IMG/VR virus record: IMGVR_UViG_3300025864_000012
Span: 1 to 64,000 of that record
Length of the DNA stretch: 64,000 bases
Origin: a virus
Reading direction: 5' to 3' (one strand)
In this document: piece after piece, positions 1-64,000 of the stretch
Layout: each line of letters begins with the position of its first letter
Position numbering within the stretch: position 1 is the stretch's first letter
Translations under genes and position numbers: made by a program
Notes under the pieces: generated by a model
The model's input: the letters and a program-made list of their open reading frames with translations, nothing else
Told to the model about the DNA's origin: nothing
The model's database searches: none

Positions 1-156
1 CTACACGAAGGCACGATCGCAGAGCCAGGCGTCTACATCGGCAGCGGCCCATACAACCGCAAGCTGGCTGGCCTCGCCGTAACCGGCGTGGATCATCCGA
101 AGCTCTACGCAGCCAGCAACGACGGCGAGGACGTGTTCTACATCAAGGACATCTAG
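1..156 (+). CDS. 3' end of a hypothetical protein (cut by window edge)
   Basis: The first base is in frame with 51 codons ending in TAG at 154-156. The visible tail ends in VFYIKDI and shows no recognisable motif. The true start lies left of the window. The next gene's ribosome site (GAGGGAGGAAAC) begins right at this stop codon, so it is the upstream member of the + strand operon. Confidence 0.6.
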   Translation, partial: LHEGTIAEPGVYIGSGPYNRKLAGLAVTGVDHPKLYAASNDGEDVFYIKDI

Positions 157-167
157 AGGGAGGAAAC

Positions 168-368
168 ATGAGCGCAATGAGTGAGCTCTACCTCGAGGTC
201 TGCGAGATAGCAGACCTGGACATGGACGAAGACGAGGCGTGCATGGACACCGTCAGCGACGCCATCAGGCGCGTCGACGTCGAGTCCATCGTCGGCCTCA
301 ACCTGCTGCCGCAGTCCTGCCGCATCCGCATCCTCGCGGAGCTGACAGCGGCACAGATACCACACTGA
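168..368 (+). CDS. Small acidic hypothetical protein (66 aa)
   Basis: ATG at 168 follows a strong GGGAGGAAAC ribosome site. The product is acidic (LDMDEDEACMD) and probably helical; no family is recognised. The striking feature is its end: the TGA stop codon at 366-368 forms part of the conserved CUGANGA core of the hammerhead ribozyme at 358-423. Self-cleavage would therefore occur 48 nt downstream of the stop and leave this reading frame intact. Confidence 0.75.
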   Translation: MSAMSELYLEVCEIADLDMDEDEACMDTVSDAIRRVDVESIVGLNLLPQSCRIRILAELTAAQIPH

Positions 369-423
369 CGAGCGCCGGGTGACACCCGGGCGAAACGGGG
401 GGCAAATGCCCCCGTCTGTGGTA
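358..423 (+). ncRNA. Hammerhead ribozyme, type I (HHR1)
   Basis: All conserved parts are visible. Core CUGACGA lies at 365-371 and GAAA at 392-395. Stem III (395-401 with 409-415) ends in a GUC cleavage triplet at 414-416. Stem I is a perfect 7-bp helix (358-364 with 417-423). Stem II is a CCGGGU/ACCCGG hairpin with one bulged G. Both ends leave through stem I, so it is type I. Predicted cleavage is after C416. It lies between two genes of one operon, so it would process the polycistronic mRNA and give the downstream gene a new 5' end just before its ribosome site. Confidence 0.9.
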
Positions 424-442
424 GTCAACCAAAGGAGGGAGC

Positions 443-814
443 ATGGGACACTGGATTCAACTGATAGACCCGGACACGGGCGAGACCCTTGAGATGGATG
501 AGCGTTTCGTGGACGGCGGTACCTACCCGAGCGACGGCACGAACGAGTGCGAGCTGAGTGTGACCTACAACTACGGTCGCATCTACGCCAAGGTCCTGCC
601 ACACGACGGGAGCGAGACCAATGGGGCCATCTCCTGGCTCTATGGCAAGACGGGGGCCGAGACGCTGCCTGCACTGCTTGCGGCAGTGGCAGAGCTCGGA
701 ACCTTGCGGGACGCAGACTACTGGAAGACGACTGAAGGCAACGCAGGTGCGGCACTTGCCCGCCTCACTGCCTTCGCTGCCGCTCATCCAGAAGGCATCT
801 GGGAAGGCGACTGA
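443..814 (+). CDS. Hypothetical phage protein (123 aa)
   Basis: ATG at 443 follows AAAGGAGGGAGC, an ideal ribosome site 20 nt after hammerhead HHR1. The N-terminus (GHWIQLIDPDTGE) and central tyrosine-rich part (SVTYNYGRIYAKV) resemble small phage proteins of unknown function; the C-terminal half is alanine-rich and helical. No catalytic motif or membrane segment is seen. Confidence 0.8.
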   Translation: MGHWIQLIDPDTGETLEMDERFVDGGTYPSDGTNECELSVTYNYGRIYAKVLPHDGSETNGAISWLYGKTGAETLPALLAAVAELGTLRDADYWKTTEGNAGAALARLTAFAAAHPEGIWEGD

Positions 815-825
815 GGAGAGGGAAC

Positions 826-987
826 ATGAGAGCCCGTAAGAAGCGCGACCTGTACGTCAACCTCAAGACTCTTACCATCACCGACAAGGTCGGTAACATC
901 ATCACGAGGTTCGGCACGTTGTACGACCTAGAGCGATGGCTATACAGGCAGGGAAAGATCCTCGTGCCGATTGGGGAACCGCACTGA
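826..987 (+). CDS. Small basic hypothetical protein (53 aa)
   Basis: ATG at 826 has GAGGAGAGGGAAC just upstream, overlapping the end of the previous gene. The protein starts MRARKKRDLYV and is basic. As in the 168-368 gene, the TGA stop (985-987) is embedded in the CUGAAGA core of a hammerhead ribozyme (979-1048), an arrangement seen twice in this operon. Confidence 0.7.
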   Translation: MRARKKRDLYVNLKTLTITDKVGNIITRFGTLYDLERWLYRQGKILVPIGEPH

Positions 988-1048
988 AGAGTCCCGGGTG
1001 GCACCCGGGCGAAACGCCTCCCCACTCCCTCCGGGGAGGCGTCTGCGG
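979..1048 (+). ncRNA. Hammerhead ribozyme, type I (HHR2)
   Basis: Core CUGAAGA is at 984-990 and GAAAC at 1011-1015. Stem III is a perfect GCCTCCCC/GGGGAGGC helix closing on GUC (1041-1043), the predicted cleavage site. Stem I pairs CCGCA (979-983) with UGCGG (1044-1048). Stem II is CCCGGGU/ACCCGGG with a bulged U next to the core. An extra GG/CC pairing beyond an AAG-containing internal loop may provide the loop-loop contact typical of active hammerheads. Confidence 0.9.
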
Positions 1049-1118
1049 AAGCCTACACACCAAGGTTACTCTGCCCGGGTGGCTACAGCCTCGGGCATAC
1101 CCCGAAGGGAGGGTACCA

Positions 1119-1309
1119 TGCAGCGAGTGGCAGAACGTCGGGAGACAGTGCGTACCACTTCGCGTATCACCCCGGGGCAAACGCGCCCATCGGCTGACTG
1201 GACCACCAGGGGCCAGCATGCCCGTCATTCGACGCAGCGTCACGCCCATCAAACAGGGGAATCCCCGGCTAAGAATCTGGCCGGGCAAACAGGGGAGAAA
1301 AGCACATGA
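1119..1309 (+). CDS. Possible small basic protein (63 aa)
   Basis: ATG at 1119 follows GAAGGGAGGGTACC, a good ribosome site, and the TGA stop overlaps the ATG of the next gene (ATGATG at 1306), typical of this operon. The composition (Arg, Thr, His, Gln; few hydrophobics) is low-complexity. The DNA also holds a CCGGCTAAGAAT element that recurs in non-coding leaders nearby, so it could instead be a structured leader. The region 1049-1118 before it contains a TGCCCG/CGGGCA hairpin. Confidence 0.45.
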
Positions 1310-1776
1310 TGAGAATGCGGGACAGCCAGCGTCAGAAACTCTACAACTGGGAGGCTAGGTTTGCTCCCGAGGGGGAACACCTATCGCTGGATGAGTGTGC
1401 CGCGCTCGTCAAGAAAGTGGTGCGTCACTACGGAGTTCCGATGCCAGAGGTGAAGGACGGACGCGGTACGCGCTGGGCAAGGGGCGGAAAGCGCTACATC
1501 AGCCTGCCAACCTGGGCACGATCGGAGGAAGTCGTCATCCACGAGGCGTCGCACTGCGTAGTCGACCACTACATTGGCTACTGCGGGGTGGCCAGTCACG
1601 GTCCTGAGTACGTATGGCTCTACACCAACACACTTGCGTGGCACTTCGGCGCGCGAGTCAGTGAACTCCGCAGCTCGGCTCGGTACGTCGGCAAGCTGAA
1701 GATCAGGAAGCCGGAGCGTTACGAAGCACTCCGAAAGAAGTTCCGCGCTATGCAAAAGATGCGCAAGATGGTATGA
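1306..1776 (+). CDS. Putative zinc metallopeptidase, SprT-like (156 aa)
   Basis: The motif VVIHEASHCVV near residues 76-86 is an HExxH zinc site, followed about 17 residues later by HGPEYVWLY, matching the downstream HGxx(F/Y) of SprT-like and phage metallopeptidases. The C-terminus is lysine- and arginine-rich and could bind nucleic acid. Family knowledge suggests a protease or zinc-binding scaffold acting on DNA- or virion-associated protein; the substrate cannot be read here. It is followed by hammerhead HHR3. Confidence 0.7.
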   Translation: MMRMRDSQRQKLYNWEARFAPEGEHLSLDECAALVKKVVRHYGVPMPEVKDGRGTRWARGGKRYISLPTWARSEEVVIHEASHCVVDHYIGYCGVASHGPEYVWLYTNTLAWHFGARVSELRSSARYVGKLKIRKPERYEALRKKFRAMQKMRKMV

Positions 1777-1784
1777 GTTCAGAC

Positions 1785-1875
1785 CCGTACTGAAGATGGC
1801 TGGGTGGCTCCCAGCCGAAACGCCCGGTCGACCCGGTAACTTCCCTCCTCCGGACCACCGGCCGGGCGTATACGG
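1785..1875 (+). ncRNA. Hammerhead ribozyme, type I (HHR3)
   Basis: Core CUGAAGA is at 1790-1796 and GAAAC at 1817-1821. Stem II pairs GGCUGGG with CCCAGCC. The long stem III starts GCCCGG and ends CCGGGC, enclosing about 34 nt. The cleavage triplet is GUA (1868-1870) rather than GUC. Stem I is CCGUA (1785-1789) with UACGG (1871-1875). An unpaired U next to the core in stem II may lower activity. The bases after stem I (AAGCC) match those after HHR2, suggesting a common origin. Confidence 0.82.
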
Positions 1876-1938
1876 AAGCCATAAGACCCCGATGAAGTAA
1901 AGCAGGGCAGGCCCGGCCAAGAATCTACGGAGGGAAGA

Positions 1939-2544
1939 ATGGACTACAACGACAAGTACAAAGTGAAGGTGCCGGAAGGCGAACAAGGCAGCTGGCGGGT
2001 CGAACACTTCGAAGTCCCGTCGAACTCCTGGCAAGCGTTCAAGTATGGTGCACGCGCGCCAAATCCCGGCACGTACACCCGGCTCATTCACGTCAACGGT
2101 TTTGGCCCCGTGATGAGCGACACGTCAGCCGAAGTTAGGGACCATTGGGAGGTCATCGCAAAGCTGAAGAGCGCCAAGCCTGACAGCCGAGTGCTCGTTC
2201 ACGGACTGGGCATCGGCATGGTGCTACAAGTGGCACTGCGCAACGAGAACATCCAGCACGTCGACGTTGTCGAGCTGGAGCAGGACGTCATCGACCTAGT
2301 CGCTCCGCACTACCTGGAGCGCACCGAGAGCGGAAGGCTGACCGTCCACCACGGTGACGCGTTCACGTTCAAGTTCCCCGTCGGCACGCGCTGGAGCATC
2401 GCATGGCACGACATCTGGCCGACGATGTGCACTGACGACCTCGCTGAGCACGCCAAGCTGAACCGGCGCTACGCGAAGGCGGCAGACTGGCAGGGCTGCT
2501 GGGCCCACGAGCTGCTGCTCGACATAAGGAGAAGAGGTGGGTGA
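1939..2544 (+). CDS. SAM-dependent methyltransferase, spermidine-synthase-like fold (201 aa)
   Basis: A glycine-rich SAM-binding loop (VLVHGLGIGMVLQVAL, about residues 90-105) and a following acidic strand (VDVVELEQDVI) form the Rossmann core of a class I methyltransferase. The DAFTF and WHDIWPT segments resemble the catalytic region of spermidine-synthase-like phage proteins. The target is unknown; DNA, RNA or a small molecule are all possible. ATG at 1939 follows ACGGAGGGAAGA. Its end overlaps the SNF2 helicase gene. Confidence 0.7.
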   Translation: MDYNDKYKVKVPEGEQGSWRVEHFEVPSNSWQAFKYGARAPNPGTYTRLIHVNGFGPVMSDTSAEVRDHWEVIAKLKSAKPDSRVLVHGLGIGMVLQVALRNENIQHVDVVELEQDVIDLVAPHYLERTESGRLTVHHGDAFTFKFPVGTRWSIAWHDIWPTMCTDDLAEHAKLNRRYAKAADWQGCWAHELLLDIRRRGG

Positions 2545-2546
2545 CG

Positions 2547-4649
2547 ATGGCAAAAGTGAAGGTGTTTCAGCACGGCAACCGCTACATCTGCCAATGTCGC
2601 TACGAAGAGAAAGAGATCCCAAAGTCACGCGGGTTCCGCTGGGATAAGAGCATCGGCTGTTGGTGGACAGACGACATCAGCAAAGCTGCGAAGCTGATCC
2701 ACTACTCCGACAAGAAACTGCGCCCACAGCTCGAGGCCGTCCTCGCGCAAGAGCAGGCCAACATCGAGGCCTCCCGCGCCGCGACATTCGACGGCGAGCT
2801 GCCGGTGCCGGAAGGGCTAGCGTACCTGCCCTACCAGAAGGCCGGTATCGCTGCCATGCTCAATCGCCCCTCCACTTTGCTGGCGGATGAGATGGGGCTG
2901 GGCAAGACCGTGGAAGCCATCGGGGTCATCAATACTGACCCAAGCATCAAGCGTGTGCTCGTGATCTGCCCAGCCACACTCAAATTGAACTGGGTGCGGG
3001 AGATGGAGAAATGGTTGGTGGAGCCCCGCTCCATTGCCATCGCCAAGGGCTCAAGACCCAAGGAGTTGCCCGACGCGGACATCATCGTCATCAACTGGGA
3101 CATCCTGTCGCCTTGGCGGCCACTGCTCGAGAAAGTGCAGTGGGACCTCCTCATCGGCGACGAGGCTCACTACGTCAAGTCCCGTAACTCAGCACGTACC
3201 CGCGCCTTGGTGGGCGACGAGCGCAGCGATATGGAGCCCCTGAAAGCAAAACGCAAGCTGTTGCTCACGGGCACGCCCATCCTGAACCGGCCGGTCGAAG
3301 CGTGGACGATCATCAATTACCTCGACCCGCAAACGTGGTCGGAGTTCTTCCGCTACGCCCTGCGCTACTGCGGCGCCAGGAAGGGCGGCTACGGCTGGGA
3401 CATGGGCGGCTCCAGTAACCTTCCGGAGCTGCAAGAAAAGCTGCGTAGCACCATCATGATAAGACGTGCTAAGGCCGACGTCCTGACCGAACTGCCACCC
3501 AAGCGCAGGCAGATAATCGAGGTCAGCCAGAACGGCTACGCAAAGCTCGTCAAGGCCGAGACTGCGGCCTGGGATTCGCAGGAAGACACGGTTGAACGCC
3601 TGCGCGCTGAGGCGGCAGAGGCCAAGCGAGCGGGCGACGAGAGCTACGAAGACGCCGTGCGCCGCCTCCAGGAAGCGGCCTCTGTAGCCTTCGCGCAGGT
3701 CAGTGAAGCTCGACATGAGCTGGCGCTGGCCAAGACGAAGTCTGTCATCGAGCACATCAGCGACATGCTGGATTCGCAGGACAAGATAGTTGTGTTCGCG
3801 CACCACCACGACGTCACCGACGCCATCGTCGCAGCCTTCCCGGGTTGCGTACGCCTTGACGGCCGTGACTCACCCGAAGCCCGGCAGAAAGCCGTGGATC
3901 GCTTCCAGAACGAGCCCGAGTGCCACATCTTTGTGGGCGGCATCCAGGCGGCTGGTGTTGGCATCACGCTGACGGCAGCCGCCGTGTGCATATTCGCGGA
4001 GCTGGACTGGGTGCCGGCCAACATCTCGCAGGCCGAGGACCGGCTGCACCGCATCGGTCAGACCGGCTCCGTGCTCGTGCAGCACCTCGTGGTAGACGGC
4101 TCACTTGATGCGCGCATGGCGAAGACCCTGCTCGCGAAGCAGTCCGTCATCGACCTAGCGCTCAACGACGAGTTCGACACCCCCACGCCTGAGGAGGCCG
4201 CATCTCACGACGCAATCGTCGAGAAGCGGGCCGATCAAGTGGAAGCACAGAACAAGGAGTGGACGGAGCACGCGGAGGCACAGCGTAACACGCCCACGGT
4301 GCCCACTGTCAGCGACAACGTGGTGTACCCGCACGTGCCGGACGGCCGTTACGCCGTCAAGACCAACGATGGCCAACTGGCCTTCTATCGGGTCACGAGC
4401 CCGGAGGAAGGCCGCTGGGCAGGCTTCACGTTCGTGGAGCAGCAGCTCTCGGACGACTTCCACGCCGTGCGCAACCCGCAGGTCAAGCTTGGCATCCTCC
4501 ACAAGATAGCTGAGGATCCCAAGACAGCCATGCTTGAGTATGGTCGGGCCATCGGGCGCTGTGGACACTGTGGCCGCACACTGACCAATGAGGAGTCCCG
4601 TGCCGCTGGTATCGGCCCCGTCTGCCGGTCCCGCTGGACATGGGCATAA
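2547..4649 (+). CDS. SNF2-family DNA helicase/translocase with C-terminal zinc motif (about 700 aa)
   Basis: Helicase motifs appear in order: Walker A ADEMGLGKTVEAI (near residue 120), motif II GDEAH, motif III LLLTGTPILNRP, and C-terminal motifs V-VI GVGITLTAAAVC and QAEDRLHRIGQ. This is an SMARCAL1/HARP-like SNF2 ATPase that moves on or remodels dsDNA, probably in phage replication or recombination. A separate C-terminal Cys cluster (CGHCGRTL...GPVCRSRW) resembles the DUF6011 zinc module. ATG at 2547 is preferred because AAGGAGAAGAGG lies upstream; GTG at 2541 is an in-frame alternative overlapping the preceding stop. Confidence 0.9.
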   Translation: MAKVKVFQHGNRYICQCRYEEKEIPKSRGFRWDKSIGCWWTDDISKAAKLIHYSDKKLRPQLEAVLAQEQANIEASRAATFDGELPVPEGLAYLPYQKAGIAAMLNRPSTLLADEMGLGKTVEAIGVINTDPSIKRVLVICPATLKLNWVREMEKWLVEPRSIAIAKGSRPKELPDADIIVINWDILSPWRPLLEKVQWDLLIGDEAHYVKSRNSARTRALVGDERSDMEPLKAKRKLLLTGTPILNRPVEAWTIINYLDPQTWSEFFRYALRYCGARKGGYGWDMGGSSNLPELQEKLRSTIMIRRAKADVLTELPPKRRQIIEVSQNGYAKLVKAETAAWDSQEDTVERLRAEAAEAKRAGDESYEDAVRRLQEAASVAFAQVSEARHELALAKTKSVIEHISDMLDSQDKIVVFAHHHDVTDAIVAAFPGCVRLDGRDSPEARQKAVDRFQNEPECHIFVGGIQAAGVGITLTAAAVCIFAELDWVPANISQAEDRLHRIGQTGSVLVQHLVVDGSLDARMAKTLLAKQSVIDLALNDEFDTPTPEEAASHDAIVEKRADQVEAQNKEWTEHAEAQRNTPTVPTVSDNVVYPHVPDGRYAVKTNDGQLAFYRVTSPEEGRWAGFTFVEQQLSDDFHAVRNPQVKLGILHKIAEDPKTAMLEYGRAIGRCGHCGRTLTNEESRAAGIGPVCRSRWTWA

Positions 4650-4665
4650 GAAGGAGGACGACGAC

Positions 4666-4950
4666 GTGAACGCAGTAGAGGTATACAAGTGGAGGCGCGA
4701 TACGGGTTGGTATCAAAGTGCCATACCTCTCGCCGATGCGGCTATCGCCGAGCTGGAGGCCGACAGAGAAGCCGCCTTCGAGCGCATCGAGGCCAAGGAC
4801 GCCCGCATCGCCGCGCTGGAACAGATAGTCATGGGCCTCATCGCCACCCACGAGGAAATGTGGGAGACTGTCACCGAGGACTCGTGCCCGCACCGGTGCG
4901 TCGCAGAATGGGACGCACTGGTCGTTGAGGCCGAGGGGGCGACGCCGTGA
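4666..4950 (+). CDS. Hypothetical coiled-coil protein (94 aa)
   Basis: GTG at 4666 sits 8 nt after AAGGAGG. Residues about 20-60 form a predicted coiled coil (heptad-like IAELEADREAAFERIEAKD). Two Cys near the C-terminus (CPHRC) could bind a metal. It resembles many small phage coiled-coil proteins of unknown role. Confidence 0.7.
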   Translation: MNAVEVYKWRRDTGWYQSAIPLADAAIAELEADREAAFERIEAKDARIAALEQIVMGLIATHEEMWETVTEDSCPHRCVAEWDALVVEAEGATP

Positions 4951-4967
4951 AAGGAGGGAGCGAATCC

Positions 4968-5294
4968 ATGGGCGACTGTAGACGTTGCGGAGACTGTTGC
5001 CGCGCCTATCCGTGCGCGATCTCATGGGTGCTGTTCAACCCGCATTCACCCGAAGACTTCAACGCTCCCGTACATAGGTGCCCAGCACTCACGGAAGAGG
5101 CGGACGAGACGACAACGTGCGGGGTGTTCACCAACCCGGAAGACTTCATCGACTTGTCTGAGCCGATGATTGAACTGTTTCAGTTCCTCATCCACGAGCA
5201 CCTCGCCATAGGCGAAGGGTGTGGGGCGCAGTCCCCGCGCGGGCGACGACTGGTAGAAACGATGCGGAAGAAGGTGAAAACAAGTGAAACCTAA
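4968..5294 (+). CDS. CxxCxxCC zinc/iron-chelating domain protein (108 aa)
   Basis: The N-terminus CRRCGDCCRAYPC matches the CxxCxxCC family (YkgJ-like, putative Zn/Fe-chelating). Further Cys residues (CPAL, CGVF, CGAQ) could complete a cluster. ATG at 4968 is chosen because AAGGAGGG lies 9 nt upstream; GTG at 4947 is an in-frame alternative. Function in phages is unknown. Confidence 0.7.
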   Translation: MGDCRRCGDCCRAYPCAISWVLFNPHSPEDFNAPVHRCPALTEEADETTTCGVFTNPEDFIDLSEPMIELFQFLIHEHLAIGEGCGAQSPRGRRLVETMRKKVKTSET

Positions 5295-5490
5295 CGTCGA
5301 GAAGAAGCTCGCCCGGGCAACGAAGGCCGAGCTGACCGGAGCACTCCTGAGCGCATGCCAGGAACTGGCCGAGCAACTAAGCGGCTACGACATGTACATC
5401 GGTGACAAGCTTGGCTACGTCGCGGCCGGATCCCTCAACAACCAGGTCCTGAAGCACCTTGGCTTCCCGGACACTATCATCGAGGGGTGA
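5284..5490 (+). CDS. Hypothetical protein (68 aa)
   Basis: GTG start inside the end of the previous gene. Basic N-terminus (KPNVEKKLARATKAEL) and otherwise helical, with no family motif. The stop is followed directly by the ATG of the next gene. Confidence 0.6.
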   Translation: MKPNVEKKLARATKAELTGALLSACQELAEQLSGYDMYIGDKLGYVAAGSLNNQVLKHLGFPDTIIEG

Positions 5491-5491
5491 C

Positions 5492-5677
5492 ATGACCAAG
5501 TTCTGCACGCGATGCAACAAGCGCATCAAGTTCAACGCAGTGAACTGGCTCGAGCTCAACTGGCGAGAGAACAAGTTCTACCCCGAAGGGGCGGTGGACC
5601 GCAAAGATTCGCTGGGCTCCTTCCCCTTCGGACCCGAGTGTGTAAAGAAGCCAAACGAACCGATCAAAGGAGCCTAA
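5492..5677 (+). CDS. Small putative zinc-binding protein (61 aa)
   Basis: Starts MTKFCTRCNKRIKF, a CxxC knuckle, with a third Cys in FGPECVKK near the end, a spacing common in small phage zinc proteins. ATG at 5492 overlaps nothing and has GAGGGGTGAC upstream. Confidence 0.6.
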   Translation: MTKFCTRCNKRIKFNAVNWLELNWRENKFYPEGAVDRKDSLGSFPFGPECVKKPNEPIKGA

Positions 5678-5680
5678 AAG

Positions 5681-5932
5681 ATGGCCGCAAAAGCCAAGCG
5701 ACGCAAGAAGAAGGAGCGCATGACAGCCTACGAAGCACTTCTGGAACTGCTCACACAGGCTCCAGAAGGGAAGCGCGTCACCAGCACAGATGTCAACGAG
5801 CTGGTGGGCGAGAAGCTCAGCAGGCAAGCCACTCGCAAGGCATCCATGCGCCTACAGCGGCAAGGTTACATCGTTACCGGCAACAGCGGGCGCAGGGGCG
5901 GCTACGAGCTGCTTGGGAAGAACGATGAGTAA
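5681..5932 (+). CDS. Winged-helix-like DNA-binding protein (83 aa)
   Basis: A lysine-rich N-terminus (AKAKRRKKKERM) is followed by a helix-turn-helix-like segment (VTSTDVNELVGEKLSRQATR) and a wing-like end (GYIVTGNSGRRGGYEL). It probably binds DNA, possibly as a small regulator. AAAGGAGCC precedes the ATG. Confidence 0.55.
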   Translation: MAAKAKRRKKKERMTAYEALLELLTQAPEGKRVTSTDVNELVGEKLSRQATRKASMRLQRQGYIVTGNSGRRGGYELLGKNDE

Positions 5933-6152
5933 AGGCGTACCGGGTCGCGAAGTGCGCTTACTGTATCGCATAGAGAGGTCTGCTCGCACAGTAGCTGGTG
6001 GCAAACGCGGTCACAGGCATCCGAATGGCACTACGTCATTCGACCAGCACTGTGGCACGTGCCGCCTACTGTCTGCGATTGACGACCTAGACGCCTACCG
6101 TGAGCTGAAGAAGAGAATCGAGGAGGAAGAACATGGCATGGGCAATCACTGA
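5925..6152 (+). CDS. Hypothetical protein (75 aa)
   Basis: ATG at 5925 overlaps the last codons of the preceding gene. A CGTC knuckle with nearby His (HRHPNG, FDQHCGTC) suggests one metal site, followed by an acidic helix (KKRIEEEEHG). No family recognised. Confidence 0.6.
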   Translation: MSKGVPGREVRLLYRIERSARTVAGGKRGHRHPNGTTSFDQHCGTCRLLSAIDDLDAYRELKKRIEEEEHGMGNH

Positions 6153-6258
6153 GGCAGTGCTCTTCACGTCTGCGTCCCTCACGACCTTCCTTTTCGGGGT
6201 CAAGTGGGGCGTCTCGTTGGAGCGCATCAGGCAAGAGACACGAAGGGAGAAGTCGTGA
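6133..6258 (+). CDS. Single-pass small membrane protein (41 aa)
   Basis: ATG at 6133 has GAGGAGGAAGAAC upstream. Residues about 5-27 form one hydrophobic helix (VLFTSASLTTFLFGV) followed by a charged tail (RQETRREKS). TGA overlaps the GTG of the next gene (GTGA), suggesting translational coupling. Confidence 0.65.
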   Translation: MAWAITEAVLFTSASLTTFLFGVKWGVSLERIRQETRREKS

Positions 6259-6671
6259 AGAACGGCACCGGAGTCAAGCTCATCGAGGTCCGCGACAGTG
6301 GCACCACGATGCCCTGCATGGTCACGGCGATCTGCACCAACGACGCCGAGCACGAACCCGACCGCTGGCTTATCCACCGTGGCGGCTGGGACAAGGATCA
6401 GGTCGGACTCTACTTCGCGTCCCTGTGCCCGGAAAACAACGAATACGCAGTCGGCGTGGCTGGCTATCCGTACATCCACACGTGGAGCCGGACGCAGCAC
6501 AGCCGCACGCTGAAGATCGCGTGGGAATGGGTCCAGGCACACTGGGATGAGGTCAGCTCAGGCGACGTCATCGACGTGCAGTACATCATGGGCGAGACAA
6601 CCGCTCCCAAGCTGAGTGACCGACTGTACGGAACGCCGGAGTACGAAGCGGCTTACGACCAAGAGGCATAG
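6255..6671 (+). CDS. Hypothetical phage protein (138 aa)
   Basis: GTG at 6255 lies in a GTGA overlap and has GAAGGGAGAAG upstream. The sequence is rich in Trp, Tyr and charged residues (TWSRTQHSRTLK, AWEWVQAHW) and has no recognisable catalytic motif. Its TAG stop abuts the 5' strand of hammerhead HHR4. Confidence 0.7.
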   Translation: MKNGTGVKLIEVRDSGTTMPCMVTAICTNDAEHEPDRWLIHRGGWDKDQVGLYFASLCPENNEYAVGVAGYPYIHTWSRTQHSRTLKIAWEWVQAHWDEVSSGDVIDVQYIMGETTAPKLSDRLYGTPEYEAAYDQEA

Positions 6672-6727
6672 TCGAAACGCGGGGCGACCCGCGTCTGCCG
6701 AGCTCGGCCTATCGGCACTGATGAGAC
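6671..6727 (+). ncRNA. Hammerhead ribozyme, type II (HHR4)
   Basis: This copy is circularly permuted relative to the other three. GAAAC is at 6674-6678, followed by stem III (GCGGG/CCCGC, loop GCGA), GUC cleavage triplet at 6693-6695, a closed stem I of 6 perfect bp (6696-6701 with 6712-6717), then CUGAUGA at 6718-6724. The open stem II is short: GUC (6671-6673) with GAC (6725-6727). Open ends in stem II make it type II. It sits between two genes; the weak stem II is the main doubt. Confidence 0.75.
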
Positions 6728-6747
6728 AGGCTAACTGAGGAGGAAGA

Positions 6748-7017
6748 ATGAAGAACGGACCAACCCACGAGGACCGGCTCATCGAGCTGCTGAACGACGG
6801 GCACTGGCACTCAGGCCGTGAGATGGCCATCAAGGTGTCTCACCGCTTCGGTGGCTACCTGTTCACGATGAAGCAACACGGCTACAAGTGGGAAAAGCGG
6901 CTTGACCCCGAACGCCCGACAGGGCAATCGTGGTGGCAGTACCGCCTGACCGGCGTCCCCGGCGCTTGCATCCACATCGATGAAGAGACAGGCCAGACGC
7001 GCCTGGAGTCGTCATGA
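6748..7017 (+). CDS. Winged-helix-like protein (89 aa)
   Basis: The N-terminal half (EDRLIELLNDGHWHSGREMA, then HRFGGYLFTMKQHGY and a strand WWQYRL) has the helix-turn-helix and wing pattern of small phage DNA-binding proteins. GAGGAGGAAGA precedes the ATG at 6748. TGA overlaps the next ATG. Confidence 0.6.
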   Translation: MKNGPTHEDRLIELLNDGHWHSGREMAIKVSHRFGGYLFTMKQHGYKWEKRLDPERPTGQSWWQYRLTGVPGACIHIDEETGQTRLESS

Positions 7018-7199
7018 GCGACACACCGAAGAGGTCGCCCGCGCTGGATTGCCGATGGCTCGGAATCCGGCGCTCTGAGAAAGAATCCGCCACGTCGTTC
7101 TACTACTGCGGCAACTTCCTAGAGCGCATTGGCTTATTCGGCATCACCTGCTGCGGGTGCACAGGGCATGACAAGCGGTTCATGATGAACAGGTCATGA
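7014..7199 (+). CDS. Small Cys-containing protein (61 aa)
   Basis: ATGA overlap with the previous gene. Cys residues at YYCG and TCCGCTGH could form a zinc site. No family recognised; TGA overlaps the next start. Confidence 0.55.
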   Translation: MSDTPKRSPALDCRWLGIRRSEKESATSFYYCGNFLERIGLFGITCCGCTGHDKRFMMNRS

Positions 7200-7462
7200 G
7201 CAAGTATGAGCTCGGCCAGGTCAACATGGCCAAGGAGATCATCGCATGGGTTAGCTGTGAACACGAGCATCACGGCACACTCGACGAAGAATGGTTCAAC
7301 ACGATAATCATGGAGGTTCCGGACGGCGATAACGATCCACCCTACCCGGGCTGCCAAGACGGCGGCTACCCCTACGTCAACTCGCTATCCCTGGAGCGCC
7401 ACCTGCTTCACCGCATCAGGGTGCTATCAGTGAGAGCGAACCAGAAGGCGGGTGAGGAATGA
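7196..7462 (+). CDS. Hypothetical protein (88 aa)
   Basis: ATGA overlap with the gene before and the gene after. The protein has His and Cys (SCEHEHHG, YPGCQDGG) and an acidic middle. No motif allows a function call. Confidence 0.55.
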   Translation: MSKYELGQVNMAKEIIAWVSCEHEHHGTLDEEWFNTIIMEVPDGDNDPPYPGCQDGGYPYVNSLSLERHLLHRIRVLSVRANQKAGEE

Positions 7463-7650
7463 CCCTCCACAAGAACACCACCAGCAAGAAGGCGCTGGAA
7501 GAGGCGCTGTCGCGTATGGATTTCTTCACCGCGTGGTTCACCGACTCCACCAAGCCGAACGACATGGAAGCCTGTAACGCTGCGTGGAAGGAGAGCCAAG
7601 AGCATGAGAGCCAGAGAGGGCATGAGGCAGGCAGGCAATACACAAGATAA
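7459..7650 (+). CDS. Hypothetical protein (63 aa)
   Basis: ATGA overlap with the previous gene. Hydrophilic and helical, ending in a His/Gln/Arg-rich tail. Its last 47 nt overlap the start of the following larger gene in another frame. Confidence 0.5.
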   Translation: MTLHKNTTSKKALEEALSRMDFFTAWFTDSTKPNDMEACNAAWKESQEHESQRGHEAGRQYTR

Positions 7651-8398
7651 GCGTATCTCTGCGCCAGAAGGGCTGGGCTTGCCGGACCTGAGCCGCCTGG
7701 AGGTTCTGCGAGCAATCGACAATGGGGAATGCCCCTTCTGCGGAAACGGTCCCCTTCATTCCGTGGGCAGGCACCTCAGCAAACACGGACTCAGGGCAAA
7801 CGATGTACGACGTCTGTATGGCATCACCAAGCAGCATGCGTTCGTCAGCACCGAAGTGTCTGCCAAGCTGAGTGAGGGCAACAACAGACGCCTGCTGGAC
7901 CCGCTGTACAAGGAGGAGATCACAACCCGTATCATCAAGGCACCACAGCCAAGCGGCGGTCCCCGGCACGGTGAGGCGGTGGACCACATACGAGAATCAA
8001 AGCGGGCGCACCGCTTCATGAGTGTTTGTGTTGCCTGCGGGTCCAAGTTTTGGAGCGCAAATGGTCGCCGCACGTGCAGTCCGCCTTGCGAACAGCAGGC
8101 GCGTCATGACAACGCAGCTCACGGGCTCATGAAGTGGAAATCCGAGCACCCAGAACAGGTCATTGAAAACGCCCGGAAGATGGGGAAGGCACAGAAAGGC
8201 CGTAAGTTAGGGCCAAAGTCAGCATCCCACAAGGCAGCGCTCTCGGCCTCCTGGACAGAAGAACGCCGCGAAGCCCTTCGCGAGCGCAACAGAAGCCACC
8301 GACATAAACCCTGGACCGAGGAGCGCCGCGAAGCTCTCCGTGAGCGCAACAGAAGCCGCCGCAAAAACAGGGGCGAGCCCGGCCAAGAATTGAGGTGA
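7604..8398 (+). CDS. Multi-zinc-finger protein with repeated basic C-terminal motif (264 aa)
   Basis: An N-terminal CPFCGNG...HSVGRHLSKHG (about residues 43-61) is a C2H2-like finger reminiscent of MucR/Ros-type knuckles. A second cluster (CVACGSKFW...RTCSPPC) follows at about 137-156. The C-terminus has two near-identical copies of WTEERREALRERNRS, similar to short DNA-binding repeats of homing endonucleases (NUMOD-type). No nuclease motif is visible, so it is best called a DNA-binding protein, perhaps derived from a mobile endonuclease. Confidence 0.6.
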   Translation: MRAREGMRQAGNTQDKRISAPEGLGLPDLSRLEVLRAIDNGECPFCGNGPLHSVGRHLSKHGLRANDVRRLYGITKQHAFVSTEVSAKLSEGNNRRLLDPLYKEEITTRIIKAPQPSGGPRHGEAVDHIRESKRAHRFMSVCVACGSKFWSANGRRTCSPPCEQQARHDNAAHGLMKWKSEHPEQVIENARKMGKAQKGRKLGPKSASHKAALSASWTEERREALRERNRSHRHKPWTEERREALRERNRSRRKNRGEPGQELR

Positions 8399-8399
8399 G

Positions 8400-8807
8400 A
8401 TGGCAATCGTAACGATCGGCTTCACCGGCACACAGAAGGGCATGTCGCCCGAACAGAAGCAGCAGCTCGAGGACTTGCTCTGGGCGCTGACTTCCTGCGG
8501 TACGCAGGTCGAACTTCACCACGGCGACTGTATCGGCGCTGACGCCGAAGCGCACGACATCGCAAGGCGATGCCAGGCCATAGTGCACATCCACCCATCA
8601 AGGTCACCACTCAAGCGGGCGTACCGCGAGGGTGACGTCATGTACGTCGAGAAGGAGAACCTCACGCGGAACCGAGACATCGTAGACGCCGGCAACCTGC
8701 TCATCGCAGCACCTGACAGCGACGTCGAACGCCTGCGGTCCGGTACGTGGGCAACCGTGCGCTACGCTCGCAAGTCTGGCAAGGTGGTACTCACCCTGGC
8801 CCGTTAG
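8400..8807 (+). CDS. SLOG/DprA-like Rossmann-fold protein (135 aa)
   Basis: The pattern GFTGTQKGM, then HHGDCIGADAEAH, HIHPSR, RNRDIVDAG and SGTWATVRYARKSGK matches small SLOG-superfamily proteins (DprA/LOG-like), which bind nucleotides or nucleic acid. Several phages carry such single-domain proteins with unproven roles, including possible sensing or handling of nucleotide signals. ATG at 8400 follows GAGGTGAG. Confidence 0.7.
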   Translation: MAIVTIGFTGTQKGMSPEQKQQLEDLLWALTSCGTQVELHHGDCIGADAEAHDIARRCQAIVHIHPSRSPLKRAYREGDVMYVEKENLTRNRDIVDAGNLLIAAPDSDVERLRSGTWATVRYARKSGKVVLTLAR

Positions 8808-8831
8808 CGAGCACACGAAAGGAGGAAAATC

Positions 8832-9023
8832 ATGGAAGCGGGCGTCTTCACACTCAACGTCGACACCGAACTCAACGACGATGGTAACATCACCGTTGCT
8901 GTGGAAGACAAGACGGTATTCCACGGCAACATGGTAGAGGCCGTCGCGGCTTGCGACGCCATTCAAAGGGTACTGGCTGCGGGCGGCTTCGCCGGGTTTA
9001 GCCAGGACCACAACCAGGGGTGA
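8832..9023 (+). CDS. Small hypothetical protein (63 aa)
   Basis: ATG at 8832 has GAAAGGAGGAAAATC upstream. Short alternating strands (VFTLNVDTEL, ITVAVEDKTVF) and an alanine-rich helix; no family recognised. It is followed by a 170-nt non-coding structured region. Confidence 0.6.
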   Translation: MEAGVFTLNVDTELNDDGNITVAVEDKTVFHGNMVEAVAACDAIQRVLAAGGFAGFSQDHNQG

Positions 9024-9196
9024 GGTTGGCCTACTGCCTGATGACAGGCGGATGCCGCGTCGGACGACGTGGCCGATCTCCGGCTAGGGGCTAGGCCAAC
9101 CATTCGTAATACCAGCTGGCGCTGGAAGAAGCAGCGAAACGGGGTTACGTTTCGACCAAAGCGGGCAGGTTTAGCTCATGAAGGAGCAGCTGGTAT
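9024..9196 (+). promoter_or_regulatory. Structured intergenic RNA: two multi-branched domains, the second covering a start codon
   Basis: Domain 1 is closed by a perfect 10-bp helix (9024-9033 with 9092-9101) enclosing three hairpins (GCCTG-ATGA-CAGGC; CCGCGTC/GACGTGG; GCCG/CGGC). Domain 2 is closed by a perfect 10-bp helix (9109-9118 with 9187-9196) and holds CGCTG/CAGCG, a perfect 7-bp CGAAACG/CGTTTCG hairpin and a GCTC/GAGC hairpin that pairs with the AAGGAG ribosome site. The 3' strand of domain 2 overlaps the ATG at 9195, so folding should block translation. It does not fit a hammerhead (no GAAA after CTGATGA in place). Candidate riboswitch-like or unknown RNA. Confidence 0.55.
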
Positions 9197-9416
9197 GAAC
9201 AAGAAACTCAAGCAAGCATTGGCCGAGATCCACGACAAAGCGCGATCGAATAAGCAACGGCTCGCGCTGCTGGACGCCGTGGACATGGCCATTGAAGAGG
9301 CCAGGGACACAGGTTACCTGGAAACCGCGAGCTGTCTCCAGACTGTTCGCGGGATTCTTGTGCTCTACAACGCAGGAATCATCACCATAAGTTCGCAACA
9401 GGCAGAGAAGAGGTGA
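9195..9416 (+). CDS. Helical hypothetical protein (73 aa)
   Basis: ATG at 9195 has AAGGAG 8 nt upstream; both signals are inside the helix of the structured leader. The protein is helical (KKLKQALAEIHDKARSNKQR) with no known motif. Confidence 0.6.
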   Translation: MNKKLKQALAEIHDKARSNKQRLALLDAVDMAIEEARDTGYLETASCLQTVRGILVLYNAGIITISSQQAEKR

Positions 9417-9421
9417 GTAAT

Positions 9422-9712
9422 ATGCCGCGTAGAATTGACGAAGACCCACAGAAGCGGGGCTTCTCCATCGTGGACAGCCGTAGAGTCAAGAAGCTGTTTG
9501 TACACGTCAGGCCCTCCCGCCTCCACGTAAAGGGGGAGGACGAGGACCATGTTGTCTACACACTGACGGTAGAGGTCACGATCGGCACGCACGATCGTTC
9601 CGCAATCGTCTCAGCATTCCGCAGACTGGGCGTCTGGTTCGAAGAGGAAACCCGTCCGAGCAAACAGGGCGAGCAGGAGAGGGTAAACGACAAGACCCGG
9701 AATGTCGCCTAA
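9422..9712 (+). CDS. Hypothetical protein (96 aa)
   Basis: ATG at 9422 follows GAAGAGGTGAG; GTG at 9413 is an alternative. Alternating strands (KLFVHVRPSRLHV, VVYTLTVEVTIGTH) suggest a small beta-rich fold; no family recognised. Confidence 0.6.
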   Translation: MPRRIDEDPQKRGFSIVDSRRVKKLFVHVRPSRLHVKGEDEDHVVYTLTVEVTIGTHDRSAIVSAFRRLGVWFEEETRPSKQGEQERVNDKTRNVA

Positions 9713-9724
9713 CCGAACCATCCC

Positions 9725-9770
9725 GCATTGGGGGTGAGCGCAAGAGTTTACATACGCTTGCCCCCGATGC
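9725..9770 (+). promoter_or_regulatory. Long intergenic hairpin (16 bp)
   Basis: GCATTGGGGGTGAGCG (9725-9740) pairs over its full length, with three G-U wobbles, to CGCTTGCCCC... (9755-9770); the loop is 14 nt. It lies 42 nt before the GTG of the next gene. There is no U-run after it, so it is not a standard terminator; mRNA stabilisation or processing is more likely. Confidence 0.5.
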
Positions 9771-9811
9771 AACGTAACCCCTCAAACGTGCAATCCCAGA
9801 AGGGAGACATT

Positions 9812-10681
9812 GTGGTTGACATAGCAAAACTGGTGTACGCGCAGCTCAAGGAACGTCCTGAGTTTGCGTGGCTCGGCATTCTCGAAGCCGTGAGCGAGCA
9901 ACTCGAGAAGGAACTGACGACCCGTGACGAAGCCATCACAGGGCAACTCCACGACATCCAGGAGCAGCTCACGCAAATGCGGGAGCTCGTGACGGCCGCT
10001 CCCGCTGTCACCTCGCAAGAGGCTGAGAACATCGCGCCCACCTCCGCAGCCAGGTTCGACGTCGAGATCCAGGACCGCCACAAGCGGGGAGTCAGGGTGA
10101 TCACCGCCCCGCAGCCCGCCATAGGAGGCTACCGGGCGGTCCTCGACCACTTCCTCGCTTCGGTCGAGAAGCGGGTGGTCGTGGACATGCTGAAGGACGG
10201 CCGGCACAGCATCACGGTCTACGACGGCTTCAAGCGACACATCAACTCAGAGGACCACATCGGCGTTCGCGTGCGTCGGGGTGACGTCATCTTGGAGAAG
10301 GAGGCCCCGGACCCTCAACCAGCCGCTCCAGCACGTAAAGCAATCCTAGATCGCGCGCAGCTGGAGCGGCTACCCGAAGACAAGCGCACACACGCCAACG
10401 GCCGGTTCTGTCAACTGCCGGGCTGCGGCATGCCACTGATTGACCATCAGCGCAAATACTGCTCGTTCAAGCACGTCACCGGGCACCGCGAGTACATGCG
10501 GGCTCGTGGCATCGACCGACAGACGGTGGAGCCCTTCTCATGCGTGCCGGAAGACATCGGCATACGCGGCGTCACCGTTGTTTGCGGCGAGGCCATACGT
10601 GCTTCACGGCAGAGCGACGGTGGTCCTGGCAGCGACCATGAGCTGGCCGCTGTCGGCAGCAATAGCGTGGGTGCCCCGTAA
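9812..10681 (+). CDS. Coiled-coil protein with C-terminal zinc knuckle (289 aa)
   Basis: GTG at 9812 is chosen because AGAAGGGAG lies 7 nt upstream and the in-frame codons before it fall in the hairpin at 9725-9770. Residues 30-75 form a coiled coil (EQLEKELTTRDEAITGQL). A C-terminal CQLPGCGMPLIDHQRKYCSF (about residues 195-214) is a CxxxxC...C knuckle like those in phage proteins that recognise nucleic acid. The final segment is low-complexity. Function unknown. Confidence 0.65.
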   Translation: MVDIAKLVYAQLKERPEFAWLGILEAVSEQLEKELTTRDEAITGQLHDIQEQLTQMRELVTAAPAVTSQEAENIAPTSAARFDVEIQDRHKRGVRVITAPQPAIGGYRAVLDHFLASVEKRVVVDMLKDGRHSITVYDGFKRHINSEDHIGVRVRRGDVILEKEAPDPQPAAPARKAILDRAQLERLPEDKRTHANGRFCQLPGCGMPLIDHQRKYCSFKHVTGHREYMRARGIDRQTVEPFSCVPEDIGIRGVTVVCGEAIRASRQSDGGPGSDHELAAVGSNSVGAP

Positions 10682-10694
10682 CAGGGGCACCCAC
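10667..10694 (+). terminator. Perfect 11-bp hairpin spanning a stop codon
   Basis: GTGGGTGCCCC (10667-10677) pairs perfectly with GGGGCACCCAC (10684-10694); the 6-nt loop GTAACA contains the TAA stop of the preceding gene. No U-run follows, so it could be a weak terminator, an mRNA-end protector or a translation-linked attenuator before the lipoprotein gene. Confidence 0.5.
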
Positions 10695-10714
10695 CAACTC
10701 AACAAGGAGGAACC

Positions 10715-11260
10715 ATGAAACACCCGAAGCGAGGCGGCGTCGCACTCATCGCGGCGCTCGCGCTCGCCCTCGGCGTCATCGCATGCGGCTCGGGGCAACC
10801 GGTGCCGGCTGTGACGGTCACCGAACCGGCCATTGCCACGCCCGTGGCCACGCCCACACTCACCAATGACGAGTTCCACGTCGCCGAGTGGGCGCAAGCG
10901 CACCTACCAGCAATGAGGAGCGTACTGAATGACGAGGAGGCATCCATAGACCACGGCTTGAACTTCCAATTCAGCAGCGCCGCCGGCCATATCACCCGCT
11001 ACACCGACAACCTTGTCGCCTCATGGAAGAGCTGGAACCGCTTCGACCTTGTGGGTGGCAGGGTGACCACGCTCGAAGCCTACATCAACCGCACACTTCG
11101 AGGCTTGAGGACTTCGGGGTTAGTCATCGCGAATGCGCTCTCCCTCAGCAATGTCAGTGACTCCGACATGGTGCGCGCAGCCAACGGCATGCGTCAAGCC
11201 AAGGATGGCATTGTTCACATCCAAGCGCAACTCGACAATCTCGCGACCCAAGTCTACTGA
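10715..11260 (+). CDS. Putative lipoprotein (181 aa)
   Basis: The N-terminus has a positively charged end (MKHPKRGG), a hydrophobic stretch (VALIAALALALGVIA) and a lipobox-like IACGS, so residue Cys24 is the likely lipidation site. A Thr/Pro/Val linker (TVTEPAIATPVATPT) precedes a helical domain. Phage lipoproteins can act at the host surface, for example in superinfection exclusion, but this is inference. It is the last gene of the + strand block and meets the - strand block 2 nt later. Confidence 0.7.
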   Translation: MKHPKRGGVALIAALALALGVIACGSGQPVPAVTVTEPAIATPVATPTLTNDEFHVAEWAQAHLPAMRSVLNDEEASIDHGLNFQFSSAAGHITRYTDNLVASWKSWNRFDLVGGRVTTLEAYINRTLRGLRTSGLVIANALSLSNVSDSDMVRAANGMRQAKDGIVHIQAQLDNLATQVY

Positions 11261-11262
11261 TC

Positions 11263-11400
11263 TTAGGGGCAGTCGGCATCGAGTGGGTCAAGCCATGGAA
11301 TGTAGACTGCGGACAGTACCTCTAACCCGCTTGTCTGCACATCGACATAGATGCCGCTCTCATCCACGAACGAGTGCATTGTCAGGACGATGGTGGGCAC
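11263..11400 (-). CDS. Small acidic hypothetical protein (45 aa)
   Basis: GTG at 11400 lies just after the end of the upstream gene with AGAGATAG as a weak ribosome site. Sequence PTIVLTMHSFVDESGIYVDV has a beta-strand pattern. Its stop is 2 nt from the stop of the convergent lipoprotein gene, so there is no room for a separate terminator. Confidence 0.45.
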   Translation of the reverse strand: MPTIVLTMHSFVDESGIYVDVQTSGLEVLSAVYIPWLDPLDADCP

Positions 11401-11409
11401 CTATCTCTA

Positions 11410-11622
11410 TCAGCCATCGCTGGCTTGGTCTAATACGTGCCGCAGCACGGCCGCGAGGTTCGCAGAGCTATCGTCCACCAGTTCATAGGTCACGACGATG
11501 GTCTTCCCGCATGCACCGTTGTAGCCCCGCTCGGCGAACACCCACTCGCCATTACTGTTCCGCCACACATCTAGGCCCATGTCTTCAGCTACAGATTCTG
11601 CCTTGTCGTTGATCGCGGTCAT
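11410..11622 (-). CDS. Hypothetical protein (70 aa)
   Basis: ATG at 11622 follows CAGAGGGGGAAAT. It begins MTAINDKAESVAEDMG and ends in an alpha helix; one Cys pair is too sparse for a metal site. No family recognised. Confidence 0.6.
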   Translation of the reverse strand: MTAINDKAESVAEDMGLDVWRNSNGEWVFAERGYNGACGKTIVVTYELVDDSSANLAAVLRHVLDQASDG

Positions 11623-11636
11623 ATTTCCCCCTCTGG

Positions 11637-12014
11637 CTAGAATTCCCGTTTCCGCCGCTTGACCGCATTCGCTATCATGCCGCCTTGCTTGGCTTGACAG
11701 CGGTAGCAGTGGACCCTCATAGGGCCATCCTCTTCCCCGCCAAGGGCGACCGGGTTGATGTGGTCTGCTGTTAGCCTGACCGGGCTTCCATCTCTGAATG
11801 TGTCTTTGTGGTGGCAAAGAGGGCAGTAATCACCCCAAATATCGCGCCACTCAGCCACGGCCTTTCGGCGCAGCGCCCGGCAGGCATCATACCTTGGCCT
11901 CCGCTGCTTGCGTGGCTTGCTCTTTGCAAACGGTTTGGGAATATCCCGGGGGTGGCAAACGCAAGTTCGCCTGCGACAACGCGGACAAGGCTTATTCCTA
12001 GCCGACCATGCCAT
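11637..12014 (-). CDS. HNH endonuclease with zinc knuckles (125 aa)
   Basis: The C-terminal half shows an HNH core (DYCPLCHHKDTF, then LTADHINPVALGG and MRVHCYRC), the His-Asn-His fold bracketed by zinc-binding CxxC pairs. The basic N-terminus has another Cys cluster (CPRCRRRTCVC). ATG at 12014 (GGGGGTGGCA upstream) is preferred over the longer frame because it overlaps the end of the preceding HNH gene. Likely a free-standing homing endonuclease or DNA-processing nuclease. Confidence 0.75.
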   Translation of the reverse strand: MAWSARNKPCPRCRRRTCVCHPRDIPKPFAKSKPRKQRRPRYDACRALRRKAVAEWRDIWGDYCPLCHHKDTFRDGSPVRLTADHINPVALGGEEDGPMRVHCYRCQAKQGGMIANAVKRRKREF

Positions 12015-12453
12015 TGCCACCCCCGGACTTGCGCCTTGTTGCACCCCTAGCCTCAAGCTCCGCCACCAAGCCAACATCACCACGCCCTAGCGCCAGACGG
12101 ATGCGCAGGTGCTCAGACTTCGTTAGCGATATGAGGTTGTAGAGATCGTTGTTAGAACGATCGCCGTCGCGATGGTGAATATCATAGGCTTGGCCGTTGG
12201 TGTAGCGCGGAACAGGCCCCCACGCGGCCTCGTAAATGCTGCGGCACAGTTGCTTATGTTGTCCTGACATCAATGAGCCGTAGTTTGGCCCTCGCAACTT
12301 GAGACTACGCTTCAGCTTGGTCTCTTCGGTTTGCTGAAAGCCAAGACTGTTGCCATTTCCGACCTTCCCGCGACTCTGTGCTGCTATGTGTTCTGCACTG
12401 AGCTTGACGCCCTTGTGTGACGCAGACATTTTGGCCCGCGACCCGGGAGACAT
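11998..12453 (-). CDS. NUMOD3-type HNH homing endonuclease, copy 1 (151 aa)
   Basis: N-terminal NUMOD3-like repeats (SPGSRAKMSASHKGVKLS) precede a DNA-recognition part (IYEAAWGPVPR) and an HNH core (YDIHHRDGDRSNNDLYNLI...SEH). This is the first of five related copies in the window; it is the most divergent. ATG at 12453 has AAGGGTGAG upstream. It sits 10 nt after the upstream gene's stop and would promote its own spread by cutting DNA lacking it. Confidence 0.8.
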   Translation of the reverse strand: MSPGSRAKMSASHKGVKLSAEHIAAQSRGKVGNGNSLGFQQTEETKLKRSLKLRGPNYGSLMSGQHKQLCRSIYEAAWGPVPRYTNGQAYDIHHRDGDRSNNDLYNLISLTKSEHLRIRLALGRGDVGLVAELEARGATRRKSGGGNGMVG

Positions 12454-12463
12454 AGTCTCACCC

Positions 12464-12916
12464 TTACGCAGTGCCAACCTCCGTCACAAAATGCATGAGG
12501 TTCTTCGCCTCATAAGCCGAATCCGGCAGATACGTCAGCGCCTCGAATATCTCCAGGAACAGACCGCCCCGCGCTTCAACATCTCTCCTGCGCTCCAACC
12601 ACGCGTCATGTCGGCGCTGGTTGATCTTCTCGAGTTCCGCCCTCTCCCAGCGTGTCAGCAGCGTTTTCTTGGCGCTGCGGGGGTAGTCTCGTTCTCCCAC
12701 CCCCATGTAGCTCAGCCATACGGCGAGGTGATGATCTTCACGAGCTTCCCGCCGGGCGGCCCTCTCGTAGCTGGGCAAACCTCCTGAGCGCACAACTTGC
12801 TGATCTGGCCGCATACGCTTACGTGGCTTTCGTTGTTTCTTTTCCAGTAGGTTCCCCCCCTTCGTTTCACAGAGTTCCGAAGTCACCACCCGCTGCTTCG
12901 GATTTCGCAGCACCAC
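12464..12916 (-). CDS. Basic hypothetical protein (up to 150 aa)
   Basis: The frame is open from GTG at 12916 but a G-run (GGGGGG) lies just before an in-frame CTG-GAA-AAG (LEKKQRKPRKR), so the true start may be internal. The protein is strongly basic and helical (RWERAELEKINQRRHDAWLERRR). No family recognised. Confidence 0.5.
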   Translation of the reverse strand: MVLRNPKQRVVTSELCETKGGNLLEKKQRKPRKRMRPDQQVVRSGGLPSYERAARREAREDHHLAVWLSYMGVGERDYPRSAKKTLLTRWERAELEKINQRRHDAWLERRRDVEARGGLFLEIFEALTYLPDSAYEAKNLMHFVTEVGTA

Positions 12917-12934
12917 TTAGCACTTTATGAAAAG

Positions 12935-13002
12935 TCGCTGCGTCCGCGGGGAAAATACCCCCTGACCTTATAGGCACGTCCACGCGCGCATATTTGCAGC
13001 GA
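12935..13002 (-). promoter_or_regulatory. Intergenic stem-loop region
   Basis: On the - strand TCGCTGC (13002-12996) pairs with GCAGCGA (12941-12935), enclosing a GGGG/CCCC hairpin. It occupies nearly all the gap between homing endonuclease copy 2 and the next gene. It may be a relic of the endonuclease insertion or a leader for the downstream gene. Confidence 0.35.
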
Positions 13003-13380
13003 TTATTGGAAAAACACCTGCAAATCGGCATGAAAATTTCCCCTCACGGTGAGCGCCTGACAAGCGCACGGTTTCCGCCTACTCTCCCCGACAGCGTCCA
13101 TCTCAGATGCAAGGTCCCAGTCGCCACGCCTCAATGCATTCCCAAGCGTCCTGTGCTCGGAATTGGTGAGGGCAATCAAGTTCTCCGGATCGTCGTTCTG
13201 GCGATTGCCATCACGATGGTGAATGTCGTACGCATGCCCGTTGTCCTCGCGTGGTATCTGACCCCAGGCAGCTTCATAGACCCTGGCGCAATAGCCGCTA
13301 TCGGCGCGGTAGTTCGGACCCCTGAGAGCGGCGCTCATCTTCGCCTTCGTCCCAGCCGTATGGTGGCTACCCTTCCGCAT
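13003..13380 (-). CDS. NUMOD3-type HNH homing endonuclease, copy 2 (125 aa)
   Basis: Starts MRKGSHHTAGTKAKMSAA (one NUMOD3 unit only), then RVYEAAWGQIPRE and the HNH core YDIHHRDGNRQNDDPENLI...SEH. ATG at 13380 has GGAAGGGG upstream and overlaps the end of the preceding gene by 14 nt. The C-terminal tail (NFHADLQVFFQ) is not shared by the other copies and may be read-through into flanking DNA. Confidence 0.82.
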   Translation of the reverse strand: MRKGSHHTAGTKAKMSAALRGPNYRADSGYCARVYEAAWGQIPREDNGHAYDIHHRDGNRQNDDPENLIALTNSEHRTLGNALRRGDWDLASEMDAVGESRRKPCACQALTVRGNFHADLQVFFQ

Positions 13381-13861
13381 CCACCCCTTCCACGCCTTCT
13401 TCAAGAAGCGCGAGCGCCTGGTGATAGACACGTCTCACTGTACTGTCCGAACAGCCTATGCCGCGAGCGATGGCGCGAAGACTCCAGTCTCCGTCGAATC
13501 GCAGCTGTAAAATCATGAGCTGGCGTTCGGTGAGAAGTGGCTCTAGTGGCTGTCGCTTCGCACATACAACAGGAGCATCGCCATCTGGTTCCTTCCGACC
13601 CGTAACGTAGTCGACCTGCTCCTCCGGAAGCCCCAGCTTGTCGGCAATGAACTCACTAGATGCACCAGCTGCTGCCATCCGACGGACAAGGAGAAGTGTT
13701 ATCTCGTTCAGACGCTCAGCCCAACCGGATTTCGGTAGCGGTAGCACTGTCTCGTGCGATCCATCGCGACACCGACCACCGAATGCCGGCCGCTCCGGGG
13801 GCAGAACCTTCTCGAGCTTGATCACGCCGCCCGTTGCGGGCAGCCGCCCTTTACTTGTCAT
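13367..13861 (-). CDS. Sigma-70 region 4-like HTH protein (164 aa)
   Basis: Residues about 108-152 (LTERQLMILQLRF, then SLRAIARGIGCSDSTVRRVY) are a helix-turn-helix of the sigma region 4/LuxR type. An earlier segment (ASSEFIADKLGLPEEQVDYV) looks like a second helix-turn-helix. It could be a transcription factor or a DNA-packaging small subunit. Its stop region overlaps homing endonuclease copy 2. Confidence 0.65.
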   Translation of the reverse strand: MTSKGRLPATGGVIKLEKVLPPERPAFGGRCRDGSHETVLPLPKSGWAERLNEITLLLVRRMAAAGASSEFIADKLGLPEEQVDYVTGRKEPDGDAPVVCAKRQPLEPLLTERQLMILQLRFDGDWSLRAIARGIGCSDSTVRRVYHQALALLEEGVEGVDAEG

Positions 13862-14064
13862 CGTCGGGTCTTCACCCCCCTGCCGTCTGGAAGCTCGGCC
13901 TCAAGCTGCGCTTCTGTGTGCCACACGCCATGGGGGTCGCCATCATGAGTCACATACCACCAGCGCAGCCCTAGGTCCCAGCGCGGCCCCTGCGAAATGA
14001 GGCCAACGCCGTCGGCCTTGCCATCACGCCTGCCTTCCCAGTAGCGCACGCGCTGGCGCATCAT
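13858..14064 (-). CDS. Hypothetical protein (68 aa)
   Basis: ATG-ATG start at 14064-14059 with GGGGGAG upstream; TTG at 14073 is an alternative. Trp-rich (RWDLGLRWWYVTHDGD). Overlaps the next gene by ATGA. Confidence 0.5.
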   Translation of the reverse strand: MMRQRVRYWEGRRDGKADGVGLISQGPRWDLGLRWWYVTHDGDPHGVWHTEAQLEAELPDGRGVKTRR

Positions 14065-14069
14065 CGGGC

Positions 14070-14243
14070 TCAATACTCCCCCTTCTCCTCGGCTCGGTCA
14101 CGCGCCAAATCTGCCCGGTCCTCGAGTGTCAGCGGCTCAGCCTCCTCTTCGTGGTTGGCGGGATCGTCATTCCCGAAATTTCCGGTTATCCAACAATCAA
14201 GGGCTTCACCGATGTCACGCCCGTTGTGGTCGTAGAACGCCAT
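14070..14243 (-). CDS. Small acidic protein (57 aa)
   Basis: ATG at 14243 overlaps the TGA stop of ssb (ATGG/TGA junction). The frame reads MAFYDHNGRDIGEALDCWITG and ends in an acidic EEKGEY. Operon position directly after ssb suggests co-expression with replication functions; no family recognised. Confidence 0.6.
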   Translation of the reverse strand: MAFYDHNGRDIGEALDCWITGNFGNDDPANHEEEAEPLTLEDRADLARDRAEEKGEY

Positions 14244-14653
14244 CAGAACGGGATGTCGGCGTCGGAAACCTCGGCGGAATCACCGCCAGCCGAAGCAGAG
14301 CCTTCGGAGCCACCCCCACCCTTACCCCTGGGCGTCAGGAACACCACGCTATCGGCGACGATCTCCACCTTCGTGCGTCGCTGCCCCTCATCGCTCTGCC
14401 ACTCACTCCAGCGCAACCGACCGTCGATGCCGACCTGCTTACCCTTCGCCAGCCACTCGGCGCAGCTCTCTGCCTGCTTGCCGAACACAACGACGTCGAA
14501 GAAGTTGGCGTAGTCAACCCACTCGCCGTCCTTCTTGATGCGGTCGTTGACAGCGACCCTCATCTTGGTGAGCGACGAACCACTGTGCGTGGCGCGCATC
14601 TCCGGGTCTCTGGTGAGGTTCCCCACAATCACTACACGGTTGATTGCCGCCAT
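14243..14653 (-). CDS. ssb: Single-stranded DNA-binding protein (136 aa)
   Basis: The OB-fold start AAINRVVIVGNLTRDPEMR and the segments WVDYANFFDVVVFGKQAE and KGKQVGIDGRLRW are characteristic of bacterial-type SSB. A glycine-rich linker leads to the acidic C-terminal tail SDADIPF, the tip that recruits replication and repair partners. It covers ssDNA during phage replication. The gene lies within a compact cluster after a terminase-small-subunit-like gene. Confidence 0.95.
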   Translation of the reverse strand: MAAINRVVIVGNLTRDPEMRATHSGSSLTKMRVAVNDRIKKDGEWVDYANFFDVVVFGKQAESCAEWLAKGKQVGIDGRLRWSEWQSDEGQRRTKVEIVADSVVFLTPRGKGGGGSEGSASAGGDSAEVSDADIPF

Positions 14654-15130
14654 CTACTCCTCATCTCCTTCTGTACCTTCTGTACCTTCTGTACCTTCTG
14701 TCGACAGATAGTCTTCAATAGCAGTATCACTCATGAAAACGTCTTCCATCGACATCTGCTGCTCGCCCTTAGTCTTCTTCCTCCCAACGGTAAGCGGTTT
14801 GACCGGCTGGCCGAGGATGCGAGCACGGGCCTCCTCAACCTGCAAGAGCAAGAAGACGGCACGAATGATCAGCCGCTCACCCGCATCCTGCTTGTCCATC
14901 CACTGTATCAGCTTGCCATCAACCAGGTCAAGACGATAGAGCTGTAGGTTGCGAAGCGTTTCCTCGTCATCGGCCTCAGAACGAGCACGTGCTGCTGCCA
15001 GCTTCCCAAGGCGTCGTGCTTCCTCCTCTGAAATGCCCATACCTTGCGCGATAACCTGATAGCTAATGCCGCGCGCACGCCAAGTCAGAACCTTCTCGAG
15101 CGCAGCGGGATCCTCTAGCGAAGTTGCCAT
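14654..15130 (-). CDS. HTH protein, terminase small subunit-like (158 aa)
   Basis: An N-terminal helix-turn-helix (VLTWRARGISYQVIAQGMG, then EEARRLGKL) is followed by helices and a C-terminal acidic repeat TEGTEGTEGTEG encoded by four 9-bp units (14667-14702). This layout resembles phage terminase small subunits and related DNA-binding proteins, but no large subunit is adjacent. ATG at 15130 overlaps the end of the glycosyltransferase gene. Confidence 0.5.
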   Translation of the reverse strand: MATSLEDPAALEKVLTWRARGISYQVIAQGMGISEEEARRLGKLAAARARSEADDEETLRNLQLYRLDLVDGKLIQWMDKQDAGERLIIRAVFLLLQVEEARARILGQPVKPLTVGRKKTKGEQQMSMEDVFMSDTAIEDYLSTEGTEGTEGTEGDEE

Positions 15131-15984
15131 GTGCCATCCTCATGAATCGTAGACCGCAGGTCAAAGACAGTTGTGCGGGCCAGTTGCGGGCGCATCTTGA
15201 CCTCCCAGAAGTCACCTTGACTGCGACCCTTCTTGTTCAGCGTGACGTAGCCCGGGTAGCGACGCACTAGCTCAACCGCATCCTCATTGTTCCGCTCCAC
15301 GTTGCGGTAGGTGACTTTATCCCCCTCCACATACGGAGCGGCGTTGTGACCGCCCTTCGCGTTGTAGTACTTCGTCTTGAGGCCAACGAAGTTGTAGCGA
15401 CAGATGGCCCGGTCATCCACAAACCGCATGATCGTGCGTTGGACCTCCTCCTTGTCCCGGGAGTCGACGATATCGTCGTATCGGTTCCGGAAGCCCATGA
15501 ACGCCCCCACGATAACACGAAGACCGAACGTCACCGTCGGCTGCATGAACATCGGGTTCGGAGACCCCGTGGGATAGATACCCCACAGACTGGCCCCGCC
15601 GTCCATCATGACGCCAAACGCCTCGACCGCCAGCTTGTGAACGCTGGGCAACGGAATGATCTTCTTCTCGTTGAGGCGCAGGGCCAGATCTTGGAGGTCG
15701 TCGTCGAAGCTCAGCACCAGCTGTCCCTCGGGGTAGTGGCGCACGATCTTGTTGCGCGCCGCCGTGATAGTCGTGGGCACCACCACCATATCGCGGTACA
15801 TATGGCGCGGCACGGCATCCCGGTAGGCGTCCAGTTCCTCCGCGTCCACGAACAGGGTGATCCGCTCCGGGTCGATACCCCGTGCGATGACAAGCGGTAA
15901 CGTCTTTGACAGCAGGGTATCGACACGCTTGTAGCTCGGGATCGCTACCTCGTAGTTCTCAGGCGTAGATCGGGTCGTACTCAT
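15115..15984 (-). CDS. TET-associated-type glycosyltransferase (TAGT-like, 289 aa)
   Basis: The N-terminus VAIPSYKRVDTLLSKTLP, then RITLFVDAEELDAYR, ARNKIVRHYPEG and LVLSFDDDLQDL form a GT-A fold with a DDD metal site (about residues 92-97). This signature is that of TET/JBP-associated glycosyltransferases, predicted to glycosylate oxidised or hydroxylated DNA bases in phages. A second region (MGFRNRYDDIVDSRD) fits the acceptor side. The neighbouring heptose genes, ParB-like protein and radical SAM proteins support a role in DNA hypermodification; no TET oxygenase is in this window. Confidence 0.72.
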   Translation of the reverse strand: MSTTRSTPENYEVAIPSYKRVDTLLSKTLPLVIARGIDPERITLFVDAEELDAYRDAVPRHMYRDMVVVPTTITAARNKIVRHYPEGQLVLSFDDDLQDLALRLNEKKIIPLPSVHKLAVEAFGVMMDGGASLWGIYPTGSPNPMFMQPTVTFGLRVIVGAFMGFRNRYDDIVDSRDKEEVQRTIMRFVDDRAICRYNFVGLKTKYYNAKGGHNAAPYVEGDKVTYRNVERNNEDAVELVRRYPGYVTLNKKGRSQGDFWEVKMRPQLARTTVFDLRSTIHEDGTWQLR

Positions 15985-18217
15985 AGATTACGTCTCCATT
16001 CTCATCGAGGCCAACCGGCTTCAAGATGCCACCGTGCTGCCTGTACGGGGATGCAGCGGTGTTCGGGTGGTTCCAGTCGTGGTGCATCTCGTCAAACAAC
16101 GTGAGGTCAAAGAACTTCGCACGGCCCTCGCTGGAGTTCGTATTGTACCCGCACGCCCGTTGGTAGATGACATCGCCAACGATCCCTTGGAGGTCGGGAG
16201 CAATGTCCCCGGACCACGTCACGCGCCCCACGCCTGTCTCCTCGTAACGCTTTCTGGCACGCACCAATGCTTCGCCTATCTGGCCCCGTGAGTAGTTCCA
16301 CGACTCGTCAAGGCCACAGCAGGAACCGTTGTGGCAACGCTCCTTGAAGTGCGCGTCGCTGACGTAGAAGCGAATGCCGTGCATCTCGCAAACCGCCTGC
16401 ATCTGGTTGACCAACGGCCGCTTGTAGTCACGGTTCAGGCGCAGGTAGCCAGACGAGTTGCTGCGCTCGCGGTAGAACTGAACGATGTCGAAGCCCACTG
16501 TCTTGCTGAGAAGCGGGTAGCGCCACTTCTTGCCCGAGGGGCTACGCTGCTCGAGACAGAAGAACTCGGTGCTCAGGGCGGTCGCGCCGGCATCAGCGGC
16601 ACGCTCGATGAGGCGCACATGGCCAGGGGTGCCATCTTTCACGGGCAGGTCGCTCATGCCCGGGACGAAGGGCCGCAGGCGCAGGGTCACGCCGCCCGCC
16701 GCGAACTGCGCGGCACGGGCCATGCCCTCGAACCGCTCGGTCGTGGTTGGAACACCGCGCTCGACCGACCGCACCATATCTTCGTTGTTGGAGATGATGC
16801 TGAACTTCACGTTCCAGGGCATGCCCTTGAACAACTCGACGTAGCGTTCGTCCTCCGTCCACCAAGCAAACTTGGTCGAGAAGCAAAGTGGGTACTCGAT
16901 CTCGCGGAAGAACTTGAGCAGCTCGAGCGTCACGCCATGCTTTCTCTCAAAGAGGTCGAACTGATCAGAGAGACCCCCCCACTGCATGGGCCTACGGGCT
17001 GCCACGTAGTGCTTGAATTGGCTATCACCGCCGGTGAAGATCTTCTTGACAGACTCAACGTCCACTGGGCGAATGTTCTTGGTGGCGAAGTTCTTCTTTG
17101 CGACCCCCACATCACGCTGGTTGACACTGAAGCAGTTGCGGCTATGGAATCCTTGGCCGATGTAATTGCCAGACGTGGTCTTGAGGCTGATCACTTCGTG
17201 CTCACCCAGTTCATCCTGAATCGACACAATGGGATCCCACTCCACGGCACACTCGCGACCGGACATCTGCCGCTTCTGCGTACTAGCCGAGTCGAAGTGA
17301 GCAAAGAATCGTGCGGCGGAGTTCATGCCGCCGTTCAGGCCGATGCCCTTCCACATCTCAGACAGATCGTTGAACCCGGCAGCCCGCAGAGCATCCAGAA
17401 CGCGCTCGTAAGTCAGGGGTTCCTCCCCCGCCTCAATGGCGAAGGCGAGGCTGCCCTGCTGCGACCAAGCGCCTACACCATCGAAGATTCCTGCGATCCA
17501 GCCGCGCCAGTACTCTGGATCCTGACAATGCTGGCGCGTCTTGAGCAACTCGACAACAGCCTTCTGCGCGATCCTCACGCCCTGGGGATGAGTACCACTC
17601 CGCGCGAAGGAGTTCAAGACGACATCAAGATCGGCCGCGTATTCCTCGAAGCGGGCGAAGGCAACACGATCCTTACGATACATGCGGAAACTGCACACGT
17701 GGGACTTCCGGTCGGAGTAGTCATAGGACTTGTCAATGAACGTCGCGCTACACTCCGCCAGGCCATGCATGTAGCCCCACTTGTAGTCCCGAGTCGCCTC
17801 CCTTGGATCCACCGCCTCTGCCACGCTGTGGAACTCCATGCCATAGCCCGCCCGGCAATAACCAGTCATCTCAGACTCGTTGGACCGCAAGAACCAATGG
17901 TGATCGGGAGTGCAGCGGACAGTCTTGCCACTGGCGGTCTCGATGGACATCAGCGGGGCCGTGCGCTTGAACACCTCGACAACGACGTTATCCACGCCCT
18001 CCCAGCCTTCCCCGTTCGTCACAAGCCCGGCCAGCTTGTCGCCAATCACCAGGGTCCCAACCGGAGCCCAGCTGCCGTCGGCCAACATTACCAAGGCCTC
18101 CGGGGGCTGGCAGTAAAGACAATCCGCCGAGCACCGCGAGTACGTGTCAAACGTCATCGGCATGCTACAGTCAGGTAGTTCAGCACTCCAGCGCGGGCTC
18201 GCATAGTATTCCGTCAT
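15959..18217 (-). CDS. Radical SAM enzyme interrupted by an intein (752 aa precursor)
   Basis: The host protein begins MTEYYASPRW and has CSADCLY just before the intein and CFSVNQRDV just after it, so splicing rebuilds CxxxCxxC, the [4Fe-4S] site of radical SAM enzymes (Cys29, Cys33, Cys362). Later segments (PMQWGGLSDQFDLFERKHG, CFSTKFAWWT, FVPGMSD) resemble spore-photoproduct-lyase-like phage radical SAM proteins. The unspliced form should be inactive. It lies between the TAGT-like glycosyltransferase and a deformylase gene, overlapping both, which suggests a role in base modification. Confidence 0.8.
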   Translation of the reverse strand: MTEYYASPRWSAELPDCSMPMTFDTYSRCSADCLYCQPPEALVMLADGSWAPVGTLVIGDKLAGLVTNGEGWEGVDNVVVEVFKRTAPLMSIETASGKTVRCTPDHHWFLRSNESEMTGYCRAGYGMEFHSVAEAVDPREATRDYKWGYMHGLAECSATFIDKSYDYSDRKSHVCSFRMYRKDRVAFARFEEYAADLDVVLNSFARSGTHPQGVRIAQKAVVELLKTRQHCQDPEYWRGWIAGIFDGVGAWSQQGSLAFAIEAGEEPLTYERVLDALRAAGFNDLSEMWKGIGLNGGMNSAARFFAHFDSASTQKRQMSGRECAVEWDPIVSIQDELGEHEVISLKTTSGNYIGQGFHSRNCFSVNQRDVGVAKKNFATKNIRPVDVESVKKIFTGGDSQFKHYVAARRPMQWGGLSDQFDLFERKHGVTLELLKFFREIEYPLCFSTKFAWWTEDERYVELFKGMPWNVKFSIISNNEDMVRSVERGVPTTTERFEGMARAAQFAAGGVTLRLRPFVPGMSDLPVKDGTPGHVRLIERAADAGATALSTEFFCLEQRSPSGKKWRYPLLSKTVGFDIVQFYRERSNSSGYLRLNRDYKRPLVNQMQAVCEMHGIRFYVSDAHFKERCHNGSCCGLDESWNYSRGQIGEALVRARKRYEETGVGRVTWSGDIAPDLQGIVGDVIYQRACGYNTNSSEGRAKFFDLTLFDEMHHDWNHPNTAASPYRQHGGILKPVGLDENGDVIYEYDPIYA
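17135..18112 (-). mobile_element. Intein with degenerate LAGLIDADG-type endonuclease (326 aa)
   Basis: Residues 36-361 of the precursor. It starts at Cys36 (CQPPEALVMLADGSWAPVG, block A), has block B CTPDHHWFL near 102-110, endonuclease-like blocks YMHGLAECSATF (about 149-160) and WIAGIFDGVGAW (about 240-251), and ends with block F/G NYIGQGFHSRN followed by Cys362. The first endonuclease block lacks the usual acidic residue and the second reads FDGVG instead of DGDG, so cutting may be lost. The penultimate residue is Arg rather than His. Confidence 0.85.
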
Positions 18218-18675
18218 CCAGGGTTCCTCTCGCTGTCCTCTTTCTTCCCGTGGTCCACAATGAGCACCCCATTCAGATGGTCAACCTCGTGCTGGACGAC
18301 ACGCGCCTTGAGCCCCTTGGCGACAAACCCTATCGGTGCGCCGTAAGCGTCCTTGGCGTGTACGCGCACACTGAGCGAACGCTCGATCAATATGGTCAGG
18401 CCAGGGACGCTCAGGCAGCCCTCCTCGCCCTCCTCGGTCTCTTCCGAGAAGTCGTCCAATATCGGGTTCACGAGAATGTGCGGGCCTTTGCCGGCGTCGT
18501 AGACCAGCACCCGCTCCCGCTCCCCGATCTGCGGTGCCGCCAGCCCCAACCCCCCAGCCTCTTGCATGATGCTGACCATACGCTGGGCGAGCTTGCGTAT
18601 CCTGCGGTTGAACGTATCCACTTCCGCTGCCCGCTCCCGCAGCACCGGATCCCCGAACACCCGAATCTCCTTCAT
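18214..18675 (-). CDS. def: Peptide deformylase (153 aa)
   Basis: All three family motifs are present: GGLGLAAPQIG (motif I), EEGCLSVPG (motif II, metal Cys) and VVQHEVDHLNG (motif III, HExxH-type). It removes formyl groups from new proteins. Phage deformylases are known from marine phages and may speed maturation of phage proteins. ATG at 18675 (GAGAAGGGATC upstream) overlaps the stop of a small membrane protein. Length is close to short bacterial and phage forms. Confidence 0.92.
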   Translation of the reverse strand: MKEIRVFGDPVLRERAAEVDTFNRRIRKLAQRMVSIMQEAGGLGLAAPQIGERERVLVYDAGKGPHILVNPILDDFSEETEEGEEGCLSVPGLTILIERSLSVRVHAKDAYGAPIGFVAKGLKARVVQHEVDHLNGVLIVDHGKKEDSERNPG

Positions 18676-18815
18676 CGCCAAAGATCCCTTCTCCACACCC
18701 GCCAGTTCAGAATCCACCCCACAAGCACGGCGAACAGAACGAGAGCGATGCCGCACACCCAGAAGGACAAAACCAGAAGTCCTATCCAGTACACAATGGT
18801 CTGGGGAATATTCAT
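18672..18815 (-). CDS. Small single-pass membrane protein (47 aa)
   Basis: ATG at 18815; the frame has one long hydrophobic helix (VYWIGLLVLSFWVCGIALVL) and a basic tail (RVWRRDLWR). ATGA overlaps link it to the radical SAM gene before it and deformylase after it. Confidence 0.65.
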   Translation of the reverse strand: MNIPQTIVYWIGLLVLSFWVCGIALVLFAVLVGWILNWRVWRRDLWR

Positions 18816-19741
18816 CCGCACCACTCCGGTTCCCTGCCGTTTATACGTGGGCTAGCCGCATTGGTCTCCTTGATGAGTTGCTCGTCCGCCTCCGTGGAGG
18901 GCTCTTGCTTCGGGATGAGCCCCACCCTCGGACCGCTCGGGTGGTCGCAACGGCAGCAAGGTGCCATTGGGCGACGCCTCTCAAAGAGAACACGACGAGC
19001 AGCCTGCCACTTTTCTGAGTACCAAATGTCCGGCAGGGCTTCAGTCGTGACGTTGCCCACGATGTACTCGCGCCCATAGTCCATGCAGCAAATCGGCACA
19101 GCGCCGTCATACTGCACCGAAACCTCGCGGAACGGATTGGTGCAGATCTTGTTGAGCGGCCTATCGAGCTTCTTGCCCATAAGGCCGTTGCCGGCGTGGT
19201 TGAAGATAGTGCGCTGACTCTTCTCCCCACTCCTCTCCTGAATGTCATCCATGAGCACGACCGTATGACCCTTGGGGCCGTGGTTGTGCCAAGGGTTGAA
19301 GCTCCCGTCCTTGTAGAAGTCCACGAGCCGCCAACCATCGGGATCCATCTCTATCTCCTTGCGGAGCTTGGGACCATACGGTGCGTACAGATCGACGACG
19401 ATGACATTGAGCCCAGCGGCTTTGGCACGCTGCGACACATCCTTCCAGTGCAAGCGCATCTTCAGGCCATTTGTCGTCAGCATGAGCTGGGTATGCGGCA
19501 GAGCGTCGCGGAACTGCTCAATACAGGCGTACCAGTACGGATGCAAGAGCGGCTCACCGCGCATGGCGAACTCAATGCGGGCCTTCGGGGTGAAGGCAGC
19601 AATCTGTCGCGCCACCCCCCTCGCCACACCAACATCCATGTTCTCATGAACGCGGGGCAAACTACTCAGCCCGCACATCTCACACGAGAGCTGACAGCCA
19701 TGGTGTAGCTCTATCTGATAGCTCCACGGCTTATTTAGCAC
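18812..19741 (-). CDS. Radical SAM protein with SPASM-like C-terminal Cys cluster (309 aa)
   Basis: GCQLSCEMCG near the N-terminus is the CxxxCxxC cluster site. FAMRGEPLLHPYW resembles the GGEP SAM-binding motif. C-terminal Cys residues (ICTNPF, ICCMDYG, CCRCDHPSG) match a SPASM/twitch auxiliary-cluster domain. Such enzymes modify peptides or sugars. GTG at 19741 is chosen because AGGGGGCAGAAGA lies upstream and the longer frame overlaps another gene. Neighbours are sugar-nucleotide genes, so sugar or base modification is plausible. Confidence 0.8.
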   Translation of the reverse strand: MLNKPWSYQIELHHGCQLSCEMCGLSSLPRVHENMDVGVARGVARQIAAFTPKARIEFAMRGEPLLHPYWYACIEQFRDALPHTQLMLTTNGLKMRLHWKDVSQRAKAAGLNVIVVDLYAPYGPKLRKEIEMDPDGWRLVDFYKDGSFNPWHNHGPKGHTVVLMDDIQERSGEKSQRTIFNHAGNGLMGKKLDRPLNKICTNPFREVSVQYDGAVPICCMDYGREYIVGNVTTEALPDIWYSEKWQAARRVLFERRRPMAPCCRCDHPSGPRVGLIPKQEPSTEADEQLIKETNAASPRINGREPEWCG

Positions 19742-19931
19742 TCTTCTGCCCCCTAAAGACCGGATGCGCACGTTCAACCTTGTTGGCCCGTGTACTCGCC
19801 CACTTGCCGTGCGCCTTATCCCAAGGTGTCTTGCCAGAGCGGCGGATGGAGCCAGTGACCCCATGGTCATGGGTATGGTTCCAGTGCTCTTTCTCTGTCC
19901 AGCCATTCGGTGTACTCATCGGCCCCGGCAT
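19731..19931 (-). CDS. Small basic hypothetical protein (66 aa)
   Basis: ATG at 19931 follows GAAGGAGGGCGTCTG and overlaps the GmhB stop (TGATG). Rich in His, Trp and Lys (GWTEKEHWNHTHDHG). Function unknown; position suggests co-expression with the sugar genes. Confidence 0.6.
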   Translation of the reverse strand: MPGPMSTPNGWTEKEHWNHTHDHGVTGSIRRSGKTPWDKAHGKWASTRANKVERAHPVFRGQKSAK

Positions 19932-20425
19932 CAGACGCCCTCCTTCACTTTCTCCATCATGAACTTCAGCAAGCTGCCCCCCGTAAAGAGGTAGCCCTGC
20001 ATACCAAACCGCTTGGCAGCCTCCATATCGCTTCCCTTGTCTCCCAAAAGAAAGGTTCGCTCGTAGCCACCCCAGTCCCGCACGACCTGCTCCAGCATGC
20101 CCGTCTCTGGCTTTCGACAATGACAGCCATACTCAGGCGTATGCGGGCAATGGTAGACACCAGCGATAGTACCCCCGTCGAGCTCCGCCTCCAGCAGCAT
20201 GACTTTCGTCAGCGCACAGAAGTCGTGCCGCGTGTAGAGGCCACGTCCAATACCGCTCTGGTTCGTAGCGACCACGACGGTGTAGCCCTTCTCGTTCAGC
20301 CAGCGCACAGCCAGCTTGGCATCCTGCTGCCACTCGAAGTCGGCGTACCTATGGACATGGCCCTTGTCGACGTTGAGTACTCCGTCACGGTCCAGAATGG
20401 CCAGCAGTGGTACTTTCACGCGCAT
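19931..20425 (-). CDS. gmhB: HAD-family heptose-1,7-bisphosphate phosphatase-like (164 aa)
   Basis: LDRDGVLN near the N-terminus is the HAD nucleophile motif. VVATNQSGIGRG and the zinc-binding loop CPHTPEYGCHCRKP are diagnostic of the GmhB/HisB-N branch, and LLGDKGSDMEAA is motif IV. Family members remove the C7 phosphate of D-glycero-D-manno-heptose 1,7-bisphosphate. The adjacent GmhA- and HddA-like genes give the three middle steps toward an NDP-heptose; a nucleotidyltransferase (HddC) is not in this window. Confidence 0.88.
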   Translation of the reverse strand: MRVKVPLLAILDRDGVLNVDKGHVHRYADFEWQQDAKLAVRWLNEKGYTVVVATNQSGIGRGLYTRHDFCALTKVMLLEAELDGGTIAGVYHCPHTPEYGCHCRKPETGMLEQVVRDWGGYERTFLLGDKGSDMEAAKRFGMQGYLFTGGSLLKFMMEKVKEGV

Positions 20426-20997
20426 AGGTGTAGTTCCACCGCCTCGCAGATAGTGTGTACCAGAAACTCGTGCGCTTCCTGGATGCGAGCGGTTTCCACC
20501 GAGGGCACCGACAACGTCAGGTCCGCTAACCCTTCCAGGGCGCGGCTCCCAGAACCTGTTAGCGCCACAACAGTCACGCCCAACTCGCGAGCCGCAGTTG
20601 CAGCCTCCAGCACGTTGGGGCTGAAGCCGCTCGTGGAGATGGCCACAAGCACATCCCCACGCCGACCCAAGCCACGCACCTGCCGGGAGAACACCTCATC
20701 GTAGCCGTAGTCGTTCCCGATAGCGGTCAACACCGAAGTGTCGGTTGTAAGGGCGAGCGCGGCTAAAGATTTCCGCTCCATCTTGAACCTTCCGGCCAGC
20801 TCGGCAGCCATGTGCTGGGCATCCGCCGCCGAGCCCCCGTTCCCACAGATCAGCACCTTCCCGCCATCCTGCAGGGCGCAAGCGATAATGCGGATAACCT
20901 CACCCGCCGCCCGCCACATGCCGGTCATACAGGCCGTCACCCGCAAGTGCTCGGTGAGCGCATCCTGGAAGAGGTCATAGTGATTCACGCCCGCCAT
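20416..20997 (-). CDS. gmhA: Sedoheptulose-7-phosphate isomerase-like SIS protein (193 aa)
   Basis: GNGGSAADAQHMAAELAGRF is the strongly conserved GmhA phosphate-binding motif, and AISTSGFSPNVLEA, TGSGS and QEAHEFLVHTICEAVE follow in family order. GmhA converts sedoheptulose 7-phosphate to D-glycero-D-manno-heptose 7-phosphate. It overlaps both the HddA-like gene and the GmhB-like gene, forming one operon. Confidence 0.92.
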   Translation of the reverse strand: MAGVNHYDLFQDALTEHLRVTACMTGMWRAAGEVIRIIACALQDGGKVLICGNGGSAADAQHMAAELAGRFKMERKSLAALALTTDTSVLTAIGNDYGYDEVFSRQVRGLGRRGDVLVAISTSGFSPNVLEAATAARELGVTVVALTGSGSRALEGLADLTLSVPSVETARIQEAHEFLVHTICEAVELHLCA

Positions 20998-22004
20998 GAC
21001 CTGACCCCCTCGTGGGTGAATGAAAACTTCATCGGCTTCGCCCCTGCCGCCTTCAGTGCTTCCTGTACCGCGAACCGCTTCTCGGTCTCGCAGATGAAGT
21101 ACATGAAGCCACCGCCGCCAGCCCCCATCACTTTGCCACCCAGCGCACCTGCCTCGCGGGCCACCGTGTAGAAGCCGTCAAGGCGATCGTTTGTGATGCC
21201 ATCGGCCATGAGCTTCTTACACTCCCAGGCCCGATGAAGCAGGTCCCCAAGCAGGGAGATCTTGTCGGTCAAGAGTGCGTTCTTCATCTCGTAGGCGATG
21301 TCACGCAGCTCATGCGTGGCGCTCAATGCCCGCTTGTCCCCCTTCGCAATGTTGCCGGCCTGCTTGTCAATGATGTGAGACGAGAAGTGGCTACCGCCCG
21401 CGTAGGCAAAGATTGACCTGTACTCAAGCTCACACATGGTCGAGGGCCGAACACGCAGGGGATTCACAACGACATCCCCTGCGTCAGGCGCTATCTCGAT
21501 GAGATTGAAGCCCCCAAACGTACAGGCGTACTGGTCTTGAAAACCCCCACTGATCTGAGCCAGACAACGCTCCACATACCACGCCTCTGAAGCAATGTCG
21601 TAGTAGTCGGCCTTCATGCGGAGATGATCGCGTATCGCAGCTATGAGGGCCACGGTTATGGCAGAAGAAGACCCCAGCCCAGAACCAGGCGGGGCGTCAT
21701 TGTGCAGTATAGCTTCCATGCCGTCCCCGACCGCCAGATTCCCACGATAGCGCCCCATGACATGCCCGGCCAGATTGAGCTGGCCGTCGAAGACAATCTC
21801 CTTGTCAACCAGCGAGGATGCCTGACAGCCATAGTCCAAGCTCTCAACGCGCAGAACCTCGGGCACCCATCGCACGCTGGCATACGCGTAACAGTCGATG
21901 GTGGCGCTCAACACAGTGCCACCGTACTCCGTGACGTAAGGCGGCACATCGCTGCCGCCGCCGCCAAAGCTAACCCGAAGGGGGGCTCTTGCGCGAGTGA
22001 GCAT
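20985..22004 (-). CDS. hddA: D-glycero-alpha-D-manno-heptose-7-phosphate kinase-like GHMP kinase (339 aa)
   Basis: RAPLRVSFGGGGSDVPPY, the GHMP ATP loop PPGSGLGSSSAI, DQYACTFGGFN and the C-terminal GAGGGGFM match HddA of the GDP-heptose pathway, which phosphorylates C1. ATG at 22004 lies in a TGATG overlap with the FkbM gene, suggesting coupling; there is no separate ribosome site. HddA makes the alpha-anomer used for GDP-linked heptose. Confidence 0.88.
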   Translation of the reverse strand: MLTRARAPLRVSFGGGGSDVPPYVTEYGGTVLSATIDCYAYASVRWVPEVLRVESLDYGCQASSLVDKEIVFDGQLNLAGHVMGRYRGNLAVGDGMEAILHNDAPPGSGLGSSSAITVALIAAIRDHLRMKADYYDIASEAWYVERCLAQISGGFQDQYACTFGGFNLIEIAPDAGDVVVNPLRVRPSTMCELEYRSIFAYAGGSHFSSHIIDKQAGNIAKGDKRALSATHELRDIAYEMKNALLTDKISLLGDLLHRAWECKKLMADGITNDRLDGFYTVAREAGALGGKVMGAGGGGFMYFICETEKRFAVQEALKAAGAKPMKFSFTHEGVRSWRA

Positions 22005-22768
22005 CAACGCCAACAGTAGACTAGGCTGAACCAGTTATGCATAGGCGGGTCAGGGTTGAACCGCGTATGCGGGAAGTGGTCAGCTAGCAGCTTGACCATC
22101 TCACGGTAGTTACTGTGGTCACGATCTCGACAGGCGTTGAAGTGATACTCCATCGCCAACGCCCGCAAAGAGCCGAGAGGCAGGCTCGGGATGATCTCCC
22201 TCTCCGCCCCTTCAATGTCCAACTTGAGACAGTTGACGCCGTACTGCTCAATGAGGTCGACAATGTTCCGTGCCGGAACCTTGAGGCCCGGACGTCCGCG
22301 CTTCACGTAAAGGCTGTGACTGCCGGTGTTGCCTGTGACGTTCTGGTAGAGCGTGACGCTCTGGGTGTCGTCCGCAACCAAAGCGGCCCGAATAACCACA
22401 ACGTTCTGGCAATCGTTCAGGTGAAGATTGCGCTTGAGCAGGTCGAAGTTGGTCGGCTCGGGCTCGACTGCAACTACCCTATCGCACTGACCGGAAGCGA
22501 TCACGGAGAACGCCCCGATGTTTGCTCCGCCATCGAGCCAAACGTCATCGGGCTCAATGGAGCGGTGACGTTCGTAGATGCGACGCTTGGCTATGTCGGT
22601 GAGGGTCGCAAAGTCGCAACAGTGCGGGCGATACATGAACTCCCTACCAGCGTAGCTGATGATCTCGAGCTGACGCTCGGGTCCACCATCCCAAACGGAA
22701 GTCACGGCCTTTGCCCCGAAGGCGGTAGGCTCGGTGTAGAGCGGATCCTTGTGGCGCTTGTCGCTCAT
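22004..22768 (-). CDS. FkbM-family SAM methyltransferase (254 aa)
   Basis: DDVWLDGGANIGAFSVIAS is the SAM-binding motif I, VVAVEPEPTNFDLLKRN is motif II, and VNCLKLDIEGAEREIIPSL is the hallmark FkbM segment. Family members O-methylate sugars or small molecules. In this operon the likely substrate is the heptose or a sugar on a modified base. Confidence 0.85.
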   Translation of the reverse strand: MSDKRHKDPLYTEPTAFGAKAVTSVWDGGPERQLEIISYAGREFMYRPHCCDFATLTDIAKRRIYERHRSIEPDDVWLDGGANIGAFSVIASGQCDRVVAVEPEPTNFDLLKRNLHLNDCQNVVVIRAALVADDTQSVTLYQNVTGNTGSHSLYVKRGRPGLKVPARNIVDLIEQYGVNCLKLDIEGAEREIIPSLPLGSLRALAMEYHFNACRDRDHSNYREMVKLLADHFPHTRFNPDPPMHNWFSLVYCWR

Positions 22769-29647: not shown

Positions 29648-29787
29648 GGATTCTCCCTCTTCTGGTGGAACTCGTGACAGGCGTTCGGCGTGACGGGATC
29701 GGGAAGCAGGCGAACGCCAGAGAGGCACTGACTCTCAATGTCGAGATACGCGGTGCAGTCCAGACAGGAGTGAGGAAGGGCCTTCAC
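29644..29787 (-). CDS. Small Cys/His protein (47 aa)
   Basis: GTG at 29787 with GGTGGAGAA upstream. HSCLDCTAYLDIESQCLSG and NACHEF offer Cys and His for a metal site. ATGA overlap with the next gene. Confidence 0.5.
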   Translation of the reverse strand: MKALPHSCLDCTAYLDIESQCLSGVRLLPDPVTPNACHEFHQKRENP

Positions 29788-29837
29788 TTCTCCACCCAGC
29801 CGCACTCCCCGCACGCCAACGTGGCCCTCATGCGCAT
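29784..29837 (-). CDS. Possible micro-peptide (17 aa)
   Basis: ATG at 29837 in the overlap with the previous gene; reads MRMRATLACGECGWVEK with a CxxC pair. The tight fit between two genes suggests it may be translated, but the size makes this uncertain. Confidence 0.25.
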   Translation of the reverse strand: MRMRATLACGECGWVEK

Positions 29838-30055
29838 CCCCTGCGGATCAACTCCAGCAAGTCCTTCTTCGAGACGACATAGATACGATTGTCCGTCATG
29901 ATACCCCCCACGAGCCCCTTGGACGTCACGTCATAGTGCGGGTGGCTTGGGTGGTCCTGGAACCATTCGCGCTTCAGACCGCGCTCCTGCGCCACCTTGT
30001 GCAGCTCCTTGATGTTCGTCCCGGCCAAGTGAACGCCGTCGAAGTAGACGGTCAT
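29828..30055 (-). CDS. Hypothetical protein (75 aa)
   Basis: ATGA overlap with the upstream membrane protein. Contains TVYFDGVHLAGTNIKELHK and ends in KKDLLELIRRG; a small alpha/beta fold of unknown role. Confidence 0.55.
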   Translation of the reverse strand: MTVYFDGVHLAGTNIKELHKVAQERGLKREWFQDHPSHPHYDVTSKGLVGGIMTDNRIYVVSKKDLLELIRRGCA

Positions 30056-30195
30056 ATCACACCGAAAGCCCGGAGCAGGTACAGGACGACGCCAACGACT
30101 ACTCCGACCACCAGAGCCACTGCCACAAGGTAGATAACCACAACGATCAAGAAGGCGCTGACGCCCACGGTAATATCCTCGGTTGATCGCTTCAT
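30052..30195 (-). CDS. Single-pass membrane protein (47 aa)
   Basis: ATG at 30195; residues about 11-42 are almost entirely Val, Leu, Ile and Ala (FLIVVVIYLVAVALVVG). Overlaps both neighbours by 4 nt. Confidence 0.6.
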   Translation of the reverse strand: MKRSTEDITVGVSAFLIVVVIYLVAVALVVGVVVGVVLYLLRAFGVI

Positions 30196-30410
30196 ACCCG
30201 CTTCACCCCGTCCTGGACCTCGTTCCACGGATTCACGCCTGGGTCAACGACCGTTCCGTTGTTGTGAATGTTGGCCCATGACCAGCCCTCGGCCCCATCC
30301 ACTTGCAGGTGGAACCGGATCTCGCCCTCAGGAAGCTCGGGGTGTCCGGTCTCGCGCAGGATGGCCTGCACCTTGTCTGCGATCTCACGCTTCTGTCTGA
30401 CTGAGAACAT
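30192..30410 (-). CDS. Hypothetical protein (72 aa)
   Basis: ATG at 30410 right after the CCA-enzyme stop, with GAGGTAAC upstream. Helical start (RQKREIADKVQAILRETG) then strands (IRFHLQVDGAEGWSW). No family recognised. Confidence 0.6.
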   Translation of the reverse strand: MFSVRQKREIADKVQAILRETGHPELPEGEIRFHLQVDGAEGWSWANIHNNGTVVDPGVNPWNEVQDGVKRV

Positions 30411-30411
30411 G

Positions 30412-31458
30412 TTACCTCGCTTTCGAGTCGTACTCCCTCAATGGGGAGTCTTCATTGAGATGATTGAGAACCAGGTTGTAGACAACATCTCCCCGCAGTT
30501 TGCTCCAGTGCAGCCGCACCGCGATGCCTTGCACTATCTCCGCTCCCACGATAGCGTGGTCGATGTAGTTCTTCTGCATGACCTCGACACCATCCCGCAG
30601 AAACGTCTTGTTTTTTTCGCGGGCTACGAAGGGCTTGCCGACGTCATGGAGCAGGGCTGCCCATCTCAGCTCCGGAGATCCGTGAGTGGCCGCCGCCTCC
30701 ACCACCGCCATGGTGTGCCCCCACAGCGTCTTGCTGTGATACGGAGTTTGCTGATCGTACCCAGCCTGAATCGAGACCTCGGGCAGGATGAACTTGAGAA
30801 TACCGATGGACTGCGCCATCATCAGGCCGATGCTCGGTTGATCGCACATCAGAATGGCGTCAAGCTCGGGCACCCAGCGGTTGCGACTCACGTTGACGAT
30901 GCTTGGCGCGCAACGCGCCGCTGCCGCTGTCGTCTCACCGTGGACGTTGAAGTCCAGCTTGGCAGCGAAGCGACAAAGCCGCAACAGCCGCAACGGATCC
31001 TCCTTGAACCGCTGGCGCGCATTGCCTACCGCCCGAAGCACCCCGTCCATGAGGTCGTCAATTCCACCCTGGGGGTCATGCACGGCCAGCGTGTCGGCGT
31101 CCATCGCCATCGCGTTGATGGTGAAGTCACGACGCGCAAGATCGTCCTCGAGGGTCGCTGCAAAGCTCACCTCTGGATGACGTGAACCCGGGGTATACTT
31201 CTCGGTCCGAAAGGTGGTGATCTCTACCTGCTGGCCATCAACGCGCATACCCAACGTACCATGCTTGTCGCCGACATGATACACCTTTCGGCCAGCGGAC
31301 TCAATGAGCGCCTCCACCTCAGGGGGGAGCAGTGGCGTACAGAAGTCATAGTCCTTCGGGGTGACCCCCTGCGTGATGTCGCGCACGGCACCACCGACCA
31401 GATAGGACGGGTAGATCACCGACCTGACTTCCTTTACGATTTCAACCCAGTCAGCCAT
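30412..31458 (-). CDS. CCA tRNA nucleotidyltransferase-like with HD domain (348 aa)
   Basis: The class II nucleotidyltransferase head is clear: YLVGGAVRDITQG, KDYDFCT, HVGDKHGTLG, ARRDFTINAMAMD and the neck GNARQRFKEDPLRLLRLCRF. The C-terminal HD domain (WAALLHDVGKPFVA, YIDHAIVGAEI) matches CCA enzymes with phosphohydrolase activity. It would add or repair CCA ends on tRNAs, fitting the nearby RNA repair genes; the tRNAs here already encode CCA, so repair is more likely than maturation. Confidence 0.9.
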   Translation of the reverse strand: MADWVEIVKEVRSVIYPSYLVGGAVRDITQGVTPKDYDFCTPLLPPEVEALIESAGRKVYHVGDKHGTLGMRVDGQQVEITTFRTEKYTPGSRHPEVSFAATLEDDLARRDFTINAMAMDADTLAVHDPQGGIDDLMDGVLRAVGNARQRFKEDPLRLLRLCRFAAKLDFNVHGETTAAAARCAPSIVNVSRNRWVPELDAILMCDQPSIGLMMAQSIGILKFILPEVSIQAGYDQQTPYHSKTLWGHTMAVVEAAATHGSPELRWAALLHDVGKPFVAREKNKTFLRDGVEVMQKNYIDHAIVGAEIVQGIAVRLHWSKLRGDVVYNLVLNHLNEDSPLREYDSKAR

Positions 31459-31464
31459 GCCTTC

Positions 31465-32127
31465 TCAGTTCATTCTCCGAATCGCCAACAAAACGCTGTT
31501 GATGGTATCGTAGTCCGGTTCGTCCGGCAGAGAAGTCTTACAACTATCAATCCTGCGAATATGCCGGTCTACGTAGCTCTCGATGAATTCTAACTCTTCA
31601 TGGCCCATGTTGTAAATAGCATCTTTCTCACTTTCCGGCACAACGGGGTCAAGCACGCCAGTCGTCAAGAGCTGCTCGCACTGAAACAGCAGGCGAACAA
31701 TGTGCCGGGCGTGCTTCATGTAGCGGTTCTTTACTTTCGACTCGAAGTAGTCGCCTTCGTGCGATCGAAGCTTGCGAATCTGCTGGTGAACATAGCCGCC
31801 GTAAGTCTGGCGCACACGCGTCGAGAGGAAGGCGTCTCGCGCCTCAAGAATCATGACCCCCTCTAGCGTCAATGTCCCGTACTTTGGAATGAACAGCAAC
31901 TCCAAGATACTCGGGTTAGCCTGCGCGGCGAGCCGCATGTATTTTTCCACCTCGTAGGTGGTACCCTCCTTGTTGCCCTCAGACCAGACGATTTGCTCCT
32001 TGGGCTTCTTCAATGAAAGAACCTGAGCGGTGGGGGCCACGTAAACCCCCTTGTAGTCGAAATCGCTCGCATCCGTGGCGAACCCATATAGCCTACTCCC
32101 CACGAGGCCGTTGAGGATCACGCGCAT
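31465..32127 (-). CDS. RlaP-like RNA-repair nucleotidyltransferase (220 aa)
   Basis: GLVGSRLYGFATDASDFDYKG contains the GS...DxD active site of polymerase-beta-type nucleotidyltransferases of the RlaP family (DUF/PF10127), which is found beside RtcB and other RNA repair genes. The second half is helical (KHARHIVRLLFQCEQLL). Next to the CCA enzyme it likely acts on RNA ends, for example adding nucleotides to cleaved tRNAs. Confidence 0.75.
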   Translation of the reverse strand: MRVILNGLVGSRLYGFATDASDFDYKGVYVAPTAQVLSLKKPKEQIVWSEGNKEGTTYEVEKYMRLAAQANPSILELLFIPKYGTLTLEGVMILEARDAFLSTRVRQTYGGYVHQQIRKLRSHEGDYFESKVKNRYMKHARHIVRLLFQCEQLLTTGVLDPVVPESEKDAIYNMGHEELEFIESYVDRHIRRIDSCKTSLPDEPDYDTINSVLLAIRRMN

Positions 32128-32543
32128 AGCCGCCTGCCCTCCCCAATAGCATCTACCTCCGCTGCCAAGTCCCAGTCCCCGCGCCTCAGAGCGCTCTCAA
32201 GAACTGCATGCTCTGAAGTTGTCAGGGCAATAAGGTTCTCCGGGGAGTCATTATGCTTGTTGCCGTCCCTGTGGTGAATGTTGTACTTGCGGCCACTCTC
32301 CTCAATCGGAACCTGACCCCAAGCAGCTTCGTAGACCCTGGCGCAATAGCGTTGGTTGGCGCGCCAGTCCGGGCCGTGCAGTTTTTCCCTCGTCTCCGGA
32401 CTGAGTTTCCTTCCAAGGCTGGCGGTACTTATCTTCGCCCGCATCTCCTGGCTCAGCTCGCGCCCAAGGCAATTCTGATTACCCGTCATAGCGACACGCA
32501 GTTTCGCCCGAGACGCATCCGTGTGGTGACTGCCCTTCCTCAC
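32118..32543 (-). CDS. NUMOD3-type HNH homing endonuclease, copy 3 (141 aa)
   Basis: Starts MRKGSHHTDASRAKLR, has three NUMOD3-like units (including SQEMRAKISTASLGRKLSPE), then RVYEAAWGQVPIEE and HNH core YNIHHRDGNKHNDSPENLI...SEH. GTG at 32543 has GAGGTCTCT upstream. Its stop overlaps the RlaP-like start, so it sits between two functional genes without breaking them. Confidence 0.82.
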   Translation of the reverse strand: MRKGSHHTDASRAKLRVAMTGNQNCLGRELSQEMRAKISTASLGRKLSPETREKLHGPDWRANQRYCARVYEAAWGQVPIEESGRKYNIHHRDGNKHNDSPENLIALTTSEHAVLESALRRGDWDLAAEVDAIGEGRRLCA

Positions 32544-32586
32544 AGAGACCTCGAGACCATGAACATCTCATCCACCATGATGGCCC

Positions 32587-32829
32587 TCACCCTGCGGAAC
32601 CGCACATACAATCGGCCGCCCATACCATTAGTTCGTCGTCAAGTCCAAGGCGCTGGGCCAAAGCGAACGCTCCTGCCTCGATGAACACGACGCCCTGCAT
32701 ACCCTCTGCAAACCCCAGACCACGCACAGTTACGAATCGAACCCGCCCCATGTCAAGCCCGGCGGTTGTCAGCTGCCGCTTCCTGTAATCTGCTCGTTCT
32801 CGCGTGAGGCAAACAAAGATGATGTCCAT
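32587..32829 (-). CDS. Hypothetical protein (80 aa)
   Basis: ATG at 32829 overlaps the stop of the radical SAM gene. Sequence MDIIFVCLTRERADYRKRQL and RVRFVTVRGLGFAEGMQGV gives a small alpha/beta (Toprim- or Rossmann-like) feel without a catalytic motif. Confidence 0.5.
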   Translation of the reverse strand: MDIIFVCLTRERADYRKRQLTTAGLDMGRVRFVTVRGLGFAEGMQGVVFIEAGAFALAQRLGLDDELMVWAADCMCGSAG

Positions 32830-33675
32830 TTATCTCGCTCCCATTGCCCTCGCGGCCCCAAACATCTCCTCCACCGTGCCCTGTATCGGGATGCGTATGG
32901 GGCTGGTGCTGGAGGGGCCGAATTGATACTGTACCAGGTCAATATACATAGAGTACTGCCCGTCAGCACCCATATACATCTCACCCCAGTTCTCGGCGCT
33001 GAAGAAGCGCCGCACATCGAGCTGTTCTAGCGCGAGGTTGTCGAACGCGATGGTGGTGCGGCTGACGTACTTCCCTATGCACATCTCCCATTCGCGCAGC
33101 CGGAACTCGACGTCCTTGCTGTAGTGCGCCAGACCGCGCCCCTTCTTCTTGTATCCCATCACCAAGAGGCGAGGGAAATCCAGACAACGCTCCATGTCAT
33201 CAAGGCTATGCACCCCGGCGATCAGATGGACGACACAGTTGTCGCGCTTCTCCATGAAGCTCCGGATCTCATCGTGCAACTCCGGCACATAGGAGATTCC
33301 GATGGCGGTGGGCCGAAGGTAGTCGGGGAAGTCAGGCAGATGCCGTGCGTTCACAGTCAGATTGCAGATGAGGTGCGGTAGCAATGCGGAAAGGTCGCTC
33401 AACTCCCGAGAGACCAGGAGGGGGTTGCCACCGCCGATGGCAAGCTCCACGCCGGGCGGTAGCTCACGGAACAGTACGATAGCATCCCTAAGGCGAAACG
33501 ATGCTCCGTCTGGATGCGAATCCTCGTGGCAGAAGGGACAAGCGGCGTCACAGGCGTTCGTCACCTTGACGTCAATGCTCTCGGGGTACTGCGGAACGAA
33601 CACATCACCGAAGCGATGCTTGGTGCCATCGTCCTCAATCAGAACCTCGTATGTGCCATTCTGATAGCACCACAT
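32830..33675 (-). CDS. Radical SAM protein (281 aa)
   Basis: TNACDAACPFCHEDSHPDG is a CxxxCxxC cluster motif; LAIGGGNPLL resembles the GGEP region. ATG at 33675 is chosen because the longer frame runs through the preceding gene; there is no clear ribosome site. The product of the reaction is unknown. It is the third radical SAM enzyme in the window. Confidence 0.75.
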   Translation of the reverse strand: MWCYQNGTYEVLIEDDGTKHRFGDVFVPQYPESIDVKVTNACDAACPFCHEDSHPDGASFRLRDAIVLFRELPPGVELAIGGGNPLLVSRELSDLSALLPHLICNLTVNARHLPDFPDYLRPTAIGISYVPELHDEIRSFMEKRDNCVVHLIAGVHSLDDMERCLDFPRLLVMGYKKKGRGLAHYSKDVEFRLREWEMCIGKYVSRTTIAFDNLALEQLDVRRFFSAENWGEMYMGADGQYSMYIDLVQYQFGPSSTSPIRIPIQGTVEEMFGAARAMGAR

Positions 33676-33676
33676 T

Positions 33677-34105
33677 TCAGTGGTTGTCGTTGTCGATGAT
33701 GACGAAGTTCCCGCGTCCGAAGATGAACGCCTTGAGGTTCTCTTTGCTGTCGAAGACGTCCGCGTCGGTGATGACCCCCACCGACTGATGGTCGATGTAC
33801 CCCGCCTTGTCCCACCCAGACACCTCGACAACGAACCGCACAGGCACCTTGGTGTACTCCTCGATGACCTTGCGGAGCATCTCAAGCTGCCAATCTTGCC
33901 CGTAGTTGGCGGCGTGCGTGTAGGCATACGACGCCTTCTCGCCCCACGAGTGCAGCTCTTCGTAGCCCCAGCCGTATTCACCCGGCTCAATGGCGATTTC
34001 TGTGCCAGGTTGAACAGCCACCGGCTCGAAGTCGGTCGTTGACCCAGTGATAACCGAGTGCGACGACGATGAGTTGGTCTCAAACATGCTCCTTCGAATG
34101 GGCAT
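33677..34105 (-). CDS. Conserved phage protein with FETNSSSSHS motif (142 aa)
   Basis: ATG at 34105 follows CAGGAGGATCGCG. The start PIRRSMFETNSSSSHSV is a signature I recognise from many phage proteins of unknown function. The remainder is mixed alpha/beta with no active-site motif. Confidence 0.7.
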   Translation of the reverse strand: MPIRRSMFETNSSSSHSVITGSTTDFEPVAVQPGTEIAIEPGEYGWGYEELHSWGEKASYAYTHAANYGQDWQLEMLRKVIEEYTKVPVRFVVEVSGWDKAGYIDHQSVGVITDADVFDSKENLKAFIFGRGNFVIIDNDNH

Positions 34106-34131
34106 CGCGATCCTCCTGTGGTGGTATTTTG

Positions 34132-34605
34132 TCATGAGCTTCCTCTCGCTGCAAGCGCGCACGGTTGGCGCCTGCTCTCACCGACGGCATCCACCTCAGA
34201 AGCCAAGTCCCAGTCTCCGTGCTCCAAAGCGCGCCCAAGTATGGCGTGCTCTGAACGGGTCAAGGCGATGAGATTCCCTGGATCATCGTTTTGACGATCC
34301 CCGTCGCGGTGATGTATGTCGTACACACGACCGCTGTCCTCGAGCGGTATCTGACCCCAGGCACCTTCGTATGCCCCAGCGTAGTGGCACCTATGAGTGT
34401 GGTAGTCCGGACCCCTATTGGCGGCACTTATTTTCGCCCGCGCCTCCGAACCGAGCTCGTGCCCGAGGGCATTCTGGTTCCCCATTCGGGCGGCGCGCAG
34501 ATTCGCCCTTGTCTCCTCCGTTGGGTTAGCAGCGTTCTGATTGCCCATCCGGGCGATGCTCATCTTCGCCCGCGTCTCGGCCGTATGGTGACTACCCTGC
34601 TTCAC
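34132..34605 (-). CDS. NUMOD3-type HNH homing endonuclease, copy 4 (157 aa)
   Basis: Starts MKQGSHHTAETRAKMSIA and carries four NUMOD3-like units (RMGNQNAANPTEETRANLR and others), then GAYEGAWGQIPLED and YDIHHRDGDRQNDDPGNLI...SEH. GTG at 34605 overlaps the TAG of the upstream gene (TAGTG). Confidence 0.82.
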   Translation of the reverse strand: MKQGSHHTAETRAKMSIARMGNQNAANPTEETRANLRAARMGNQNALGHELGSEARAKISAANRGPDYHTHRCHYAGAYEGAWGQIPLEDSGRVYDIHHRDGDRQNDDPGNLIALTRSEHAILGRALEHGDWDLASEVDAVGESRRQPCALAARGSS

Positions 34606-34904
34606 TACCGCAGCACCCGCCTGAGCTCGTCGACATAGCGCATCATCTTCCGCTCGGGCTCGCCTTCGGGCCAGGGCTCGGTCGTCAACACCAACTTGTC
34701 AGGGTCGTCCCCGGCGAAATAGCGCGTCACGAGCTCAGTGGTGACGCAGTCCATCGCGAAGCCCCACTCCTCCTCCGTCGCTCCCGTGGGGAAGGGATAG
34801 CAGATGGTGTGCCGAAAGAACGACTCGGCCAGCGCCCGGTGCCGCAAGTTCAGCTTGGCAATCTTTTCACGCAATTCACGCACGACCTCGTCCTGGTCTG
34901 CCAC
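34605..34904 (-). CDS. Hypothetical protein (99 aa)
   Basis: GTG at 34904 follows GAAGGGAGCGAAGTA. Starts with a coiled coil (DQDEVVRELREKIAKLN); second half contains ATEEEWGFAMDCVTTEL. Recalls small phage helper proteins; not recognised. Confidence 0.55.
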   Translation of the reverse strand: MADQDEVVRELREKIAKLNLRHRALAESFFRHTICYPFPTGATEEEWGFAMDCVTTELVTRYFAGDDPDKLVLTTEPWPEGEPERKMMRYVDELRRVLR

Positions 34905-35056
34905 TACTTCGCTCCCTTCTTCTTCCTTCTCTTCTCGCGGCTGATGACGAGCTTCAAGACCTCGTTGAGTGTTTCCTCCCACGGTTTACGATTGTGAAAC
35001 GAGAGCCGCTCCGCCAACGCCTTGGCAACCTCTTGCCACTTTTCGGCCTCAGTCAT
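34904..35056 (-). CDS. Small basic protein (50 aa)
   Basis: ATG at 35056; reads MTEAEKWQEVAKALAERLSF and ends in a Lys/Arg stretch. It overlaps the start of the following gene by one base and the end of the gene before. Confidence 0.5.
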   Translation of the reverse strand: MTEAEKWQEVAKALAERLSFHNRKPWEETLNEVLKLVISREKRRKKKGAK

Positions 35057-35465
35057 CGAAACCCCGCCTCCAGAGGTGACCGCAGTGCTTGAGGGCCCTC
35101 ATTATCGCAATCACTCTCTTAGGCCAGCCCGGCAGGGGTTCCGCGAGCACGTCCTCGGCGCGGGCGCGGTAGTCGTTGAGTGCGTTGGCCGCGTCTCGAA
35201 TACCGCGACGGTATGCGTCCCGTTCCCGTTCCCGCTCCCGCCCCTCCGGCGTAGCCTCGGCCTGCCTAAGTGAAGCCTCCAGCTCCTCGATGCGAGCGAG
35301 GAGCTCCTGGACTACGCCCAACCCGAGAAGGAGCCACGACTCGCGCTTCTTCTCGTACCATGCTTGGTGGTTGCCGCAGGCCATACCGCCCCGCCATGTT
35401 ATGCGGTTGATAAGGAACGCAGTGCGCTCCAGCCCCATCTCCTGCAACTCCTCAGGCTTCTTCAC
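35049..35465 (-). CDS. Coiled-coil hypothetical protein (138 aa)
   Basis: GTG at 35465 overlaps the upstream gene by 14 nt. Central coiled coil (LLARIEELEASLRQAEATPE) followed by an Arg/Glu-rich stretch. No family recognised. Confidence 0.55.
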   Translation of the reverse strand: MKKPEELQEMGLERTAFLINRITWRGGMACGNHQAWYEKKRESWLLLGLGVVQELLARIEELEASLRQAEATPEGRERERERDAYRRGIRDAANALNDYRARAEDVLAEPLPGWPKRVIAIMRALKHCGHLWRRGFDD

Positions 35466-35748
35466 AAAAAACCTCCACGACCCGACACATAGCGTTGGGA
35501 GAATTGGTGTGCTCGTTCACTTCTGGTCCGAGAATCGCGGCCTTGCGCCACACCGACTTGTATGGATCGCCCCAATCGTCTTCCGTATATTCCCACTCAA
35601 AGCGCACGGCATCGGCTGGCGCGAAGTCAACGTGCGCCTCGCACCAGACCATGAACTCACTGCGCCGATAGGCGAAGTCGGCTATGTGAAACGGGACACC
35701 GTCGCCGCAGCCCGCGATACAACAAGGATGGTTGTAGCAGTCACACAT
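35452..35748 (-). CDS. Cys-rich hypothetical protein (98 aa)
   Basis: Begins MCDCYNHPCCIAGCGDG, a dense Cys/His cluster that could hold zinc, followed by a Trp-rich acidic part (FEWEYTEDDWGD). Overlaps the previous gene by 8 nt. Confidence 0.55.
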   Translation of the reverse strand: MCDCYNHPCCIAGCGDGVPFHIADFAYRRSEFMVWCEAHVDFAPADAVRFEWEYTEDDWGDPYKSVWRKAAILGPEVNEHTNSPNAMCRVVEVFCEEA

Positions 35749-36145
35749 GTTTCATCTCCTTGCCCCCTTCCTCGGTCTCAACCAGTTCGTTGATAATCCG
35801 AAGAACGGCCGTGAGGCATTCATATTCGCGCTCGTTGTTGTAAAGAGCAGCCTCATGTTTGTGGTGGACGACGGATTGGCGGATGCGCTCGATGGTGGCC
35901 TCGGCCTGCTCGGCGCGGTGTAGCGCATCTCCCGCCTCCAGCAGTGGGCCGAGCGCCTTGACCGCCTCAGCTTCCGTCTCAGTCAGTGGTGCGACTACGT
36001 GATTTAGCTCCTCAATCCGTGCCGTCAGCTCGGCGATGGCGGCGTCGGCCTTGTCTTGACATCGCTCCGTTCCTCTTCTGTACGCCGCAGACCTAAACTG
36101 TGCGGGAGACTCCGTGAACCGCCGGTACTCCTCAACTGCGCTCAC
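35741..36145 (-). CDS. Coiled-coil hypothetical protein (134 aa)
   Basis: GTG at 36145 with AGAGGAGCACGCC upstream. A long helix (DAAIAELTARIEELNHVVAP) dominates. No known domain. Confidence 0.55.
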   Translation of the reverse strand: MSAVEEYRRFTESPAQFRSAAYRRGTERCQDKADAAIAELTARIEELNHVVAPLTETEAEAVKALGPLLEAGDALHRAEQAEATIERIRQSVVHHKHEAALYNNEREYECLTAVLRIINELVETEEGGKEMKHV

Positions 36146-36489
36146 GGCGTGCTCCTCTCGGCAACGGGGGCCGTCGTGGTGGTGAGTATGTAGCTTGGTG
36201 GCGGGAACGCCGCCGTAACCGCGAAGTACGCACGACAGTTGGCGCAGTAGTAGGAGTCGGCAATGACCGACTCTTGGGCAATGCCAATTGTCCGGGCTCC
36301 GCAAAGTGGACAGCAGACGGCAACGGCCTTCTGACTGACTTGGTACATCACTTCTCCTCCGTCGTGATATTCTGTGTCAATGTCCACCCCCAGCGCCTCG
36401 GCGATCTCCCGCGCCGCCTCGCCCGAGCGAATCATTTCGAGACTGGCGCGGCGGCTAGGCTCGGTGGAGTGTGTCACAAAGTGTGTCAC
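36142..36489 (-). CDS. Zinc-ribbon hypothetical protein (115 aa)
   Basis: GTG start overlaps the previous stop (GTGA). CCPLCGARTIG and YYCANCRAYF form a zinc ribbon. An internal ATG at about 36350 has a very strong GGAGGAGAAGTG site and would give a 68-aa form containing just the ribbon, so two products are possible. Confidence 0.55.
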   Translation of the reverse strand: MTHFVTHSTEPSRRASLEMIRSGEAAREIAEALGVDIDTEYHDGGEVMYQVSQKAVAVCCPLCGARTIGIAQESVIADSYYCANCRAYFAVTAAFPPPSYILTTTTAPVAERSTP

Positions 36490-36728
36490 GGCTTCTTTCC
36501 GTTGTTGTGCTTCTCCCAGAACTCACGCGAAGGCACGCCGTCGATGTAGCCCGTGTGCTTGCGCTTGTAATCTCCGCACCAGCAGTACATCGCCGTCTGC
36601 GGGAACCTGTGCTTGTGCTTGGTGGCGTCCGGGGCATAGCGGCGGCACTGGCCTTGGTTGGCGTGCCAGAACTGACACGTCTTGCAGTAGCCTCGCAGGG
36701 TGACCGCGTTCCTGTGCCCGGCGGTCAC
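36486..36728 (-). CDS. Small CxxC/CRR zinc protein (80 aa)
   Basis: GTG at 36728 lies in a GTGA overlap. YCKTCQFWHANQGQCRRYAP, then FPQTAMYCWCGDY, is the same pattern (CKTC-x-W, GxCRRxAP, T-x-WCG) as the protein at 39880-40251; both belong to a widespread small metal-binding group in phages and bacteria. Confidence 0.6.
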   Translation of the reverse strand: MTAGHRNAVTLRGYCKTCQFWHANQGQCRRYAPDATKHKHRFPQTAMYCWCGDYKRKHTGYIDGVPSREFWEKHNNGKKP

Positions 36729-37126
36729 AACGTCCCCATCCCGTCCTTGAGGCAGTTGCGGGTTTCGGCCAACCACAATGCGAACTTGCCCTCAACCTCT
36801 TCCACGCCCGCCACTCCGATTGATGTGTCCCAAACCCACCTCAGCATCGCCTGTGTGGTGGCAAGTTCGGCCTCCAGCTTGGCGATGGTTTTCCTCTGCC
36901 CCCCCAGCACCAGTTCTGACATTCGCTCATCCGCCTCCAGTTTGGCGATACGCTCTTTCTGTTCCTCCAGCCCCTCGCTGTATGCGTAGATTTGTTCGCC
37001 TAGTTCTACGATGCGGACGGCCTGGAGGTCTTCCACCACCACTGTATCTGGGTGACGGAACTGCCAGCAGGTACAGCTATGTCCGGTCCACGCACCGCAA
37101 CTTGTCAGGTGTTCGCTTAGGCTCAC
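36725..37126 (-). CDS. Coiled-coil hypothetical protein (133 aa)
   Basis: GTG at 37126 with GAGAGGACCACGTC upstream. Starts SLSEHLTSCGAWTGHSCTC and has a long coiled coil (GLEEQKERIAKLEADERM). Unknown role. Confidence 0.55.
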   Translation of the reverse strand: MSLSEHLTSCGAWTGHSCTCWQFRHPDTVVVEDLQAVRIVELGEQIYAYSEGLEEQKERIAKLEADERMSELVLGGQRKTIAKLEAELATTQAMLRWVWDTSIGVAGVEEVEGKFALWLAETRNCLKDGMGTL

Positions 37127-37500
37127 GACGTGGTCCTCTCGGCCCAGCAGGACGGGGTGAAGTGACAGGGAGAATGCATGTGGCACGGCGACAGGTCGAG
37201 GCAGCAGTCCTGCTTGTATCCGTTGAAGTTGGCGCAGTTGCATCCCCGCTTCAGCCGCTCGTTCTCCGCCCCCAGCTCGGCGATGCGCCTCATCAACTCG
37301 TTCTCCGGTCGCTTCTCGCACCCTTTGGCGTGCTCCAACATAACGTTGAGGTCCTTGTCCATCGTCGTTCCACAGAAAATGCAGATGGACGTATTTCGTT
37401 CGGCCTCCAGCGCGGCGATGCGAGCACAGCAGGCATCTACCATCTGCTGCGTTGGATGCGCGTCGAAGCGCATCTCCTGATAGTTAGTCTTGTCGCTCAC
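37123..37500 (-). CDS. Zinc and coiled-coil hypothetical protein (125 aa)
   Basis: GTG at 37500. CIFCGTTMDKD with a later HAKGC forms a C2HC-type finger; RIAELGAENERLKRG is a coiled coil; the tail is Cys-rich (GCNCANF...CCLDLSPCH). Unknown role. Confidence 0.55.
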   Translation of the reverse strand: MSDKTNYQEMRFDAHPTQQMVDACCARIAALEAERNTSICIFCGTTMDKDLNVMLEHAKGCEKRPENELMRRIAELGAENERLKRGCNCANFNGYKQDCCLDLSPCHMHSPCHFTPSCWAERTTS

Positions 37501-37504
37501 GCCG

Positions 37505-37744
37505 TCACTTTTCCTTCGTTTCCTCGCAGATGACCTCGCGAACGGCTGTCGCGCCCATCGTGTCTGCGTCGACCGTGACCATGCACCCGCAGTCATAGCG
37601 CGCAACCTCTATCCGCATCGGGGATACGGTCATCTCAACGACCGAGTACCAAATGGGCAACGCGCCGTGCTCCGGGCAACGATCCCGCAGGACGCGCATC
37701 CCGCGGACGATCCTTGACCCTCGGCAGGTCCATTGGTTCATCAT
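37505..37744 (-). CDS. Hypothetical protein (79 aa)
   Basis: ATG at 37744 follows AAAGGGGGC. Basic start and a beta-rich second half (RIEVARYDCGCMVTVDADTM). No family recognised. Confidence 0.5.
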   Translation of the reverse strand: MMNQWTCRGSRIVRGMRVLRDRCPEHGALPIWYSVVEMTVSPMRIEVARYDCGCMVTVDADTMGATAVREVICEETKEK

Positions 37745-38019
37745 GCCCCCTTTCGGTGGTCTTCATTATGGCACTGCGGTTCGCGAGGGCAGATGGTGTC
37801 ATACTCGTACTGGTAACAACGACCGCCCTTGAACACATACTCGTCACAGTCGACAGTCAGATAGGGGCCAGGAGGAGCCGGTGGCGCCGGCCATGGCTGC
37901 TCGGGCTCGATCTTGCCCTTGAACTTCGGCGCTCGCATATCGGCAACGGGGATGAAGATGACAAACCACACGACGAGGCCGACGATGACGATTGCTGCGA
38001 GGGTCAGGAAGGCAGTCAT
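37741..38019 (-). CDS. Membrane-anchored hypothetical protein (92 aa)
   Basis: ATG at 38019; residues about 3-26 are a hydrophobic anchor (LTLAAIVIVGLVVWFVIFIP), then a Pro-rich linker and Cys-containing tail. It follows a ClpP-like gene by 2 nt. Confidence 0.6.
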   Translation of the reverse strand: MTAFLTLAAIVIVGLVVWFVIFIPVADMRAPKFKGKIEPEQPWPAPPAPPGPYLTVDCDEYVFKGGRCYQYEYDTICPREPQCHNEDHRKGA

Positions 38020-38021
38020 GG

Positions 38022-38768
38022 TCAACGCACTTCGTCCACGACTCCGAGGCGGAGACTTTCGTCCGAGTCTAGCCACCAGTCCTTGCGGCGCCACCTGTTC
38101 GCGAACTGCCTGACGGTCAAACCGGTCTTGGGCTGGGCCTCCAGTGACCTCTTACTGAAGATGTTGAGAACGCGATCCTGGATTTTTCTGACGAAGGCTA
38201 CCTCGTCCTCCACCTCGCCGATCTTGCCGCCCGCACCGAAGCTAACTTCATGGATCAGGACGTAAGCCTCGCGTCCCATCACGCGCGTGTCGCCGGCTTG
38301 CAGCAGTATCCCGGCCATGCTCGCCGCGTAGCCGATAGCGACCGTCGTGATCTTGTGGCCCTTGCCACGCAGGAACATCAGGTAATCGAACAGCGCCATG
38401 CCCGCGATGACCTCGCCGCCGGGGCTATTTAGGATGATCTCGATGTCGCACTTCGGCGCGTCTCTGTTCCAAAACGACAGCTCCCTGACGCATGTCGCAA
38501 CGGACGACTCGCTGACCCTGCCGAGGAACTGATAGACATGGTGGTAGCTGTCCTCGGCCAACTCGCGCTTGTGCAACTCCCGTAACCGCTGCACGTGGAT
38601 GGCTTCACACTGGGCGTCATACTCGGCCTTCAGCGCCTCGGCTGACATCTTGCGCGCCTCGGCATCGTTCTTCGCCGCCGCAGAAAGTGCCGCAACGGCC
38701 TCAGCCTGCGCCTTGGCAACGTTGGCCTCGATTTCTTCGGGGCTGAGCTCCCTTTCTTTGTCTGCCAT
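38022..38768 (-). CDS. ClpP-like serine protease, paralogue 1 (248 aa)
   Basis: The ClpP fold is clear: ILNSPGGEVIAGMALFDYL (oxyanion region), AIGYAASMAGILLQAG (nucleophile Ser) and AYVLIHEVSFG (catalytic His). A helical N-terminal extension of about 65 residues (AKAQAEAVAALSAAAKNDAE) is absent from bacterial ClpP. The C-terminus RKDWWLDSDESLRLGVVDEV is typical. Phage ClpP-like proteins can act in capsid maturation or protein turnover. A close paralogue is at 53980-54735. Confidence 0.85.
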   Translation of the reverse strand: MADKERELSPEEIEANVAKAQAEAVAALSAAAKNDAEARKMSAEALKAEYDAQCEAIHVQRLRELHKRELAEDSYHHVYQFLGRVSESSVATCVRELSFWNRDAPKCDIEIILNSPGGEVIAGMALFDYLMFLRGKGHKITTVAIGYAASMAGILLQAGDTRVMGREAYVLIHEVSFGAGGKIGEVEDEVAFVRKIQDRVLNIFSKRSLEAQPKTGLTVRQFANRWRRKDWWLDSDESLRLGVVDEVR

Positions 38769-38771
38769 GTG

Positions 38772-38990
38772 TCATTCCTCCGGTTTGGGTGAAAAGGTCA
38801 GCGCAGCCAGGTGCGCGAGTGCCTCGTCGGCCTGCGTGATGCGCTTTTGCCAGTAGATGTACTGGCCGGCGTCGGACGGCCCATACTTGGTGAGCATGTG
38901 CGCCCGGTGCCCTCGCTCCTCTATGACGAACTTGGCCACGATGGCGAGGCGTTCGCTGGGCGTCGGTGGGAAGAGGGCATTGTCGGCCAT
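38772..38990 (-). CDS. Hypothetical protein (72 aa)
   Basis: ATG at 38990 follows GAGAGGGGGGTTTG. Contains HMLTKYGPSDAGQYIYWQKR; helical. It directly precedes ClpP-like paralogue 1. Confidence 0.55.
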   Translation of the reverse strand: MADNALFPPTPSERLAIVAKFVIEERGHRAHMLTKYGPSDAGQYIYWQKRITQADEALAHLAALTFSPKPEE

Positions 38991-39172
38991 CACAAACCCC
39001 CCTCTCCGGCGTCAGCGCCCTGTCGCGCCCACACTGCATGCTGCAGCTCGTAGAGCAGGTCGTTCGCCTCGTCGGGCGTGAGGACGTGCACGACGCCCTT
39101 GTGGGAGCCGGGCAACGCGAGCTCAAAGCAATCGCGCCCGCGTTGGTAGACGCAGCAAGCCGGAAGCTTCAT
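38990..39172 (-). CDS. Hypothetical protein (60 aa)
   Basis: Starts MKLPACCVYQRGRDCFELAL; three Cys. The second half (TPDEANDLLYELQHAV) is helical. Overlaps neighbours by 1 nt at each side. Confidence 0.5.
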   Translation of the reverse strand: MKLPACCVYQRGRDCFELALPGSHKGVVHVLTPDEANDLLYELQHAVWARQGADAGEGGL

Positions 39173-39414
39173 CAGGAGCCGCCCTTCGGCAGCACGCTCA
39201 GCGCGAGGGCGTAGTAGTTCATCGCGGCAACGATGTGGTACCGGATGTCAGGATCGTCTCCCCTGCCGTAGCGAACGGATGCGGCGTGGCATTCGGCCGC
39301 GTCGAGACATACGTCAAATGTCCAGCCGTCCATCGTCTTTGTGTCGTCGTGCCTCGCAGCCTGTGCCTTCATCTGCGACACAGCTGCGTCGATCTCTGGG
39401 TTGATGGTGGTCAT
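39172..39414 (-). CDS. Hypothetical protein (80 aa)
   Basis: ATG at 39414. Helical with segments WTFDVCLDAAECHAASVRYG and YHIVAAMNYYALAL. No family recognised. Confidence 0.5.
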   Translation of the reverse strand: MTTINPEIDAAVSQMKAQAARHDDTKTMDGWTFDVCLDAAECHAASVRYGRGDDPDIRYHIVAAMNYYALALSVLPKGGS

Positions 39415-39611
39415 GGCGTCACCCCCCGCGCCGATTCACGCGCTGCATCCGGGCGGCAGTACGGGCACGGCAACTCGCCCTCTTCGTGCCGGATGGTGCC
39501 GGCGTCGTGGCAGGCGCGGCAGTGGCAGGCGGCGTCCAATGCGCGCCACCTCGCGAGGGCGGCGTTGAAGCGAACGCGATTCTCATGGCGCTTGCGGATA
39601 ACGTCGGTCAT
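39411..39611 (-). CDS. Small zinc-knuckle protein (66 aa)
   Basis: CHCRACHDAGTIRHEEGELPC and PYC form a DnaJ-like/zinc-ribbon arrangement of CxxC pairs. ATG at 39611 overlaps the upstream stop. Confidence 0.55.
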   Translation of the reverse strand: MTDVIRKRHENRVRFNAALARWRALDAACHCRACHDAGTIRHEEGELPCPYCRPDAARESARGVTP

Positions 39612-39883
39612 GGGAGCATCGCCAAAAGTTCAAAGAGCGGGTTCGTCTTCGCATCCAGGAGATTGTCCTCAGGGTTGTCAGAGAACCCGTCGCACGTCAG
39701 GAGCCACGTCGGATCGAAGTTGAGCGGCCACCTGAACCAACCGTTGCGAATCCCGTGCTCGTTGCCTGTGACGTGAGCCGCCTTCATGTTGTTGCAACGC
39801 GTGTGACAGTCACCAGGAATCATCCGGCGATGGACACACTTGTAGCAGTTTGGTTTGGTTACGTCAGTCGTGACGGTCTTCAT
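39608..39883 (-). CDS. Cys-rich protein (91 aa)
   Basis: ATG at 39883. NCYKCVHRRMIPGDCHTRCNN is a C4-type knuckle, with a further Cys at LLTCDGF. It resembles the small metal-binding proteins around it. Confidence 0.55.
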   Translation of the reverse strand: MKTVTTDVTKPNCYKCVHRRMIPGDCHTRCNNMKAAHVTGNEHGIRNGWFRWPLNFDPTWLLTCDGFSDNPEDNLLDAKTNPLFELLAMLP

Positions 39884-40251
39884 AGCGCGCACTGGTCGGC
39901 TGCCGTGGGGAAACCCACGATGGTTACCATCGCGTACTCGGGTCGCGGCTGGCGGTCGGGATGCTCGCCGCACCAGTCCCCGGAGTAAGTTACAGGCCAC
40001 CACGAGGATGAGTCCTCTGGCGACGGTATCGGAGCATTCCTCCGGCATTCGCCCTTGTCGTGCTTCACGTAGAATGTCGCCTGTGCGAGAATCTCCACTG
40101 TCTGTACCCACCACGGACACGTCTTGCAGGTTGCGTCGCTCCTGTTACACGGGTCACGCCACTCCCCTTCGTCGTAAAACGCGCCGCACGAACACATGTT
40201 GCTATACCCGTGGTTCCTGAGCGGGTCGCGGCTATGTTTGTGGTCAGTCAT
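39880..40251 (-). CDS. Small CxxC/CRR zinc protein, longer form (123 aa)
   Basis: MCSCGAFYDEGEWRDPC, then ATCKTCPWWVQ, GECRRNAP and DWCGEHP. The second part repeats the pattern of the protein at 36486-36728, here with an added N-terminal Cys pair. Unknown role. Confidence 0.6.
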   Translation of the reverse strand: MTDHKHSRDPLRNHGYSNMCSCGAFYDEGEWRDPCNRSDATCKTCPWWVQTVEILAQATFYVKHDKGECRRNAPIPSPEDSSSWWPVTYSGDWCGEHPDRQPRPEYAMVTIVGFPTAADQCAL

Positions 40252-40280
40252 CGGCCTAGCTCCTCAAAGCAACTCATGCC

Positions 40281-41270
40281 TCACGCCTCCAGCAGAAGCT
40301 GCACGGCGCGAGTTTTGATGGCAGCCGGCATGGAGGCCCGCTCGAAGGCGGCGTTCTCCAGGCTCCGGTTGGGCGTCTTGCGTATTGTGGTGTGGTGGTC
40401 GTGGAAGGCGCAGACGGCCTGCAGGGCACCCCAGCGCGTGTTGCGGATGTTCTCGAGGTTGTCTGTCGTCCTCCAGACATCGGTGAGCTTCTCGCGCCGG
40501 TTGTGCGCCATGGTCAGCGCCCGGCCACCCTTGCTCTCGTCCTCCACCGCGTAGTTCGGCAGCGGGATGAGGCGCTCCAGGAATCGCTCCCAGTAGTGAT
40601 CGTCAACGCGCATCGTCACGAGCTTGTCTCCGATCTCGGGGAGCCGCTTGTAGTAGTGAGTGATGAGGTTCACGGACTTGCTGATGTCGGCGATCTTGTC
40701 CTGGATACCGGAGGTGTGCCGCACCTTCCAAGCGTAGGTGTAGTCGGCGACCGGCACGCGCATGCCGTTGACACACACGAACCGCAGAGGCGTCACCTCG
40801 ACGACAACCGAGAGGCCGCCGTCGTGCCCCTGGCGGAACTGCACCAGCGGCCAGATCTCCTCATCCTTGTCGCCGCCGATTTTGATCTCCTTGTCCAGTT
40901 CCATCAGGGCATGGACCGACCTGCCGTTGCGCCCAAGGCCAAGCCCGACCCAGTTCATGTCGCCCGCCTTGATGAGTTGGTTCGCCAGTTCGACGTGCTG
41001 CTCGTTCTGCACGGGGGTCCAGCTATTCCCGGTGATGCCGAGAACTTCCCCTGTATCAGACCGCACGTTGGCCTTGAAGTCCTCTGCCTCGACCGTGCTG
41101 CCGTCCGACTGCGGGACAAGAACAGGGCGACGTTCCACCTTCCAGTTGAGGCCCGCATCCCGCAACGCTTGGTCGATATCGACGCCATCGCCGCCCACCG
41201 GAGTGAACGCCGTGCCCCACCGCTTCTGGAGCTCCACGTAGTTGCGCTTCGTGCTTTCCCTGTTCGCCAT
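40281..41270 (-). CDS. DUF932 phage/plasmid-like protein (329 aa)
   Basis: Contains the DUF932 features: WKVERRPVLVPQSDGS, VLGITGNSWTPVQNEQHVEL, ALMELDKEIKIGGDKDE and LRFVCVNGMRV. The family is common on phages and plasmids; its role is unsettled, with links to DNA replication or recombination. ATG at 41270 follows GGGGAGAGAA. A promoter-like element sits 50 nt upstream. Confidence 0.82.
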   Translation of the reverse strand: MANRESTKRNYVELQKRWGTAFTPVGGDGVDIDQALRDAGLNWKVERRPVLVPQSDGSTVEAEDFKANVRSDTGEVLGITGNSWTPVQNEQHVELANQLIKAGDMNWVGLGLGRNGRSVHALMELDKEIKIGGDKDEEIWPLVQFRQGHDGGLSVVVEVTPLRFVCVNGMRVPVADYTYAWKVRHTSGIQDKIADISKSVNLITHYYKRLPEIGDKLVTMRVDDHYWERFLERLIPLPNYAVEDESKGGRALTMAHNRREKLTDVWRTTDNLENIRNTRWGALQAVCAFHDHHTTIRKTPNRSLENAAFERASMPAAIKTRAVQLLLEA

Positions 41271-41319
41271 TTCTCTCCCCTTGTGCCAAAGTACGTTTCC
41301 TAGCAGATTGCGCACGTCA

Positions 41320-41348
41320 ATCTTACGCCCTAATGCCCCAATAGTAAA
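41320..41348 (-). promoter_or_regulatory. Putative promoter for the DUF932 operon
   Basis: On the - strand TTTACT (41348-41343), 17-nt spacer, TAAGAT (41325-41320). It lies in the 83-nt gap between homing endonuclease copy 5 and DUF932, about 50 nt before the ATG. The -35 element matches the Y RNA promoter. Confidence 0.5.
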
Positions 41349-41353
41349 GGTCC

Positions 41354-41833
41354 TCATGTTTGGCGCCTACTCTCCCCAATAGCGTCTATCTCAGACGCCA
41401 GGTCCCAGTCCCCGCGCCTCAGTGCGCGCTCAAGCTTGGAATGCTCGGAATTGGTCAAAGCGATGAGGTTCTCCGGATCATCGTTCTGGCGGTTACCGTC
41501 ACGGTGGTGGATGTTGTACCCATGCCCGTTTTCCTCGCGTGGTATCTGGCCCCAGGCGTTTTCATAGACCTTGGCGCAGTAGCGTTTATTGGCGCGGTAG
41601 TTCGGGCCTCTCCTGGCGGTGCGTATTTTCGCGCGCGTCTCCGGGCTATGCTCGTGTCCAAGGCTGTTCGTATTCCCCATCAGCGCGGCGCTCGTTTTCG
41701 CCCGCGCCTCCGAGCTGGGTTTCCTTCCGAGGCTGGCGGCGCTCATCTTCGCCAGCGTCTCGGGGCTGGGATCCTTTTTAGCGGCGCTTATTTTCGCCTT
41801 GGTCTCAGCCGTGTGGTGGCTACCTATTCTCAT
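41354..41833 (-). CDS. NUMOD3-type HNH homing endonuclease, copy 5 (159 aa)
   Basis: Starts MRIGSHHTAETKAKISAA and has four NUMOD3-like units (SPETLAKMSAASLGRKPSSE and others) before KVYENAWGQIPREE and YNIHHRDGNRQNDDPENLI...SEH. It is the most complete copy. ATG at 41833 overlaps the TGA of the upstream receiver-like gene. Confidence 0.85.
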   Translation of the reverse strand: MRIGSHHTAETKAKISAAKKDPSPETLAKMSAASLGRKPSSEARAKTSAALMGNTNSLGHEHSPETRAKIRTARRGPNYRANKRYCAKVYENAWGQIPREENGHGYNIHHRDGNRQNDDPENLIALTNSEHSKLERALRRGDWDLASEIDAIGESRRQT

Positions 41834-42156
41834 GGCTGGCCAGACGCGGTGTGGACCCTTACCCCCGGTGGGGAATAGCGCCGCAGAAGCTCCACAATGT
41901 TCTGCCACCCTACCGGGTTCCTACTGTGGACATAGATGTCTTTCGGCCAATTCGGCATTGGCGGCGGACCGTCCGGAAGAATACCGACCATCCACTTCGC
42001 AATGTCGTACCCACTCTGTCCTTCTCCAAGGTCGTGATCGAGAGACAGGACATCGACGTCACCTCCATACAACCAAAGAGTGGCCTCGAAGAAACACGTG
42101 GCTAGCACCCACGTGTCGTCAGGTTTCGGGCGCATGTCATCGACCCACAGCTTCAC
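41830..42156 (-). CDS. Cyclic-phosphate-processing receiver-like domain protein (108 aa)
   Basis: LWVDDMRPKPDDTWVLATCF, then VDVLSLDHDLGEGQSGYD and VHSRNPVGWQNIVELLRRY match the cREC group, a receiver-like fold with DD and DHD acidic pairs predicted to process 2',3'-cyclic phosphates at RNA ends. This fits the RtcB, RlaP-like and RNA ligase genes in the window. GTG at 42156 follows GGAGGCAGG. Confidence 0.72.
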   Translation of the reverse strand: MKLWVDDMRPKPDDTWVLATCFFEATLWLYGGDVDVLSLDHDLGEGQSGYDIAKWMVGILPDGPPPMPNWPKDIYVHSRNPVGWQNIVELLRRYSPPGVRVHTASGQP

Positions 42157-42581
42157 CCTGCCTCCAATACTCTCACTATTTCCCTCGCCGCTTCCCCGGA
42201 TTGTATCACGGACGATGGGTAGCGCAGGACTTTCCATCCAAGAATTGCGGCCCGATTGTACTTCGCGCAGTCTTCAGAGAATCCCGAAGGCGTCAAATGA
42301 CGACTCTTGCGCACCTTGCCGTCCCCTCCCCGCTGCCCATGCCCCTCAGTGCCGCCCTCGCACTCTACGGCCAACATGCGGTCTGGCCACGAGAAGTCAA
42401 ATCTCCACTGACGGTCCGGCGTGGCGAATCTGTGCTCACGGATGGGCATGGGGCACCCCCACCCCGCTAAGTCGCCGGCAAGTTTGTTCTCCAGCTTCTC
42501 ACGCTTCGCCTTCGCTACGGCTCGCTTGACTTGTTCCGGGGTCAGGGGCGCTTGCTTACAAGAGCGCAAGCGACCTGTCAT
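42153..42581 (-). CDS. PD-(D/E)XK-type endonuclease (142 aa)
   Basis: RQWRFDFSWPDRMLAVECEGG gives the D...ExE core of PD-(D/E)XK nucleases (VRR-NUC/DUF559-like), followed by SGFSEDCAKYNRAAILGWKV, where K and the helix match the same fold. Likely a DNA junction or repair nuclease. Confidence 0.72.
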   Translation of the reverse strand: MTGRLRSCKQAPLTPEQVKRAVAKAKREKLENKLAGDLAGWGCPMPIREHRFATPDRQWRFDFSWPDRMLAVECEGGTEGHGQRGGDGKVRKSRHLTPSGFSEDCAKYNRAAILGWKVLRYPSSVIQSGEAAREIVRVLEAG

Positions 42582-42593
42582 CTTACCCGCCAA

Positions 42594-42956
42594 TCACTTC
42601 TTCTTCAGAAGCTTGACGCACCTGGGGCCGATCCGAACCTTAGCCCCGGGAGTGACCGCCATCTTCTTGTCGGGCTCGAAGGTCACTGTCGTGCCACAGG
42701 CATACTCGCCCGTAGCACGCTCGACCCAAACGCCCGTCTTGAGATCGCGCTCCCGCTCAGAGCCCTCCTTGACCAGCGGCGCGAAACATAGGTGACAACG
42801 TGATGCAACCAACTTGTGCTCCATTCCGGGGACCAAATACCCCCTGAAGTCGACTTCCGGGTATGAACCAACGCCAACGCTCATGTTCACCTCACGCAGA
42901 GATACGACCATGTTATCAATACCACCGAACAACAGGCCGTTTGTGTCAAGGATCAA
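42594..42956 (-). CDS. Hypothetical protein (120 aa)
   Basis: TTG at 42956 overlaps the VWA-protein stop (TTGA); a shorter ATG start (MVVSLREVNM) is possible. Contains SRCHLCFAPLV and a late Cys (GPRCVKLL). Beta-rich; not recognised. Confidence 0.5.
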   Translation of the reverse strand: MILDTNGLLFGGIDNMVVSLREVNMSVGVGSYPEVDFRGYLVPGMEHKLVASRCHLCFAPLVKEGSERERDLKTGVWVERATGEYACGTTVTFEPDKKMAVTPGAKVRIGPRCVKLLKKK

Positions 42957-43639
42957 GTCTGATCCTGGTCTTTGTCGACAACAGCCCCGACGTCGGTCAA
43001 GTTGGTGACGTTCTGATCCGTCCAGTCCGCACCAGTCTGGCGAGCCGCGACCGTCGACACAGAGACAGCCCCATAGGACTGGCCATACGTAGTGCCTTGC
43101 GTGTTGAAGGCTATAGTGCCAAGCTGACTGCCCTGCTGCATGGCCTCCTCAGCGGCGGCCAGGAAGATGAACTCCCAGCCTTCTAGTTTGCGCTCGGCGA
43201 TAAGCGACTTGGTGCGAGCGAGATCCCACTCGCGGGAAGAGTTCTCGAAGCCGTCCGTGACGATGGCGACCACCGTCTTGCCCTTGTAGCTCTGCTTCTT
43301 CTGCCGCTCTGAGACGGTCGTGACCGTCTTACCGATCGCGTCATAGAGGGCCGTCATGCCACGGGGGACAAGGGTGTAGCTGGGCACCGTCTTGACATCA
43401 ATGCCATCGTGGATGAGGTCGTACTCGCTGTCGAACTGCGCCAGTGTGATGGTGCCCGAGGCCTCAACCTTGCGCTGCTCTTTGAGAAAGGTGTTGAGGC
43501 CACCCTCGGCATCATCCCTGCAGGAGCCCATCGACCCAGAGCGGTCTACAATCACCACAATCTCGATTGGCTCGACTGTCTCCTTCTTGGACTTCGCCTT
43601 CTTTTTCATCTTCCCCTCCGGATTGCTTTTGATCATCAT
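42953..43639 (-). CDS. VWA-domain protein with intact MIDAS (228 aa)
   Basis: IEIVVIVDRSGSMGSCRDD is a DxSxS metal-binding MIDAS, with the later T in RGMTALYDAIG and D in IVTDGFENSS. VWA proteins mediate metal-dependent protein contacts. The N-terminus is Lys-rich (KMKKKAKSKKE). ATG-ATG start with GAGGGAAGAGGGGAA upstream. It is a second VWA protein besides Ro60. Confidence 0.85.
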   Translation of the reverse strand: MMIKSNPEGKMKKKAKSKKETVEPIEIVVIVDRSGSMGSCRDDAEGGLNTFLKEQRKVEASGTITLAQFDSEYDLIHDGIDVKTVPSYTLVPRGMTALYDAIGKTVTTVSERQKKQSYKGKTVVAIVTDGFENSSREWDLARTKSLIAERKLEGWEFIFLAAAEEAMQQGSQLGTIAFNTQGTTYGQSYGAVSVSTVAARQTGADWTDQNVTNLTDVGAVVDKDQDQT

Positions 43640-43775
43640 TTCCCCTCTTCCCTCCCTTTCCAGATTCTTGACCATATAAGGCCAAGAACCCCCGTCAACG
43701 GGTAACCGCTCGCGCCGCCGCCCATAGGACCGACAATAGCCAGCATGGGACGTGACGCAGCCCTTGGGCCCATCG
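43640..43775 (-). other. Intergenic gap with no supported gene
   Basis: 136 nt before the VWA gene. A TTGACG with a downstream TATATG is spaced only 14 nt, too short for a confident promoter. Nothing else is seen. Confidence 0.3.
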
Positions 43776-43862
43776 TCACCTATCCGCCCACCATATCAGT
43801 ACTTCGACGAACGTCATCAGGAGCACAGCTACCCCCAGAATGACTGGTATAATGAAGTACAC
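43776..43862 (-). CDS. Tiny membrane protein (28 aa)
   Basis: GTG at 43862 with GTAGGAGAC upstream encodes one hydrophobic helix (YFIIPVILGVAVLLMTFVEV). It follows the primase-helicase gene. Confidence 0.5.
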   Translation of the reverse strand: MYFIIPVILGVAVLLMTFVEVLIWWADR

Positions 43863-43867
43863 GTCTC

Positions 43868-45577
43868 CTACCTTTCGTCTGTCAGCTCGATCACTTGCAT
43901 CTGATCGCCTTTGAACAACACTGGAATGATGCGGCCCGAAGGGCCGTCGGCGTTCTTGGCTATGATGAATGAACCCTCCTTCATTGGATGGGTGGCAATG
44001 GTTCGCCCAGTATCGTCCTTCTTGGTCTCCCACTTGCGGTGCATCAACACAAGGTTGGTAGCCCGCTCCTCAACAGCGCCCGAGCCCCGCGTGTCAGAGG
44101 CAGAGGGAATGAGATGCTCCTTACCCGGTATGGGCCGCCGCAGTTGTGAGACGAGAATGAGCGGCACGTTGAGGTCGATGACGATATCTTGCACTTCGTT
44201 GACGATGCGCGTGATGGCAGCGTACTCGTTCTCGGTCTCATACGCCAACCGCTGTAGGTAATCGATGATGATACAGTCCGGCTCCACGATCTCCGCTTCA
44301 CGGCAGATCTCCTTGACGTTGCGGCTCTCGAAGTCGTACCAGACGTCCCAGTGTGACTGCCGCTCCACGTACTTTCCGATAGCCTGCTGGTCAGACGCTT
44401 CCACATCGCCCCTACGGAGTCTCGCCATGTCGCCACCCTCACGTACAACGTGCCGCCGCCCCAGCCGTTCGGCCGTCAGCTCCCGGGTCACGAAAAGAAC
44501 ACGGTAGCCCTTGTCACCGAGATGTGCCTGCAATTGCTGGGCGAACAGGGTCTTTCCTACGGATGGGCGAGCCGCAATAATGGTGAATGAACCAGACTCA
44601 ATCGGGCCAAGGTCATGCGCCAGCTGCCCCCACTCTCTCGGCCACGGCAAGCCCTTGACCTCACCACGCGCCCGGCGATCGATGTCAGCAAGAACACGCT
44701 GCGTCAGTTCGGCCGAGGAAAGACTGTGAGGCTTGGGCTTATCAGCATCTAGCAACACCTGCACTTCGTCCGTCAACGCCTTGCAGATAACCTCGGCGGA
44801 GGAATTCTTGAACCCTGCGTCAATGACGTCTGAGATATCGCTCTTCTCGGGCATCCCCCGCAGCTCCAGAATGTAGCACTTGATGTCCGCCGCCTTCAGC
44901 GCCTCCTGCGCCTTCTCCATGTGTTTGCGCCCAGGGAGGTCGTTGTCGGGGATGCAGACAACAACCGCGCCCTTGAGCGCCTCCGTGTACTGCGGCAACC
45001 ACTTCGCCGCCGCACCGCCAGGGGTGGAGGTAGCGAGGCAGCCGATCTTATCGAGGGAGTGGACGTCCTTCTCGCCCTCCACCAGGAAGACGAGTTTGCC
45101 CGCATTAGCGGCCGGCAGCACCTTGTCCAGCCAGTACAACACCCGCTCCGTCTTGCCCAAGCTCCAGTGTTCCGTTACCGGGTTCCAGACGGGGAAGTTC
45201 TTATCCTCGGTGCGGCAGACGACGTAGAGCGGCTTGCCCTTGGCGTCCACATAGGCGTACCGCTCTGTGACAAGGTGACGCTGCCGCTTGTCGCCGTCCA
45301 CCCAGTAGTCAGGCGTTGGCGCAAGGGGCTTGACCTTCGTCGGGAGGGGCTCTTCCTTCGACGGGAAGAGATCGTTCACGGTGAGTCCTAGAGCAGCCAC
45401 AACGTCACTGGTCTCGCAGTTGGCAAGACACTTCAGCAACGCCCGGTCCCCCTCACCGATTGATACCATCAACGATTGATGCTTGTCGTCGTGAGCAGGG
45501 CAACGGGCGATCCACTGATGGTCGCCACCGTTGCGCACGCCCTCGAGCTTCTCGAGAATCAGGTCTATTGGCTGCAA
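43868..45577 (-). CDS. Primase-helicase (T7 gp4-like, DnaB-type helicase; 569 aa)
   Basis: The N-terminus has a CHC2-like zinc finger (RCPAHDDKHQSLMVSI, KCLANCE). A Toprim-like region follows (LVFLVEGEKDVHSLDKIG, VVCIPDNDLPG). The C-terminal half is a RecA-fold DnaB helicase: IIAARPSVGKTLFAQQL (Walker A), CIIIDYLQRL (Walker B) and LVSQLRRP. It unwinds DNA and may prime lagging-strand synthesis. It overlaps the replication initiator gene by 13 nt. Confidence 0.93.
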   Translation of the reverse strand: MQPIDLILEKLEGVRNGGDHQWIARCPAHDDKHQSLMVSIGEGDRALLKCLANCETSDVVAALGLTVNDLFPSKEEPLPTKVKPLAPTPDYWVDGDKRQRHLVTERYAYVDAKGKPLYVVCRTEDKNFPVWNPVTEHWSLGKTERVLYWLDKVLPAANAGKLVFLVEGEKDVHSLDKIGCLATSTPGGAAAKWLPQYTEALKGAVVVCIPDNDLPGRKHMEKAQEALKAADIKCYILELRGMPEKSDISDVIDAGFKNSSAEVICKALTDEVQVLLDADKPKPHSLSSAELTQRVLADIDRRARGEVKGLPWPREWGQLAHDLGPIESGSFTIIAARPSVGKTLFAQQLQAHLGDKGYRVLFVTRELTAERLGRRHVVREGGDMARLRRGDVEASDQQAIGKYVERQSHWDVWYDFESRNVKEICREAEIVEPDCIIIDYLQRLAYETENEYAAITRIVNEVQDIVIDLNVPLILVSQLRRPIPGKEHLIPSASDTRGSGAVEERATNLVLMHRKWETKKDDTGRTIATHPMKEGSFIIAKNADGPSGRIIPVLFKGDQMQVIELTDER

Positions 45578-46548
45578 GGATGCCTCCCGGCGATAACGTC
45601 AGCACGACTCAAGCGGCCTTCTTCAACAGCGTCCCTCAGACCCTTGTCCTCTTCTTCGGTCATCCCGCGACACCATTGCGCATGCCAGCCGCCTTCATCA
45701 AACCATGCCAGGCAGTAACGTTGCCAGGGCTTCAAGTCCGACTCCGCCTTGAGGTCAAGCGCAGACTTGATTGGGGCACTGCCGCGCTTGTACCAATTGC
45801 TACCAGCAGGCGGCGGGCCATCGGCCCACTCTTCGTAATAGGACTTCTGGCCGCCGATGAAGTTCTCAGCGCGGACCGTGAAGTTCAACACCCCTCCAGA
45901 GTCAGCGGTTATGTAGTGTTTTTCTGCCGTTAGGATTCTTTGCCTCTCCTTGGCTGACGCCGCTAAGAAGCGCTGCCTGGCAAGCTTCTTGGCACCGCTA
46001 GTGGGCCACTGGGGCCAAAAGACCTCTTCGAAAACTGCCGCTGCGGAATGCTTACTAGCGCTAACGTGCACCTTTTCTACATCTGTGCTGGACTCCGGTC
46101 CAGCCAAAGCACTTAAAGAAGGTGAAAGAGAAAGAGAAAGAGAAGCGGCGTTTCGCGGCGTTTCGCGGCGTTTAGCGGCGTTTCGCGGCGTTTCGCGCTG
46201 CTCTTGAAAATGAGCGCTATTATCGACGCGCTTAGCCTCCTGGATGTATGATTGATGGCGGTAGAAGGATTGGCTGTCGAAGTAGACTATCTCTCCATCC
46301 CAAGCAATTAGCCCAAGATTATCCATGCCACGAAGTGCATCTACAACATCGCCCTCTGTGCGGTGCCTCATGCCTGGGCAGACCATCATGAGCAATTCTT
46401 CTGGATCACCCGTCAGAAATGCTGCATCATCTGCGTGGGGAATCATCCACGTGTAGAGAAGTGCTGCAAAATCCCCATATTCTCGAGCGAGTTGGTTGAT
46501 GATCTTGTCCGTCGATATAGTTGTGGAAATGTAACGGCGGCGACTCAT
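45565..46548 (-). CDS. Replication initiator-like winged-helix protein (327 aa)
   Basis: The N-terminal part (RRRYISTTISTDKIINQLAR, LLYTWMIPHADDAAFL, VVDALRGMDNLGLIAWDG) is a DnaD/phage replisome organiser-type winged helix. The middle is low complexity (RETPRNAA repeats, SLSLSLSPSLS) encoded by iteron-like 10-bp repeats. The C-terminus is Trp-rich. Position before the helicase, as in lambda-like phages, suggests origin binding and helicase loading. ATG at 46548 follows AAGGCGGCTCTC. Confidence 0.75.
   Translation of the reverse strand: MSRRRYISTTISTDKIINQLAREYGDFAALLYTWMIPHADDAAFLTGDPEELLMMVCPGMRHRTEGDVVDALRGMDNLGLIAWDGEIVYFDSQSFYRHQSYIQEAKRVDNSAHFQEQRETPRNAAKRRETPRNAASLSLSLSPSLSALAGPESSTDVEKVHVSASKHSAAAVFEEVFWPQWPTSGAKKLARQRFLAASAKERQRILTAEKHYITADSGGVLNFTVRAENFIGGQKSYYEEWADGPPPAGSNWYKRGSAPIKSALDLKAESDLKPWQRYCLAWFDEGGWHAQWCRGMTEEEDKGLRDAVEEGRLSRADVIAGRHPCSQ
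46115..46194. repeat. Iteron-like array and purine tract inside the initiator gene (candidate origin)
   Basis: Five direct 10-bp units GCGGCGTTT(C/A) at 46145-46194 follow a 30-nt purine-only-like tract (GAAAGAGAAAGAGAAAG) on the + strand. Repeats of this kind inside an initiator gene resemble the lambda O gene origin. The array encodes Arg/Asn/Ala-rich low-complexity sequence, so coding slippage is the alternative explanation. Confidence 0.5.
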
Positions 46549-46676
46549 GAGAGCCGCCTTATCTGCAACAGGCTGGTACAGCAACAAAGCCCCTTAGCCA
46601 AAAGTCCACCTACAGCGCAATTCAACGTAGCCCCACACTGACCGAACCCGGCGCAGCAACCGCGCCGTTGCGCCAT
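46545..46676 (-). CDS. Small Cys-rich protein (43 aa)
   Basis: ATG at 46676 follows ACAGGAGGCGTA, a very strong ribosome site, and its TGA overlaps the initiator start. Nine Cys in 43 residues (GCCAGFGQCGATLNC, GLCCCTS). Metal-binding or disulfide-rich; unknown. Confidence 0.5.
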   Translation of the reverse strand: MAQRRGCCAGFGQCGATLNCAVGGLLAKGLCCCTSLLQIRRLS

Positions 46677-47053
46677 TACGCCTCCTGTTTAGGTGCGGGC
46701 GGGTACAACCCTGAGGTGTCTTCCGGCGGCTCGGGGGGGTACGGCTCGCAACCATACTTGGCAAGAGCTCCCTCGATGATCTCCATCTTCAATTCGCTCA
46801 GATCGCCGCGTTCCTGGCCCCACTTCTTGAGGTACGCACGCTGGCCTGCTTCCTTCGGGATGCTCTCGTCGAGGATACGGTTGTCACGTCCGATGACGTA
46901 GGCGGTCTCGAACGCCATGCAGGGATCATGCTCAGCCAGTGTCTCCCAGAACTCCACCTCATTGATGCCCAAATCACGGCATGTCTCATGAGGTGGGTAG
47001 TCAAGTGCCATCAGGTGGATCACCGCTCCGAGCTGTTGGGGGGTAAGTGTCAT
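46676..47053 (-). CDS. HTH-like hypothetical protein (125 aa)
   Basis: ATG at 47053. N-terminal ALDYPPHETCRDLGINEVEF fits a helix-turn-helix as in small terminase-like or regulatory phage proteins; C-terminus is Pro-rich. Role uncertain. Confidence 0.55.
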   Translation of the reverse strand: MTLTPQQLGAVIHLMALDYPPHETCRDLGINEVEFWETLAEHDPCMAFETAYVIGRDNRILDESIPKEAGQRAYLKKWGQERGDLSELKMEIIEGALAKYGCEPYPPEPPEDTSGLYPPAPKQEA

Positions 47054-47066
47054 GCGTTCTCCTTCT

Positions 47067-48218
47067 CTACGCCTTGATTACAGCTAGCGGCCGCAGCCGC
47101 TTCTCTATCGCAACGAGGTCCGACTGGTTAGCCATGACCTCATCAATGTCCTTGTAGGCCTGCCGGCATTCCTCCGCCACATCCCCTCGCTTCGTCTTGA
47201 ACAACGAGATGTCAGCAGCCTTCATCTCCGCCACCACCTGCTCGGCCGGGATGGTGCGCTGCGCCGCCTTTCGTCCCATAGTACGCCCCGCGCCATGGGA
47301 GCATGACATGAACGACTCGCGATTGCCTAGCCCCACGCCGATGTAGCTGGCGCTGCCCATACTGCCGGGGATGATGACCGTCTCGCCCTCACGCGCCCTG
47401 ACGGCTCCCTTTCTGTGCACCATCACGTTCTTGCCGAAGTGGTTTTCCATGACGGCATAATTGTGGTGGATGTCGATCTCGTCGCCCCAGCCGATGCCCT
47501 CTCTGTGCAGGATACTCTGGATGGCGTGCATCATGTGCTCGCGGTTGAGGTAGGCGAAGTGCAGGCATGCGCTCATCTCGGCGAGATAGGTTTGCCCCTC
47601 GTCCGATTCAAGCGGCAGGAACGCCAACTCGTGCTCTTTCGGTACCGACGAATGCCAGCGATCATTCATCGCAATGGCGAGCGCGTTGTAGTGCTTGGCC
47701 ACCTGAAAGCCGACGTTTCGGCTGCCGGAATGGAGCATGAACCACGCCATGCCGTCTTCGTCGGCCTGCGCCTCGATGAAGTGGTTGCCGCCGCCGAGAG
47801 TGCCGATCTGGGTAAGGGACTTCTGGTATTCGCGGTCCAGGACCGGAGTATCGTTCGAGGGGTCGAACCAGTCCGGCTGCTTCTCTTTGTGGTGATTGAA
47901 CCCGGTCGGAATCACTCGCTGGATATCGTGCATGATGGCTTCGCGCTTCGCCATGAACTCGTCGCGGGTACATTCAAGCGGCCAGGCACGCATTCCGCAG
48001 CCAATGTCAAAGCCCACGGCGTGAGGGATGACGACGCCTTGCGTGGCTAGCACACCCCCGATGGGCATGCCGTAGCCCTGGTGGCAATCGGGCATGATGG
48101 CAACGTGCCGGAACGCGAACGGCAAGATGGCAAGGTTGGCGGCCTGCGCTAACGCGCCGTCCTCTGCGGTGTCTGTCCAGATCTTGAGCGGTACACGCCC
48201 CTCACTGATGACCTTCAT
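47067..48218 (-). CDS. rtcB: RtcB RNA ligase (383 aa)
   Basis: RtcB motifs are complete: IMPDCHQGYGMPIGGV and HAVGFDIGCGMRA (Mn/GTP site), GTLGGGNHFIE, LHSGSRNVG, IDIHHNYAVMENHF and SCSHGAGRTMGR with the guanylylated His. It joins RNA 3'-phosphate or 2',3'-cyclic-phosphate ends to 5'-OH ends using GTP, the end type left by many tRNA-cutting toxins. Length matches the shorter bacterial RtcB2 type. No archease is adjacent. Confidence 0.95.
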   Translation of the reverse strand: MKVISEGRVPLKIWTDTAEDGALAQAANLAILPFAFRHVAIMPDCHQGYGMPIGGVLATQGVVIPHAVGFDIGCGMRAWPLECTRDEFMAKREAIMHDIQRVIPTGFNHHKEKQPDWFDPSNDTPVLDREYQKSLTQIGTLGGGNHFIEAQADEDGMAWFMLHSGSRNVGFQVAKHYNALAIAMNDRWHSSVPKEHELAFLPLESDEGQTYLAEMSACLHFAYLNREHMMHAIQSILHREGIGWGDEIDIHHNYAVMENHFGKNVMVHRKGAVRAREGETVIIPGSMGSASYIGVGLGNRESFMSCSHGAGRTMGRKAAQRTIPAEQVVAEMKAADISLFKTKRGDVAEECRQAYKDIDEVMANQSDLVAIEKRLRPLAVIKA

Positions 48219-48619
48219 GTATCCCTATCCTCTATCTCTTCCGTTGGGGGAGCCAAACGAGCATGGTGTTCGCTGATGCCCCACTCGTACATGGAGTAGC
48301 CATAACTGCTGGCGATTTCACGCGCCATCTCGATGAACTCCGCGCTACCGCTCACGCTGAACCCTTGCCCCGCCGCGCACTTCTCCGCAATACTCTCGCA
48401 CCAGGAGGGGTCGAACAGCCAGGGGTGGTCTTTCTTCATAGCGATGTTGTACTCCTCCTCGACATCACAGAGAATCTCGAGCACGTCCTCACGCGTAAAG
48501 ACTTCTATGGGACTGTGGTGTTCCGCAGTGGCCTTGCAGCTGCATGCGGTATGCATACGTAGCGGCTTGCGGCAACTCAGTGCGGCCAGCCGATCGCTGA
48601 TCGTATCAAAAACGTTCAT
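48215..48619 (-). CDS. Hypothetical protein (134 aa)
   Basis: ATG at 48619 follows GGGGGTAGAGGA; the stop overlaps rtcB by 4 nt. Helical, with SRKPLRMHTACSCK-like Cys and an acidic middle (LEILCDVEEEYN). Its tight coupling to rtcB suggests a linked role, but no domain is recognised. Confidence 0.6.
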   Translation of the reverse strand: MNVFDTISDRLAALSCRKPLRMHTACSCKATAEHHSPIEVFTREDVLEILCDVEEEYNIAMKKDHPWLFDPSWCESIAEKCAAGQGFSVSGSAEFIEMAREIASSYGYSMYEWGISEHHARLAPPTEEIEDRDT

Positions 48620-48661
48620 TCCTCTACCCCCAGTAGCGTTTGACGCGGTTGCCAAGCGCGC

Positions 48662-49021
48662 TCATGGCGCCACCTCATCCGGCGTCGGCATCATGTAGCC
48701 CTCAGCGTGGCAGCGGGTGACGGCGAAAGCGCCCGGTTCGTCGCGCTTGGCGATGCGCCAGCAGTCCCGCTCCGGGGCGTCGACGAAGTAGACCCACTGG
48801 ACCTCCGCGGCGGTGATGGTGTAGGCTTCCGGGTAGCACATCATGCGGGTAACCCTAGTCGCGTTGAAGGCGAACCACTCCTTGTCCAAGTGTCCGAGGC
48901 CGAAGTACACCTCGCCGTCCTCATCGCACATGAACTCGTTGTCGGCGTTCCAATCGTAACCGTTGTGTTCGTTGCCGTGGCGGTCGGTCCACGGGTGTCT
49001 CTGAAAGCCGACGATCCTCAC
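48662..49021 (-). CDS. Hypothetical protein (119 aa)
   Basis: GTG at 49021 with GAGGTGGTATC upstream. Trp-, Asp- and Asn-rich (HGNEHNGYDWNADNEFMCDE). Not recognised. Confidence 0.5.
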   Translation of the reverse strand: MRIVGFQRHPWTDRHGNEHNGYDWNADNEFMCDEDGEVYFGLGHLDKEWFAFNATRVTRMMCYPEAYTITAAEVQWVYFVDAPERDCWRIAKRDEPGAFAVTRCHAEGYMMPTPDEVAP

Positions 49022-49392
49022 GATACCACCTCTGAGGACATGCCGGAACAACCGAAGAACTGGTTGTGCTTTTCTTGCGCCTCGACGGGGAATGTGTAGG
49101 AGTGCACGACACAGACGACGTCGCGGCCGCACTTCTCACAGACGATGGGGAACGTGAACTCCCAGAGGTCTTGCTCACGGAGCTTGCCCACCTGGAGCTG
49201 GTCGATATCCTCGACAAAGTCCCCGTCGTCCTCGCACTCGTCCGGCTCGGCGACGTGCTGCCGTGCTGCCTCTTCTGGCAACCACTTCCGATAGCAGGGG
49301 CCGCACAGGTAGCCGTCGTCCGTGGACCAGAGATGCACCTTCTCTTGCCGCTCGCGAATCTCGCGGTCGATGCGTTCCATGATGTCGCTCAC
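49018..49392 (-). CDS. Zinc-ribbon hypothetical protein (124 aa)
   Basis: GTG at 49392. GYLCGPCYRKWL and VCEKCGRDVVC form two Cys pairs; the linker is acidic. GTGA overlap with the next gene. Confidence 0.55.
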   Translation of the reverse strand: MSDIMERIDREIRERQEKVHLWSTDDGYLCGPCYRKWLPEEAARQHVAEPDECEDDGDFVEDIDQLQVGKLREQDLWEFTFPIVCEKCGRDVVCVVHSYTFPVEAQEKHNQFFGCSGMSSEVVS

Positions 49393-49700
49393 AGCTCCTC
49401 CTCGTGGTAGTGGGCCTGCGGGTGCCAGCGCGGCTGCACGAATATCTCAAACGTCATGTAAGCTTTGCGTGGATACTGGCTGTTCATCGGCTCGGTCTCG
49501 GGCTTGGGCATGTTCAGGCCGTTCTCCATGAACCAGAGCTGGCCATTATGGAAGCCCAGCATGATAGCCCTGCCATAGGCATCCGCATGCCAACCGTCCG
49601 GACGGTACTTGCCGCTCGAAGCCTTGCAGCGGCAATAGCGCCTGCGGCCTGGGTGAATGGCCAGCATGTCTTTGCACTCGGGACAATAGATGAGTTTCAT
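49389..49700 (-). CDS. Zinc-knuckle phage protein (103 aa)
   Basis: ATG at 49700 with AAGGCGGCC upstream. IYCPECKDMLAIHPG and RYCRCKASSG are followed by WHADAYGRAIMLGFHNG, a combination I recognise from phage proteins of unknown function. Confidence 0.65.
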   Translation of the reverse strand: MKLIYCPECKDMLAIHPGRRRYCRCKASSGKYRPDGWHADAYGRAIMLGFHNGQLWFMENGLNMPKPETEPMNSQYPRKAYMTFEIFVQPRWHPQAHYHEEEL

Positions 49701-49707
49701 GGCCGCC

Positions 49708-49971
49708 TTACATATCATCTTCGTTAGCGGCACGCACTATGAACGCTATGATGCGGTCAAACCGTTCTTGAGACTCGCGGATAATGACCGCGAGGGTCTC
49801 GAGTTGGCGCGACAACTCCTTTACCTGCCCCGCGAGCTTAGCCATGGCCACGGCGTAGTTATCTTCCGGCGGCGGCTCTATTGACTCCGCGCTATCTGCG
49901 AAAATGCAGGTTCCCCGCTCTGGACACTCGTCGCACTCCATGTCGTAGCACCTTGCGTATGGTTTCTTCAT
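49708..49971 (-). CDS. Small Cys and coiled-coil protein (87 aa)
   Basis: RCYDMECDECPERGTCIF is a C4-like cluster, followed by a coiled coil (LAGQVKELSRQLETLAVI). Role unknown. Confidence 0.55.
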   Translation of the reverse strand: MKKPYARCYDMECDECPERGTCIFADSAESIEPPPEDNYAVAMAKLAGQVKELSRQLETLAVIIRESQERFDRIIAFIVRAANEDDM

Positions 49972-50609
49972 AACCTCATACCCTCCAAAAGCCGGGCCAA
50001 CGGAGCGTTAGGCACCCGACCCTCTCGAGCTAGTAGACCGTACAGCACAACAATCTTTCGGAACGAGCGTCCAAAGATGTGCTTACGCCGCTTCCGCACG
50101 CCCCAGAGCCAGTTCGGATCTTTGTGCCCCAGTGTGTTCGCAATCTGCCTCCACGTCATGCCGGCATCGTCATGCATGGCATCCAACAGCGGCAAGACGT
50201 GCCCTACCGCTACGTAGGGAGCCGTCATCACTGTGGCGTCGACTCCCAGGATGGCCTCGAGAGTCTCGGGCTTGATGCGCTTTCTCTGCCCGTCGGCAAC
50301 CTTGCGCACCGTGCCAGCGTTGACACCACTGCGCCGAGCGATCTCCGGACACGTGAGGCCCACTCTCTTCGTGACGTATTTGATGGATAGCCGCGCTTCA
50401 CGCGCATTCACGGTGTTGCAAGACCCATCTCGGCGTTTGGTGCGCATCCATTCGCGGTTATAGCGACGTCTCCCTTCCACGCAACGTTCACAACGGCATC
50501 CCTTGCTATAGCCAGAAGGGCCAAGGGCATAGCCGTATGGATGCTCCTGAGCGGCCACTGGGGATACGACAGCGTCCGCCGGGGGTGCTTCTGGTGTAAC
50601 CGCCCTCAC
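49968..50609 (-). CDS. DNA-binding protein with Cys motif and HTH (213 aa)
   Basis: HPYGYALGPSGYSKGCRCERC is a motif I associate with actinobacteriophage proteins. GLTCPEIARRSGVNAGTVRK is a helix-turn-helix and a second (MTWRQIANTLGHKDPNWL) follows. Likely a regulator; possible clue to an actinobacterial host. GTG at 50609. Confidence 0.65.
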   Translation of the reverse strand: MRAVTPEAPPADAVVSPVAAQEHPYGYALGPSGYSKGCRCERCVEGRRRYNREWMRTKRRDGSCNTVNAREARLSIKYVTKRVGLTCPEIARRSGVNAGTVRKVADGQRKRIKPETLEAILGVDATVMTAPYVAVGHVLPLLDAMHDDAGMTWRQIANTLGHKDPNWLWGVRKRRKHIFGRSFRKIVVLYGLLAREGRVPNAPLARLLEGMRL

Positions 50610-51139
50610 TCGCCTTCGGTTCTCGTCAGCGGTTCCGCATCTTCTGGGGCCTCGCTGACCGGATCGTGCTCCGGCGGGGCGGCAGCGATAGCTTCCTGGA
50701 CACGGTTCTCGGAGGGTTGCGTCTTCTTGATGATGCGCGTCTTGTTCTGCGGCTGGTTCACCTTGGTGTCTTTAGCCAAATCGGGTGAACCGATGAACAG
50801 GATCTTCTTGCCGCTGCGAGACTTGCCGCTTGGGTCGGGCACGGGGGCAATTGTGATCTGATGGCTAACCCATCCGCCGGACTTCTTGCCCCACAACTCT
50901 CTCAACACCATGGCGTTAGTCTTGTTCAACACATACTCACGTTTCGTCTTCTCGAAGGAGAGGATGCCGCACCGATCGTTGGAACCATCCGGCAAGCGCA
51001 GCACCTCCTCATAGGCGGCGGAAATCGTGAGTGTCACGTTCATCCCCGCCAGATCCTCGGCGTGAAGCCACCGCTCCGGGAAGAGATCGTCGTAGTTGAA
51101 CTCAGGCTTCTCGTCAGGCTCACGCTTTTCGTCAGGCAT
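50606..51139 (-). CDS. Hypothetical protein, possible recombination accessory (177 aa)
   Basis: ATG at 51139 follows GGAGGGCTG. Contains LTISAAYEEVLRLPDG and KTNAMVLRELWGKKSGGW, a beta-rich part seen in phage proteins near RecE/RecT-type genes. The tail is Pro/Glu-rich and disordered. Function not assigned. Confidence 0.55.
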   Translation of the reverse strand: MPDEKREPDEKPEFNYDDLFPERWLHAEDLAGMNVTLTISAAYEEVLRLPDGSNDRCGILSFEKTKREYVLNKTNAMVLRELWGKKSGGWVSHQITIAPVPDPSGKSRSGKKILFIGSPDLAKDTKVNQPQNKTRIIKKTQPSENRVQEAIAAAPPEHDPVSEAPEDAEPLTRTEGE

Positions 51140-51522
51140 CAGCCCTCCGGTCGCAGGATGGTCTCGGGGCATGTCCACTCGTACACCGGCTCCTCGACCT
51201 CGATGGTCGGTACCTGCTTGAGCGCCTCAGGGTCGGGCTTCTCCACGGTCTTAGTGCCGGTCTGCACGCGCTCGCAGAATGTGTTGCGCGAGATGCTGAG
51301 ATCTACTTGGTGCGGCCCGAAGCGACGGCTCATGGTGTACCAGCCATCCGACGCGACCTTCTTGGATGTGCCCAACAGGCGCGTCTTCTCGGCCATCTCT
51401 TCGGAGGTATAGGCGAAGATGTTGAAGGTCTCGCCACAGTGCTTGTCGAACAATTCCGGATGTTGCCCTGCAAAGTCGGCCAGTTCGTGTAGGCCCTTCG
51501 CATATTCCTGTCCGTCCCTCAT
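51139..51522 (-). CDS. Hypothetical protein (127 aa)
   Basis: ATG at 51522. Mixed fold with ELADFAGQHPELFDKHCGET and KVASDGWYTMSRRFGPHQV; may act in recombination with its neighbours. Not recognised. Confidence 0.55.
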   Translation of the reverse strand: MRDGQEYAKGLHELADFAGQHPELFDKHCGETFNIFAYTSEEMAEKTRLLGTSKKVASDGWYTMSRRFGPHQVDLSISRNTFCERVQTGTKTVEKPDPEALKQVPTIEVEEPVYEWTCPETILRPEG

Positions 51523-52115
51523 TGTCCCTCCACCTTGAGCTTGATGGTCGGCTGCGTGCCTTCGACGCGTTCCCAGCGGATCGTACCGTCGGGCATCTTC
51601 ACTTCACGCACCGGGAACGGGAACGCCGTCACGCGCAATTCTGAGTAGATGGGCGACAACGTACCGTCAGGGTTGGCCGCCATGATAATAGTAGCATTCG
51701 TGGTCTTGCTCGTGAACAGGCCGTTCGGTTCAGGCTGATCCACCGTTCCAGCCGCGCCATTGCTGCCCCACGATACCTGCGACGGATTGGTGAGCTCCGT
51801 ATCCATCGGGATCGGGTAGCCCTGACTCGGGGTTGAAAAGCGGATGACACCGAAGTCGTCGGTGATGTAGGACCACGTAGACACGGCCGAATTCTGCGCC
51901 TTGTAGAACTGCGTCCACAGGTCTCGGGCAAGCGAGTAGTTGAAGAACGGGGCAGGTTGGTTCTTGTTGTACACGCTCTGCTGCTGGTCCACGACTTTCT
52001 GCTCGTTACGCACGGACTGGGTGTTATCGCCGCACCCAGAAGACCCCATGCTGATCTGCGCCGCGCCGATCAGAATGATGAGAAGGACGACTGCACTCAG
52101 TATACGCTTCTTCAT
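51519..52115 (-). CDS. Putative lipoprotein or secreted protein (198 aa)
   Basis: MKKRILSAVVLLIILIG starts a signal sequence ending near SSGCGDN, a possible lipobox. The body is Gly/Asn/Thr-rich with beta strands (GVIRFSTPSQGYP, WERVEGTQPTIKLKV). Exported location is likely; role unknown. Confidence 0.65.
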   Translation of the reverse strand: MKKRILSAVVLLIILIGAAQISMGSSGCGDNTQSVRNEQKVVDQQQSVYNKNQPAPFFNYSLARDLWTQFYKAQNSAVSTWSYITDDFGVIRFSTPSQGYPIPMDTELTNPSQVSWGSNGAAGTVDQPEPNGLFTSKTTNATIIMAANPDGTLSPIYSELRVTAFPFPVREVKMPDGTIRWERVEGTQPTIKLKVEGQ

Positions 52116-52127
52116 GAAACCCCCCCT

Positions 52128-52475
52128 TTACTGTTGCCCCGCGATGAGCGCGGAGACTTCTGGTGGCACATACTGCGCGTCGATGGTGCGGGCGATGGTA
52201 GCCATCTGCCGCACGAGGACGGCCTTCTGCGCCTTGTACCCCTCTGTGATAGCGGGGTCATCTGTGGCCATGGCCTTGGTGTCAAGATCCAGCCATGCTT
52301 GGTACTTCTCGGACAGCTTGTCTTGCATCGTGATGACGTACTGGTTCGAGTTGTGAATCGCCCGGGTCTGCAGGTTCTGCCACGGAAGCTGAAGCCACCC
52401 GACCCAAAACACAAGACCTGTGACGATGACGAGCGCGGCAATGCCTGCCACGATCCATAGAAGGACTATCTTCAC
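52128..52475 (-). CDS. Membrane-anchored hypothetical protein (115 aa)
   Basis: GTG at 52475. N-terminal helix (VLLWIVAGIAALVIVTGLVF) then a helical periplasmic or cytoplasmic part. It lies between the exonuclease gene and the signal-peptide gene. Confidence 0.6.
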   Translation of the reverse strand: MKIVLLWIVAGIAALVIVTGLVFWVGWLQLPWQNLQTRAIHNSNQYVITMQDKLSEKYQAWLDLDTKAMATDDPAITEGYKAQKAVLVRQMATIARTIDAQYVPPEVSALIAGQQ

Positions 52476-52478
52476 TCG

Positions 52479-53282
52479 CTACTCCTCAAATGCTATGTCG
52501 AGCTCTGTCAGATCGCTCTCTGACGGCAGCGCCCAGCTAGGTAGCCAGAGCTCCTCTTCCTCCGGGAAACGACCCGGCCATTCGTTCTTGTCGCGGCACT
52601 CTACAAGCTGCCGAAGTAGACGACGCACTTGGTCCTCGCCCACGGTGAGCATGTCCTCCGTGATGTCGAACACGCCGACGTCATAGGGCAGGGTCTTCTC
52701 GACGGCAAGCAGTTTCACGGGCCGGGCGTAATCCAGGGCTATCAGCCCCATGTTGTAAAACGCCAGCTGGCAGTGGTACTGGTAGCGTGCCACTGCGTTC
52801 CGGAAGTTGCGATAATCGAGGTCCGCTGTCGACTTGAGGTCCTGCAGGATCTCCGGTGTGAGCCAGTCCAGTCGGGCCTTGCAGCTCAATCCCGTCTCGG
52901 TATCTACCCACATGATGACCTGCTCGGCCTTGCCCTCGCTGAGATACTGCTTCGCCACGGGGTGGCGGTGCACGGCGTCGCGCATGGCCAATGCCTGCTC
53001 GTACTCAGGCGTCTTCAGAATGGTCTTGTCCGCATTTGCCTGCTTGAACGCCTTGAACGAGTTGGTGTTGCGGTTTTCGTCGTTGAGCACGTAGTCGACC
53101 ATGAAGCGATCCGGCTCGAAGATGGCCGTATGGATAGCACGCCCCATCGCGAACACCGCGCTGTCGGTGCGCTCCGCCGTCAGTCTGTAGAGGTAGTGCG
53201 CTGGGGAGCGGCCCATTTCCTTGAGGGTGCTCCAGTTGACTGCCGGAATCTCACAGTAGTCGGCGAAAGGTACAGTTGTCAC
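52479..53282 (-). CDS. RecE/PDDEXK-type exonuclease (267 aa)
   Basis: NWSTLKEMGRSPAHYLYRL, MGRAIHTAIFEPDRF and TGLSCKARLDWLTPEILQDL followed by YRNFRNAVARYQYHCQLAFY match the RecE C-terminal/DUF3799 fold, with the D...(E/Q)xK and QxxxY motifs. It would degrade one strand of dsDNA for recombination. GTG at 53282 overlaps the preceding gene by 4 nt. Confidence 0.82.
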   Translation of the reverse strand: MTTVPFADYCEIPAVNWSTLKEMGRSPAHYLYRLTAERTDSAVFAMGRAIHTAIFEPDRFMVDYVLNDENRNTNSFKAFKQANADKTILKTPEYEQALAMRDAVHRHPVAKQYLSEGKAEQVIMWVDTETGLSCKARLDWLTPEILQDLKSTADLDYRNFRNAVARYQYHCQLAFYNMGLIALDYARPVKLLAVEKTLPYDVGVFDITEDMLTVGEDQVRRLLRQLVECRDKNEWPGRFPEEEELWLPSWALPSESDLTELDIAFEE

Positions 53283-53767
53283 CCTTCGTCGTCCTCGTCC
53301 TTCAGTGAAGCCCAGCAGACGCCGCATAGCGGCACGCCCTCGTTGTCGTAGTGAATCGTGTCGGTGGTCCACTCTCCGCAGCCGCCCTCACAGGTCTCGG
53401 TGTCGAGGACGGCAATGTGCTCGCACAGTTCGTCGACGCGGCCCCCGAAGGCGTGCTCCAGAAGGGCGTCGAACGCCGCGAACGCATCGCCCTTGCACAT
53501 CTTCAGCAGCGTGCGTGTGGCGAACTCTTCTTTGTTGAGGCGGTTGCTCTCTCCGCGCGCCGCTGACAACAGGTACTCCAGATGCTCAGCACGACGCTCC
53601 AGGCCCTTGATAGCGGTCCTGCGGTGCGTGGCCTTGAGATGGGCGTGCGCGGAGTCTACCCTGAGAGCCTCGACCCTCTCCTCCAACTCAAAGATGTATG
53701 TCTTGTCGGCGTTGAGAACCTGCCTGACTTGCGGGTCGTCCAGTACAGAAGTCATGATGGATGCCAT
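53279..53767 (-). CDS. Coiled-coil and Cys protein (162 aa)
   Basis: ATG at 53767. Two coiled-coil parts (YIFELEERVEALRVDSAHAH) are followed by TCEGGCGEWTTDTIHYDNEG and LCGVCWA, a zinc-ribbon-like end. Unknown role. Confidence 0.55.
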   Translation of the reverse strand: MASIMTSVLDDPQVRQVLNADKTYIFELEERVEALRVDSAHAHLKATHRRTAIKGLERRAEHLEYLLSAARGESNRLNKEEFATRTLLKMCKGDAFAAFDALLEHAFGGRVDELCEHIAVLDTETCEGGCGEWTTDTIHYDNEGVPLCGVCWASLKDEDDEG

Positions 53768-53773
53768 TTCTAT

Positions 53774-53965
53774 CTACCTCCTGATGCCGCAATCCTTAGT
53801 AATGAACTCGCACTTCTTGCGCCGCTGGAGCATGAGGCGCATATGCTCTGGTGCCTGTTCGATGGCCGCTTCTATGGCCCCCTTCCGATCATAGGCTTGG
53901 ACTTGTTGGTTGAGAAGTCCCTTGACGATGACCTCCCATTCATGTATGGCGCGACGACGTGACAT
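53774..53965 (-). CDS. Small basic protein (63 aa)
   Basis: ATG at 53965 follows GAGGAGGGCCCTGGC. Starts MSRRRAIHEWEVIVKGLLNQ. Helical; not recognised. Confidence 0.5.
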   Translation of the reverse strand: MSRRRAIHEWEVIVKGLLNQQVQAYDRKGAIEAAIEQAPEHMRLMLQRRKKCEFITKDCGIRR

Positions 53966-53979
53966 GCCAGGGCCCTCCT

Positions 53980-54735
53980 CTACCTGATCTCGTCCACGAG
54001 ACCGTACTTCAGCGCCGTCTCGGAGTCAATCCACCAATCCTTGCGTTTCCAGTTCTTGATGAAGGAGGCCCTGGTGATCTTGCCTCTAGAGCGGTTGACA
54101 AAGATATCGGTGATGTGCTTCTGGATTTGCTCCACCCAAGCCACGGTATCTTTGACGTCGCCCATCTTACCCTCTGTTTCGAAGCTTGCTTCATGAATCA
54201 AAAGCGAGGCCTGCCGCCCCATGACCCGCGTGGAGCCCGCCTGCAAAAGAATGGCCGCCATCGAGGCAGCCCAGCCGCGTGCTACGGTCGTGACCTCATG
54301 CCCGTTGTCAACGAGCGAGCTGACGTAGTCGTACAGAGCCATGCCGGCCACAATGTGGCCACCACCGCTCATGATCTCCAGTTCTATGTCGCATCCCGGG
54401 TCAGAACGCGACCACAATGTCAACATGGCAACACATTGCTCCACGGATTCGTCAGTGACATTACCCATGAAGCGGTAGACTTTGAAGTGGTGGTCTGAGA
54501 AGGTGAATGCCTTGTGACACTCCTCGTACTCGGCTAGCCCCATCTCAGCCTGACGGGCGGTGCAGCGGGCCGTCCGGGCATTCGCTTTTGCCTCTGCGCC
54601 CTCAGCAGCCAGCTTGCGAGCCAACACCCTCTCCCTTAGGGCCTCAGCGCGACTCTTCTCCGCTTTGGCCATCTTCGTCTGGAATTCGGCTTCGATCAAG
54701 CGCGGGTCGGTCGGGGTGACTGGAACATCAGACAA
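53980..54735 (-). CDS. ClpP-like serine protease, paralogue 2 (251 aa)
   Basis: Same layout as paralogue 1: helical N-terminal extension, IMSGGGHIVAGMALYDYV, ARGWAASMAAILLQAG (nucleophile Ser), ASLLIHEASFE (His) and KDWWIDSETALKYGLVDEI. TTG at 54735 is the likely start because AAGGAGGGCCATA precedes it. Two divergent copies suggest a hetero-oligomer or different substrates. Confidence 0.85.
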   Translation of the reverse strand: MSDVPVTPTDPRLIEAEFQTKMAKAEKSRAEALRERVLARKLAAEGAEAKANARTARCTARQAEMGLAEYEECHKAFTFSDHHFKVYRFMGNVTDESVEQCVAMLTLWSRSDPGCDIELEIMSGGGHIVAGMALYDYVSSLVDNGHEVTTVARGWAASMAAILLQAGSTRVMGRQASLLIHEASFETEGKMGDVKDTVAWVEQIQKHITDIFVNRSRGKITRASFIKNWKRKDWWIDSETALKYGLVDEIR

Positions 54736-54851
54736 TATGGCCCTCCTTGAGTTGTGGTCATGCTAACGCCAAGCGCAAAGCCGAACAACTGATGGATCCC
54801 CGTGAACCACAGGGCAACCGTGGCCCCCACTGGGCCGCCGGTCACATCCAT
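54696..54851 (-). CDS. Small hydrophobic protein (51 aa)
   Basis: ATG at 54851 follows GGTGGGAGTAACATT. A hydrophobic segment (VALWFTGIHQLFGFALGVSM) suggests membrane insertion. It overlaps the ClpP-like start by 40 nt in another frame. A longer in-frame ATG at 54950 lies inside the -10 box and so cannot be used from that promoter. Confidence 0.45.
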   Translation of the reverse strand: MDVTGGPVGATVALWFTGIHQLFGFALGVSMTTTQGGPYCLMFQSPRPTRA

Positions 54852-54948
54852 AATGTTACTCCCACCGACGGTCTGTGTAAAGGGGCAATTCTCACCATCC
54901 TCTGTGAAACCTCCTAGTTCCCGTTCTAGAAGCGCGGTGCTGTGGTTC

Positions 54949-54977
54949 ATCTTACACCATTGTCGTCCCAATGTAAA
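54949..54977 (-). promoter_or_regulatory. Promoter upstream of ClpP-like paralogue 2
   Basis: On the - strand TTTACA (54977-54972), 17-nt spacer, TAAGAT (54954-54949). It starts 13 nt beyond a strong terminator, so one transcription unit ends and another begins here. The predicted transcript has a leader of about 90 nt before the small hydrophobic gene. Confidence 0.65.
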
Positions 54978-54989
54978 TGGCCCGGACAC

Positions 54990-55034
54990 GAAAAACGGGC
55001 CGGACCAACCAAAAGGTCAGTCCGGCCCGTTTCA
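54990..55034 (-). terminator. Rho-independent terminator
   Basis: On the - strand AAACGGGCCGGAC pairs perfectly with GTCCGGCCCGTTT across a 14-nt loop, and is followed directly by more T residues. This is the clearest intrinsic terminator in the window and ends the unit carrying the RNA ligase and holin-like genes. Confidence 0.88.
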
Positions 55035-55051
55035 ATGATCAGGCAGTTATG

Positions 55052-55252
55052 TTAGAACTTGGTGTCTGGCCAGATGGCCTTCTTGATACCATAGAGCACG
55101 CCGCCGCCGATCAAGGCGATGGTCGCGTTCTCCACGCCGACGCTCTCGAGATTGCCGGGGTTCGCCAACCAAGCTACGCCTGCCCCGATGAGGGGAAAGA
55201 CGATCGTCCAAAAGGCGCGGATGAGTGCAGCCTGAAGGAGTTTCCAGTTCAT
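55052..55252 (-). CDS. Holin-like small membrane protein (66 aa)
   Basis: ATG at 55252 follows AGAAGGAGGTGACA. Two hydrophobic segments (FWTIVFPLIGAGVAWL and IALIGGGVLYGIKKA) are separated by a short polar loop, as in small phage holins. Location in the host membrane is expected; lysis function is inferred. It is the last gene before the terminator. Confidence 0.55.
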   Translation of the reverse strand: MNWKLLQAALIRAFWTIVFPLIGAGVAWLANPGNLESVGVENATIALIGGGVLYGIKKAIWPDTKF

Positions 55253-55254
55253 TG

Positions 55255-55380
55255 TCACCTCCTTCTACGGTTACGAATAAACAGGACGCCGTAGAACACA
55301 AGGCCCACGCCGATGACGAATGGAGCGACTATGAGGGCGTTCTGTGTCTCTTGCCACCAGAGGTTGAAGTCGAAGCTCAT
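55255..55380 (-). CDS. Single-pass membrane protein (41 aa)
   Basis: ATG at 55380 overlaps the RNA ligase stop. One helix (ALIVAPFVIGVGLVFYGVLF) and a basic end (RNRRRR). Could pair with the holin-like protein next to it. Confidence 0.6.
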   Translation of the reverse strand: MSFDFNLWWQETQNALIVAPFVIGVGLVFYGVLFIRNRRRR

Positions 55381-56282
55381 TGTGCCCCTGATTCGAACGC
55401 TTGCTCCGCGAGCTTCTCCTTGTACCATTCCGGCAGGCCAAACGTCGCACGGCGCATCAGCTCAGGGCTGAACTCTTGCCAGAGGAACTTGAGGATCGCG
55501 TCACGCTCTTCCTCAGCGATGTCACGCTTGGCCTCGGCTATGAGCTTACCAATGTCCCTTGGTGAATTCTCGAGCTCCCCGTTGTCCCTGAGGTGCTGGA
55601 CCGCCTTCTCGAAGCGGGCATCAGTGCGGAATCCATCTTTGAAAGCGTCCCACTTCCCCTTGGAAGTGTTCTCCTTGCTCCAGCCGCTGATGTGCTTTTC
55701 CTTGAACGCCTCACTGACAAACTTGCCGCACATGAGGGGGATAGGCTGGCCACCTAGGAGGAAGGGGCGAGCATAGTTCTTGACGACTACGCCCTCTACC
55801 TTCGTCCCACCAAGGTAGCTGTCAGTCTCGAGCATGGCCTTCAGCTCATCGGCTGACTTTATCAGCCCCTGATAAATCAGAGGTACAGCCTCAAGGTCGA
55901 TACTGCCGGCCAGTTCCGCAAGCTCCTCGTACTCCGAAACGAAGGTGTCACCGGGCGTGGAGGCACCGAAGATGACGATGTGGTTCCGGGGGATGCGCTG
56001 GTAGCAGAGCGTGTTGTGCTTGGGCTTCCTCAGGTACTCGCCGTAGAACAAGATGTCGTTAGGCAGGTCGACGCTGTGGACATAGTCCCAGGCATCCATG
56101 AACATTTTATCAACAGCACCCTCGTACTGCTCCTTGCCCTTGGAGCGACACTTCGCTTCGCCGTTCACGCGGCCAAACACGAATTGGCTTCCGTCAATTT
56201 TCTCGGTGATTTCTACTTCGTCCAGAAACAAATCGGCGATATAGTCTTGGCCCACTGCAAATATTTTAGGAAAGGCGTGCAT
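55377..56282 (-). CDS. RNA ligase, T4 Rnl2-like family (301 aa)
   Basis: VEITEKIDGSQFVFGRVNG contains the KxDG nucleotidyl-lysine motif I; ILFYGEYLRKPKHNTL fits motif III/IIIa and EGVVVKNYARP is motif IV-V (ExVVxK). The C-terminal helical region matches the Rnl2 group. It seals nicks in RNA (3'-OH/5'-P) with ATP. Together with RtcB the phage has ligases for both kinds of RNA end. Confidence 0.88.
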   Translation of the reverse strand: MHAFPKIFAVGQDYIADLFLDEVEITEKIDGSQFVFGRVNGEAKCRSKGKEQYEGAVDKMFMDAWDYVHSVDLPNDILFYGEYLRKPKHNTLCYQRIPRNHIVIFGASTPGDTFVSEYEELAELAGSIDLEAVPLIYQGLIKSADELKAMLETDSYLGGTKVEGVVVKNYARPFLLGGQPIPLMCGKFVSEAFKEKHISGWSKENTSKGKWDAFKDGFRTDARFEKAVQHLRDNGELENSPRDIGKLIAEAKRDIAEEERDAILKFLWQEFSPELMRRATFGLPEWYKEKLAEQAFESGAQ

Positions 56283-56285
56283 GAT

Positions 56286-56903
56286 TCAGTCCCAGAGGCT
56301 GCCGTAGTTGTTGATGAAGAGCAGGAAGCCGTCATGGTGCATACGCTCAAGCTCGCGTTCTGCTTCACTCTCCCCGTGCCAGCCATACTCGTTGAGCAGC
56401 GCCCACGCCGCAAACCCATCGGCCATGCGATTCAGCGCGTCACGCCACGCCACCATACCGTCTCCGCCCTCCTCTGTCTCTTCGGAAGTCTCAGGGTCGT
56501 AGTCCATCGAGTAAATGGCCCTGCCATCGGGTCCGAGAATCTGAGCGGGATGGCCATGCTCCTTCTCGGCAAGGTGACGCAACGCGTCTGGAAGCCACCC
56601 GGCAAGATAATGATCCAGGCCCCACCAATCCTGCTGACCCCAACCATGGAGGCCACGAAGGTAGAAGTTCTTCAGCGCACCCCACCAATAGAGATGAACG
56701 ACCTGATCGCGCACAAATCGATAGACAGTCCAATACCTGTCGTGAAGCCAATCATACCAATGCTTCTCATCGTTGTCGGCAAAGATTCGGTCAAGGCCAT
56801 CCGACCTTCCCGCCGCAATGCGCGCACGAGACTCATCGCGCCACTTGAGATGGCGCTCGTCCCATTCCTTCATTAGCTGTTCGGATGCTTCTTGAAGATT
56901 CAC
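56286..56903 (-). CDS. Hypothetical phage protein (205 aa)
   Basis: GTG at 56903 follows GGGGGGAATTC. Trp/His-rich segments (NDEKHWYDWLHDRYWTVYRF, GWGQQDWWGLDHYLAGWLP) and an acidic C-terminus. It is the first gene after a strong promoter and precedes the RNA ligase by 3 nt. No family recognised. Confidence 0.65.
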   Translation of the reverse strand: MNLQEASEQLMKEWDERHLKWRDESRARIAAGRSDGLDRIFADNDEKHWYDWLHDRYWTVYRFVRDQVVHLYWWGALKNFYLRGLHGWGQQDWWGLDHYLAGWLPDALRHLAEKEHGHPAQILGPDGRAIYSMDYDPETSEETEEGGDGMVAWRDALNRMADGFAAWALLNEYGWHGESEAERELERMHHDGFLLFINNYGSLWD

Positions 56904-56965
56904 GAATTCCCCCCACTAGCTAAAGAAGTGACCACGACAACAAGGTTACCCAGAGTCACACTCGA

Positions 56966-56994
56966 AGTATACGCTAAATGTTGGTAGATGTAAA
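56966..56994 (-). promoter_or_regulatory. Sigma-70-type promoter upstream of the RNA ligase operon
   Basis: On the - strand TTTACA (56994-56989), exactly 17 nt, TATACT (56971-56966). About 60 nt later is the GTG of the first gene with a GGGGGG ribosome site. This is the best-matching promoter in the window. Confidence 0.78.
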
Positions 56995-57002
56995 GACTTC
57001 CG

Positions 57003-57022
57003 GCAGGACTCTCAGTCCCTGC
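57003..57022 (-). terminator. Possible terminator hairpin after the tRNA array
   Basis: GCAG-GACT pairs with AGTC-CTGC with one bulge. No clear U-run follows. The 57023-57186 region between it and the tRNAs holds a weak open frame (GTG near 57163) that would run through the promoter; I see no strong evidence for a gene. Confidence 0.35.
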
Positions 57023-57186
57023 ATCACTTTCGTACGCGGTGCTCCGACAGATGACCAACTGTCCCGGTTTGGTTGTCCCTACTGAGGGCTGGTGGCGGTC
57101 GTTGCCGCCACAGTCGTTTTGTTCTGAGCACATGCGGTACGTGGTCGAAGAGAGCTTCTCCACCTCGGATGCCTATCTTCACGGCT

Positions 57187-57262
57187 TGGCTGGCGCGGCA
57201 GGCATCGAACCTGCGACCGCTCCGGTAACAGCGGAGTGCTCTACCTGCTGAGCTACGCGCCA
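57187..57262 (-). tRNA. tRNA-Asn (GUU)
   Basis: All arms fold: acceptor TGGCGCG/CGCGCCA, D-arm GCTC/GAGC with AGCAGGTA loop, anticodon stem CTCCG/CGGAG with loop CTGTTAC, variable CGGTC, T-arm GCAGG-TTCGATG-CCTGC, discriminator G and encoded CCA. Confidence 0.93.
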
Positions 57263-57264
57263 AT

Positions 57265-57354
57265 TGGCGGATGAGGTAGGATTCGAACCCACGGAGCTGT
57301 TACGCTCGGCTGTTTTCAAGACAGCTGCCTTCAACCAGACTCGGCCACTCATCC
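57265..57354 (-). tRNA. tRNA-Ser (UGA)
   Basis: Acceptor GGATGAG/CTCATCC, anticodon stem GCTGT/ACAGC with loop CTTGAAA, long class II variable arm, T-arm with TTCGAAT loop, discriminator G and encoded CCA. Only 2 nt separate it from the Asn gene. Confidence 0.92.
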
Positions 57355-57355
57355 T

Positions 57356-57441
57356 TGGCGGATGGAGCAGGATTCGAACCTGCGACGGTGTGACCCGTTG
57401 CGGCTTAGCAAGCCGGTGCCTTACCTCTCGGCCATCCATCC
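57356..57441 (-). tRNA. tRNA-Ser (GCU)
   Basis: Acceptor GGATGGA/TCCATCC, anticodon loop TTGCTAA (GCU), long variable arm, T-arm GCAGG-TTCGAAT-CCTGC, discriminator G, encoded CCA. The outer anticodon-stem pair is C-C, a small defect. Confidence 0.88.
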
Positions 57442-57445
57442 TTAG

Positions 57446-57534
57446 TGGTGAGCAGGGTAGGATTCGAACCTACAGGAGACCCAGTCTCAACGAGGTTACA
57501 GCCCGCCGCGACGCACCGTCTTCGCCGCCCGCTC
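57446..57534 (-). tRNA. tRNA-Tyr (GUA)
   Basis: Acceptor GAGCGGG/CCTGCTC, D-arm GCGA/TCGC, anticodon stem with wobbles and loop CTGTAAC (GUA), long variable arm (TGAGAC...GTCTCC) as usual for bacterial Tyr tRNA, T-arm GTAGG-TTCGAAT-CCTAC, A73, CCA encoded. Confidence 0.9.
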
Positions 57535-57537
57535 AAT

Positions 57538-57618
57538 TGGTGGAGGCGGCCGGAATCGAACCGGCGTCCTCGGGTTGCCCATCAGGCCCTAGCCCAAGTC
57601 GATACCATTATCGCCCCC
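57538..57618 (-). ncRNA. Miniature tmRNA-like RNA (tRNA-like domain only)
   Basis: The 5' end GGGGGCGATAATGGTATCGAC matches the start of bacterial tmRNA, and the 3' end is a T-arm (GCCGG-TTCGATT-CCGGC), acceptor strand and CCA. The acceptor has the G3-U70 pair and A73 that mark alanine charging. Instead of hundreds of nt with pseudoknots and a tag frame, only a short CTTGGG/CCCGAG helix with an 18-nt loop joins the halves. No normal anticodon arm is present. It may be an Ala-charged decoy or rescue RNA. Confidence 0.65.
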
Positions 57619-57808
57619 ATTTGGCAGCGGCCCCCGATTCTTCCTGCCGCTACCGTGCGAACCCCTGAATCGTCTCGACCCTGCTGGGGGTCAGGTCCGC
57701 GCCCGTCCCGAGACTTCAAGCCAAGCCAAAGGCCGCAGCCGACGACTTGGCGCCCGGGGGCCGACTCACGTTGCGACGGTACCAGCTACGCCGTCGTGGT
57801 CGGCAGGT
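57619..57808 (-). ncRNA. Structured non-coding stretch upstream of the tRNA array
   Basis: No supported gene in 190 nt. Strong hairpins on the - strand include CGACGG/CCGTCG, GCCAAG/CTTGGC, GTCTCG/CGAGAC enclosing GACCC/GGGTC, and a 9-bp GGTAGCGGC/GCCGCTGCC just before the tmRNA-like RNA. It may be an unassigned structured RNA or precursor leader. Confidence 0.4.
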
Positions 57809-58144
57809 TCAAGGCATCATGGCATCCTTACTGCACTTGGGGCAGAGGAGATGCCCGAGCCATTCACAGATAATGTCACTCGACAGTTCGTCGCCGCCAT
57901 ACATGGCCCCGAGAACGTTTAGGCATTCCTCTTCGTCATCCTCGGCGAACAGAACCCCGCAGTTAGGGCACATCACGGTGTAGTCAACGAATCCCGGATG
58001 ATCGTCCGCGAACACCCGCAGCGCCGCCACGAAGTTTCCGCCAAGGTGCCGGAGCGGCCCCATGTCGTTGCACATCTCCAGCATCCGCAGTTCCAGCGGC
58101 TTCAGCACGTGGTCGTCGGGTACGGCGCGGATGTCAGTCACCAT
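57809..58144 (-). CDS. Zinc-ribbon hypothetical protein (111 aa)
   Basis: ATG at 58144 overlaps the stop of the gene before. VMCPNCGVLFAEDDEEEC and LLCPKCSKDAM form a zinc ribbon; the N-terminal half is helical (KPLELRMLEMCNDMG). Last protein gene before the tRNA array. Confidence 0.6.
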   Translation of the reverse strand: MVTDIRAVPDDHVLKPLELRMLEMCNDMGPLRHLGGNFVAALRVFADDHPGFVDYTVMCPNCGVLFAEDDEEECLNVLGAMYGGDELSSDIICEWLGHLLCPKCSKDAMMP

Positions 58145-58269
58145 GCGACGAAACCGGCCCACGCCGCCGCGCATGCCCATCCCGCAGCCGCATCGAGGTT
58201 GTGCCGCCACAGACTCAAGGCGGCGTTCAGTGCGAAGACGACTACGGCGATGGTGGCGATGGTAGTCAT
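58138..58269 (-). CDS. Small membrane protein (43 aa)
   Basis: ATG at 58269 in a 4-nt overlap with the previous gene. Two short hydrophobic segments (IATIAVVVFALNAALSLW and AAGWACAAAWAGFVAW). Confidence 0.55.
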   Translation of the reverse strand: MTTIATIAVVVFALNAALSLWRHNLDAAAGWACAAAWAGFVAW

Positions 58270-58727
58270 TCGAGACTCCCGGAGGTCGGGTACACGACGG
58301 CACTGGCCAGCCCCTGCAACGTCTCCTCAAACCGACGCTCCGGCGACCACGAGTACATCTCTGAGCCGTGGTCGACGTACCCCCTGTGGAACCTGGCCCG
58401 CGCCGTCTTCAGAATTATGCCGTAGTGGTCGTCGATGAGGTTGTGCAGGTTGTCCAGTGCCTGTTCGGCCAGCGACTCGAATAGGAACTCCTGCACCGGG
58501 AACGGGACGCTAAAGCTTTGGAGTGCGTCCAAAGTCGGGTCCAAAGTGTCCAGTGTTTTGTCCACCTCGCCGTAGTCAATGTCCGTGACCGCGCCGCACT
58601 CGGGGCACTGATCACGGTCGTCCGGGCTGTCATTCTGTTCGCGCAACACGTCAGAATCAGATAGGTTGTGCGAATGAATTGACGTGGGCGCTTCGCACTC
58701 AGACAGCCAATGCAGGAATCCCACCAC
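58266..58727 (-). CDS. Hypothetical protein with Cys pair (153 aa)
   Basis: GTG at 58727. Acidic N-terminus with DQCPECGAVTDIDY and a helical remainder. TGA overlaps the next ATG. Not recognised. Confidence 0.55.
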   Translation of the reverse strand: MVGFLHWLSECEAPTSIHSHNLSDSDVLREQNDSPDDRDQCPECGAVTDIDYGEVDKTLDTLDPTLDALQSFSVPFPVQEFLFESLAEQALDNLHNLIDDHYGIILKTARARFHRGYVDHGSEMYSWSPERRFEETLQGLASAVVYPTSGSLE

Positions 58728-58760
58728 ACCCCCAGTGGATAGCGTTTGGGGCAGACACCA

Positions 58761-59438
58761 TCAGTACGCCGTTTGTGCCCACGGTCCCCAGCCCTCTTTG
58801 AGCCAGAGCTTGCAGGCTTCCCGTAGGTTGTACTCGGCGGTGTAGAGCAGGCCCCAGAAGCGAAAGGCAACATGCTCGCGCCACATCTGCATCAGGCCTC
58901 TGAAGAAGCCGCCGTTCTCCTCTCCAGCACGCTCACGTCCACTCGACTCGCGCATAATGACCTGGCTCAGCTTCGACCACGACGATGCCGGCCACCCAAC
59001 CCAGCGGGCCAGCGGCAGCCACCGGATACCGTTCGAGGTGCCACCCGGGTGCAGCATCTTATCTCGGCCAGCATGGGACTTCTTCTGCCAATCCTTCGCC
59101 TGGGAGCGCCACGTCCTTAGCGCCTTTTCCCAAGTCGCTTTGAGATGAGCACCACGAGGGACCGCCCGCACTTGTGTTGGCATGAGGGCGCGGAAGCACG
59201 CCCGGACGCGGCAGAGGCTGCGCCTCGCGCGGTGCGCAGCCCCCTTCGCCTTGAGGGCCCTGACCATCAGCTCAGAGCTGGCGAGCTCAGGGTTCGGCGT
59301 CACGGTGGGACTCGCGCTTGGCGACCCAGATGGCAACGGCTCCGAGGAACCCGCCGCGTTGGGGCCTATCACGATAATCACCATGACGAGGAACAACAGG
59401 ACGAGAACGAGGACAACGCCAATTAGTCGAACCTTCAC
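58761..59438 (-). CDS. Membrane-anchored lytic transglycosylase-like protein (225 aa)
   Basis: An N-terminal anchor (IGVVLVLVLLFLVMVIIVIG) and a Ser/Pro/Thr linker precede a lysozyme-like domain: LSQVIMRESSGRE (catalytic E), FFRGLMQMWREHV (GLMQ motif) and YNLREACKLWLKEGWGPW, as in SLT/resuscitation-type enzymes. It likely cuts peptidoglycan at entry or lysis. GTG at 59438 follows GGGAGGTCCAAG. Confidence 0.75.
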   Translation of the reverse strand: MKVRLIGVVLVLVLLFLVMVIIVIGPNAAGSSEPLPSGSPSASPTVTPNPELASSELMVRALKAKGAAHRARRSLCRVRACFRALMPTQVRAVPRGAHLKATWEKALRTWRSQAKDWQKKSHAGRDKMLHPGGTSNGIRWLPLARWVGWPASSWSKLSQVIMRESSGRERAGEENGGFFRGLMQMWREHVAFRFWGLLYTAEYNLREACKLWLKEGWGPWAQTAY

Positions 59439-59479
59439 CTTGGACCTCCCTGGTCTTTTGCTGAATGCTCTATGTTACC

Positions 59480-60001
59480 TTATTTTGCGCCTCTTGTATA
59501 GGCCCCGCACCTTTCTTCTATCTGCTCAATAGACACGGGGTAGTATTTGCGTCCGTCCCACTCGGTGTCCACCCCTACATCAAACCGCATGCGCAGGCGT
59601 GAATCGAGGTGTTCTGGCAGCGGCTTACCGTGCGAGTGGCCATGCAGCATCACGGTGTTCGGCCGCCAGGAAAGCCACGGATAGTGACAAACATAGTAGT
59701 GGCACTTATTGTGCCGAAAGTCTAGCGCCAGCGGATCGTGCCTCACCTTCGGATCGTGATTCCCCTTCACCCAGTGCACCGTACATGCGCTTTCCAGCGC
59801 AGCGGCGTATGCCCTGAACGTCTCTGGACGGAAGGCGAAGTCTCCTAGAACATACAGCTCGTCCGAAGGCCGAACCGTCTCTAGGGCATTCGCCAGAAGC
59901 GTACTGTTCATCTCGCCGACAGAATGGAACTCGTGGCGCTGCTTCTGCAGCCATTCGGCCCAGTGGTCGAGGTGGAAGTCTGCGATAAGCAGGATGGTCA
60001 C
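59480..60001 (-). CDS. Calcineurin-like metallophosphoesterase (173 aa)
   Basis: Metal-binding motifs in order: LIADFHLDHW, YVLGDFAF, VKGNHDPK, YVCHYPW and MLHGHSHG. Phage members of this family hydrolyse phosphodiesters or phosphomonoesters on nucleic acids, so RNA-end processing is possible. GTG at 60001 lies in a GTGA overlap. Confidence 0.88.
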   Translation of the reverse strand: MTILLIADFHLDHWAEWLQKQRHEFHSVGEMNSTLLANALETVRPSDELYVLGDFAFRPETFRAYAAALESACTVHWVKGNHDPKVRHDPLALDFRHNKCHYYVCHYPWLSWRPNTVMLHGHSHGKPLPEHLDSRLRMRFDVGVDTEWDGRKYYPVSIEQIEERCGAYTRGAK

Positions 60002-60153
60002 TTCTTGCTCCTCGGCACACCACCCATACCGTACAACATTACCGCAAGCTGAACTCTCCAACTCTCAGGGCGATCACTCTGCGCTAGCTCCTTCACTCGC
60101 AGCCTGCCGTCGGCGATCTCTGCAAGAATCCTGATGTGCATCTCCGTGACCAT
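59998..60153 (-). CDS. Small hypothetical protein (51 aa)
   Basis: ATG at 60153 follows TAAGGGAGAAAC, a strong site. Helical (MHIRILAEIADGRLRVKELA). It overlaps the end of the previous gene by 61 nt, so one of the two ends may be wrong. Confidence 0.5.
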   Translation of the reverse strand: MVTEMHIRILAEIADGRLRVKELAQSDRPESWRVQLAVMLYGMGGVPRSKK

Positions 60154-60638
60154 GTTTCTCCCTTACTGTCCGTACACATTGTGAGACATATGTCACACCA
60201 ACGCTCACCGCTGTCGGTGGTGTGCAAGAGCCCCTCGCGTCCACAACTCTCGCAACATCCAGGGCGGCATAACCACAAGTCGTAGGCCCGCTGCACCTCT
60301 TTGCGTGTGCGGCAGATACGAACGTTGCCTTCTTCAGCCACGGTGAGCTCGTAGGCTACACCACTCGAGAGATGACCTTGGCTGTTCTGCTCCCCCAGGA
60401 TGCGGATGGCCCAGCAGGCCCGGATGTAGGCGGCATCAACCTCCAGGATCTCCCCCTGCGTCCATTTACGCGTAGATCGGTAGAACAACAGAAAGTCGTT
60501 CCCTGGGATGATCGGCGCCCAACCCTGCTCGAAGAGATACTCCGCTTCCACGTTCATGTCTGCTACGCGCTGAATGTAGTCGCCAGGAAACGGCTCCGTG
60601 AGAGGGCCTGCAACGTAGATCAGTGGCCGGTCCTTCAT
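60093..60638 (-). CDS. Nucleoside 2-deoxyribosyltransferase-like protein (181 aa)
   Basis: IYVAGPLTEPFPGDYIQRV, EYLFEQGWAPIIPGNDF and LEVDAAYIRACWAIRIL fit the DUF4406/nucleoside deoxyribosyltransferase-like fold. The C-terminus adds a zinc knuckle (CCESCGREG...WCDICLTMC). Phage members may act on modified nucleosides. ATG at 60638 is chosen over the longer frame. Confidence 0.68.
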   Translation of the reverse strand: MKDRPLIYVAGPLTEPFPGDYIQRVADMNVEAEYLFEQGWAPIIPGNDFLLFYRSTRKWTQGEILEVDAAYIRACWAIRILGEQNSQGHLSSGVAYELTVAEEGNVRICRTRKEVQRAYDLWLCRPGCCESCGREGLLHTTDSGERWCDICLTMCTDSKGETWSRRCTSGFLQRSPTAGCE

Positions 60639-61081
60639 GGGGCACACTCCTGGTAGACGCCCATCCATCCTATGATGTCGACCATCGAGTCGTGATGTCC
60701 TGGCTGGCCGGCAAGACGGCTGACCTTCACCAGCTCAAGTAGCATGGGCACGTCGAACGGCTGAAGGAACTGATCTTCCGGCAGCAGGCCGCGCTTGTGC
60801 AGGTAGCCGTTCATCATCTCGGCGGTGGCCGCCATATCGAAGCGTGGGTCGCCGTAGTCCTTGTTGCGCACCCCGCAGACGGCGTTGACCGCCTCTTCTG
60901 CCAAGGCTTCAACGCGGGACCTCAGTGTGGTATTGGACCACTCGTCGGGGTACTGCACCTCGTCACAGATCTCATTCGCCGTCAGCCTTGACGCTGTATC
61001 GGCATTCGGCGACGGAAGCACGTAGTTCCCGCTCTCGTCGTAGTAGCTCACTAGCTGCTTGTCAACGAGAGCTGTTCGCAC
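60635..61081 (-). CDS. DUF6378-type phage protein (148 aa)
   Basis: VCGVRNKDYGDPRFDMAATA and FDVPMLLELVKVSRLAGQPG, then HHDSMVDIIGWMGVY, are signature segments of this all-helical phage family related to MazG-like nucleotide pyrophosphatases. GTG at 61081 (AAGAGGA upstream) is preferred to the longer frame. Confidence 0.78.
   Translation of the reverse strand: MRTALVDKQLVSYYDESGNYVLPSPNADTASRLTANEICDEVQYPDEWSNTTLRSRVEALAEEAVNAVCGVRNKDYGDPRFDMAATAEMMNGYLHKRGLLPEDQFLQPFDVPMLLELVKVSRLAGQPGHHDSMVDIIGWMGVYQECAP

Positions 61082-64000: not shown

Follow-up and report, generated by a model that had tools for sequence, protein, structure and literature searches.

The window analysed here is the first 64 kb (64,000 nucleotides) of the 94,142-base IMG/VR virus record IMGVR_UViG_3300025864_000012, which comes from an uncultured phage. 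Close to its left end, short genes read from the plus strand are separated by hammerhead motifs on the same strand. A small ORF of 66 aa (168-368, +) ends inside the first of them, HHR1, where its UGA stop codon (366-368) is at the same time U4-G5-A6 of the ribozyme core. The next ORF (123 aa, 443-814, +; no Pfam match) opens with an ATG 26 nt past the predicted HHR1 cut, with a Shine-Dalgarno-like AGGAGGG in between. The UGA stop (985-987) of the ORF behind it (53 aa, 826-987, +) likewise coincides with U4-G5-A6 of HHR2, and an ORF of 63 aa (1118-1309, +; no Pfam match) starts 74 nt past the HHR2 cut and overlaps the start of its neighbour. This neighbour (156 aa, 1306-1776, +) has a weak SprT-like metallopeptidase match (E 0.0056, below the curated cut-off) and stops 8 nt before HHR3. 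The ATG of the ORF following HHR3 (201 aa, 1939-2544, +; spermidine synthase/methyltransferase-like, E 0.00072, below the curated cut-off) is located 68 nt past the cut. Further downstream, an ORF at 6255-6671 (+), which may instead start at 6204, has a UAG stop that reaches into HHR4 by one base, its first, and the ATG of an 89-aa ORF (6748-7017, +), preceded by GAGGAGGAAG, lies 52 nt past the HHR4 cut. This ORF layout bears out the initial annotation in placing the type I copies between genes read from one strand. Promoter and terminator calls gave nothing above the random level that would support or limit a single transcript.

Two other proteins of the window are unusual in sequence. A 752-aa protein (15959-18217, -) contains an internal weak match, below the cut-off, to an intein splicing domain, and a 775-aa protein (61616-63943, -) carries many WEGSFxCxxxSAVA-like repeats. 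In addition, short stretches at 36385-36435, 28194-28245 and 28833-28877 match repeated DNA pieces in the related phage L206 (positions 9781-9833, 11392-11440 and 11733-11784), and are possibly dispersed regulatory repeats.

Cores, stems and detection of the four hammerheads

Hammerheads were searched on both strands with a descriptor comprising the core CUGANGA, GAAA, A15.1-U16.1, H17 and three stems, which tolerated one defect in stems II and III. In the window, the descriptor returned exactly HHR1-3, of type I, and HHR4, of type II. Thirty Markov-randomised 64-kb sequences gave a mean of 0.5 matches of any type and a maximum of 2; the four hammerheads of the window share one strand and lie within 6.4 kb, compared with 0.5 matches in 64 kb of random sequence. 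A covariance model, R1, was built from 39 phage hammerheads of other contigs and contains zero window sequences. Its training loci were IMG/VR stretches matching a DNA pattern modelled on HHR1 and HHR2 (more than 119 matches). In the training alignment 99.5% of the paired cells are paired, a score that is partly built in because a pairing-requiring descriptor did the selecting.

HHR1 (358-423, +) and HHR2 (979-1048, +) score 38.7 bits (E 1.4e-9) and 42.3 bits (E 9.7e-11) with R1 on the whole 94-kb contig, where R1 is independent of them in sequence and, since its training pattern came from these two copies, not in search criterion. Both have the conserved core C3U4G5A6N7G8A9, G12A13A14, A15.1-U16.1 and H17. 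HHR1 reads CUGACGA and GAAA, with a predicted cut at C416|U417, a stem III of 7 bp and a stem I UACCACA/UGUGGUA that is reduced to 5 bp, CCACA/UGUGG, in the register of the model. HHR2 reads CUGAAGA (N7 = A) and GAAA, with a predicted cut at C1043|U1044 and a stem III of 10 bp. A hairpin at 1072-1096 (+), GCCCGGGUGGCUACAGCCUCGGGC, stands between HHR2 and the ORF that follows; it is similar to the HHR2 stem II hairpin and lacks a hammerhead core.

HHR3 (1785-1875, +) falls outside the pattern derived from HHR1 and HHR2, yet R1 scores it with 24.4 bits (E 4.2e-6; 8 kb, filters off). A search with default filters missed it, probably owing to its long stem III and an extra base. Its predicted cut is A1870|U1871, its GAAA is present, and its 11-bp stem III has a long distal part. 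In all three type I copies, three helices surround the core and stem I is open. Descriptor and R1 agree on type I hammerheads at the three positions, the predicted cuts are at C416, C1043 and A1870, as had been proposed, and the descriptor confirms well-paired stems, with 7/8/7, 5/8/10 and 5/7/11 bp in stems I/II/III of HHR1, HHR2 and HHR3. The accompanying description of full cores holds for HHR1 and HHR2 and fails for HHR3, which has an inserted U; this non-canonical core had been overlooked, as had the type II hammerhead at 6671-6727.

HHR4 (6671-6727, +) was found by the descriptor and by Rfam RF02276 (40.9 bits, cut-off 37), with a predicted cut at C6695|U6696. Its stems I and III are closed, its stem II is open and its core is standard; it matches the full Hammerhead_II model with no notable difference. 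In its loop I, GGCCU is the complement of AGGCU in the 3' tail; read from the sequence, this would be the type II counterpart of the loop II-tail contact of HHR1-3.

At curated thresholds, the Rfam hammerhead models call HHR4 only, and all three type I copies stay uncalled. HHR2 reaches 17.5 bits with Hammerhead_1 (RF00163; gathering cut-off 34), a sub-cut-off score that is no argument against type I membership, because in loci L005 and L032 no copy reaches the Rfam cut-off either, though they are clear type I hammerheads; HHR1 and HHR3 are unlisted. The gathering score of RF00163 is a score cut-off and not a feature of the fold.

Neither the descriptor nor R1 nor a relaxed altered-core scan gave a further hammerhead above the random level in the contig. 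Extra altered-core copies were discarded as candidates, the relaxed scan yielding no more than randomised sequence does. In 1.21 Mb of RtcB-bearing control phage loci, R1 likewise had no match with an E of 1 or less. The contig begins mid-gene at base 1, so more hammerheads could lie upstream.

The extra U of HHR3 and the proposed loop II-tail contact

The core of HHR3 reads CUGAAGA-U-GGCUGGG...CCCAGCC-GAAA. One additional U (1797) stands between A9 and the first stem II pair, so that A9 is not followed directly by the G10.1-C11.1 pair, and we class HHR3 as a core variant. To tell decay from variant, a scan of viral contigs allowed any base at the inserted position. Among 16 matches with full type I geometry (a few of them near-duplicates), the inserted base is U in 15 and A in one. 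The HHR3 insertion is thus a recurrent phage variant with a strong preference for U. With its additional core base and its GUA cleavage triplet, HHR3 may be a slow cleaver. In the CChMVd plus-strand hammerhead, an extra nucleotide is placed between A9 and position 10.1. The viroid ribozyme (De la Pena and Flores 2001, as cited in the accessible text of PMC3705267 and PMC4918200) resembles HHR3 in having a single extra nucleotide in an otherwise normal core. It differs in that the viroid has A while the phage variant almost always has U (15/16), and in that one is a viroid and the other a phage mRNA. The accessible part of the open-licence literature yielded no description of the recurrent extra U.

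Each type I copy carries, directly 3' of stem I, bases that are complementary to its own loop II. The tail of HHR1, GUCA (424-427, +), is complementary to UGAC (384-387) in loop II UGACA. In HHR2, the GCC of the tail AAGCC (1049-1053, +) is complementary to the GGC of loop II UGGCA, and in HHR3, AGCCA of the tail AAGCCA (1876-1881, +) is complementary to UGGCU of loop II GUGGCUC. The complementarity spans 4, 3 and 5 nt, respectively. HHR1 covaries, with loop UGAC and tail GUCA in place of GGC and GCC, and the 5-bp stem I register of R1 gives it the same contact geometry as HHR2 and HHR3. In a dereplicated set of 119 type I hammerheads, 28 have a loop II/tail complementarity of at least 4 nt, against 8.1 on permuting the tails, and the complementary tract begins 1-2 nt past stem I in 29 of 39 cases. 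A GCC tail occurs together with a GGC loop 9 times, against 1.4 expected, mostly in other phages, so the contact recurs in hammerheads of unrelated phages.

The AAGCC shared by HHR2 and HHR3 had been taken as a sign of duplication. That argument does not stand, since AAGCC is the complement of UGGC in loop II and its partner co-changes in HHR1. Complementarity, covariation and recurrence elsewhere make AAGCC better read as a tertiary contact, and in our reading the loop II-tail contact takes the place of duplication as its cause. HHR2 and HHR3 may still share an ancestor, as both have the uncommon N7 = A, found in 6 of the 119 dereplicated hammerheads. From the observed complementarity, we infer that loop II would form a pseudoknot with the bases 3' of stem I in the folded RNA of HHR1-3. 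It would correspond to the pseudoknot between stems I and II that, in the accessible text of Perreault et al. 2011, is present in about 40% of their hammerheads and raises activity (PMC3088659).

Related arrays and known systems

The density of three copies within 1.6 kb, which had seemed notable, is not exceptional. At least two type I hammerheads occur in at least 50 of the loci scanned, and in each of these all copies are on one strand. In the other loci, the median distance between neighbouring copies is 668 nt, and the 621 and 806 nt in the window are typical. Seven type I hammerheads are packed into about 5 kb in each of four loci (L032, L051, L005 and L009). Only 26 stretches of bacterial and archaeal genomes matched the same pattern, 11 of which score at least 41 bits with R1. 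Of the 119 hammerheads, 40 have the stop of the upstream gene 4-10 nt ahead of the core; among 472 control CACTGA sites, 47 do (p 2.6e-9). A stop inside the core occurs in 18 of the 119 and in 37 of the 472 controls (p 0.02, about two-fold). Both comparisons are approximate, because the long-ORF rule places HHR2 in another frame that is probably spurious. In 100/119, a start codon preceded by a Shine-Dalgarno-like site follows within 300 nt, and its median distance from the cut is 32 nt. The survey points to arrays of this kind being common among uncultured phages, one-directional and tightly fitted between a stop codon and the next ribosome-binding site.

Close relatives of the present locus did not emerge. 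The SprT-like and helicase proteins had no match among viral contigs, and the search gave no homologous locus. In two phages that have RtcB and further genes in common with this one (L206-L211), the parts covered show no hammerhead and no homologue of two of the region's genes. For three other arrays, no cultured relatives were found at the nucleotide level.

Phage hammerheads were correctly noted as known, and both their clusters and the idea of mRNA cutting are already in Perreault et al. 2011. In the accessible text of that paper, prophage clusters flank single genes or blocks of genes and processing of long transcripts is suggested; tandem hammerheads from prophages of three bacteria cut native fragments of about 2 kb while these were transcribed in vitro, and in E. 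coli one triple set was active in vivo (PMC3088659). More generally, self-cleaving ribozymes of bacteria are enriched in each other's vicinity and close to Mu-like phage genes (PMC10085705). The window resembles prophage clusters such as the Agrobacterium tumefaciens triple set flanking ardA (PMC3088659, accessible text): several copies of mixed types lie on one strand and flank phage genes. Unlike the prophage clusters in the accessible text, it has other genes in another phage, and HHR3 has the extra U after A9. The core UGA of HHR1 and HHR2 as a stop codon has no counterpart in the accessible text of Perreault et al. (PMC3088659), and no description of a core UGA doubling as a stop codon was found in the accessible part of the open-licence literature.

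A second likeness is HHphage of the haloviruses HF1/HF2, as given in the accessible text of PMC3088659 and PMC7230728. It is also a virus-borne hammerhead just upstream of an early gene, with a mapped transcript end no more than 3 nt from the predicted cut, and the HF1/HF2 group encodes RtcB, as does the present phage. It differs in being single, in having a salt-dependent variant core and in belonging to archaeal viruses. Hammerhead arrays of the present kind are therefore already known, and the extra U and the stop-codon details are unusual, not unique.

Probable cutting of the transcript and its alternatives

From the motifs, their placement and their orientation, we infer, with a probability of about 0.8, that four genuine hammerheads occupy short gaps of co-oriented phage genes and most likely cut the nascent polycistronic RNA. 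On the sequence evidence, cutting into transcript units would be the most plausible reading of the intergenic placement on one strand. The nascent RNA would be cut co-transcriptionally after C416, C1043, A1870 and C6695. Upstream units would then carry a terminal 2',3'-cyclic phosphate directly after the stable hairpins of stems II and III, and downstream units would start with a 5'-OH and have leaders of 26, 74, 68 and 52 nt carrying the ribosome-binding site. Fast cleavage of the three type I copies would probably be aided by the pseudoknot of loop II with the bases 3' of stem I. The likely benefit to the phage would be that stability and dosage of neighbouring mRNAs are uncoupled.

The position of the stop codons raises the question of whether cleavage is gated by translation. 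A ribosome terminating at a stop codon in the core or before stem I might hold the ribozyme open, and translation of the upstream gene would set the timing of the cut. The core UGA of HHR1 and HHR2, the UAG overlapping HHR4 and, in related loci, the strong excess of stops directly before stem I and the about two-fold excess of stops in the core (p 0.02) all fit such gating. Plain compaction of phage genomes, however, accounts for the same placement, HHR3 is separated from the stop by 8 nt and numerous related copies are further away from one, so we regard gating as unlikely. It is highly improbable that the elements serve only as stable 3' hairpins or terminator-like structures, with cleavage not being the selected trait. 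Stems II and III are indeed long and G+C-rich, but fifteen unpaired core bases are retained in HHR1, HHR2 and HHR4, the loop II-tail complementarity is kept though superfluous for a plain hairpin, and no T-run follows the elements on their 3' side.

RtcB ligates exactly 5'-OH and 2',3'-cyclic phosphate ends, and the window encodes an RtcB (47067-48218, -; PF01139, 375.7 bits). The phage enzyme might thus join the ribozyme-made ends into circular or spliced phage mRNAs, which we consider very unlikely. Of 50 hammerhead-bearing viral records, many of them fragments, only that of this phage has RtcB, and the 1.21 Mb of RtcB-bearing phage loci are those without an R1 match. RtcB-mediated circularisation was set aside after the association had been checked in both directions and none was found. 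RtcB is accompanied by Ro60/TROVE, a CCA-adding enzyme and tRNA genes, which makes RNA repair its simpler role. According to the accessible text of Perreault et al., circular or spliced products were sought and none was detected (PMC3088659).

The RNA-repair set is encoded on the minus strand and comprises, besides RtcB, a TROVE/Ro60-like protein (23465-25000) and a CCA-adding enzyme (30412-31458); the tRNA genes are at 57190-57534. Next to the latter, a tmRNA match (RF00023, 57538-57618, -, 69.9 bits) is only 81 nt long. It has a tRNA-like domain with G3-U70, a T arm, an encoded CCA and a hairpin, and lacks the mRNA-like domain. A similar short element is present in the related phage L207 (about 3777-3860), and a specific pattern was found in 40 viral contigs with 30 distinct sequences, 21 of which have six or more acceptor pairs. 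By its sequence, the element may be a phage 'mini-tmRNA'.

The locus is one more phage operon studded with predicted self-cleaving ribozymes. If translation gating were true, phage mRNA would be cut between genes only once upstream translation slows or ends. Annotation by Rfam alone will miss such arrays, as their type I copies are below the cut-off in the loci checked. The arrays provide a defined set of loci for addressing the role of phage hammerheads.
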